A DNA stretch of 36,560 nucleotides, taken from the NCBI GenBank assembly GCA_902762955.1, contig CACWQH010000031.1, forward strand, positions 1-36,560, read 5' to 3'. This DNA comes from an uncultured Lachnospiraceae bacterium. GTDB taxonomy: Bacteria; Bacillota; Clostridia; Lachnospirales; Lachnospiraceae. Of this stretch, positions 1 through 36,560 are shown piece by piece. Made by a program: the position numbers and the translations under genes. Below the pieces are notes generated by a model. It ran no database searches. It saw only the letters and a program-made list of their open reading frames with translations, and had not been told where the DNA came from. Position 1 is the first letter of the stretch; each line of letters begins with the position of its first letter.

Positions 1-32
1 CATACTTCTTATTTCTTGGAATTTTCCTAAAC

Positions 33-69
33 CGGTAACAAATCTTGATTCTTGCAGCTTTTGTTACCA
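33..69. repeat. small inverted repeat, possible part of a hairpin element cut by the window edge
   Basis: The arms GGTAACAAA and TTTGTTACC flank a loop of about 17 bases. The repeat lies left of the short hairpin at 109-142. By symmetry with the complete element at 11834-12519, this position should belong to the left giant hairpin of an element starting about 225 bases before the window. The assignment to that element is inference; the inverted repeat itself is seen. Confidence 0.4.
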
Positions 70-108
70 GTTTTCTTCTTTCATAGTACTGAACAACAAT
101 GTTGCTGT

Positions 109-142
109 AGCTTGAAACTGCGCATATGCGCGGTTTCAAGCT
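109..142. repeat. short central hairpin of giant palindromic element (copy 1)
   Basis: This is a near-perfect inverted repeat: AGCTTGAAAC, then a GCGCATATGCGC centre, then GTTTCAAGCT. A close relative lies at 12158-12193, again directly beside the GTGGGTA end of a giant hairpin. In the complete copy this short hairpin is the axis of symmetry of the whole element. Confidence 0.8.
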
Positions 143-476
143 GTGGGTATCCGAACTGCTGCTTATATATTACTTCACGCAGTTTAAAATTTAAAAGGCG
201 GAAAGTATATGAAAAGGCGGATACAACAACATTTTGTCCGATTTGCGTTAAATCAAAAGCGAGAATTCAAAATAGGTGCGTTAAAAAAATCGAACTGTTT
301 GAGCGTAGCGAGTTTTCGATTTTTAGCACCTATAAAGAATTCGAGTGCTTTGATTTAGCAAATTGATGACAAGTTGTGTATCAGCCTTTTCATATATTTT
401 TCGCTTTAGAAAAACTAAAAAAGTGTGAAGTCGTATATAAGCAGTGGTACGGATACCCACTATTATGCGACAAACC
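143..476 (+). repeat. giant hairpin element, copy 1 (hairpin 143-460 plus terminal repeat 461-476)
   Basis: Positions 143-460 form one imperfect inverted repeat of 318 bp. The left arm opens GTGGGTATCCG and the right arm closes CGGATACCCAC, and pairing runs in blocks to a terminal core TTTGAGCGTAGCGAGTTT (298-315). Inner blocks match the hairpins at 11850-12157 and 12195-12501. The outer arms differ in sequence but remain self-complementary. The terminal repeat TATTATGCGACAAACC follows and ends five bases from the purB stop codon. No convincing coding capacity or ribosome binding site is seen; the short ORFs here are by-products of the palindrome. Together with the short hairpins this accounts for the gene-free stretch 1-481. 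Confidence 0.85.
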
Positions 477-481
477 GGAAT

Positions 482-1933
482 TTACACGTTAATCTCTGCC
501 TTAACACCAAGTATATCTGCATTGGCATCAAGTATAGGCTTAACAACCTCAGCCAAAAATTCCTTTGTCTGCTCCGGTGCACGTCCGACAAAATTCTTTG
601 GCTCAAGAATCTTAACTATCTCTTCCTTACTCATTCCAAATGCGCTGTCGGCAGCAATCAAATCTACAAGATTATTCTCATTACCGTACTTCTTAACCTG
701 CTCACCGGCCTGCATGGAGTATGTACGAATCTTTTCATGAAGCTCCTGACGATTACCGCCACGCTTAACAGCATCCATCATGATATTTTCAGTTGCCATA
801 AATGGAATTTCCTTCATGAATCTTTGATAAATTACCTTATCATATACCACAAGTCCATCTACAACATTTAAATATAAATCAAGGATTCCGTCTATAGCAA
901 GGAAGCCCTCTGGAATGGAAATTCTCTTATTTGCAGAATCGTCAAGGGTTCTCTCAAACCACTGTGTCGCTGCGGTTATGGCAGGATTTAAAGCATCTGT
1001 CATAACATAATTTGCAAGAGAAGCTATACGTTCACTTCTCATAGGATTTCTCTTATATGCCATTGCTGATGAACCTATCTGATTCTTTTCAAAAGGTTCC
1101 TCAATCTCCTTTAAGTGCTGGAGAAGTCTTATATCATTTGAGAACTTATGAGCACTCATGGCAATTCCGGAAAGAACATTTAATACTCTTGCATCAACCT
1201 TACGGGAATAAGTTTGTCCCGATACCGGATAACATGCCTTAAAGCCCATCTTCTCCGCAATCTTTCCATCTATCTTCTTAACTGTTTCATGGTCTTTGTC
1301 AAAAAGCTCTAAGAAGCTTGCCTGTGTACCTGTTGTACCCTTTGAACCAAGCAGCTTCTGCTGGTCTATCATATATTCTATATCACTTAAGTCAAGTAAA
1401 AGCTCCTGCATCCAAAGTGTAGCCCTTTTACCTACAGTTGTAGGCTGTGCAGGCTGAAAATGTGTAAATGCGAGCGTAGGCAAATCCTTATATTTATCAG
1501 CAAACTTTGAAAGCTCATTTATAACATTAATAAGCTTTACTCTTACAAGCTTAAGTGCCTCCGTCATAACAATAACATCAGTATTATCACCGACATAGCA
1601 GCTTGTTGCTCCAAGATGAATAATACCTGCTGCATTCGGACACTGCTGTCCATATGCATATACATGACTCATTACATCATGTCTTACTTCCTTTTCACGT
1701 GCCTTTGCTACATCATAATTAATATCTTCAGCATGAGCTTTGAGCTCATCTATCTGTTCCTTTGTTATTCTCGGATTACCGTTTTCATCCTTAAGACCAA
1801 GCTCCATCTCCGTCTCGGCAAGTGCTATCCAAAGCTTTCTCCAGGTCTTAAATTTCATATCCGGTGAAAAGATATACTGCATTTCCTTACTTGCATATCT
1901 TTCTGATAATGGGCTGACATATTTATCGTTCAT
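482..1933 (-). CDS. purB: adenylosuccinate lyase
   Basis: PurB releases fumarate from SAICAR and from adenylosuccinate, two steps of cytoplasmic purine (AMP) synthesis. The 483-residue protein is full length for the family. It carries the fumarase/aspartase superfamily signature GSSAMAYKRNP (about residues 287-297), and the THFQPAQPTT segment near residue 158 has the expected catalytic histidine. The start is the ATG at 1933, preceded by GAGGAG. A promoter candidate lies at 2041-2069. The nearest upstream gene, a GCS1-family ligase, is 183 bp away, so purB can be an independent unit. Its stop codon almost touches the giant hairpin element. No purine riboswitch fold was recognised in the leader. 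Confidence 0.96.
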   Translation of the reverse strand: MNDKYVSPLSERYASKEMQYIFSPDMKFKTWRKLWIALAETEMELGLKDENGNPRITKEQIDELKAHAEDINYDVAKAREKEVRHDVMSHVYAYGQQCPNAAGIIHLGATSCYVGDNTDVIVMTEALKLVRVKLINVINELSKFADKYKDLPTLAFTHFQPAQPTTVGKRATLWMQELLLDLSDIEYMIDQQKLLGSKGTTGTQASFLELFDKDHETVKKIDGKIAEKMGFKACYPVSGQTYSRKVDARVLNVLSGIAMSAHKFSNDIRLLQHLKEIEEPFEKNQIGSSAMAYKRNPMRSERIASLANYVMTDALNPAITAATQWFERTLDDSANKRISIPEGFLAIDGILDLYLNVVDGLVVYDKVIYQRFMKEIPFMATENIMMDAVKRGGNRQELHEKIRTYSMQAGEQVKKYGNENNLVDLIAADSAFGMSKEEIVKILEPKNFVGRAPEQTKEFLAEVVKPILDANADILGVKAEINV

Positions 1934-2040
1934 ATTATTTCTCCTCTTGGTATTATTTTCTTGTAACTTGTATTAGCTCATATAAAACATGAAAATTATA
2001 TATTTACTCATACAAATATTATCAACAAAAGACAAATAAT

Positions 2041-2069
2041 ACTTTAACTTAAATAAGAAGACATGTCAA
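2041..2069 (-). promoter_or_regulatory. sigma-A promoter candidate for purB
   Basis: Read on the minus strand, a consensus -35 TTGACA (2064-2069) is followed by exactly 17 bases and TAAAGT (2041-2046). It lies about 105 bp upstream of the purB start. The same TTGACA-N17-TAAAGT combination occurs upstream of the MBOAT gene at 11798-11826. Confidence 0.6.
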
Positions 2070-2116
2070 CACACTTGCACACTTTTTCACCCATATCACA
2101 GAGCTTTTAAGCAACC

Positions 2117-3439
2117 TCATCCTTCTCTTTCCTCACAGAGCTTGAGTCCCTTTTCTACAAATCCTCCGCCGAACCTTCTTCTTATCTTCCATGCATATCT
2201 GTTTTCGGCATTTTCAAATTTACTTATCTGAAAATCAATAACCTCAGATATCCTCAAACCGTTCTCTTTTTCGGCTTCACCCTCATAATCCTCCAAGCCC
2301 TCATAGAACTTTTTCATTTCATATAAAAATTCGCAGGCTGCATCGGCTACCCATAAAGTACGGTTATCCGGGGTAATTACATTTACTGTTTTTAGATCAT
2401 AGTGTGCTGCGTTTTTTGTATTTTGAATTGCAAAGCTCTGTTCCCTGACTCCTACCTCTATGTCCGGAAGAGCTGCAAGGTAAATCAAAAACAGCTGTAT
2501 AAAATACACATCCCTTAAATCAATTCCCCAAGGTGTGAGCGGGTTTAAATCAATCATACGAAGCTCTATATGTCCGACTCCATCAGTTCTAAGCTTTTCA
2601 GGACTGTATTTTCCAACCGGCTTTAACCTGACAGGATAGTATAACTCTGCCGAGGAATGTATAAGTCCCAAATCGATATATGCCATGATGCTGTCCACAT
2701 AGTGCTCTATATCACGATAATCAAGTACAAGCGTAAATAAATTCCAATATCCAAGCTCCGAACACCTTGTACTTCCCATACCATTAAATGTATCCTTACC
2801 GAGTATTCCCTTTTCAACATATGAACTGTCTAAAAGCGGACTCGCTGCGGTTATCGCAACTATAATCCAGTTATAGACCTGAGCCTTACCGGCAAGAGAT
2901 ACATAAAATTGATTCTTGTATGTCTGGAAATCGGATGTATCACTTTCCGAATCGACACCTCTTTGTTTTGCCTCAAAGTCTGCCTTAAGCAGTTCATCTG
3001 AAAAAGAATAGTTAAAATGTATTCCGGAAAATGTCATCTTATATCTACCGTATCTTTCGGCAAGATATTCTCTGTAAACTTCTTTTTCCTTCTCCTCTCC
3101 CTCATATCTGGCTATCGGTATATCCGACTCCCTGGTAATATAAGGAGGATTGGAAAAAGGCCAAAGATACTCCGGCTTTGGTAGATTTTTCAAGGTTTCT
3201 AAAATTGTCTTTGTATGTATACTAAGTTCTTCTAACGCCTCCCTGGCACTGCTTGTAACAGAAGTATTTATTTCAGTCTGGTTTTCACAAAAATCCCTGA
3301 CTATATTATTATTACCAGGAAAAGGGTGCGGAGTCTTGGAAAAGAATCCGTCTTGTGTAATTCTAAGACTTTCCTTTTCAAGGCCGATATTACCCTTTAA
3401 TAATTTTTCGCATACATTTTTATTGTTTATATCAAGCAT
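2117..3439 (-). CDS. glutamate-cysteine ligase, GCS1 (E. coli GshA / GshF N-domain) family
   Basis: This family joins the gamma-carboxyl of glutamate to the amino group of cysteine using ATP. The N-terminal GLEKESLRI motif matches GshA's GLERETLR block. Further GshA-like blocks are the CENQTEINTSV region, YGRYKMTFSGIHFNYSF, the conserved SDLGY-equivalent SELGYWN, and HIELRMIDLNPLTPWGID. The protein has 440 residues, shorter than E. coli GshA (about 518), and lacks the C-terminal ATP-grasp domain of bifunctional Gram-positive GshF. No gshB is visible nearby. I chose the ATG at 3439 because AAAGGAGAG precedes it; a longer in-frame reading to 3496 has no such site. The neighbour at 3548 is a ligase-like gene of the unrelated-looking GCS2 family. 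The native product (gamma-glutamylcysteine or another gamma-glutamyl compound) is not settled by sequence. Confidence 0.85.
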   Translation of the reverse strand: MLDINNKNVCEKLLKGNIGLEKESLRITQDGFFSKTPHPFPGNNNIVRDFCENQTEINTSVTSSAREALEELSIHTKTILETLKNLPKPEYLWPFSNPPYITRESDIPIARYEGEEKEKEVYREYLAERYGRYKMTFSGIHFNYSFSDELLKADFEAKQRGVDSESDTSDFQTYKNQFYVSLAGKAQVYNWIIVAITAASPLLDSSYVEKGILGKDTFNGMGSTRCSELGYWNLFTLVLDYRDIEHYVDSIMAYIDLGLIHSSAELYYPVRLKPVGKYSPEKLRTDGVGHIELRMIDLNPLTPWGIDLRDVYFIQLFLIYLAALPDIEVGVREQSFAIQNTKNAAHYDLKTVNVITPDNRTLWVADAACEFLYEMKKFYEGLEDYEGEAEKENGLRISEVIDFQISKFENAENRYAWKIRRRFGGGFVEKGLKLCEEREG

Positions 3440-3477
3440 ACGCTCTCCTTTTTTATAACAAATCATTCTACACTTTA

Positions 3478-3553
3478 GCACACTCATATAAGTCAACTAT
3501 TTATCTGTACTTGTACTCTCGCACACTCATATAAGTCAACTATTTATCTATAC
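3478..3553. repeat. 43-bp direct repeat at the 3' end of the GCS2 gene
   Basis: Two nearly identical blocks start with GCACACTCATATAAGTC at 3478 and 3521. The second runs into the stop codon of the GCS2-family gene. The repeated minus-strand sequence includes a variant of that gene's last codons (YEYARV becomes YECARV-like), so a small tandem duplication of the gene's 3' end is the simplest reading. Confidence 0.75.
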
Positions 3554-4927
3554 TCTCGCATACTCGTATATAAAATCCTTCATTTTCTGACCGCTCATAA
3601 TTCCGTCTGCAAGCTTTCTTGCAGGCGAGATGAGAGTTTCGGCGCGTTCATATATGGATTCAAGATATTTTTCTTCTCCAAAGCCACGCTTGGAAAGTCC
3701 CTTTTGGGCAAGGTCCAATACATCCTTGCAAAGCACCTTTAAGGCTTCCTTATCTATAAAATCAGGAAGAATTCTTCTATTCATAATCTTTCTTAATTCA
3801 CCCGAGGTATATCCGTGATGATAGAGCACTTCATCATTTTTGAAGAGTTCAGTTACCTCATCCAAAACCTCAGACAAGCCTACATGAAATGCCGCAACCG
3901 ACATAGCCTCCGAAAACGGCTGGCAGCATCCGCTTCTATATTCAATAGTTCCCCTAAATGTCAGGTCTTCAAATTTATAGGTTCTAAGGAACTGAAGGTC
4001 ACTTTCACCCGGCTTAAATCTGTACGGATGATAAGCACCGTTCTCATAGTACTCTCCGATTATCTCCTGCTGTGAGAAATATTCGGTTACCGGAATCGGA
4101 TGAAAATGCAGATAATGTCCGTTTCTCTCTGTACAGAATATGCTGGTTCTGTAGATATATTCCATAAGCTCATCTATATCCTCAGGGAGCTTTTCAAACA
4201 CACCGATATTGTGCGGATTTATACCATGTGTACTGTTTTCCCAAAACATATCTCTCATACATAAAACATCCGGCTCCTCATCCATCCATGAATTGGCAAA
4301 GAGTATACTTTTTATCGGTTCCAATAATGAAAATGCATCGATAGTCTGTATAAGCTTATCCTTGGTTACATCAAGCTGAACCTGCGATGCACAGGCATAC
4401 GCACCAAAATCAGGATACTTATGAAAATACATCGGGTACTCCCATCTCTCGGAACGCCTTAGGTATCCCTCCAGCATCTGATATCTCGGAACCGGTAAAA
4501 AGACATTTTCATTAACCTTATATCCCGGATTTATACCCATACCGGTTAAAAGATGATCATGCTTTTCAAGCTTCTCATTTAAAGCTGTTATGTATTTTTT
4601 AAATCTGTCCGCAATAGGCGCAAGACTTTTTTCCTTTGCAAATGAAAACTCGAGGTTATTATACGAACAGTCAAAGGAAAGATTATCCCCAGTAACAGGC
4701 TCTGTTGACGAATATGCGTATCCATTTTCATCAATACCCTGTGGCTCAAATCCAAACTCCTCGCAAAACTCCTTTGTCACACTTCTTGTAACATCAAAAT
4801 CCGTTGCCTTTCCCGTGAGATTGACAACCGGCATCTCGATTTCGATACCGATATAGTTATCCTTTTTCTTTGTGGTAGGAAATATATATCTGTTATACAG
4901 TGCTTCCTTTAATTCTTCCTTGTTCAT
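3548..4927 (-). CDS. glutamate-cysteine ligase GCS2-like (EgtA/plant-type fold) protein
   Basis: The 459-residue protein has the hallmarks of the GCS2 carboxylate-amine ligase family: an N-terminal acidic strand YIGIEIEMPVVN (magnesium/glutamate site), a central GMGINPG segment, and a C-terminal FRGTIEYRSGCCQPFSEAM block near residue 340. EgtA, which makes gamma-glutamylcysteine for ergothioneine in actinobacteria, belongs to this family, but substrate cannot be inferred here. The start is the ATG at 4927, preceded by GAGGTG; an in-frame TTG four codons earlier overlaps that site and is rejected. It sits 87 bp after the amidotransferase-like gene and 108 bp before the GCS1 gene, all in one direction, suggesting co-transcription and a shared gamma-glutamyl pathway. 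Confidence 0.8.
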   Translation of the reverse strand: MNKEELKEALYNRYIFPTTKKKDNYIGIEIEMPVVNLTGKATDFDVTRSVTKEFCEEFGFEPQGIDENGYAYSSTEPVTGDNLSFDCSYNNLEFSFAKEKSLAPIADRFKKYITALNEKLEKHDHLLTGMGINPGYKVNENVFLPVPRYQMLEGYLRRSERWEYPMYFHKYPDFGAYACASQVQLDVTKDKLIQTIDAFSLLEPIKSILFANSWMDEEPDVLCMRDMFWENSTHGINPHNIGVFEKLPEDIDELMEYIYRTSIFCTERNGHYLHFHPIPVTEYFSQQEIIGEYYENGAYHPYRFKPGESDLQFLRTYKFEDLTFRGTIEYRSGCCQPFSEAMSVAAFHVGLSEVLDEVTELFKNDEVLYHHGYTSGELRKIMNRRILPDFIDKEALKVLCKDVLDLAQKGLSKRGFGEEKYLESIYERAETLISPARKLADGIMSGQKMKDFIYEYARV

Positions 4928-5014
4928 ATTACACCTCAATTCTTACTGCGATTTATCATCCGCAACTATACTTATCCGATGATAAATGCATAACTTTAAC
5001 TTTCTGCAAAATCC

Positions 5015-5881
5015 TTATAGATTTGCATATGATAGATAAAGCTTTTCTATATCCTTTGGATCCTCCACATAAAGGTTTCCATGCTCGCTTCCCTGATATT
5101 TCAAATGTGCCCTCTTATATGCAAATAAAGTTGCCGCAGGAACCTTGCTCCAATCATTTTTGCCAAGCTTTTTCTCCCCCGGTCTTTGCTCCCAATCCGA
5201 CTCATTCATGCCGAGCCAGCCTGCCTTTTCTCCGCCGTCAAATATAGTCCCCTTTGTAAGCGGTTCAGTAGAAAAAAGTATCATGCTGTTTCCCTGATGA
5301 TAATAAAGTGAACCGTAAAGATTTGTATGTGCATATAAAAGCTCTCCATCATAGATAAGCAGATTAAGCTTATTGCCCTTTGACATAGCCTTTATGTTTT
5401 CCTCCAATACCGAAAATCTCTCCTTATCGGTAAGAGGACTTTCCTTTTTATCCCTTGCATCATTTATCTTATCTATGAGATATAAAAGGATTCTTTCACT
5501 ATCTGTCTCTCCCTTTTGTTTTTTTACATACTCATGCATAGGCTGAAAATCAAAAATCGTGCCATTATGAATAAGTGTCCATCTGCGACCATCCTTATCA
5601 AAGCCTGTAAAAGGATGGCAGTTTCTCAACTCAACATTTCCGATAGTTGCACGCCTTATATGTGCAAGCACCACAGGAGCTGCTATATCCTCCGTAAATC
5701 TTTCTTCCAGATAATTACTCTTTGATGCCTGCAGGGTTTCCCTTTCTATATTTGCATGAATTCCGTCCAACAAAGCAAGTCCCCATCCATTTGGATGTCT
5801 GTCGCTGTGAGAATAAAACTCGCGCAAAAGACTGTTAAGTTTAATTTTCTTCGAGCTGCTATATCCAAATATCTGGCACAT
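5015..5881 (-). CDS. class II glutamine amidotransferase-fold protein (YafJ/EgtC-like)
   Basis: This 288-residue protein begins MCQIFGYS, so removal of the initiator Met would expose the N-terminal cysteine nucleophile of class II (Ntn) amidotransferases. Other family motifs are HPNGWGLAL (29-37), HIRRAT (74-79), NCHPF (near 88) and LIHNGT (103-108). Stand-alone enzymes of this fold include EgtC, which removes gamma-glutamate from an ergothioneine intermediate. No synthetase domain is fused, so a gamma-glutamyl hydrolase is as plausible as a glutaminase. The ATG at 5881 is chosen because GGGAGG precedes it and because Cys must be residue 2; the longer reading to 6043 would bury the nucleophile. 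It heads the gene set with the two GCS-type ligases. Confidence 0.85.
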   Translation of the reverse strand: MCQIFGYSSSKKIKLNSLLREFYSHSDRHPNGWGLALLDGIHANIERETLQASKSNYLEERFTEDIAAPVVLAHIRRATIGNVELRNCHPFTGFDKDGRRWTLIHNGTIFDFQPMHEYVKKQKGETDSERILLYLIDKINDARDKKESPLTDKERFSVLEENIKAMSKGNKLNLLIYDGELLYAHTNLYGSLYYHQGNSMILFSTEPLTKGTIFDGGEKAGWLGMNESDWEQRPGEKKLGKNDWSKVPAATLFAYKRAHLKYQGSEHGNLYVEDPKDIEKLYLSYANL

Positions 5882-5959
5882 ATTATTCCCTCCCATTTTT
5901 ATATGATTTAATTTTATTAAATATATATATAATTGTATAATTCTTTTTCGATATAATTC

Positions 5960-5980
5960 GTTATAGGAAAAAGCTATAAC
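5960..5980. repeat. small inverted repeat upstream of the amidotransferase-like gene
   Basis: A perfect GTTATAG / CTATAAC inverted repeat with a 7-base spacer lies about 80 bp upstream of the start at 5881. It could be an operator or a leader hairpin. No clear promoter was seen beside it. Confidence 0.35.
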
Positions 5981-5989
5981 AAATTTACA

Positions 5990-6118
5990 ACTGTTTTCAC
6001 TGATATACCCTTCTAAAATCGAAAACAAAAAATGCGCACGCATGGCACGTGATACTTAACGCCATGTTTAGCGCATTTTTTTATGTTATCAAATTATACG
6101 TATATCAGTGAAAACAGT
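5990..6118 (+). repeat. covarying hairpin element, family M, copy M1 (possible terminator)
   Basis: The outer arms ACTGTTTTCACTGATATA (5990-6007) and their exact complement (6101-6118) enclose an inner stem AAAAAATGCGC/GCGCATTTTTT. The core is CGCATGGCACG, then CTTAACGCCATGTTTAGC. The same core with altered but compensating stem bases recurs at 22946-23065 and 24776-24864. The element begins 11 bases past the stop of the surface-protein gene at 6130, and the minus-strand transcript would end in a T-rich run after the inner stem, so a terminator role is plausible. Confidence 0.75.
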
Positions 6119-6129
6119 CACAATATATA

Positions 6130-7923
6130 CTAATTTATCTTATATATATAAGTCGGCTGTGCCTCGTAAGAAGCTGCATTGTAATACTGACGTCCCTTTG
6201 ATTCTACAAAGAGTGGATCCCAATATCTTCCGTTTGCATATACCCAGCCATGGAGATTACTGCTGTAAAGATAAACGTCTCCGAAATTAAGCTCTGCATA
6301 AAGGTAAGCAAGTGCTGCTGCTTCACCTACACATTCTGCTCCCTGTGCATCCTGGTCACCATATGCATTGATTATATTATTGGCATAATGTGCATCAGGA
6401 CATGCATACTTATTTACAAAGTTACCAAATGGATAATCCTTAAGGAGATATGGCCATTTTGCAACCCACTGATAACATTTTTCCTGCTTAACCGCAAGAC
6501 TGTCATCAGGACTGGTTATGGATTCAACTATTGCTCTTGCATGCATCATCACAGGTATCTTTTCTCTTGCATACTGATCCAAAACTGCCGAACCATCGGA
6601 ATTTAAAGTAACACCGCAAGCAGTACCGCCATTTTGCATAACTCCTGTAGTTCTGTCATAGAAGTAATATCTTCCATCTCTTAAAACCCATCCGTAATAC
6701 TTGGTTGTCTCAAAATTATTTACATAGTTTGTTGCGCCTAAAATAACCGACTTTCCATTTACGGTTCCATATACATGGGTTATAAATTTACCTGAATTCA
6801 AATGTCTGCTTCCGTCAACCGTTACCGACCATGAACCATCTTTATTTTTAGTTCCCTGATACCATACCACATCATCCTGTCCGTTTTCATCGCTCCAGGT
6901 AGGGAATTTTACATCGGTGATAGTACCTGCTGCGGTTGGATTGACGATTGTTATTTTATACAAACCATTACCCTGATTGACTGCACTTATAATGTTACTT
7001 CCCTTAAAGTTCTTATCTGTTCCTGTTGCATCTCTGCCTTCTTTGATTCCGTTCTTTGCATAATGGTTATAGTACATAGGTAAATTTGCGCCAAATGCCT
7101 TAAATAAATCGTCATATCTGTTGGCATATGCATATACATTAAATGAACCGTTGCCTGTTCTTTTTTCATATATTCCGGTGTTTACAAAATGATTAAAGGC
7201 TGCCTGCTGGTCATTGCCAAATGCTTTTCTTAAATCACTATAAGTTTCAAGATAGATAACAGGATCAAAACCTGCCGAGTAATCTATACCATTATTTACA
7301 AGACTGATATAAGTAAATCTTAAGCTCCTGTTTCTGACATCATTTCCGTCAAAAGGTGCTGCATTTCTTTTTTCTCTTTTTCCGTTTGTGGCATAGTGCT
7401 TATAATACTTACTTAAGTCGCTGCCAAATACCTTCTGAAGATCCGGATATCTGTTAGCATAAGCGTATACATTAAAACCATCTATACCTCTACGTCCTTC
7501 CTTCATACCATTATTTAAGAAATGATTAAATGCCAGCTGCTGGTTATCGCCAAACGCAGCCCTAAGATCTGCATATGTATCAAGATAATAAAACGGATCA
7601 AAAACCGCTTGATAATCCACTCCGTTGTAAACCCTGCTTATATATACAAATGTAAGCTTGGAATTACGTATGTCATCGCCCGGATAAGGCTTGGCATTTC
7701 TATGCTCCTTTATTCCGTTTGTCTGATAGTGACGCTCATACGCCGCCAGATCTCCGCCGTATGCCTTCTGCAAATCTTCGTATCTGTTAGCATAAGCATA
7801 TACATTAAAATCGCTGTCTGCTTCTTCGGCATGAGCAACATTTGAACCAAATATCATGGTCAATAAAACTGCTGCCACGCATAATAATGCCAATATTGAA
7901 TATCTTATTCTACTCTTTGACAT
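6130..7923 (-). CDS. secreted repeat protein with GBS Bsp-like and transglutaminase-like domains
   Basis: The 597-residue product has a signal peptide (SILALLCVAAVLL, cleavage likely after VAHA). Five alternating repeats of about 40 residues follow, of the types FNVYAYANRYxDLQKAF and FDPxxYLxTYxDLRxAFG, each ending in NGxxExR-like sequence. Next come a GBS Bsp-like beta domain (around 300-400), a short YYFYDRTTGV cell-wall-binding-like segment, and a C-terminal papain/transglutaminase-like domain. A candidate catalytic triad is Cys531 (GAECVGEA), His558 (NLHGWV) and Asp569 (RYWDPL). It probably acts at the cell surface on peptide or cell-wall substrates; protease, peptidoglycan enzyme or cross-linker cannot be told apart. 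The ATG at 7923 follows AAAGGAG; a start seven codons earlier is less likely. Confidence 0.8.
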   Translation of the reverse strand: MSKSRIRYSILALLCVAAVLLTMIFGSNVAHAEEADSDFNVYAYANRYEDLQKAYGGDLAAYERHYQTNGIKEHRNAKPYPGDDIRNSKLTFVYISRVYNGVDYQAVFDPFYYLDTYADLRAAFGDNQQLAFNHFLNNGMKEGRRGIDGFNVYAYANRYPDLQKVFGSDLSKYYKHYATNGKREKRNAAPFDGNDVRNRSLRFTYISLVNNGIDYSAGFDPVIYLETYSDLRKAFGNDQQAAFNHFVNTGIYEKRTGNGSFNVYAYANRYDDLFKAFGANLPMYYNHYAKNGIKEGRDATGTDKNFKGSNIISAVNQGNGLYKITIVNPTAAGTITDVKFPTWSDENGQDDVVWYQGTKNKDGSWSVTVDGSRHLNSGKFITHVYGTVNGKSVILGATNYVNNFETTKYYGWVLRDGRYYFYDRTTGVMQNGGTACGVTLNSDGSAVLDQYAREKIPVMMHARAIVESITSPDDSLAVKQEKCYQWVAKWPYLLKDYPFGNFVNKYACPDAHYANNIINAYGDQDAQGAECVGEAAALAYLYAELNFGDVYLYSSNLHGWVYANGRYWDPLFVESKGRQYYNAASYEAQPTYIYKIN

Positions 7924-7984
7924 GTGCTTTTCTCCTTTTTCCAATTCTTATCCTATATATGTTTTATACATTCGATAATTATTT

Positions 7985-8013
7985 GAACATAAATTATAAA
8001 TTTATATGTTCAT
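7985..8013. repeat. AT-rich inverted repeat after the lipoprotein gene
   Basis: The arms GAACATA and TATGTTC flank an AT-rich centre immediately past the lipoprotein stop. It could be a weak terminator or an operator for the next gene. It lacks a GC stem and a clear T-run, so a strong terminator is not supported. Confidence 0.3.
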
Positions 8014-8018
8014 CCTAC

Positions 8019-8576
8019 TTAGAAAACTGCAGTAACTATCCATGGACTATCCGGAGTTGCCTGCTCACACTGAACTGTAAAACCATCATAATATATAAGT
8101 GCATAGCCTGCGCTTTCATCAGTACATGCATTTACAACAACAAGATTTCCTCCGATTGCGCCTATCAGTGCATATGCATCACTACCGATATATCCTTGGG
8201 CAATCGCCTTAAGATTTTGAGCCTCCGTTGTTGCTTCGGTCGGCGCCTCAGTAGTTGCCTCGGTTTGAGCTTCGGTAGCAGCTTCTGTCTGAGCTTGTGT
8301 AGTCGCTTCGGTAGTTTTCTTTTCCTCTGTAGTCTTTTCTTCCGTGGTCTTCTCTTCTTTTTCAGTTTTTTCTTCTGTAGTCTTATCCTCTTTTTCAGCC
8401 TTTTCCTCAGTTGTCTTCTTTTCTTCTGTAATTATTTCCTCTTCAGTATCCTCTACAGTATTTTCAGTAACCGCATCACTCTTTGTAGCAGTATCATCAG
8501 AAGATTTTTTATCTCCGCATCCGCCAAGAGCAGCACATAAAACCATAGCACAAACCACACATCTAAACTTTCTCAT
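8019..8576 (-). CDS. putative lipoprotein with Thr/Glu-rich linker
   Basis: The 185-residue protein has an N-terminal lipobox LGGC (Cys20), indicating export and lipidation. Residues of about 30-120 are a low-complexity T/E/K linker that shifts from KTTEEK-type to TEATTEAQ-type repeats, as expected for a wall-spanning stalk. The remaining 65 residues form a small domain with two cysteines (Ala-Gly-Tyr-rich start, ending SPWIVTAVF) that I do not recognise. The start at 8576 follows AGGAGG. It has its own consensus-like promoter at 8640-8668 and lies between the DHHW gene and the repeat/transglutaminase gene, all on one strand. A surface function is inferred from lipobox and context only. Confidence 0.75.
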   Translation of the reverse strand: MRKFRCVVCAMVLCAALGGCGDKKSSDDTATKSDAVTENTVEDTEEEIITEEKKTTEEKAEKEDKTTEEKTEKEEKTTEEKTTEEKKTTEATTQAQTEAATEAQTEATTEAPTEATTEAQNLKAIAQGYIGSDAYALIGAIGGNLVVVNACTDESAGYALIYYDGFTVQCEQATPDSPWIVTAVF

Positions 8577-8639
8577 TTTATCCTCCTATAATTTGACAAC
8601 TATATGTAATAAATTCCTTTTTTACGATTAACAAAGCAA

Positions 8640-8668
8640 ATTATATCATAGCAAATATAGTATTTCAA
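8640..8668 (-). promoter_or_regulatory. sigma-A promoter candidate for the lipoprotein gene
   Basis: On the minus strand TTGAAA (8663-8668) is followed by 17 bases and a perfect TATAAT (8640-8645). Transcription would begin near 8633, giving a leader of about 55 bases. Confidence 0.7.
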
Positions 8669-8694
8669 TCAACTTATTCCATGAATCCATACAC

Positions 8695-10122
8695 TTATTC
8701 CATAAATCCATACAGCTTATCTTTACTTTCTGTTACAATCATTATCTCATAATCATCCGGAAGCTCGTCCTTATTTATGTATGCTCCATAAGCAAACTCT
8801 GCTTCCTTATGCTCCTCCACCTTTTCAAAGGATGCAGGTGTCGCCTCAAACACAATTTCTCCATCCGAAGAAACAACCTTCACAAATATAAGCGATGCAG
8901 CATCTATGTAGCTTTCATCCACATTTCCATAAACAAGGATTCTGTTACCTCTGTCCTCTTTATTGATAGTCGTTCCGGAATTATCTATAATTTCAACATC
9001 TTCTGCCTTATATTCTTTATCTATATAATCCGAAAGTTCTCTTCTTGGTGCATCAATATAAGGAAGATACTCTATAATCCATGGGATATTTCTCTCAACA
9101 ATTTCATATATGACCGTATCCGCATTTTGATATGTAGTCTGATCCAGATCAACCGGCTGTCCTTTTGAGAAAAAGCCTCTTTGATACTCATCGGCTATGT
9201 AAGGAATAGTTGCATTGCCATACGAATCCCTAAACATAACCAGCGAACCTTCGGCATCGGAATTTTGTGTAAGTATAATCGGATCCTCGGTACTTTTCAC
9301 ATCATTCACATAGGTATACTCGTGCTCTTTTTCATATATAAAATTATCATCCAGAGCATCAAGTGACGGATAAAGGATATTGTACAAATCTCCGCGATGT
9401 GAAGCCTCTATCTTATACGGTTCCTCCGTATAATCATAATGCTCTTTGGAAAGCTCATCCAAAAGCAAATCCACCGCAAAGGTTGCACCTTCATTATTCC
9501 AATGGCTGTCCCACCTGTGATACATGATTCTTTCATCATTTAAAAATGCAGCGTGTAAATCCACAAAATTTATATCATAAGAGCTCATTTCATTTCTTAA
9601 TCTTTCAAAATTAGTCGGCTCATCGGTTCTTATATAATTATCCGGCATAAACTCCGGATAAAGAGAGTTCTTGTTTGGCGCTATCGTAAAAAGAAAGCTT
9701 ACACCCTTAGCCTCACAGTTTTCCTGTAAAAGATAAAGCACTCTTGCCGCACTGTGTATCTCTCTTTCAGACATCAAATCCTCACCGAGGTAATCATGCA
9801 TACTCTCACTGTAATAAAGCCAGCCATCCTTTCCAAGCACCACTCTTTCCTGATTGGAGGTCTTGAAAACCTTCGCCTTTATCAAAGCATCTGCCGTGGA
9901 AAGCTCCTGTCTGAATGCAAAATTATCCGAGAAATAATCCGTAAGCTCGTTAAAGAAATCAAGGTTGATTTTATTTTCCTTTACAAGCTTCGGAAGCTTT
10001 GCCGCCTCTCTTTTTTCCTTATCCATATCTGACTTTGAAAATGGCATAAGCACCGATAAGGATAAAAGCATTCCCATAAAAATAACAATATATAATTTTG
10101 ATAAAATGTCCTTCTTGTTCAT
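8695..10122 (-). CDS. DHHW/AlgX-like SGNH-fold protein, partner of the MBOAT acyltransferase
   Basis: The 475-residue protein has one N-terminal membrane segment (about residues 8-27) and a large extracytoplasmic domain. The motifs GKDGWLYY (around 98), TIAPNK (around 146), WDSHWNNEG (around 202) and FRDSYGN (around 297) fit the AlgJ/AlgX/DHHW family, whose SGNH-type Ser/His/Asp residues transfer or remove acyl groups on exported polysaccharides. The start at 10122 follows GAGGAG. It lies 121 bp after the MBOAT gene, as in AlgI-AlgJ type pairs, so a role in O-acetylation of a surface or secreted glycan is inferred. The glycan itself is not encoded nearby. Confidence 0.85.
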   Translation of the reverse strand: MNKKDILSKLYIVIFMGMLLSLSVLMPFSKSDMDKEKREAAKLPKLVKENKINLDFFNELTDYFSDNFAFRQELSTADALIKAKVFKTSNQERVVLGKDGWLYYSESMHDYLGEDLMSEREIHSAARVLYLLQENCEAKGVSFLFTIAPNKNSLYPEFMPDNYIRTDEPTNFERLRNEMSSYDINFVDLHAAFLNDERIMYHRWDSHWNNEGATFAVDLLLDELSKEHYDYTEEPYKIEASHRGDLYNILYPSLDALDDNFIYEKEHEYTYVNDVKSTEDPIILTQNSDAEGSLVMFRDSYGNATIPYIADEYQRGFFSKGQPVDLDQTTYQNADTVIYEIVERNIPWIIEYLPYIDAPRRELSDYIDKEYKAEDVEIIDNSGTTINKEDRGNRILVYGNVDESYIDAASLIFVKVVSSDGEIVFEATPASFEKVEEHKEAEFAYGAYINKDELPDDYEIMIVTESKDKLYGFME

Positions 10123-10243
10123 AAGGAACTCCTCAAATTTTAAACATAATCTAATTATTAAAGATATAAATCATTAGTTTATATTTATCTAATAATATAA
10201 ATCATCCGTTTTCGCCTGTCTGCTTATATTAATCCGCCGCAAG

Positions 10244-11758
10244 TTAAAATCTAAAATATATAAACGGATTATAAGCCTCCGATGCAAGATTTAAAATGCA
10301 CAGGAAAAGAAGTAAAAGACTTCCCACTGCTGCTGCCGACTTATATATTTTCTTATCTGAAAGCTTGTCCTTACAAAGCTTCATAATCGGATATGATAAT
10401 ACAAATGCTAATAATATCACTGTTACATTGTACGGATTAAACAGTCTGCTTACCAGAACAACAGATGCCCTGTTCTTTGTAAATCCGGCAAACATTTTTC
10501 CTATAAATGAAAGCGCGATACTTATATTGTCTGCCCTGAAAAATACAAAGCCAACCGTCACAACTATCCATACATAGATATTTTTAAGAATTTTAACAAT
10601 TATATTATTTGAAAACCCTTCTTTGTTATTGCCTTTTTCATTATTATCAATCTTGCTGTCTTCTGATAATACCTTATTATCCGAGCTTTTTTCTCTTCGT
10701 TTTTTCAATCCCACATTGACCGCATCCTCTATTATAAGAAATGCTCCATGGAAAAGTCCCCAGACTATAAAGGTCCAGTTTGCGCCATGCCAAAAGCCGG
10801 TAAGAAAAAACACTATAATCTTATTAACATTTGTCCTGAGTCTGCCCTTTCTGTTGCCTCCAAGCGGAATATACACATATTCCTTAAACCATGTTGAAAG
10901 GGAGATATGCCACCTTCTCCAGAACTCCTTAATCGAAAGTGAACTGTATGGGTGGTCAAAGTTTTCAAGGAACTCAAATCCAAACATTTTGGCAAGACCG
11001 ATTGCCATATCAGAGTAACCGCTGAAATCATAATAAATCTGAAATACATATGTAATCGCCCCTGCCCATGCAACAAGTGCATTATATCCGGTTATATCAA
11101 GTGCATAGATAGTATCCGCAATCTGCCCCATGGCATTTGCTATTATTACCTTCTTGGCAAGACCTTTTGTAAAGCGCTCCATCCCTGCCATAATCATCTG
11201 TGATGAAGCCTTTCCCTTACCATCTATACCTCTTTTACCAAGCTGCATATCTATATCGTGGTATCTGACAATCGGTCCGGCTATAAGCTGCGGGAAAAAT
11301 GCTATATAAAGCAAAAGCTTAAAGAAATTCTTCTGCACCTGTTTTTCATCTCTATAGACATCTATTACATAGGACATAGCCTGAAATGTATAAAAGGATA
11401 TACCTATCGGAAGTTCAATCTTAGGCACATGTATCGTAAGGCGGAAAGCCTGATTAACAGACTCAATAAAAAATCCGGTATATTTAAACACACCAAGAAG
11501 ACCTATATTAAACACAACCGATAATATAAGCCAAAGCTTTCTTTTACCATCTGTTTTACTCAAGAGTCTGCCGAACAGATAATTCATTATTACAGAGCCA
11601 AGCATAAGAAATATATAAATCGGCTCGCCAAATGAATAGAACAACAGACTCATTATAATCAAAACAGCATTTTTATATTTAATTGAAAAAGGTAGGTAAT
11701 ATAATATAAATGTCAACGGCAAAAATGCCGTCAGAAAAATCACCGAAGAAAAAACCAC
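10244..11758 (-). CDS. MBOAT family membrane O-acyltransferase (AlgI/DltB-like)
   Basis: This polytopic 504-residue protein shows the AlgI/DltB pattern: PIGISFYTFQAMSYVID, FFPQLIAGPIVRYHD, DFSGYSDMAIGLAKMFGF, EFWRRWHISLSTWFKEYVYIPLGG, and the catalytic-histidine motif GFWHGANWTFIVWG. A charged, low-complexity cytoplasmic loop rich in K, S, D and N follows (about residues 360-390). Such enzymes pass acyl groups across the membrane to an extracytoplasmic partner, here probably the DHHW protein downstream. I start at the GTG at 11758 because GGAGG sits eight bases upstream; the GTG five codons earlier overlaps that site. A consensus promoter lies at 11798-11826. Confidence 0.9.
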   Translation of the reverse strand: MVFSSVIFLTAFLPLTFILYYLPFSIKYKNAVLIIMSLLFYSFGEPIYIFLMLGSVIMNYLFGRLLSKTDGKRKLWLILSVVFNIGLLGVFKYTGFFIESVNQAFRLTIHVPKIELPIGISFYTFQAMSYVIDVYRDEKQVQKNFFKLLLYIAFFPQLIAGPIVRYHDIDMQLGKRGIDGKGKASSQMIMAGMERFTKGLAKKVIIANAMGQIADTIYALDITGYNALVAWAGAITYVFQIYYDFSGYSDMAIGLAKMFGFEFLENFDHPYSSLSIKEFWRRWHISLSTWFKEYVYIPLGGNRKGRLRTNVNKIIVFFLTGFWHGANWTFIVWGLFHGAFLIIEDAVNVGLKKRREKSSDNKVLSEDSKIDNNEKGNNKEGFSNNIIVKILKNIYVWIVVTVGFVFFRADNISIALSFIGKMFAGFTKNRASVVLVSRLFNPYNVTVILLAFVLSYPIMKLCKDKLSDKKIYKSAAAVGSLLLLFLCILNLASEAYNPFIYFRF

Positions 11759-11797
11759 TTTTTCTTCCTCCACACAAACTTTCTACACACAACCTAC

Positions 11798-11826
11798 ACT
11801 TTACCTCAAAAACAATTGTATGTCAA
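11798..11826 (-). promoter_or_regulatory. sigma-A promoter candidate for the MBOAT/DHHW genes
   Basis: Minus strand TTGACA (11821-11826), 17 bases, TAAAGT (11798-11803). The -35 lies only 7 bases from the terminal repeat of the composite palindrome at 11834, so the element abuts this promoter. Confidence 0.65.
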
Positions 11827-11849
11827 TCAACATAGGTTTCTCGCATAAT

Positions 11850-12157
11850 GTGGGTACATTAACAACACTTGAATGAATCTTCACACTTACATTCATGTAG
11901 GAACATATATAAAAGGGCTGATACACAACTATCCAACAATTTGTGAAATCAATAAGCTCAAATCCTTTATAGGTGCTAAAAATCGAAAACTCGCTACGCT
12001 CAAACAGTTCGATTTTTTTAACGCACCTATTTCGGATTCTCGCTTTTGATTTTACACAAATCGGGATAACTGTTGTTGTATCAGCCCTTTTATATATGTT
12101 CCTAAACTTTACTTTATCGATTGTGAAGATTCATTCAAGTATTATTTATGTACCCAC
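11850..12157 (-). repeat. giant hairpin A of the composite palindrome
   Basis: The arms open GTGGGTAC and close GTACCCAC. Long paired blocks include ACTTGAATGAATCTTCACA and GGAACATATATAAAAGGGCT with their complements. The core loop (11987-12004) is in the opposite orientation to copy 1 and hairpin B. The sequence of the inner arms is nearly identical to copy 1 (143-460). Confidence 0.85.
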
Positions 12158-12193
12158 AGCTTGAAACCGCGCTACATAGCGCGGTTTTAAGCT
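12158..12193. repeat. short central hairpin of the composite palindrome
   Basis: AGCTTGAAACCGCGC and GCGCGGTTTTAAGCT flank a six-base loop TACATA. It is the symmetry axis of the 686-bp element and is related to 109-142. Confidence 0.85.
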
Positions 12194-12194
12194 A

Positions 12195-12501
12195 CAGGTA
12201 TGAAAACTCCTGATACATGTAATGCTTCAATAAATTTAGGATGACATATAAAGAAATCAGGTGGTATTTAAAACATTTGACCCGATTTGTGATAAATCAG
12301 CAACGAGTACTTAAATTGATTTTGCATGTTTAAAACCAATATGTTTGAGCGAAGCGAGTTTATTGGTTTTGTGCAAAATCAAAAAAGTACGAGTGCTCTG
12401 ATTTCACAAATTGCTGGTTAGTTTTAAATACTACCTGATTTTCTTTTATGTCATATGATAAAATTAAATTACATTACATGTATCAGGAGTTTTTATGCCT
12501 G
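12195..12501 (+). repeat. giant hairpin B of the composite palindrome
   Basis: The outer arms (CAGGTATGAAAACTCCTGAT with near-complement at 12480-12501) share no obvious sequence with those of hairpin A but pair with each other. Further pairs include the ATCAGGTGGTATTTAAAAC block and the GATTTTGC...AAAACCAATA stem below the core TTTGAGCGAAGCGAGTTT (12344-12361). Confidence 0.85.
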
Positions 12502-12524
12502 TTATTATGCGAGGAACCTATGTT

Positions 12525-14162
12525 TTATGCCTTGTTTTGTTCAGCGACAAGATGCTCGCTGTTATATATCTGTCTTAATTTCGGTTTTTCAATCTTACCG
12601 GTTGGGTTACGAGGAATGTCCGCAAATATAATCTTTCTCGGACGCTTATATCTCGGAAGTTCCTTACAGAATTCATTTATCTCATCCTCGGTTACGCTTC
12701 TTCCCGGTTTAAGCTCGATAATGGCTGCGGAGATTTCTCCGAGTCTCTTATCAGCAATACCGATAACCGCAACGTCCTTTATATCATTGTGCTTGCTTAA
12801 GAAGTTCTCTATCTGTACAGGGTAGATATTTTCTCCACCGCTTATGATAACATCCTTCTTTCTGTCAACAAGGAAGATAAATCCATCTTCATCATACATA
12901 GCCATATCACCGGTGTAAAGCCAGCCTTCATCGTCAAGTACCTCGGCAGTCGCCTTCTCATCCTTGTAGTAGCACTTCATGACACCGGGACCCTTAACTG
13001 CAAGCTCGCCTACATCGCCCTTTGGAACTTCATTTCTGTTTTCATCTACAATCTTAACCTCCCAGCCATAGCCCGGAACACCGATTGCTCCCACCTTATG
13101 GGTATTTTCAACTCCAAGATGTACACAACCCGGTCCAATAGATTCACTAAGACCGTAGTTTGTATCATAATCATGGTGTGGGAAGATTTCCTTCCATTTC
13201 TTAATCAAGCTCTGTGGTACAGGCTGTGCACCTATGTGCATAAGTCTCCACTGGTCAAGCTTATAATCCTCTATCTTAAGCTCGCCCTTTTCAAGAGCAA
13301 GAAGTATATCCTGTGCCCAAGGCACCAAAAGCCAGACTATGGTACAGCCTTCATTTGAAATCGTATCAAATATAGTCTTAGGTGTAACACCCTTAAGAAG
13401 TACAGCCTTGCTTCCTGAGATAAGACTTCCGAACCAATGCATCTTAGCTCCGGTATGATAAAGCGGAGGTATGCAAAGGAACACATCATCATGAGTCTGT
13501 CCATGATGCTTCTGCTCAACCGTTGCCGAATGCATAAGTGATCGATGCGCATGAAGTATAGCCTTTGGAAAACCTGTTGTACCAGATGAGAAATATATCG
13601 CTGCATCGTCATCATCTGTAAGCTTTATATCAGGACTCTTGCTTGAACAGTTAGCAGCAAGGGTTGTATAGTCCTCCGCAAAGGTAGGGCAGTTCTCACC
13701 TACATAGAATAACAATCTGTTCTTTTCTATCTCATCAGCTATCTCTTCTATACGACCTATAAATTCAGGTCCGAATACGAGAATGTCTACATCTGCAAGA
13801 TTAAGACAATATTTTATCTCCTCAGAATCATATCTGAAATTAAGTGGTACAGCAAGTGCGCCGGTTTTTAAAATTCCGAAATATATCGGTAGCCACTCGA
13901 GGCAGTTCATAAGAAGAATTCCAACCTTATCTCCCTTCTTTATACCTCTCGATAAAAGAAGATTTGCAAATCTGTTTGCCTTCTCATTAAATACATGCCA
14001 GGTTATCTCACGTCTATAATGGCAAAATGGATTGGCTTCGATAAGCTCATAATCTCTCCATGTTATTCTTCTTTTTTCCTGTATATCAGGATTAATCTCA
14101 ACAAGACATACCTCGTCGGCATAGTCTCTTGCGTTTCTCTCTAAGTATTCTGTAATCGGCAC
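12525..14162 (-). CDS. AMP-forming acyl-CoA ligase (probable aryl/acyl acid substrate)
   Basis: This 545-residue ANL-superfamily enzyme activates a carboxylic acid with ATP and CoA. Motifs: phosphate-binding IYFSSGTTGFPK (189-200), the AMP-site block YGLSESIGPG, YTGDMAMYDEDGFIFLVDRKKD, the ISGGENIYP hinge region, and catalytic-lysine motif NPTGKIEKPK near the C-terminus. Residues 30-60 contain a doubled RRITW/RREITW segment, perhaps a small internal duplication. It starts with GTG at 14162 behind GGAGGG, 19 bp after iorB. Co-transcription with indolepyruvate oxidoreductase suggests arylacetates (indole-, phenyl- or hydroxyphenylacetate) as substrates, as described for aryl-acid salvage in methanogens. 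Direction and substrate are inference; fatty-acid ligation is the alternative. Confidence 0.85.
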   Translation of the reverse strand: MPITEYLERNARDYADEVCLVEINPDIQEKRRITWRDYELIEANPFCHYRREITWHVFNEKANRFANLLLSRGIKKGDKVGILLMNCLEWLPIYFGILKTGALAVPLNFRYDSEEIKYCLNLADVDILVFGPEFIGRIEEIADEIEKNRLLFYVGENCPTFAEDYTTLAANCSSKSPDIKLTDDDDAAIYFSSGTTGFPKAILHAHRSLMHSATVEQKHHGQTHDDVFLCIPPLYHTGAKMHWFGSLISGSKAVLLKGVTPKTIFDTISNEGCTIVWLLVPWAQDILLALEKGELKIEDYKLDQWRLMHIGAQPVPQSLIKKWKEIFPHHDYDTNYGLSESIGPGCVHLGVENTHKVGAIGVPGYGWEVKIVDENRNEVPKGDVGELAVKGPGVMKCYYKDEKATAEVLDDEGWLYTGDMAMYDEDGFIFLVDRKKDVIISGGENIYPVQIENFLSKHNDIKDVAVIGIADKRLGEISAAIIELKPGRSVTEDEINEFCKELPRYKRPRKIIFADIPRNPTGKIEKPKLRQIYNSEHLVAEQNKA

Positions 14163-14181
14163 CTTACTACCCTCCTATTTT

Positions 14182-14757
14182 TTATAAACTATATCCCACT
14201 TCAAAGGCCTTAACATTGATATCAACCGTCTTAGGCGGAACTACATTTTTAATAGTCTCTACCCAGACCTCTTTTTCAAATTCCATCTTGGTTGCAACCA
14301 CACCGAGAATTATTGTGTTAAATACTCTTGTATTGCCAAGCTTTTCAGCCTCTGCCATAGCGTCAAGAGATGTTACATCATATTTTTTAGAAAGCTCCTC
14401 AATAATATTTTCCGGATACTCACATGCACCTGTAACAACCGTCATAGGATCGATACGCTGGTCATTTACGATTATATGACCGTCCTTCTTTAAGAAGTGA
14501 GCATATCTTAAAGCCTCAAGTCTCTCAAAGGCTATAAGCACATCTGCCTGTCCTTCCTCAACTATAGGCTCCGCTACATCATGTCCGTATCTTACATAGG
14601 TTACAACACTTCCTCCTCTCTGTGCCATACCGTGCACCTCGGAGATTTTAACATCATATCCGCTGGCTGTTGTAAGGTTACCGAGTATACGGCTTGCAAG
14701 AAGTGTACCCTGTCCGCCTACACCAACTATCATTACATTTACTGTCTTTTCAGCCAT
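14182..14757 (-). CDS. iorB: indolepyruvate:ferredoxin oxidoreductase, beta subunit
   Basis: IorB is the gamma-domain subunit that pairs with IorA to interconvert arylpyruvates and arylacetyl-CoA with ferredoxin. The NVMIVGVGGQGTLLASRIL start and the SEVHGMAQRGGSV block are typical of the POR/KOR gamma family. The protein has 191 residues from the ATG at 14757, which begins one base after the iorA stop, implying translational coupling; an in-frame GTG three codons earlier overlaps iorA and is less likely. Confidence 0.93.
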   Translation of the reverse strand: MAEKTVNVMIVGVGGQGTLLASRILGNLTTASGYDVKISEVHGMAQRGGSVVTYVRYGHDVAEPIVEEGQADVLIAFERLEALRYAHFLKKDGHIIVNDQRIDPMTVVTGACEYPENIIEELSKKYDVTSLDAMAEAEKLGNTRVFNTIILGVVATKMEFEKEVWVETIKNVVPPKTVDINVKAFEVGYSL

Positions 14758-14758
14758 A

Positions 14759-16501
14759 TTACTCACCCGCCTTTACTAAAGATATCGCTTCAAACGGACA
14801 TTTACTCTGACAGAGTCCGCATCCGTTACACATGGTTTCATCTATTATGATATGTCCGTCCTTCTTGGTAATTGCAGGACATCCCGGTACAAGACAAGCT
14901 CCGCAGCGTCTGCACTTTTCATCGTCAACTACACATTTACCCTTTGGAACGTATTCCTTAAGAAGTGCACAAGGTGACTTTGCGATAATAACCGAAACTG
15001 CGTCTCTTGCAACTTCTGTCTTAACTATCTCCTCAAGCTTCTTTACGTCAAATGCATCGACCTCATATACATGCTCAATTCCCATAGCCTTACAGAGATT
15101 ATAGATATCTATGGCATAGGTAGGCTCGCCCTTAAGAGTCTTACCTGTTGCTGCATGATCCTGATGGCCTGTCATACCGGTTGTAGAATTATCAAGTATG
15201 ATAACTGTTCCGGTTGACTTGTTGTAAACCATGTTCATAAGTGAATTGACACCTGTGTGAAGGAAGGTTGAATCACCGATAACAGCAACCCAGTCCTTTA
15301 TGAACTCCTTACCCTTTGCCTTCTCCATACCATGAAGCATGGATATACTTGCTCCCATACAAACCGTGGTATCTATTACATTTAACGGTGCAACCGCACC
15401 AAGGGTATAACATCCTATATCACCGGCAGCATGAATTCTAAGCTTCTTAAGAACCGAAAATGTAGCTCTGTGCGGACATCCCGGACAAAGAATAGGAGGT
15501 CTGTTCGGAGCCTCGGCAGGCTCGCTTATATCAAGCTCCTCGCCTAAGATTGCCCTTCTTAACATATTGGCACTGTACTCGCCCTGAACGGTAAATATTT
15601 CCTTGCCGATACATTTGATACCCCAGGACTTAACCTGCTCCTCTATAACAGGCTCAAGCTCCTCAACTATATAAAGTGTATCTACCTTGGAAGCAAATTC
15701 TTCGATAAGCTTCTTAGGAAGCGGATTGACGAGTCCAAGCTTAAGAACAGATGCATCCGGAAGTACTTCCTTAACATACTGATATGGAATACCGCTTGAT
15801 ATAACTCCGATTTTGGTATCCTTGTATTCTACCTTATTTACAGGCAATGTGTTGGCATCCTCTGCCATATCCTTAAGGCGCTTTTCAACGAACTTATGTC
15901 TTTCTATAGCGCAGGCAGGCATCATAACATTCTTACGCATATTTCTTTCGTAAGGAGTGCTCTCATGCTCAACTCTTTCCTCAAGATTTACCATACCCTG
16001 TGAATGGGATAATCTGGTAGTTGTTCTAAGCATAATCGGTGTATCATATTTTTCCGAATACTCAAATGCAAGCTTTGTAAATACTCTTGCCTCCTCGCTG
16101 TCAGAAGGCTCAAGCACAGGAACCATAGCTGCTCTTGCAACCATACGTGAATCCTGCTCGTTCTGGGAGCTGTATATACCCGGGTCGTCTGCCGCAACAA
16201 GTACAATTCCTCCCTTAACTCCTATATAAGAGCATGAGTACAACGGATCGGCAGCAACATTTACTCCAACCATCTTCATGGAGCAAAGGGAACGTGCACC
16301 CGCCATGGAAGCTCCTATAACAACCTCCATCGCAACCTTTTCATTTGGCGCCCATTCTGCATAGACCTCATCATACTTTGCGATATTTTCACTAATCTCT
16401 GTACTTGGTGTTCCCGGATATGCGGAAGAAACAGTGACCCCCGCTTCATATGCACCACGTGCAATAGCCTGATTACCAAGCATAATCTGTTTCTTACTCA
16501 A
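14759..16501 (-). CDS. iorA: indolepyruvate:ferredoxin oxidoreductase, alpha subunit
   Basis: The 580-residue protein contains, in order, the pyrimidine-binding domain (GAYEAGVTVSSAYPGTPSTEI), a central PFOR domain II-like region, the TPP-binding domain (GDIGCYTLG, GDSTFLHTG with the following LDNSTTGMTG), and a C-terminal two-cluster ferredoxin domain with CRRCGACLVPGCP and CNGCGLCQSKCP. It catalyses ferredoxin-linked, CoA-dependent oxidative decarboxylation of arylpyruvates from Trp, Phe and Tyr, or the reverse. The CxxCxxxxxxC spacing in the first cluster motif differs slightly from the second, as is usual in IorA. I start at the TTG at 16501, eight bases after GGAGG; the TTG five codons earlier is inside that ribosome site. 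It heads the operon with iorB and the CoA ligase. Confidence 0.95.
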   Translation of the reverse strand: MSKKQIMLGNQAIARGAYEAGVTVSSAYPGTPSTEISENIAKYDEVYAEWAPNEKVAMEVVIGASMAGARSLCSMKMVGVNVAADPLYSCSYIGVKGGIVLVAADDPGIYSSQNEQDSRMVARAAMVPVLEPSDSEEARVFTKLAFEYSEKYDTPIMLRTTTRLSHSQGMVNLEERVEHESTPYERNMRKNVMMPACAIERHKFVEKRLKDMAEDANTLPVNKVEYKDTKIGVISSGIPYQYVKEVLPDASVLKLGLVNPLPKKLIEEFASKVDTLYIVEELEPVIEEQVKSWGIKCIGKEIFTVQGEYSANMLRRAILGEELDISEPAEAPNRPPILCPGCPHRATFSVLKKLRIHAAGDIGCYTLGAVAPLNVIDTTVCMGASISMLHGMEKAKGKEFIKDWVAVIGDSTFLHTGVNSLMNMVYNKSTGTVIILDNSTTGMTGHQDHAATGKTLKGEPTYAIDIYNLCKAMGIEHVYEVDAFDVKKLEEIVKTEVARDAVSVIIAKSPCALLKEYVPKGKCVVDDEKCRRCGACLVPGCPAITKKDGHIIIDETMCNGCGLCQSKCPFEAISLVKAGE

Positions 16502-16565
16502 AGAAAATTCCTCCAATCTGTCTTGTGTTTCCAGTGATTTTTTTACTATATCACACTAAAAAGAT

Positions 16566-16594
16566 ATTATACCTCAAAAATGCGATATTTTGAA
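16566..16594 (-). promoter_or_regulatory. sigma-A promoter candidate for the ior operon
   Basis: Minus strand TTCAAA (16589-16594), 17 bases, TATAAT (16566-16571), about 65 bp upstream of the iorA start. No T-box specifier or T-loop consensus was seen in the short leader. Confidence 0.65.
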
Positions 16595-16714
16595 GTATTT
16601 TTTTGTTATTCCCATAAATTAATAAAGCGCAAGATTAAGCGCATTAATTCCACATTATAAACAATCTATGCATATCGCTTTTATCTTTTAAATTATCGTA
16701 TCTTACCAAAAAAC

Positions 16715-16753
16715 AAAGTGCGTAAGTTTAATTAACAATAACTTACACACTTT
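16715..16753. terminator. bidirectional-type terminator hairpin between the lectin gene and the ior operon
   Basis: AAAGTGCGTAAGTT and AACTTACACACTTT pair at 13 of 14 positions around an AT loop, with T-rich sequence on both outer sides (GTTTTTTGG on the minus strand, TTTATTTTT on the plus). With the hairpin at 16852-16894 it insulates the ior operon from upstream transcription. The rest of the gene-free stretch 16502-16941 holds the ior promoter and a GCGC-stem inverted repeat near 16635-16650. Confidence 0.6.
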
Positions 16754-16851
16754 ATTTTTCTCCTCTCCTTTTTAGAAATCTTATTTTTCATTTAGGATTT
16801 TTTTCAATTGTTCTATTTCTATCCTTATATATCACAATAAAAAAAAATAAA

Positions 16852-16894
16852 CCAGTCAAAAATTTTAACCTTTAGTGTTAAAATTTTTGACCGG
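16852..16894 (-). terminator. terminator of the lectin-like surface protein gene
   Basis: An 18-bp stem (CCAGTCAAAAATTTTAAC with GTTAAAATTTTTGACCGG, one mismatch) and a 7-base loop are followed on the minus strand by TTTA and a run of nine T residues. It lies 48 bp past the stop at 16942. Confidence 0.8.
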
Positions 16895-16941
16895 CTTGAA
16901 TATTTTTAAATATTATCTTGTGACAAGGCTCACACTACGTG

Positions 16942-19900
16942 TTACATTTTCATTTTTCTTCTTAATGTAAGATAAAATGCAGCCATAATACTGTCTATCA
17001 TTACCATAACTACGATACCAATATGCATCTTATCACCTGTAGATATCTTATTTCCTTTTTCCGGAACTTTCTCATCTTTATAAATGATAAAGTATGATGA
17101 AAACTTATCCGAGCTAATATCAAAGGTTGGACCTTCTCCCTCTGCCAATACAGTTGATACACCCTCATGTACACGAACAATTCTGAAAGTACGTTTATAT
17201 CCATCAGGTACATTTCTAAGCAAATCAGGAACGGTTATTTGCATCGTAATAGGATTACCATTTGTATCATGAATCTGTACTGCTTCATTGTCTCCAACCT
17301 TTTTCCAAAGTGACAAATCTAAGCACTGACCATATGTATAACCATCGTCTGATATTATCTTATCAACAACTGCAAGATCTACAGCAGGTACTTTACTTCT
17401 ATCCACCGCATCTATCGTAAGATATACATTAACAGGAACTCCGCTTTCAAATTCATCCTTTTCTTCATCAGTTAAAAGCTTTATAGCAAGCTCATCACTT
17501 AAATTACCTACTTTTATATCAGGAGCACCCTCGGATTTCTTTACTTCGGTATTTACGGATGTTTGTATTTTTTCAATCGTAACTGTAACACTCGTTGCTG
17601 CTATATCCTTATAGTTTTCATCTCCGATCAACTTATACCATACATAGTATGTTCCTACATCTGTTGCTTCCGGAACAGATGTTGTATAAGATGAAACATC
17701 CGGTGCATTGGTTGCATCCTTACCAAGAGCATAATACATTTTTCCACCAAAAAGTGATGAATTATCAACACTTACAAGTGGTTTTTTAGTTTTATCATAA
17801 GTTCTGTTATTGGCTGTTACCTTTGATGCTACGGAATTTGCCTCTTTTATCTCAAAATGATTAATAGCCTCTCCTGCTCCGTAGTTTTCAGTAGCGTCAA
17901 TATTGGCCTTTATGTACCATACACCGGCATCCTTTGGCATTTCAGAGGTGTATACTCCATTTAATGATGATGAATAGCTGAAAACTACAGTATCATTGCC
18001 AAATGTAGCTGTAGATGTTGGTTTGTTAGCTGTTTCGCCATATGTCCAGTCTTCAAGATTTACAGTTACGATATTGGTTCCTTCAGGAACTATCTTAAAT
18101 ACCAATGTATTGTCAGCCTCATCACTGTCGATCCATTTATAATTATCCGTGTCTTTAAGTGTAAGTATTACATCATAGTTACCAACCTCTATTCCGCCTT
18201 CATTTTCTGTGATATTGTAAAGTTCACTTTCTTCCACATCAGCAGTCAGATTTTCACCTGTATAGTGTTTTTCGGTTATTGTAGGTGCAACTACTTCTGC
18301 TTTTTCAATTGTAAAAGCTATCTCTAATGAGTCTTTATAATTTCCTTTACCGGTTATAATTGCCTTATATGTACCTACATTTGTTGGTGCGGTCGTGCCG
18401 GATTCATAAATTGTCGGATCAACACCTTCGTATTTAATCTCATAATCGGTTCCGGATACTAAAACTGTTCCTGTACCGATTGCTCCATCCTTTATCGTAA
18501 TGGTAGGAGCCTGAGCTTCTCCATTATATGTAAATTTTCCATTTTCCGGAGCCGAAGTAACTGAAATTGAATCATCAGTTATTGATTTTGGTTCAATAGT
18601 TACAGTAACATATCCTTTTTTCGCACTTCCGGCCTCATGGTTCCAGTTCCAATATATATTATATGTTCCCGCATTAGTCTCATATAATGGTGTGCAATCA
18701 GTTTTCAGACCGGCAATATAACCTACATTGCCTGTTTTTGAAGAATCATAAATTGAACCTTCTTCATATCCGCTTCCTTCATTTTTGCTGTACCAATATG
18801 TAAAGCTGTTTGTGCTTCCATCTGTAGGAGAATTAACTCTCCATACACCGTGTCCACCGGTTGTGTCAATTAAAAGCTTTGATGTTCCGTCATATACAAG
18901 TCCGTTTTTTTCAACAGGATCATATTGGGAAGTATAACCAAACTGTGACCAATGTGCATATAATGTGGTAGGTGCATCAGTTGAATATGTAACAACTCTA
19001 TCATAATCTGTTTCCGGACGGGTTGCATACCAACCTGCAAACCAGGTGTTGTCAGCAGGTACGGTAAGTCCTGTATAATCTGTTCTGATTGCAAGAGACT
19101 CGCCCTTAAACTTTTCCATCGGTGCTATGCTTCCTGTAGCACCGTTTCCGTCTAAGGTTACTTTATATATAGTAATAGAGTTATAAGCTGCGCCATCACC
19201 AGCCAAGCCGCCAGCATATGCACTGAATTCAAGGAAGTATTTGCTAACATTATTAAATGGAGAAAAATCATTAAATGCTGCATTTCCACCCCATGGTGAA
19301 ACAATACATGTCTCTCCTTGTCTGTTACCATCTGAATTATTAGGTTCACCACTGGCCCAAAGTTCTTTGGAAACCGTTTGTCCCTGTTCAGGACCACATG
19401 CCCAATAATAATAATTATAATATGAACTATTTGATACTGAAGAACTACCAAAAGGACAATAATATGCACCGCTCGTTGCAGTTATTTTTTGTCCGGATAC
19501 CGAGGCATCGTTTGAAATTCCACTATAGTTACTCGGTGTTACTTGACCGGCTGAAGAATAATCAGAATCAGAATTTGTACTGTATCTAAGAGAAGTTCCT
19601 GCTATCCATGTTCCTCCATCACTTGAATTGTAAAATCCTCTAACCAATTCAGCTTCATCTCTTGTTGTGACAGTAGCAAGATATCCTTTTAATCCGCCCA
19701 ACGTATCCGCACCATTCACAGTATCATTAAAAGCCTGTATCCAACTGATTTTACTTTCATGATCTATCAACTTATAAACGTGTGCTTCTCCGTCTGCATT
19801 AAGTACTCCAAAATTATTTACATCTTCCATTGTAGTAGAAGTTTCACCAAAAGTTACATCAATATGTACTTGTGTTGTTAATTCGGTATATCTTACTGCT

Positions 19901-20256
19901 TTTATTGTTGCTATAATTTCATCTTTAGATTTCGCCGCAGTAAAACGAATCATTGCCGCATTTTTATCATTACTAATCTTGGTAACAATACCCGTACCGC
20001 TTGGAAGACTACCTTCAATAATTGCTCCTCCTTTTGTACCAATCAGAATCATATTACCCTGAGTTAAACTTCCCACAGCTTTAGTTGCAGCAGTATCAGA
20101 TATACTAAGTGTGCCATCTGAATTAACTGTCCAACTGCTACCTGCTTCCGTGGCATCTGCCTTCACTTTCGTCGCTGTAACAGAAATAATAGAAAGTATC
20201 ATAACCAAGGTCAAAAGCAAGCTTATGGTTTTCTTTCCAATGTTAACGTGTTTCAT
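16942..20256 (-). CDS. large secreted C-type-lectin-like surface protein with Ig-like repeats and C-terminal anchor
   Basis: The 1104-residue product has a signal peptide (KKTISLLLTLVMILSIISVTATKVKADA). Residues of about 158-345 look like a C-type lectin domain. They include a GYLATVTTRDEAELV helix region, GGTWIAG, an EPNN motif at 304-307 (EPN marks mannose-type calcium-dependent lectins) and FND at 328-330 in place of WND. A Listeria-Bacteroides (InlB B-type) repeat spans about 365-436 (VTLDGNGATGSI to TTLYAHW). Then come MBG/YDG-type Ig-like repeats, recognisable by FTYNGEAQAPTIT, NVGTYKAIITGKGNYKDS and repeated TIEKA linkers, and a tail domain. The C-terminus ISTGDKMHIG, a hydrophobic stretch and RRKMKM resembles an LPXTG-like sorting signal lacking the proline. 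Start ATG at 20256 behind AGGAGGAG. Probably a glycan-binding adhesin or matrix protein. Confidence 0.8.
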   Translation of the reverse strand: MKHVNIGKKTISLLLTLVMILSIISVTATKVKADATEAGSSWTVNSDGTLSISDTAATKAVGSLTQGNMILIGTKGGAIIEGSLPSGTGIVTKISNDKNAAMIRFTAAKSKDEIIATIKAVRYTELTTQVHIDVTFGETSTTMEDVNNFGVLNADGEAHVYKLIDHESKISWIQAFNDTVNGADTLGGLKGYLATVTTRDEAELVRGFYNSSDGGTWIAGTSLRYSTNSDSDYSSAGQVTPSNYSGISNDASVSGQKITATSGAYYCPFGSSSVSNSSYYNYYYWACGPEQGQTVSKELWASGEPNNSDGNRQGETCIVSPWGGNAAFNDFSPFNNVSKYFLEFSAYAGGLAGDGAAYNSITIYKVTLDGNGATGSIAPMEKFKGESLAIRTDYTGLTVPADNTWFAGWYATRPETDYDRVVTYSTDAPTTLYAHWSQFGYTSQYDPVEKNGLVYDGTSKLLIDTTGGHGVWRVNSPTDGSTNSFTYWYSKNEGSGYEEGSIYDSSKTGNVGYIAGLKTDCTPLYETNAGTYNIYWNWNHEAGSAKKGYVTVTIEPKSITDDSISVTSAPENGKFTYNGEAQAPTITIKDGAIGTGTVLVSGTDYEIKYEGVDPTIYESGTTAPTNVGTYKAIITGKGNYKDSLEIAFTIEKAEVVAPTITEKHYTGENLTADVEESELYNITENEGGIEVGNYDVILTLKDTDNYKWIDSDEADNTLVFKIVPEGTNIVTVNLEDWTYGETANKPTSTATFGNDTVVFSYSSSLNGVYTSEMPKDAGVWYIKANIDATENYGAGEAINHFEIKEANSVASKVTANNRTYDKTKKPLVSVDNSSLFGGKMYYALGKDATNAPDVSSYTTSVPEATDVGTYYVWYKLIGDENYKDIAATSVTVTIEKIQTSVNTEVKKSEGAPDIKVGNLSDELAIKLLTDEEKDEFESGVPVNVYLTIDAVDRSKVPAVDLAVVDKIISDDGYTYGQCLDLSLWKKVGDNEAVQIHDTNGNPITMQITVPDLLRNVPDGYKRTFRIVRVHEGVSTVLAEGEGPTFDISSDKFSSYFIIYKDEKVPEKGNKISTGDKMHIGIVVMVMIDSIMAAFYLTLRRKMKM

Positions 20257-20322
20257 TTTTGTTCTCCTCCTAAGTATTTTTTATATATAACCATCGTACC
20301 TAAAATGTCATTATTATCCTTT

Positions 20323-20328
20323 ATTATA
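20323..20328 (-). promoter_or_regulatory. -10 element for the lectin-like gene
   Basis: A perfect TATAAT on the minus strand lies 67 bp upstream of the start at 20256. No good -35 exists at 17 bases; that position falls at the edge of the palindrome at 20350-20366, which suggests activator dependence or repression. Confidence 0.45.
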
Positions 20329-20349
20329 CTATAATTTAATCAAAAAAAG

Positions 20350-20366
20350 TGTGCCAAATTGTCACA
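20350..20366. promoter_or_regulatory. operator-like palindrome in the divergent lectin/regulator region
   Basis: The 17-base sequence TGTGCCAAATTGTCACA is symmetric at 14 of 16 non-central positions. It lies between the divergent lectin gene and HTH-receiver gene, touching the expected -35 region of the lectin promoter. It is a reasonable binding site for the neighbouring XRE-type regulator; that link is inference. GTGTGCCA recurs in the terminator at 22471-22507. Confidence 0.5.
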
Positions 20367-20394
20367 TTTAATATTTTTCTTCTAGTTTCAAGTA

Positions 20395-20408
20395 AAGTTA
20401 TGGTACAA
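20395..20408 (+). promoter_or_regulatory. extended -10 promoter candidate for the regulator/kinase genes
   Basis: ATGGTACAATG contains TGG followed by TACAAT, an extended -10 element, about 80 bp before the GTG start at 20486. The -35 region is weak. Confidence 0.35.
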
Positions 20409-20485
20409 TGAACATAGAATCAGCAAAGATGGAGACATTTACAAAATAATCATAATATATAAGCATTACTGACAGGAGAGATAAC

Positions 20486-21084
20486 GTGGGCAATTCATTT
20501 GGAGAAATAATAATAAACTTAAGGCAGCAAAACAATTTGTCTCAACAGCAATTAGCAGAGCGGTTATTTGTTGACCGTTCTACGGTTGCAAGATGGGAAA
20601 ACGGGCAGCGTACACCGGATGCTCTTTTATTGCCACGGCTTGCTTTATGCCTTAACGTAGACTTAACCACATTGCTTAACAGCATAGATGAATCGGAGGA
20701 TACCAAAAATGTTATCCTGGTTGATGATGAACGTATCATACTTACGGGTGGTCTTCCTATCCTCGAAAAAGTTTTGCCGACAGCCTCTATAACAGGCTTT
20801 ATCAAACCATCTTCTGCGATAAAATTTGCTGAAAGTAATCGTATAGCCCTCGCTTTTTAGATATAGAGATGGGAAAAATGAACGGACTCGATTTGTGTCG
20901 CAAGCTTCTTGAAATAAATCCACGTACCAATGTTGTTTTTCTTACTTCATATATGGAGTATTCCTTCAATGCCTGGGATACCGGAGCCTGCGGCTTTTTG
21001 ATGAAGCCGCTTTCCAAAAAAGATGTTGAAAAACAGCTCACAAGACTTAGATTTCCTGTTGAATGGGGAGGCACTAATGAATAA
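20486..21084 (+). pseudogene. frameshifted XRE-HTH plus receiver-domain response regulator
   Basis: Frame one encodes an XRE helix-turn-helix (residues 6-60, NNLSQQQLAERLFVDRSTVARWE) and the start of a receiver domain (NVILVDDE) and stops with RIALAF at 20860. A second frame, 20869-21084, continues with GKMNGLDLCRKLLEINP, VVFLTSY and FLMKPLSKKD, which are the remaining receiver motifs. Adding one T to the five-T run at 20854-20858 restores a 199-residue protein reading LAFLDIEMGKMNG, in which Asp126 is the phosphoacceptor. The break therefore falls immediately before the phosphorylation site. It starts with GTG at 20486 behind AGGAGAG and its last codons overlap the kinase start by eight bases. 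Pseudogene, phase-variable gene and sequencing error are all possible. Confidence 0.85.
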
Positions 21085-22339
21085 CTGGATTGATTTAACA
21101 AACTTTGCCATAGCCGTAGGCGGACTTGTGGTTGCAGTTTTGGGATTATCTTTGGTAATTATTTCGCCGTATATTTCAGGCTTTCAAAAAAAAAAAATTT
21201 ACTGTATTTTTTTCATTTTTATTTTTATATATAGCTTCCGACCTTATTTCACAGATATCACTTGATTTTTTAGGAGAAAAATATTCTTTATTTTCAAAAC
21301 TGGCAATATTCGGAGAATCCTTTTTTTCTTCTATTTGTATGCAATTTTTGACCGTTTACATTCTTTATACCGCAAAAATACCCCTACAAAAAACATAATA
21401 ATTTATATATCATGGTTTATCTGGAATATTTATTTTGCAACTCTGATTATCACTCAATTTACAAAGGGAATTTACTATATAACTGATGATAATGTGTATC
21501 GGAGAGGACCGCTTTATCCTGTACTGCTTGTGCCTCTTATACTTCTTTCAATATATAATTATATTGTACTTATCTATAAACGAAAGAATATCTCTAAAAA
21601 AGAATTTATAGCATTTATCATCTACCTGACCATCCCTTCCGTCTGCATGCTCATACAAATGTTTTCATATGGTCTTTTGCTTGCGGTTATCGGTACTTCG
21701 ATTGCATCAATATTTATGTTTCTTTTTATTTTATCCGACCAGATAGACCAGTATATCTTACAAAAGGAAGAAAATGCAAAGCAGCGTGCCGGCATAAGTG
21801 TTTTGGAAATGCGCCCCCACTTTGTATATAACACCTTAACAAGCATATACTATCTTTGCGAACAAAATCCTGAAAAGGCTCAGGAGCTTATACTTAATTT
21901 CAATACTTACTTAAGGAAAAATTTTACTGCGATAGCAAAGGATAACACTATTTCGTTTACAGAAGAATTAGAGCATACAAAAGCATATCTTGCAGTTGAA
22001 AGCGTACGCTTTGAGGACAAGCTTTTTGTAGAGTATGATAATCCTCATACTAATTTCCGCATACCACCTCTTACGCTTCAACCTATAGTGGAAAATGCAG
22101 TTAAGCACGGTATAGATCCCGAGCTTGAACCGCTCCACATACTAATCCGCACAAGAGAAACTGAAAACGGCAGTGAGATTGAAGTCTCCGATAACGGTCC
22201 CGGCTTTACAGGTGATGAAAACAACGAACCGCATATCGCTCTTGCCAATATAAAAGAAAGTCTTGAATTAATGTGCAAAGGGATGCTATTAATTGAAGCT
22301 AATGAAAGCGGTGGAACAAGCGTGACTATTAAGGTTTAA
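21077..22339 (+). pseudogene. LytS-type sensor histidine kinase broken by two compensating frameshifts
   Basis: The ATG at 21077 begins MNNWIDLTNFAIAVGG, a membrane segment, but that frame stops at 21265. Dropping one base from the twelve-A run at 21186-21197 opens a second frame with further hydrophobic segments (FTVFFSFLFLYIASDLISQ to FLTVYILYTAKIPLQK). This stops at 21396 unless one base is added nearby, best in the A run at 21388-21393. From there the original frame continues through more membrane helices, the His_kinase motif EMRPHFVYNTLTSIYYL, and an ATPase domain with N-box PIVENAVKHG and G-box SDNGPGF, to the stop at 22339. Repaired, it would be about 420 residues. It is the cognate kinase of the overlapping regulator gene. 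The intact 334-residue ORF from 21335 could still make a shorter protein. Confidence 0.8.
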
Positions 22340-22470
22340 ATATTTAGTTTACATTTTTACAATTTATAATTATTAATCTAATGATATGATATTATCTATT
22401 TTAAAACAGCACATAGTATATCCAATTATTAATTATCCATAATACATATTAGTATTGTTGCATGCAATAA

Positions 22471-22507
22471 AAATAAAAAGTGTGCCATTTTGGCACACTT
22501 TTTATTT
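22471..22507. terminator. perfect 17-bp stem terminator after the kinase gene
   Basis: AAATAAAAAGTGTGCCA and its exact complement surround a TTT loop, with T-rich sequence after the stem on the plus strand (CACTTTTTATTT). It lies 130 bp past the kinase stop and would also work on the minus strand. The stem shares GTGTGCCA with the operator-like palindrome at 20350-20366. The stretch 22340-22470 shows nothing else clear. Confidence 0.7.
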
Positions 22508-22540
22508 AAATTAGTTGATCAGTTTCAAGTCATCATATTA

Positions 22541-22880
22541 TTACCTATAAACCATATCAATTTGATAATTTTATAGGTAATTTCCAAGACTCATATGCTT
22601 GTAGTTTGATGATTTTACCTATAAGATATATGACAAACTGTACTCTTATAGGTAATTTCCAAAGTCAAACTACTTATCGTCTAATATTTTTACCTATAAG
22701 ACCACTTGTAATCTGCAACCTTATAGGTAAATCACAAACTTCGACCGCTTGTAATATTTTTTTTTTACCTGTAAGACATCCTATAATCTGCTCTTTTATA
22801 GGTAAATTACAAATCCATCTACTTGTTCTCTCTCTTTTTTACCTATAAGTTCATGTCCAAACCACACTCTTATAGGAAAT
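22541..22880 (+). repeat. array of five hairpins with a 74-75 bp period
   Basis: The left arm ACCTATAAG begins at 22543, 22617, 22692, 22767 and 22841 (spacings 74, 75, 75, 74). Each is followed 27-29 bases later by CTTATAGGT. Arms extend with T-rich sequence on the left and AAATT on the right, giving stems of about 9-13 bp. Loops of 19-21 bases and linkers of about 38 bases are much more diverged, with only traces of shared sequence (CTTGT, TAATCTGC). In unit 4 the left arm has ACCTGTAAG, which keeps pairing as a G-U wobble if the plus strand is transcribed. This is not a CRISPR: repeats are too short and the variable parts are related. It fills most of the gene-free 22340-23092 stretch. Confidence 0.85.
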
Positions 22881-22945
22881 TATATCAATACACCAATTCA
22901 ATAAATAGAAATCCATATCCTCAAACACAAATACGCGAAACGTAT

Positions 22946-23065
22946 CGGTTGTATATGTGTATAGAAAGTGAGTACCGAAAAGTTGCTAAGCAAAGCGTTA
23001 AGCGTCAGCGTGCTTTGCGAGTAACTATTTTGGTACTCACTTTTTTATACCATCATATACAACCG
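22946..23065 (-). repeat. covarying hairpin element, family M, copy M2 (possible terminator)
   Basis: The outer arms CGGTTGTATATG and CATATACAACCG enclose a second stem AGTGAGTACC/GGTACTCACT and, read on the minus strand, the core CGCAAAGCACGCTGACG then CTTAACGCTTTGCTTAGC. The core matches M1 and M3 with compensating stem changes. It lies 27 bp beyond the symporter stop, between convergent genes. Confidence 0.8.
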
Positions 23066-23092
23066 ACCATCTGTTATAGATTTTGTCAGCAT

Positions 23093-24610
23093 CTATTTGT
23101 CGGTAGGAATTTCATCCTTTATATAACATGAAAATACATCCTCAACCTTTTCCTTCTTAAGCTTTGGAGTGATTACGCTTATAACAGGTACGATTACAAG
23201 ACCTGCAAGCATTGCAAAAGCACCGCAGTTAATAGGTGACTGTAAAACTTCAGGGAAGCTTGGACGCCAGAATAAGTTGGCGGTCATAATACCGGCACCG
23301 AAGATGAAGTTTACTACGACTGCAAGCTTGGTAACACCCTTCCAGTAAAGGCTGTAGATAAACGGTGCAAGGAATGCTCCTGCAAGAGCTCCCCATGATA
23401 CACCCATGAGCTGTGCGATAAATGTAACATTATTCTTATACTGAATAACAGCTATAATCGCTGAAATTGCTATAAATATAACTATGAAAATTCTCATGAT
23501 AAGAACCATAGTTTTTTCCTTTGGCTTCTTGATAATTGTATCCTTGATAAGATCAAGCGTAAGTGTTGAGCTTGAAGTAAGTACAAGTGATGAAAGTGTA
23601 GACATGGAAGCCGAAAGTACAAGGATTACAACTACTGATATAAGGAATGGTGAAAGCTTCTCAATCATTCCCGGAATAATTGCATCAAAGCCCTTGCCTG
23701 CCACATCAACTCCGCTTATTCTACCAAAGCCGCCGAGGAAATAACATCCACCGGCTACGATAAGCGCAAATATAGTTGATATAACTGTTCCTGTCTGAAC
23801 TGACTTCTCACTCTTAATTGCATAGAACTTCTGAACCATCTGTGGAAGTCCCCAGGTACCGAGCGAAGTAAGAATTACTACACATAAAAGTCCAAAAGGA
23901 TCCGGTCCGAAAAATGAGTTAAATACACCCGGTGTCTCCGATACAGCAGGGTCAGTAACATTTGCAAGCTCATTTAAGGATGCCATAAATCCGCCATGTG
24001 AATTAAGTACTGCTGCTATAACCGCAACTATACCGACAAGCATTATAATACCCTGTATAAAATCATTTATGGCAGTAGCCATATATCCACCAACGATAAC
24101 ATATACTCCCGTAAGGATTGCCATAGCAACTATACAAACGGTATAGTCGATATTAAATGCCATACCGAAAAGTCTTGAAAGACCGTTGTAAAGGGAAGCA
24201 GTATATGGGATAAGGAAGATAAATACTATAAGTGATGCAAATATCTTAAGTCCCTTTGAGTCAAATCTCGTACCGAAGAAGTCCGGCATTGTAGCACTGT
24301 GCAAATGCTGTGTCATGATTCTTGTTCTTCTACCGAGGATAGCCCATGCAAGAAGCGAACCGATAATCGCATTTCCAAGTCCTATCCAGGTTGATGCAAG
24401 ACCAAACTTCCATCCGAACTGTCCGGCATATCCTACAAATATAACCGCTGAAAAATATGAGGTTCCGTAAGCAAATGCGGTAAGCCATGGGCCTACATTT
24501 CTTCCACCTAATACGAAACCGCTTACATCTGTTGCATGCTTTCTGCAGTATAATCCGACTCCTATCATAACACCGAAAAATAATACAAGCATAAGTACCT
24601 TTGTTACCAT
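23093..24610 (-). CDS. sodium:solute symporter (SSS family)
   Basis: A polytopic 505-residue protein of the SSS/PutP family, with about 13 predicted membrane helices. Typical blocks are SGFVLGGRNVGPWLTAFAYGTSYFSA near the N-terminus, GGYMATAINDFIQGIIM, and the sodium-site helix SASMSTLSSLVLTSSSTLTLDL. The closest general resemblance is to proline/pantothenate-type carriers, but substrate cannot be assigned. The start is the ATG at 24610 behind AGAGAGGT; the longer reading to 24664 adds a poor N-terminus. It is flanked on both sides by family M hairpins (22946-23065 and 24776-24864) and therefore looks monocistronic. Confidence 0.88.
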   Translation of the reverse strand: MVTKVLMLVLFFGVMIGVGLYCRKHATDVSGFVLGGRNVGPWLTAFAYGTSYFSAVIFVGYAGQFGWKFGLASTWIGLGNAIIGSLLAWAILGRRTRIMTQHLHSATMPDFFGTRFDSKGLKIFASLIVFIFLIPYTASLYNGLSRLFGMAFNIDYTVCIVAMAILTGVYVIVGGYMATAINDFIQGIIMLVGIVAVIAAVLNSHGGFMASLNELANVTDPAVSETPGVFNSFFGPDPFGLLCVVILTSLGTWGLPQMVQKFYAIKSEKSVQTGTVISTIFALIVAGGCYFLGGFGRISGVDVAGKGFDAIIPGMIEKLSPFLISVVVILVLSASMSTLSSLVLTSSSTLTLDLIKDTIIKKPKEKTMVLIMRIFIVIFIAISAIIAVIQYKNNVTFIAQLMGVSWGALAGAFLAPFIYSLYWKGVTKLAVVVNFIFGAGIMTANLFWRPSFPEVLQSPINCGAFAMLAGLVIVPVISVITPKLKKEKVEDVFSCYIKDEIPTDK

Positions 24611-24695
24611 TGTTTTTACCTCTCTTATAAATTGTGCAAATCTTATTGTCACTTTAAAATACATAAATTATAAAAATAATTTATTATTACGTTAT

Positions 24696-24714
24696 TGCGT
24701 TACGCTTTAACGCA
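24696..24714. promoter_or_regulatory. palindrome upstream of the symporter gene
   Basis: TGCGTTA and TAACGCA form a perfect 7-bp inverted repeat with a 5-base centre, 86 bp upstream of the symporter start. It could be an operator. Its ACGCTTTAACGC centre also resembles the ACGCTTAACGC of the family M hairpins, so it may instead be a degenerate relic of one. Confidence 0.4.
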
Positions 24715-24775
24715 CTAAAGCAGCAACATATCAATTATGCCACAATCCACCTCATATGTCAACAACCATTAACAA

Positions 24776-24864
24776 ATAAAAAACACACCACTATAATAGG
24801 TACACGCATAGCACGCTGACGCTTAACGCTATGCTTAGCACCTTTATAGTGGTGTGTTTTTTAT
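24776..24864 (+). repeat. covarying hairpin element, family M, copy M3 (likely terminator)
   Basis: Arms ATAAAAAACACACCACTATAA and their exact complement (24844-24864) enclose GGT/ACC and the core CGCATAGCACGCTGACG then CTTAACGCTATGCTTAGC. The minus-strand transcript would end in a T-rich tail 23 bp past the nitroreductase stop. The inner stem GCATAGC/GCTATGC corresponds to GCATGGC/GCCATGT in M1 and GCAAAGC/GCTTTGC in M2. Confidence 0.85.
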
Positions 24865-24887
24865 CGTCATATTACCGTAGTATTATC

Positions 24888-25430
24888 CTATTTAAAACTA
24901 AGTAAATCGTCAACCTCTTTCCTTGGTGTTGGAGCAACCTCTGCCTCCGGATATCCTATCGGAATTAACGCTGCCACTGTCTTGCCCTCTTCGAGTCCGA
25001 TTATCTCTGCTACCTTTGCATCGTCAAATATACCCAGGATACAGCTTCCGACACCCTTTTCATGAGCTGCAAGGCAAAATGTCTGTGCTGCAATTCCTGC
25101 ATCAAACATCTCCCAGCCAGCTCCCTTGCTGGTGCTAAAGCTTCCGTCTCTCTCATAACCACATCTTTTATTAATCTGTGCGATTATTACAAGCTTGTCA
25201 CATTTGCTGATTATTCCGTTGTTATGTTCAAATCCCAGTGTAGCCTCGCTTGCTATCTTTTCCAAAAGTGCCTTATCCTCAACCACAATATAACGAATAG
25301 TCTGAGAATTCTTCCATGTAGGCGCCATACGTGCCACGTCGATTATTTCCTTAATTGTTTCTCTGCTTACAGGCTCGTCCTTATAAGCTCTGATACTTCT
25401 TCTTGTCTTTATGCATTCTACTGCGTCCAT
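24888..25430 (-). CDS. nitroreductase family FMN-dependent oxidoreductase
   Basis: The 180-residue protein has the nitroreductase fold pattern: the N-terminal FMN-phosphate motif TRRSIRAY (9-16), DVARMAPTWKNSQTIRYIVVE, a dimer-interface helix with GIAAQTFCLAAHEKGVGSCILG, and the C-terminal AALIPIGYPE. It would reduce flavin-accessible substrates (nitro compounds, quinones or enones) with NAD(P)H; the natural substrate is unknown. The start at 25430 follows GAAGGAG, and a promoter candidate is at 25509-25536. It is divergent from rnpB. Confidence 0.88.
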   Translation of the reverse strand: MDAVECIKTRRSIRAYKDEPVSRETIKEIIDVARMAPTWKNSQTIRYIVVEDKALLEKIASEATLGFEHNNGIISKCDKLVIIAQINKRCGYERDGSFSTSKGAGWEMFDAGIAAQTFCLAAHEKGVGSCILGIFDDAKVAEIIGLEEGKTVAALIPIGYPEAEVAPTPRKEVDDLLSFK

Positions 25431-25508
25431 ATTATTAAATTCTCCTTCTCATATCTTTTATTTTTTTAAGACTATAATACGTCTTATAAAATCATTATTT
25501 ATTATTAA

Positions 25509-25536
25509 ATTATATATCCCACTATTCATCTGACAA
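25509..25536 (-). promoter_or_regulatory. sigma-A promoter candidate for the nitroreductase gene
   Basis: Minus strand TTGTCA (25531-25536), 16 bases, TATAAT (25509-25514). The leader would be about 70 bases. Confidence 0.6.
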
Positions 25537-25598
25537 ACAAAATTTTATATACATTTTATTAACTTGAAATATAATAAAATCTATGCTAATCTATCTTA

Positions 25599-25942
25599 GG
25601 TGTAAGTCAGATGAGTGGTTGCGGCTGCATATATGCAGGTGAGGAAAGTCCGGGCTTCATAGGGCAGGATGCCGGATAACGTCCGGTGGAGGTAACTCCC
25701 AGGCCAGTGCAACAGAAATAAACCGCCGATTTAATCGGTAAGGGTGGAAAGGCGAGGTAAGAGCTCACCGCTGGACCGGTAACGGAACAGGCTCTGTAAA
25801 CCCCATCCGAAGCAAGGTCAAACATAAGACTATACGGCTGCCCGTCGTGTCTTTAGGTAGACCGCTTGAGCCTTATGGCAACATAAGGTCTAGATAGATA
25901 ATCACTCTCGACATAACCCGGCTTATAGTCTGGCTTACACTT
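25599..25942 (+). ncRNA. rnpB: RNase P RNA
   Basis: The catalytic RNA of RNase P, which trims tRNA 5' leaders. The universally conserved 5' segment GAGGAAAGTCCGGGC is present near 25642-25656. The 3' conserved part AGATAGATAATCACTC followed by ACATAACCCGGCTTATA is near 25892-25928. The ends GTGTAAGTCAGA and TCTGGCTTACAC pair as helix P1, fixing the boundaries. A TGGAAAGGCGAGGTAAGAGCTCACCGC-type P8/P9 region and a GAAAGG element are also seen. Length is about 344 nt, normal for bacteria. The 3' end abuts the stop codon of the convergent gene at 25946. Likely promoter sequence lies at about 25558-25588 (TTAACT, 17 bases, TATGCT), of modest quality. The opposite-strand ORF inside is not a gene. 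Confidence 0.97.
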
Positions 25943-25945
25943 TAT

Positions 25946-26686
25946 TTAAATAACTCCACGTCCAACAAGTCCGAATCTTATATTATGTCTGTTTATGTCA
26001 TTCCACATAATACAATGATCTATAATACTTATGGAAAGTCTCGGATACTTTGCTATGAGCTCATCACGATGTACTATACCATCCATAACATCTCTGATTA
26101 AATCTCTCATACTAACCAGTATAACTTCATGCATATCATCTTCAAAAAGACCTATGATAAACTTACTCCTGCTCGGAAGCGTGTAATACATATCATAATA
26201 TCTTTCAAAGATATCCTCACAATCCAGATTGTCACTTATCATCTCAAATACTTCAAACTTCTCTGAATTAGGAATTCCCGCATGCCTTGCGGTAAGCATC
26301 TGACATTGAAGCTTAAGATCAACCGAATCATGCATATAGTCACTAAATGTATCCAATCCGTAAGAGAAGAACACATCACGATACATCTCAAGGTGCATAC
26401 GTTCCTTGTACTGGCTGTTGTCTAAAATCATCCACATTATATCATCAAAATTATCCGTCTCATCTCCGTAGATCAGAGTATATGTACAATAGACAACTAT
26501 GGAAAGCATATAATCTTCTATATCGCTTTCACTTCCGGTAAAAAATCTAAGTGCTTTAAGCTTTGCCCCTAAACTCCTATAGTCATTCTCGCTAAGCTCC
26601 AAATCACTTATTATACGGATTTTTCTCATCTGTCCTTCAAAATACTTCTGCATCTGCAAAAGAGTTATCTTACTACCTTCACTCAT
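25946..26686 (-). CDS. conserved-looking protein of unknown function
   Basis: A 246-residue acidic, probably all-helical soluble protein with no signal peptide or membrane segment. It has a clear AAAGGAGGAG ribosome site before the ATG at 26686 and a good promoter at 26822-26850, so it is very probably expressed. Notable composition: many Asp, Met and Tyr residues (for example IMWMILDNSQYKERMHLEMY) and a C-terminal HCIMWNDINRHNIRFG segment. I do not recognise the family. It is convergent with rnpB, with its stop codon only a few bases from the RNA's 3' end, and is separated from asnB by a terminator. Confidence 0.7.
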   Translation of the reverse strand: MSEGSKITLLQMQKYFEGQMRKIRIISDLELSENDYRSLGAKLKALRFFTGSESDIEDYMLSIVVYCTYTLIYGDETDNFDDIMWMILDNSQYKERMHLEMYRDVFFSYGLDTFSDYMHDSVDLKLQCQMLTARHAGIPNSEKFEVFEMISDNLDCEDIFERYYDMYYTLPSRSKFIIGLFEDDMHEVILVSMRDLIRDVMDGIVHRDELIAKYPRLSISIIDHCIMWNDINRHNIRFGLVGRGVI

Positions 26687-26821
26687 AGGCCCTCCTCCTT
26701 TCGCCTATATATCACGTTCAACCAGTTATAGTAAAATAAGCTGTTATTACAGAATAGTCCCCCAACTATGCTTCAGCTATATATATTAAATTGTAAATCA
26801 CGCACATTTTAACTACTTAAT

Positions 26822-26850
26822 ATTATACATCATATATATCAATCTGTCAC
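26822..26850 (-). promoter_or_regulatory. sigma-A promoter candidate for the unknown gene at 25946
   Basis: Minus strand GTGACA (26845-26850), 17 bases, TATAAT (26822-26827). It implies a leader of about 130 bases, rather long; no known riboswitch was recognised in it. Confidence 0.65.
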
Positions 26851-26881
26851 TAAACTTTTTTTGTTTTATATCCATAAAAAG

Positions 26882-26923
26882 AAAATTCGAGTTAGTAGTT
26901 TGTTTGCTACTAACTCGAATTTT
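26882..26923 (-). terminator. terminator of the asnB transcript
   Basis: A perfect stem AAAATTCGAGTTAGTAG with its complement and an 8-base loop. Its right arm directly adjoins the asnB stop codon, and a T-rich tail (TTTTCTTTTTAT) follows on the minus strand. Confidence 0.8.
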
Positions 26924-28774
26924 TTAAGCAGGTATCTTATCGTTAAAATAGATATCATACCAGATTAAAAACATATATACTGTCCAGATTTTTTTACTCA
27001 TATCCTGCTTACCGGATTTGTGTCTGTCAAGCATGGCAACAAGCTTGTCCGTATAGAAGAATCGTTCTGCTGCCTCACTTGTAAATGCTTCTTTAAGCTT
27101 GGCATAACAATCATCCTGTCTAAGCCATTTTGCTATCGGTACAGGGAAGCCAAGCTTTTTCTTGGACGCTACTTCTTTAGGAAGATATTTATTGGCACAC
27201 TCTCTAAATGCATACTTTGTAGTTTTATCATGTATCTTAAATTCAGTAGGAATTCTTCTTGCAGTTTCAAAAAGCTCCTTATCAAGAAACGGTACTCTTG
27301 ATTCGAGCGAATGTGCCATACTCATTTTATCGGCTTTAAGCAGTATGTCACCTATAAGCCAGAAGTTCATATCTATATACTGCATCTTGGTAACATCATC
27401 ATAATCTGCTGCCTCAGCCTTATCATAAAAAGCTCCTGTTATATCCTGAATATATTTCTTTGACATTCCCTTCGGAAGCTTCATTATTTTAGAAGCTTCT
27501 TTTTCATTAAATCTAAATGCATTTCCAACGAAGCGTTCACGAAGCGGTGTACAGCCTCTGATGATAAAATTCTTACCCTTTACATTTGGTCCGATTTTTG
27601 CTATGCCCTTCATAACCTTTTTCACAGGTGTCGGAATCTTCTTAAAAGCTCTCAAAGAAAACGGTTCATGGTAGATGTTATATCCACCAAAAAACTCATC
27701 TGCGCCCTCGCCCGAAAGAACAACCTTGACCTGCTTTGCGGCTTCTCTGTCTACAAAGTAAAGTGCGATACAGGAAGCATCGGCTAAAGGCTCGTCCATA
27801 TGATACTGAACCTTAGGCAGAACCTCCCAGTACTCGTCCGAAGTAATTGTCTTATCATAATTTTCAAGCTTAAGCTTTTTAGATAATTTCTTTGCATAAT
27901 CTATCTCGGCGTATCCGTCATTTTCAAAACCGACTGTAAAGGTTTTGGTTCCGCTGTAGCGTGCCACGAGATAGCTCGAATCAACTCCGCTTGATAAAAG
28001 TGATGCAACCTCGACATCACTTATCATGTGATAGTCAACAGAGTCCTTTGTCGCCTCATCTATACGCTTAACCCACTCGTCCTTGGTAAGTCCTTTTTCC
28101 GGTTCAAAGGTCGGCTCGAAATATCTTGTTATCTCCAATTTGCCATCCTTAAATACCATATAATGTCCCGGCATAAGCTTGTAGATTCCCTTAAAAAATG
28201 TCTCCGGCAAAACCGAATACTGGAATGTAAGATAAGCCTGAAGTGCTTCAAGGTTTACCTCCTTCTTATAATCCGGATATTCAAGTATGCTCTTTATCTC
28301 GGAACCAAAAACAAGATTATCATTGATAAGCCCATAATAAAACGGCTTGATTCCAAAATGATCTCTTGCTCCAAATGCAAGCTTTTTCTTTTTATCCCAT
28401 ATTACAAACGCAAACATACCTCTTAAATGATTGACGAGGTCTGTTCCGTATTCCTCATATCCATGTATCAAAGTCTCGGTATCGGAATTGTTCTGAAACT
28501 CGTAGCCCTTTTCCATCAGTTCCTTTCGAAGCTCCTTATAGTTGTATATCTCCCCGTTAAATACAACCGTCACATCCTTCGATTGATTGGACATAGGCTG
28601 GGAACCGTTGTCAAGATCAATAATACTGAGTCTTCTAAAGCCAAGATAGATGCCGTCATCTATATATTGGCCCTCCGAATCAGGTCCCCTGTGAATAATC
28701 TTATTCATCATGTTAGTAAGTACATCTTTGTAACTGTCGTTTTTCTCCCCTGTAAAACCACAAATTCCACACAT
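26924..28774 (-). CDS. asnB: asparagine synthase (glutamine-hydrolysing)
   Basis: AsnB makes asparagine from aspartate, glutamine and ATP. The protein is 616 residues from MCGICGF, with Cys2 as the N-terminal glutaminase nucleophile after Met removal. Glutaminase motifs are HRGPDSEG, RRLSIIDL, VFNGEIYNY and NSDTE; the synthetase domain has the PP-loop SLLSSGVDSSYL and the VVLSGEGADEFFGGYN block. I use the ATG at 28774 rather than one four codons upstream, because the latter overlaps the GAAAGGA ribosome site and would hide the nucleophile. It follows the uridine-kinase-like gene by 28 bp and ends the long dgt-to-asnB gene train with a strong terminator. A similar protein that modifies cell-surface peptides is a less likely alternative. 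Confidence 0.93.
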   Translation of the reverse strand: MCGICGFTGEKNDSYKDVLTNMMNKIIHRGPDSEGQYIDDGIYLGFRRLSIIDLDNGSQPMSNQSKDVTVVFNGEIYNYKELRKELMEKGYEFQNNSDTETLIHGYEEYGTDLVNHLRGMFAFVIWDKKKKLAFGARDHFGIKPFYYGLINDNLVFGSEIKSILEYPDYKKEVNLEALQAYLTFQYSVLPETFFKGIYKLMPGHYMVFKDGKLEITRYFEPTFEPEKGLTKDEWVKRIDEATKDSVDYHMISDVEVASLLSSGVDSSYLVARYSGTKTFTVGFENDGYAEIDYAKKLSKKLKLENYDKTITSDEYWEVLPKVQYHMDEPLADASCIALYFVDREAAKQVKVVLSGEGADEFFGGYNIYHEPFSLRAFKKIPTPVKKVMKGIAKIGPNVKGKNFIIRGCTPLRERFVGNAFRFNEKEASKIMKLPKGMSKKYIQDITGAFYDKAEAADYDDVTKMQYIDMNFWLIGDILLKADKMSMAHSLESRVPFLDKELFETARRIPTEFKIHDKTTKYAFRECANKYLPKEVASKKKLGFPVPIAKWLRQDDCYAKLKEAFTSEAAERFFYTDKLVAMLDRHKSGKQDMSKKIWTVYMFLIWYDIYFNDKIPA

Positions 28775-28802
28775 AGCACATGTCATCCTTTCAGTTTTTT
28801 AG

Positions 28803-30479
28803 CTATACACCAAAGCAGCCTCCACCTACAAACTCTCGTATAATGGAGTTCTTAGGTATGTTGGTCACCTCAAGTCCTACGAAGTAATCAAGGAACTTTA
28901 AAAGCCTCTTTGCCTCGTAATACTCAAAGCTGTCTCTCGGTACAGCAAATAAAAGCGGTTCAGCATATTGTTTTATCACACTAAGCTCATGAATAAGTGC
29001 AGAGTTAAACATAACATCTGCCTCCTCCTGAAATGGGAAAATGTATTTTTCCTCACCACGTCTTACCGACGGCCACATGGATATGGTTCTTTGTGCGTCA
29101 TTGCCCCTAGTCCTTGCATCACGCACAATTCGTCTTATAAGACGTCCGTCAGTAGTAGGAATTCTGTTATGCTCATCTATATTAATCTGAGTTAGTGCAC
29201 TAATGTAAATCTTAAATTTACTTTCATCCGGAAGTTCTTTGGTCATAAGAGGATTAAGTGCATGTATACCCTCCGCAACCAAAACATCTCCTTTGTTAAG
29301 CTTTAATTTCTTGCCCTTATATTCCTTTTGTCCGATAGTAAAATTAAAGGTAGGTATTTCAATCTCTTCACCGTTTATAAGCTTCTTCATATCTGAATTG
29401 AAGAGATTTAAATCCATCGCTTCTATACATTCGAAATCATAGTTTCCGTTTTCATCCCTTGGAGTTTCATCTCTGTTTACAAAATAGTTATCAAGCTCAA
29501 GCGGATACGGTCTTAAGCCGTGAGCACGAAGCTGCACGCTTAACCTATGCGAAAATGTTGTCTTACCGGACGAGCTTGGTCCGGCTATAAGTACAATCTT
29601 TCTTCCATCATTTTTTATCATCTCGGCGATATCCGCAATCTGCTTTTCCTGAAGAGCCTCCTGTGCCAGCATAAGCTCTTTTATATCACCGGTTGTAATT
29701 GCATTATTAAGCTCACCTACAGTATTGACATTTAACATCCTTCCCCATTCATCAGAGGTCTTAAGAACATCAAAAAGTTTTTTCTGCGGTTTAAATTCCG
29801 GTATGGCACTATAGTCCTTTTTATCTGGTGCCATAAGCACAAAGCCCTCATCATAGGCAAATAAATCAAAGCAAGAAAGATATCCGGTAGAATAAACCAT
29901 GTATCCGTAAAAATAATCCTCATATCCGTCAAGATTGTAGATATTTACCTTTGAGGCACGTCTGTATTTGAAAAGATTGGCTTTATCAAATCTTCCCTGT
30001 TTTTCAAATCTTGTAATCGCATCCTCAACACTTATAGACATCTTGTAGATCTTTATATCCTGCTCTACAAGCTCTTTCATTCTGGCCTTAACCTTATTGA
30101 TTAATTCATCATCCGGCTTTACAGCCTTATTATCATCAAGTCTGTTAATAAGCTTGCAGTAGTATCCTGTTCCCATAGAATAAAGCACATTTACCGCATA
30201 GTCTTTTTTAGTCTCAAGTATATCCGCAAATGCCTTAACCATAAGAAGTGTAAGACTTCTTCTGTATGTATCATAACCCATAACCGAGCCTCTGGTAATT
30301 AGCTCTATATGGCAGTTTCTTTTTATCTTCCTGCTAAGCTCCGTGAGCTTGCCATCCTTCATCGCAAGCAAAAACTCGTGAGCATCATCTTTGACAAACT
30401 CATCGATAAAGTCCTTAATGGAATTTTCCTTATCAACAGTATATTTTTTTTCACTCATACTTATAGTTATTTTATCCAT
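28803..30479 (-). CDS. TGS/tRNA-synthetase-like domain plus uridine kinase-type nucleoside kinase
   Basis: The 558-residue protein begins with a TGS-like domain (residues 1-65) and a threonyl/alanyl-tRNA synthetase editing-like region. The C-terminal half is a phosphoribulokinase/uridine kinase domain with Walker A GPSSSGKTT (300-308), a YPLELDNYFVNRDETPRD substrate block, VLVAEGIHALNP and the RLIRRIVRDARTRG lid. This domain arrangement is common in Clostridia and is usually annotated as nucleoside (uridine) kinase; the role of the N-terminal part is unknown. The ATG at 30479 follows GGGGGG. It lies 10 bp after the nif3-like gene, so it is part of the same transcript. The longer reading to 30539 would overlap nif3. 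Confidence 0.85.
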   Translation of the reverse strand: MDKITISMSEKKYTVDKENSIKDFIDEFVKDDAHEFLLAMKDGKLTELSRKIKRNCHIELITRGSVMGYDTYRRSLTLLMVKAFADILETKKDYAVNVLYSMGTGYYCKLINRLDDNKAVKPDDELINKVKARMKELVEQDIKIYKMSISVEDAITRFEKQGRFDKANLFKYRRASKVNIYNLDGYEDYFYGYMVYSTGYLSCFDLFAYDEGFVLMAPDKKDYSAIPEFKPQKKLFDVLKTSDEWGRMLNVNTVGELNNAITTGDIKELMLAQEALQEKQIADIAEMIKNDGRKIVLIAGPSSSGKTTFSHRLSVQLRAHGLRPYPLELDNYFVNRDETPRDENGNYDFECIEAMDLNLFNSDMKKLINGEEIEIPTFNFTIGQKEYKGKKLKLNKGDVLVAEGIHALNPLMTKELPDESKFKIYISALTQINIDEHNRIPTTDGRLIRRIVRDARTRGNDAQRTISMWPSVRRGEEKYIFPFQEEADVMFNSALIHELSVIKQYAEPLLFAVPRDSFEYYEAKRLLKFLDYFVGLEVTNIPKNSIIREFVGGGCFGV

Positions 30480-30489
30480 ATAATCCCCC

Positions 30490-31263
30490 CTAAACAACTT
30501 CAAAAGGTACACCCACATCAAGAATTTCCATATCGACATCAGTAAGAAAATCCTTCAGATAATTATACATATATGTCATAAAAATCTTTTCTATTCCATA
30601 ATGCGACGCATCTATAATTGTAAGTCCTGCCTCAACAGCATCTATACCGTCGTGATGTCCTATATCTCCTGTTATCAGGCAATCTGCATTTTTTGAAACA
30701 GCTTCACCTATTACGCTCTTTCCCGAACCCGGACAGATGGCAATTTTCTCAATTTTAGCTTCCTTATTTCCATAAATCATCACATTATTCAAATCAAATT
30801 TTTCTTTTACAAGCTGTGCATATTCATATAAGGAATAGACCTTATCGGCTATACCGACCTCTCCTATTCCCTCTCCGTTTAAGGTCTCTTCAAGGACCTC
30901 CATATTTTTAAGTCCTAATATTTTTGCAGCCTCTTTACCCATGCCGCCCTTGGTATCAAAGTTGGTATGCATGGCATAGTAGCATACTCCTGCCTCTGCA
31001 AGAGATAATATCTTCTCACCCAATACCGAACCGTCATTTATCTTTTTCACACTTTTAAATATCATAGGGTGATGAGATACAATCATATCAAAGCCGTTTT
31101 CAACGGCATATTCACAAACCTCTCTTGTAGCATCAACTACAAGAAGAAGCTTTTTAACTTCCTTATTCTTTCTTCCGACCAAAAGTCCCACATTGTCCCA
31201 GTCAAGAGCGTACTCCGGCGGGGACTGCTTATCAAGTATACTTACTATCTCACTACAAAGCAT
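30490..31263 (-). CDS. Nif3-like dinuclear metal centre protein
   Basis: The 257-residue protein is of the NIF3/YqfO (DUF34) family, a hexameric metal-binding fold. Metal-ligand motifs are MIVSHHPMIF (His64-His65), MHTNFD (around 97) and the C-terminal DASHYGIEK; LDWDNVGLLVG near residue 20 is also characteristic. It is the short form, without the PII-like insertion of B. subtilis YqfO. Its biochemical role is unsettled (GTP cyclohydrolase I type 2-like activity has been suggested for relatives). Start at 31263 behind GAGGAGA. It follows trmK, the usual firmicute arrangement. Confidence 0.92.
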   Translation of the reverse strand: MLCSEIVSILDKQSPPEYALDWDNVGLLVGRKNKEVKKLLLVVDATREVCEYAVENGFDMIVSHHPMIFKSVKKINDGSVLGEKILSLAEAGVCYYAMHTNFDTKGGMGKEAAKILGLKNMEVLEETLNGEGIGEVGIADKVYSLYEYAQLVKEKFDLNNVMIYGNKEAKIEKIAICPGSGKSVIGEAVSKNADCLITGDIGHHDGIDAVEAGLTIIDASHYGIEKIFMTYMYNYLKDFLTDVDMEILDVGVPFEVV

Positions 31264-31306
31264 AATTTTCTCCTCTACAATATAAAGTGCACATCTTCAC
31301 AGTTAT

Positions 31307-32077
31307 CTATGCTATCTTATTCAAAACATCCTTTATATAACGTTCTTCCTGTCTTAATTCCTGAATCTTTCTTAACGCATGCTCCGTTCCCGCAGCCTCT
31401 AAAGATATTATAAGCTTATTATTTTTATCAAGCTGTTTTTCAAGATATTCTTTTAGAATGATATCCTTTTTTTCTATCAGAATCCTTCCGTATAAAAGCT
31501 CACTATAATTATATGGTTTATCATCAGACTTATAATGCTTATTATCCTCATCAGCCGCTTCACATCTATCCGATATATTTTTCTTATCTGCATTATCACA
31601 TTTATCGGCCTTTATAACCACATAATACTTTTCCTCATCGATAAGCATAACCTCATCAGTGATTTTATAACCGATATCAAGGATATACTTCCTTACCTTT
31701 TCCGGCTCGGTCTGTGGTTGAAGTATTAAAGCTATATCATTATCAGTATGTATCTTTCCGCGCTTTAATATATCCACCATAAGCTCACCGCCCATACCGG
31801 CTATAATTGCGGTATCTGCCTCATTTAAAGCAAGTCCGTCAAAGCCATCGGAAAGCCTTATGTCAATTTTATCTCCAACCTCATACAAACTGATATTTTT
31901 CTTTGCAATTTCCAAAGGGCCTTTTCTCACATCCATGGCAATAACCTTTTCAAAGCCCTTTTCCTTTACAAGATATATTGAAACTAATGCATGGTCGCAG
32001 CCTATATCTGCCGCGACCCTGCCATCAGCCATATCTGCTATTGCCTGCATTCTGGATGATAATTTAACATTTGCCAT
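31307..32077 (-). CDS. trmK: tRNA (adenine-22 N1)-methyltransferase
   Basis: TrmK methylates A22 of certain tRNAs with S-adenosylmethionine. The 256-residue protein starts with KLSSRMQAIADMADG and the SAM motif VAADIGCDHALVSIYLV, continues with VIAMDVRKGPLEIAKKN and the IIAGMGGELM motif, and ends in a coiled-coil-like C-terminal helix pair. Between about residues 168 and 205 there is an unusual D/K/N/C-rich stretch (for example KCDNADKKNISDRCEAADED) that looks like an insertion into the C-terminal region. It lies 12 bp after rpoD, the conserved firmicute order. Confidence 0.9.
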   Translation of the reverse strand: MANVKLSSRMQAIADMADGRVAADIGCDHALVSIYLVKEKGFEKVIAMDVRKGPLEIAKKNISLYEVGDKIDIRLSDGFDGLALNEADTAIIAGMGGELMVDILKRGKIHTDNDIALILQPQTEPEKVRKYILDIGYKITDEVMLIDEEKYYVVIKADKCDNADKKNISDRCEAADEDNKHYKSDDKPYNYSELLYGRILIEKKDIILKEYLEKQLDKNNKLIISLEAAGTEHALRKIQELRQEERYIKDVLNKIA

Positions 32078-32089
32078 ACTTTTTACCTA

Positions 32090-33313
32090 TTAATTATTTT
32101 CGTCGAGATAATCCTCAAGCTTTCTTCTTCTGCTTGGATGTCTTAATTTACGTAAAGCCTTTGCTTCAATCTGTCTTATACGCTCTCTGGTTACGTTGAA
32201 CTCCTTACCAACCTCTTCGAGAGTTCTTGCTCTTCCGTCATCAAGACCAAATCTAAGCTTAAGCACCTTCTGCTCTCTGTCAGTGAGGGTTCCGAGAACC
32301 TCTTCAAGCTGTTCCTTAAGAAGTGTAAATGCAGCTGCCTCAGCCGGTACAGGTACATTTTCGTCCTGTATAAAGTCTCCAAGGTGGCTGTCCTCCTCCT
32401 CACCAATCGGAGTTTCAAGTGAAACAGGCTCCTGTGAAATCTTAAGAATCTCTCTTACTCTTTCTACAGGGATATCCATTTCCTCAGCTATCTCCTCCGG
32501 AAGCGGCTCTCTTCCAAGCTCCTGAAGCAGCTGTCTTGATACTCTTATAAGCTTATTTATGGTTTCAACCATATGAACCGGTATACGTATAGTTCTTGCC
32601 TGATCGGCAATTGCTCTGGTGATAGCCTGTCTTATCCACCAGGTTGCGTACGTAGAAAACTTATATCCTTTTCTGTAATCAAACTTTTCTACTGCCTTTA
32701 TAAGTCCGAGATTTCCTTCCTGAATTAAATCAAGGAAAAGCATACCTCTTCCGACATATCTTTTTGCAATACTAACTACAAGACGAAGATTGGCTTCTGC
32801 AAGCTTTTTCTTAGCTGCTTCACCTTCCTCTCCCCCTTCTTCCATCTTTTGTGCGAGCTCAATCTCTTCCTCTGCACTAAGAAGCGGAACATTTCCGATT
32901 TCTTTCAAATACATCCTAACCGGATCCTCAATACTAACACCATCAGGTACAGAAAGATCAAGATGCTCTACATCATAATCTGCCTTCTCCTCTTCTTCAG
33001 CCAAAAGCAAATCATCAGGTTCTTCATCATCATCGTCGGCAGTAATATTTAAAACGTCTACATTATGTGCTTCAAGGTACTCGAAAATAAGAGTCATTCT
33101 TTCAGTATTGAGTTCAATCTCTTTACAATCCTTAAAATGATCGATTATTTCAGTATCCTCTATAACATTTTTCTTTTTCTTGGCCATTTCAAGAAGCTCA
33201 TTCATCTTCGCTTCAAATTTAGCCTTTACCTCGTCACTGTCCTGTGACTGATTTGTCTCGTTAACTACCTCTTCATTTACAGTTTCCTTAACTTTTTTCT
33301 TTTTCTCTGCCAT
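32090..33313 (-). CDS. rpoD: primary RNA polymerase sigma factor (sigma-A)
   Basis: The 407-residue housekeeping sigma factor has a Lys/Glu-rich N-terminus, region 1.2 ([11 protein letters not shown]), region 2 ([38 protein letters not shown]...[15 protein letters not shown]), region 3 ([17 protein letters not shown]) and region 4 with [22 protein letters not shown]. The region 2.4 helix ATWWIRQAI and the 4.2 helix are standard, consistent with the TTGACA/TATAAT-like promoters found in this window. The ATG at 33313 follows AGGAGG, 31 bp after dnaG. Confidence 0.97.
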
Positions 33314-33344
33314 ATTATCTGTATCCTCCTACAGTGATATTATT

Positions 33345-35159
33345 TTATCCATTATTGTATGAAATATGTAACTTTGAAACCTTTGCCTTTAAGACAATAA
33401 GCTTCTGAAACTGCTCCGCATCATCTGTGCACTGCGGAAGCTTCCAGTCAATATAATTCATTTTTACCTTTTTGATTAAATCATTAAGTGCCTTTTCCTT
33501 TTCATCATCATCCATCTCAAACGGAAGCTCCGTCTGCATAATGGAAGCGACGTGCCTTTGGTCATCCACATCCTCATAATAATTAAGTATGCTGGATGGA
33601 GTAACCGTACCTTTTTCCCTGTATTGCTTATACAACTCACAGGCTACGTTGTGGATATCTTCCTCGTAAAAATCCTCCTCACTGATTATTCCCTCAAGCA
33701 GCTTAAATAACCTTACGTCATTGGTCATCCATGTAAGTAAAAGCCTTTGAGGATTATTTTTGTCCGGTGAGCTTCTTCCATTGGAAGAATCCGAACCATT
33801 TTGTCTGTTTGCCTCATTTACAGCAAAGGCTTGGACACCGTAGCGTTCCTCACTGCTATTTAATGCCAACGTTCCATATTTGGTGACCATAGCCTTAAGA
33901 CCATCCTTGTCCAGATTATATTTCTCTGCGACTGCATCTATATAGCTGTGTCTCGCTACCGGCTCATCAATATATGAAAGGCGTTTTGCAACTTCCTTGG
34001 TAAACTTAATTTTATCTTCAGGATCCTTGATATTGAACCCTGTTGCAATTGTATCTATCTCAAAAACTGTACCTGTTACTGCATTTTTTATCCTGTCCTC
34101 ATAAGCCTCTTTGCCCAGATTTTTTATAAACTCATCCGGATCCTTGTAAGGTTTCATGTCAATTACTCTGGTGGTAAGCCCAACCTCCCTTAAAATACCA
34201 ATCGCCTTAAGGGTTGCGTTTGTTCCCGCTCCATCACTGTCATATGCCAGATAAACCTCTTCAGTATATCTTTTAATAATATTGGCATGTCCGAGAGTAA
34301 ATGCCGTTCCAAGCGAAGCAACTGCATTATCAAAGCCTGCCTGATGCATGGCTATTACATCCATATAGCCCTCACAGATAATAATTCCTCTCTTTTTGGA
34401 ACGTCTGGCAATATTCATTGCAAAAAGATTATGGCTTTTATCAAACACGGCAGTTTCTTTGGTGTTCAGATATTTAGGCTTTGCATCTCCCAAAACTCTG
34501 CCGCCAAATGCTATAACCTTACCGTTTATATCAAGTATAGGAACCATAACTCTGTTCCAGAATTTATCGACAGCACCTTTCTTTTCGCTTATCTCTACCA
34601 ATCCGGAATCCTTGAGCTGTTCATCTGTATATCCCTTTTTCTTAAGGTACTGATACAGGTCATTTTGATATATGTCAGCATAACCCATACCGAAATTATT
34701 GATTGTTTCCTCTGTAAATCCTCTGTTTTTAAGATACTCCCTGGCAGTCTTTCCATGCTCGGTTTTCATTAAAAGATAATGAAAATATGCCGCCGCGGAT
34801 TTATTCATTTCCTTAAGCAAATTCTTATAATTGTCCTTTGCCTTTTGCTCAGCGGACACATCCTGTTCAGGAAGCTGGTATCCGCATCTGTCTGCCAGAT
34901 ATTTTATTGCTTCGGGAAATGTGAAATTCTCATATTCCATTACGTATGTATATACATTTCCGCCGACGCCACAGCCAAAGCAATGATACATCTGCTTGTC
35001 CCTGCTCACATGAAAGGACGGTGTCTTTTCATGATGAAACGGACAGCATGCCACATAAGAATTACCTGTATGTTTAAATGAAACATTTTGCCCTATAATA
35101 TCTATAATATCATTTCTGCTTTTTATCTCTTCAATTACATCATCTGAATAGTACGGCAT
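33345..35159 (-). CDS. dnaG: DNA primase
   Basis: DnaG lays RNA primers at the replication fork. The 604-residue protein has the N-terminal CHC2 zinc domain (Cys39, His42, Cys60, Cys63 in CCPFHHEKTPSFH and YHCFGCGVGG), the catalytic core with KFWNRVMVPI and the Toprim motifs IICEGYMDVIA and YLAYDSDGAG, and a C-terminal helicase-interaction region. A serine/asparagine-rich linker (NGSDSSNGRSSPDKNN) precedes the C-terminal domain. The ATG at 35159 follows GAGGTGG. It is the middle of the dgt-dnaG-rpoD replication/transcription block. Confidence 0.97.
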   Translation of the reverse strand: MPYYSDDVIEEIKSRNDIIDIIGQNVSFKHTGNSYVACCPFHHEKTPSFHVSRDKQMYHCFGCGVGGNVYTYVMEYENFTFPEAIKYLADRCGYQLPEQDVSAEQKAKDNYKNLLKEMNKSAAAYFHYLLMKTEHGKTAREYLKNRGFTEETINNFGMGYADIYQNDLYQYLKKKGYTDEQLKDSGLVEISEKKGAVDKFWNRVMVPILDINGKVIAFGGRVLGDAKPKYLNTKETAVFDKSHNLFAMNIARRSKKRGIIICEGYMDVIAMHQAGFDNAVASLGTAFTLGHANIIKRYTEEVYLAYDSDGAGTNATLKAIGILREVGLTTRVIDMKPYKDPDEFIKNLGKEAYEDRIKNAVTGTVFEIDTIATGFNIKDPEDKIKFTKEVAKRLSYIDEPVARHSYIDAVAEKYNLDKDGLKAMVTKYGTLALNSSEERYGVQAFAVNEANRQNGSDSSNGRSSPDKNNPQRLLLTWMTNDVRLFKLLEGIISEEDFYEEDIHNVACELYKQYREKGTVTPSSILNYYEDVDDQRHVASIMQTELPFEMDDDEKEKALNDLIKKVKMNYIDWKLPQCTDDAEQFQKLIVLKAKVSKLHISYNNG

Positions 35160-35194
35160 ACAACCACCTCACTAATCTTAATACAAAACCCTGT

Positions 35195-35320
35195 CGCGAT
35201 ATCAGCCGGATAATCTCAATCTATGTACTACCGCGATATCAATAAAAATCTCAGTATAATCACTGCCGTGATATCGACAAAAATCCTTATCTAAGCACTA
35301 ACACGATATCGATATAAATT
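35195..35320. repeat. four degenerate tandem repeats of 35-37 bp between dgt and dnaG
   Basis: GATATC sits at 35198, 35235, 35270 and 35305, each within a related unit of the form CGCGATATCA, AAAAATCT, AATCTATG, CACTRC. The last unit runs up to the dgt stop codon, and the dgt end (AATCTATGCCTTGCC) resembles the unit's second half, so the array may have grown from the gene's 3' end. Confidence 0.75.
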
Positions 35321-36340
35321 TTAATCTATGCCTTGCCATGACTTCGGCAAAAAGAGCTTCTTCGCAGTATTTACCGCATAATTATCAGTCATTCCCGCTA
35401 TATAATCGCAGACCACAACTGCCTTCTCCTCGCCGGTGTTTATATAACCCCTGTATTCTTCAGGGAGCCTATCAGTATGCTCCATATATTCATTAAAAAG
35501 CATACCTATCAGTGCTTCCGCTTTTGTTTCTTCGCCCTTTGCAATAGGATTAGTATATAAATCCTTGAACATAAATGCCCTAAGCTCCGAAAAAGCCTGC
35601 TGATAATCCTCCGGCATTGCAATAATCTCCTTATCCATGCTAAATGTAACGGTTGCATGTATAAGGCTGTTTATTCTGTCTCTTGTAGTATGCCCGAGCA
35701 TATCCGTGCATTCCTTCGGAAGAGAATCCTCCGAAAGAAGCTTTGCTCTTATTCCGTCATCTATATCATGATTAACATACGCAATCTTGTCAGATATCCT
35801 TACTATATGCCCTTCCAAAGTATCAGGATTACAGCTTGTCTTATGATTAACTATGCCATCTCTGACCTCCCATGTCAGATTAAGCCCTTTTCCGCCTTTT
35901 TCAAGCTTTTCAACCACCCTCAAACTCTGTTCATTATGTAAAAACGGTCTCTTTATATAATCCTTTGCGTACCTTGTAAGCGCCCTTTCGCCCGCATGTC
36001 CAAATGGAGTATGTCCCAAATCATGCCCAAGCGCTATCGCCTCTGTCAGATCCTCATTTAACCTGAGTGCTCTTGCTATCGTTCTTGCAATCTGCGCAAC
36101 CTCCAAGGTATGCGTAAGTCTGGTTCTGTAATGGTCATCCGGTGATAAAAACACCTGAGTCTTATGCTTCAGCCTTCTAAACGACTTAGAATGTATTATC
36201 CTGTCCCTGTCTCTTTGAAAGTCAGTACGTATGTCACACTTTTCTTCCTCAACAGCTCTTCCCTTGCTCTCATCACTAAAGGAAGCACATGTCCTATATA
36301 TATCATGCTCTCTTTTTTCAAATTCTTCCCTTAAAAGCAT
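35321..36340 (-). CDS. dgt: deoxyguanosinetriphosphate triphosphohydrolase-like HD-domain protein
   Basis: HD-superfamily dNTPase of 339 residues. Such enzymes hydrolyse dGTP or other dNTPs to deoxynucleoside and triphosphate. The motif set includes SKSFRRLKHKTQVFL, the first metal-binding histidine in TRLTHTLEVAQIAR, the HD pair in ALGHDLGHTPFGHAGE, and the later Asp in SDKIAYVNHDIDD. Residues and length match the short firmicute type found upstream of dnaG. The ATG at 36340 follows GAGGTGG. It begins the co-directional run down to asnB. Confidence 0.92.
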   Translation of the reverse strand: MLLREEFEKREHDIYRTCASFSDESKGRAVEEEKCDIRTDFQRDRDRIIHSKSFRRLKHKTQVFLSPDDHYRTRLTHTLEVAQIARTIARALRLNEDLTEAIALGHDLGHTPFGHAGERALTRYAKDYIKRPFLHNEQSLRVVEKLEKGGKGLNLTWEVRDGIVNHKTSCNPDTLEGHIVRISDKIAYVNHDIDDGIRAKLLSEDSLPKECTDMLGHTTRDRINSLIHATVTFSMDKEIIAMPEDYQQAFSELRAFMFKDLYTNPIAKGEETKAEALIGMLFNEYMEHTDRLPEEYRGYINTGEEKAVVVCDYIAGMTDNYAVNTAKKLFLPKSWQGID

Positions 36341-36461
36341 TCTACCACCTCACAATACCCCTTTAAACCACAGCAAAAATGCATCAAATTTATATTTCGA
36401 CAATCACCACATTTATATTATTCTCCTAAAACTCCAAAATCCCTTTTTTTATTTTAAATTT

Positions 36462-36560
36462 CGGTTTGTCGCATAATAGTGGGTATCCGAACTGCTGCTT
36501 TTATATGACTTCACGCTATTATAGGTTTTCTAAAGCGAAAAGTATATGAATAAGACTGAT
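36462..36560 (-). repeat. start of another giant palindromic element, cut by the window edge
   Basis: CGGTTTGTCGCATAATA followed by GTGGGTATCCGAACTGCTGC is the terminal repeat and first arm seen in copy 1. The terminal repeat is inverted relative to copy 1's right end, and the following arm closely matches copy 1's left arm (143-230). By analogy with 11834-12519 a whole element of about 690 bp should continue to the right. The stretch 36341-36461 between it and the dgt start shows no gene. Confidence 0.75.

Follow-up and report, generated by a model that had tools for sequence, protein, structure and literature searches.

A family of large non-coding palindromic repeats at gene ends in Lachnospiraceae, capped by candidate DNA mini-hairpins

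The window, the whole stretch of 36,560 nucleotides analysed here, comes from an uncultured Lachnospiraceae bacterium and begins at base 1 of contig C31 of its 2.65-Mb draft assembly (81 contigs). A composite palindrome sits there between two genes of the - strand, abutting the stop codon of an upstream ligase gene. The named relatives of this ligase (best 80 of 595) are Lachnospiraceae-labelled MAGs, many of them from rumen or gut. The composite and a second copy of the same family in the window consist of the following features.

11829..11849, + strand: left terminal inverted repeat, 21 nt, consensus near AAACTTCGGTTTCTCGCAT, read by eye
11850..12157, - strand (tip strand): hairpin A, 308 bp, by folding
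11917-12075, - strand: core of hairpin A, covariance model R1, 159.6 bits, the copy itself being part of the model
11987..12004, - strand: tip of A, TTTGAGCGTAGCGAGTTT, GTA loop closed by GC pairs
12158..12193, no strand: central GC-rich hairpin, AGCTTGAAACCGCGC..GCGCGGTTTTAAGCT, from the whole-composite fold
12194..12502, + strand (tip strand): hairpin B, 309 bp, by folding
12271-12433, + strand: core of hairpin B, covariance model R1, 149.4 bits, the copy itself being part of the model
12344..12361, + strand: tip of B, TTTGAGCGAAGCGAGTTT, GAA loop closed by GC pairs
12504..12524, - strand: right terminal inverted repeat, adjoining the stop codon of the ligase gene (12525..14162, - strand)
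143..460, + strand: second family copy, an A-type hairpin near the contig edge, tip at 298-315
227-385, + strand: core of the second copy, covariance model R1, 164.3 bits, the copy itself being part of the model

The composite palindrome is real and far beyond chance. The whole stretch folds with a minimum free energy of -335 kcal/mol on the + strand (z -32.0) and of -324 kcal/mol on the - strand (z -24.2), and shuffles never fold as low (0/20 on +, 0/20 on -). The sequence-only reading of this DNA, made before any search, had described two large hairpins in opposite orientation with a small hairpin between them, and this architecture holds: the tips of A and B lie on opposite strands, and the arms of the central hairpin are recovered by an inverted-repeat pair search at 12151-12174 and 12177-12200. 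It had also described terminal inverted repeats of 16 bases; the repeats are there, with a length of 21 nt and 95% complementarity (11829-11849 with 12504-12524). The conserved tip that it pointed out, TTTGAGCGWAGCGAGTTT, occurs three times in the window, always exactly (298-315 +, 11987-12004 - and 12344-12361 +), in a search that allowed up to three mismatches and for which 0.00 occurrences are expected from 100 shuffles. As each of the two hairpins is 'sense' on a different strand, the idea of one RNA cloverleaf of 686 nt finds no support. What had been called copy 1 is the A-type hairpin at 143-460; as it has a central hairpin beside it and the window starts at the first base of the contig, it is probably half a composite truncated by the contig end. 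We likewise find no credible coding capacity within the element, and no Rfam family reaches its threshold there, the E-value search returning only matches far below threshold. Both results agree with that first reading, which had credited no open reading frame and matched no named RNA. Elsewhere in the window, RNase P RNA class A is recognised at 25603-25941 on the + strand (312 bits).

Homologues, which the same reading had proposed to look for, are abundant. BLAST of the element against the host genome yields 71 matching pieces, and the tip is found with up to two mismatches at 44 places, a search for which the mirror symmetry of the pattern makes the built-in control void. For the core alignment 42 copies were chosen by their tip (up to four mismatches) and five were dropped as cut by a contig end or containing N. 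The covariance model of the roughly 150-bp core is thus built from 37 copies picked by tip, and because of this selection the conservation of the tip in the alignment is partly by choice; loci L026, L037 and L039, which have no such tip, never entered it. In the host genome the model has 50 matches. Of the 37 genus genomes searched it hits 12, among which nine carry 10-50 copies (hairpin-rich genomes below) and three carry 1-3, and the other 25 have none. At family level 24 of 299 genomes (298 genera, host included) match the core, mostly weakly and some in the tip region only. Seven of the family-level matches were folded. Six form giant hairpins that share the kind of tip but have different stems; for the seventh, L154, the folded stretch missed the match at the contig edge. 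The exact tip pattern is present in 16 of 398 genomes of the phylum, host included, and by a short blastn match the tip region is found at 10 places in pILYOP01, a megaplasmid of Ilyobacter polytropus (Fusobacteria). One of these places (L281 3001-3040), when folded, is a long interrupted hairpin. Carriage by plasmids or phages was considered and rejected: the distant blastn matches of the element are short, the best being the tip region in pILYOP01, phage matches have E values of 0.2-0.7, and two exact patterns searched in viral contigs gave 0 matches. Our search of the literature on palindromic repeats, REPs, Lachnospiraceae and stable chromosomal hairpins found no description of the family, and the tip strings led to unrelated papers only. 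Apparently this is a family of large non-coding self-pairing DNA repeats without an existing name.

A unit measures 206-362 bp (30 single-tip units), with the conserved core inside it. In the core alignment 22 of 41 pairs change on both sides, so that the covariation for which the sequence-only reading had suggested a check is present. Paired cells amount to 97.6%, compared with 86.4% after shuffling and 30-48% after sliding the partner, and cells changed on both sides number 215, compared with 69 and 9-22, respectively; these counts are not a probability, as the structure is derived from the same alignment and the copies are related. With related copies and an alignment chosen by tip, covariation and tip counts are not independent events either. 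One helix, formed by columns 25-31 and 134-140, hardly varies at all: 6 of its 7 pairs are constant, a pattern that resembles sequence recognition. Read by eye, the alignment also shows GA pairs that face each other in the core (CGA/GAG) and a pair of small bulges that are conserved. Counting large hairpins of other kinds by nesting depth proved too unspecific for use.

Which strand folds was assessed for 78 of 91 model matches (13 were dropped as cut, N-holding or antisense duplicates), 77 of them unique. The predicted minimum free energy per copy is -54.8 on the tip strand and -45.8 on the other strand as RNA, and -31.7 and -29.5 as DNA. GU pairs number 254 on the tip strand and 105 on the other (61 vs 6 copies of 77). 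Since the other strand folds worse and has fewer GU pairs, predicted pairing favours the tip strand, whether as RNA or as DNA. The excess of GU wobbles on the tip strand is also compatible with RNA, and together with the covariation of the core stems it speaks for a structured RNA at transcript ends, in which copies would be kept as bidirectional terminators or exonuclease blocks in mRNA 3' regions. We regard this RNA reading as rather unlikely, for reasons that begin with the tip.

Three-base loops flanked by GAGC and GCGAG number 67, of which 62 are GNA (44 GAA and 18 GTA; the other five are AAA), and all six four-base loops are GNNA (2 GTTA, 2 GATA, 1 GTAA, 1 GAAA); the tip regular expression fails to match in four of the 77 copies. 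Among the 47 places listed outside the host, 35 of 38 three-base loops are GNA and 7 of 9 four-base loops are GNNA, counts in which the first loop base is fixed by the search pattern. A GNA or GNNA loop with at least two GC pairs is the rule given for extraordinarily stable mini-hairpin DNA, and a Tm of 78 °C is quoted for GCGAAGC by the group that described the motif (PMC4686876). Judged by their letters, the conserved tips of our family fit this published rule. RNA of the same mini-hairpin sequence is far less stable than DNA, and RNA tetraloops prefer GNRA. Four of the six four-base tip loops are not GNRA, which argues against the RNA reading, as does the lack of an Rfam family.

Paired tips have a single polarity. 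In all fetched sequence, the 16 distinct pairs of tips less than 700 bp apart have the left tip on the - strand and the right tip on the + strand without exception (16/16). Four pairs come from other genera, and the pairs are not all independent, as L171/L172/L175, L004/L204 and L234/L254 are orthologous sites. Paired tips on opposite strands are a further point against an RNA at transcript ends. On the strength of the GNA/GNNA rule and of these opposite strands we favour action as DNA, to which both observations point without proving it.

The 12 composites of the genus in the pair list share a common central hairpin like AGCTTRAAAC..GTTTYAAGCT, the inner bases of which change yet stay complementary. 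Base pairs enclosing both hairpins exist in all 12 composites examined, where some of the outer pairs counted extend into the flanks; the sequence of the terminal repeats differs from one composite to another. The 47 tips of the host belong to 42 elements, five with two tips and 37 with one. Single-tip units L282, L285 and L286 adjoin a central hairpin, and units of this kind are perhaps half-composites. Searched with up to three mismatches, the terminal repeat of the window is matched five times in the host: the window and C2 each hold a pair spaced by less than 800 bp, and the fifth match is at a contig edge. For a known transposon end, a match that the sequence-only reading had named as a possible refutation, the analysis covered this host search and the blastn of plasmids and phages. 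Enclosing pairs in every composite and an element without credible coding capacity could suggest a relic MITE of a DDE transposon, with the ~20-bp terminal repeats as transposon ends and the giant hairpins as passive cargo. This origin is very unlikely in our view, given that 37 of the 42 host elements, some perhaps half-composites, have one tip, that no constant target duplication is seen by eye in the composite flanks listed, that no partner element carrying the window repeat is found in the draft host genome, and that the tip recurs in distant genera on different stems.

The location of the family was read from the calls of a simple codon-usage gene caller. None of the 47 tips lies inside a called gene. 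The 35 elements with both neighbours called occupy 16 convergent, 14 tandem and 5 divergent gaps (classes read by hand; 7 of 42 elements were dropped for want of a called neighbour on one side), and convergent gaps are strongly enriched, with 16 of 35 for the elements and 11 of 206 for other gaps at the same loci (p 6e-9). In tandem gaps 13 of 14 elements are closer to the 3' end of the upstream gene. REPs are likewise placed near gene 3' ends (PMC3733652). Residence at 3' ends supports the reading as RNA, against which stand two observations. The tip strand does not follow the strand of the upstream gene, with which it agrees in 4 of 12 single tandem cases and disagrees in the other 8, as read by hand, and the stems are not followed by a T-tract, with a mean of 4.3 T vs 3.9 A per 12 nt (p 0.29; 30 single-tip units, both strands). 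By this T-tract test the family is not an intrinsic terminator, nor is it a known Rfam RNA. A bias of the tip strand to the G-rich strand is not significant (22 vs 15), and a lagging-strand orientation bias was rejected on the same split (p 0.32).

Placement between convergent genes and tips of the DNA type would also suit a DNA cruciform useful to the host, where extrusion of the tip would absorb supercoiling or bind nucleoid protein or gyrase at gene ends, a role of the type argued for E. coli REPs (PMC3733652). We consider such a role distinctly unlikely. The element seems dispensable, as 25 of 37 genus genomes have no core match, a count in which hairpins with other stems would be missed. 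Two results at orthologous sites bear on it from either side: some large hairpin often persists at a site while its sequence changes, and an ordinary short hairpin can take the place of a family hairpin.

These sites show how the content turns over. The window site carries the same composite in G012 (95%), a composite with the inside inverted in G030, where the terminal repeats differ and still pair, and an unrelated array of short repeats in G001. The array at this G001 site (L202, about 1490-1960) is made of short inverted repeats TTTAGTCCGTA..TACGGACTA, and the same array follows the same ligase in a goat-rumen MAG (L053, end). At the C61 site G029 has kept the outer terminal repeat with the composite inverted, the latter having 86% identity to the window composite, so that inversion is seen at two orthologous sites. 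In G030 the C5 site spans only about 75 bp, a short stretch that by eye can fold into a small hairpin; G001 carries a divergent composite of its own there, and in G012 a different nested palindrome is present. None of the orthologous sites compared gave a clean empty site with exact junctions. Nine host sites are comparable in the fetched 853 kb of G012. Six have kept the hairpin, one with a decayed tip and one with an extra large hairpin alongside, and three have something else: another palindrome, another hairpin, and an ordinary short terminator-like hairpin. This last replacement, within a 96-bp stretch at the C15 site, speaks for the RNA reading. An EFAR-type split of one terminator at C15 was rejected, the stem of the relative's terminator differing from the outer stem of the element.

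Base changes at these sites qualify the covariation. The window and G012, compared over a folded stretch that includes flanks, differ by 25 single-sided changes at paired positions, 13 of which break the pair. In five orthologue pairs of 93-96% identity the changes at paired positions are nearly all single-sided, with one both-sided change in total, and about half or more of the changes break the pair; paired bases in true orthologues are not clearly protected. Three comparisons at 79-85% identity gave 17, 6 and 19 both-sided changes that keep the pair and 4, 0 and 7 that break it. This is in line with replacement of stretches, slow compensation also being possible. Since both-sided changes appear, apart from that single case, only in the comparisons at 79-85%, covariation across copies is not to be taken for slow compensatory evolution alone.

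The sequence-only reading had left the choice between a structured RNA, a non-autonomous mobile element and a DNA cruciform site. Dispersed copies, patchy presence within the genus and changes of content and orientation at orthologous sites lead us to favour a mobile or exchanging palindromic repeat. We propose with moderate confidence that the composite is a copy of a dispersed, non-coding, giant palindromic repeat of the REPIN or EFAR type, which is probably recognised as a DNA hairpin. The unit would be a hairpin with the ~150-bp core and a GNA/GNNA mini-hairpin cap that forms on one strand only, and the composite would be two such units back to back, with the small GC-rich hairpin between them and the ~20-bp terminal inverted repeats outside. 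When the region becomes single-stranded (lagging strand, repair) or extrudes as a cruciform, the stable tip may nucleate folding of its own strand. A trans-acting enzyme may then recognise the folded hairpin pair and excise, insert or exchange it, as proposed for REPINs. Units would gather at gene 3' ends mainly because insertion is tolerated at such places, or would be aimed at existing stem-loops, and would nest within one another.

By analogy the family most resembles a REPIN in how it works, at giant size and with a DNA mini-hairpin as its tip. REPs and REPINs are described as dispersed extragenic palindromes in inverted doublets with GT pairing in their stems, thought to work as single-stranded DNA hairpins (PMC3116915, PMC3733652), and as adjoining the 3' ends of convergent or upstream genes (PMC3733652). 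Our family shares the extragenic 3'-end placing and the one polarity of close pairs, yet only 5 of 42 host elements are two-tipped. It differs in conserving a loop-proximal tip and a core, in having a central hairpin and terminal repeats, in its units of 206-362 bp compared with REP palindromes of 20-40 bp that bear a GTAG or CGTC tag, and in that the Y1 transposase is not found in seven of the nine hairpin-rich genomes. By size and transposase it is outside REP/RAYT. Closest in style would be EFAR of Enterococcus, which Venditti et al. in 2007 reportedly presented as large modular palindromes near gene ends that insert into stem-loops and retain part of the target stem. The likeness would lie in the large modular palindromes near gene ends and in nesting, seen in our family at the reverse transcriptase locus described below; the host family is different, the comparison is one of reported features, and EFAR is not known to have a GNA tip. 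EFAR has been named as a MITE (PMC3733652). The MITEs ERIC, RUP and NEMIS are similar in being non-coding, intergenic and strongly folding with terminal inverted repeats (PMC2229807, PMC3733652), a trait present in the 12 composites examined. Unlike them the family has a conserved structured core, and neither a constant target duplication in the composite flanks listed nor a parent transposon in the draft host genome is seen.

The search for a helper found no mobilising enzyme, and several candidates were rejected. A RAYT/Y1 transposase (PF01797) is present in 2 of the 9 hairpin-rich genomes and 6 of the remaining 28 (Fisher p 1.0) in a survey of 37 genus genomes, several of them incomplete drafts. 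Loss of the palindrome nuclease SbcD as a permissive condition fares no better, with SbcD above the cut-off in 2 of the 9 hairpin-rich genomes and in 11 of the remaining 28 (p 0.45). Helper genes between neighbouring hairpins are not apparent, as the genes read from translations are nusG, rplK and rplA at C39 and unrelated genes in G012:C44.

A reverse transcriptase domain is found in 7 of 9 hairpin-rich and 7 of 28 other genus genomes, with p 0.014 uncorrected for kinship. The enzymes of the seven hairpin-rich genomes have 46-86% pairwise identity, some alignments being short fragments, and the three that were scanned (G000, G001, G013) are all PADLOC RT_UG26. The RNA upstream of the host enzyme matches Rfam RT-5 (RF03026) with 64.4 bits at a threshold of 45.7. 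The host locus reads as follows.

L382 906-1005, + strand: RT-5 RNA, RF03026
L382, about 1258-2523, + strand: UG26 reverse transcriptase, PADLOC RT_UG26

By a text pattern, an RT-5-like stretch lies upstream of the enzyme in six of the seven genomes, and a nested palindrome lies between RNA and enzyme in four of seven. What the gap contains differs between genomes: G012 has nothing there, G030 an outer hairpin, G000 additional nested stems and G010 a full family core (146 bits), and G001 retains a weak remnant (16.9 bits, E 0.048); no hairpin before the enzyme is seen in G009, G012 and G013. A family hairpin therefore sits inside another hairpin at this locus. The UG26 reverse transcriptase is not known to have been characterised.

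From these data one may suppose that giant hairpins are made or spread by the UG26 reverse transcriptase with its RT-5 RNA, a proposal that we hold to be very doubtful. In this scheme the folded tip would act as primer for snap-back copying of the arm to which it belongs, and the reverse transcriptase locus, where several genomes carry nested hairpins, would serve as the source. If true, this would explain why long complementary arms that are unrelated in sequence surround one conserved tip, would account for insertion at gene 3' ends, nesting and the missing transposase, and would amount to a reverse-transcriptase counterpart of the REP/RAYT pair; a causal link would also give UG26 and the RT-5 RNA a role. 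The nesting is no proof that UG26 acts on the hairpin, because the gap at the locus is also the 3' end of an RNA and the hairpin-rich genomes are mostly close kin by ligase identity. Nor does the distribution prove it, because the enzyme is absent from hairpin-rich G025 and G029 (drafts 80-88% complete) and a UG26 enzyme is encoded in G027, where no family hairpin is found. UG26 on plasmids was rejected: 490 records match, all below 60% identity, and those listed (25 of 490) are Sinorhizobium at about 22% identity, several annotated as group II intron. Viral contigs hold two weak relatives at 25 and 32% identity. G010 also encodes an AbiA-type reverse transcriptase (L389 490-2448, E 8.6e-225).

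The repeat of REPIN or EFAR type would represent a broad family of hairpins in genomic DNA in which the conserved feature is a DNA mini-hairpin, a motif that the literature we found treats as chemistry and aptamer design. It would offer a natural system for asking whether cells recognise extruded or single-stranded DNA tips. In its carriers, certain gut and rumen bacteria, large palindromes sit at some gene ends, with turnover of their sequence and a structure that often persists.

Further giant hairpins occur in the same kind of site without the GAGC-loop-GCGAG tip (L253, L237, L334, L382), with the modules GTCGGC..GGGTATA..CTGC, GAGCGAGAGCGTGTCCTTC and TTATCACTTAACG. In L299 (about 5915-6225, G000:C30) a family hairpin is flanked by two similar palindromic terminator-like hairpins, which may be a duplicated target.
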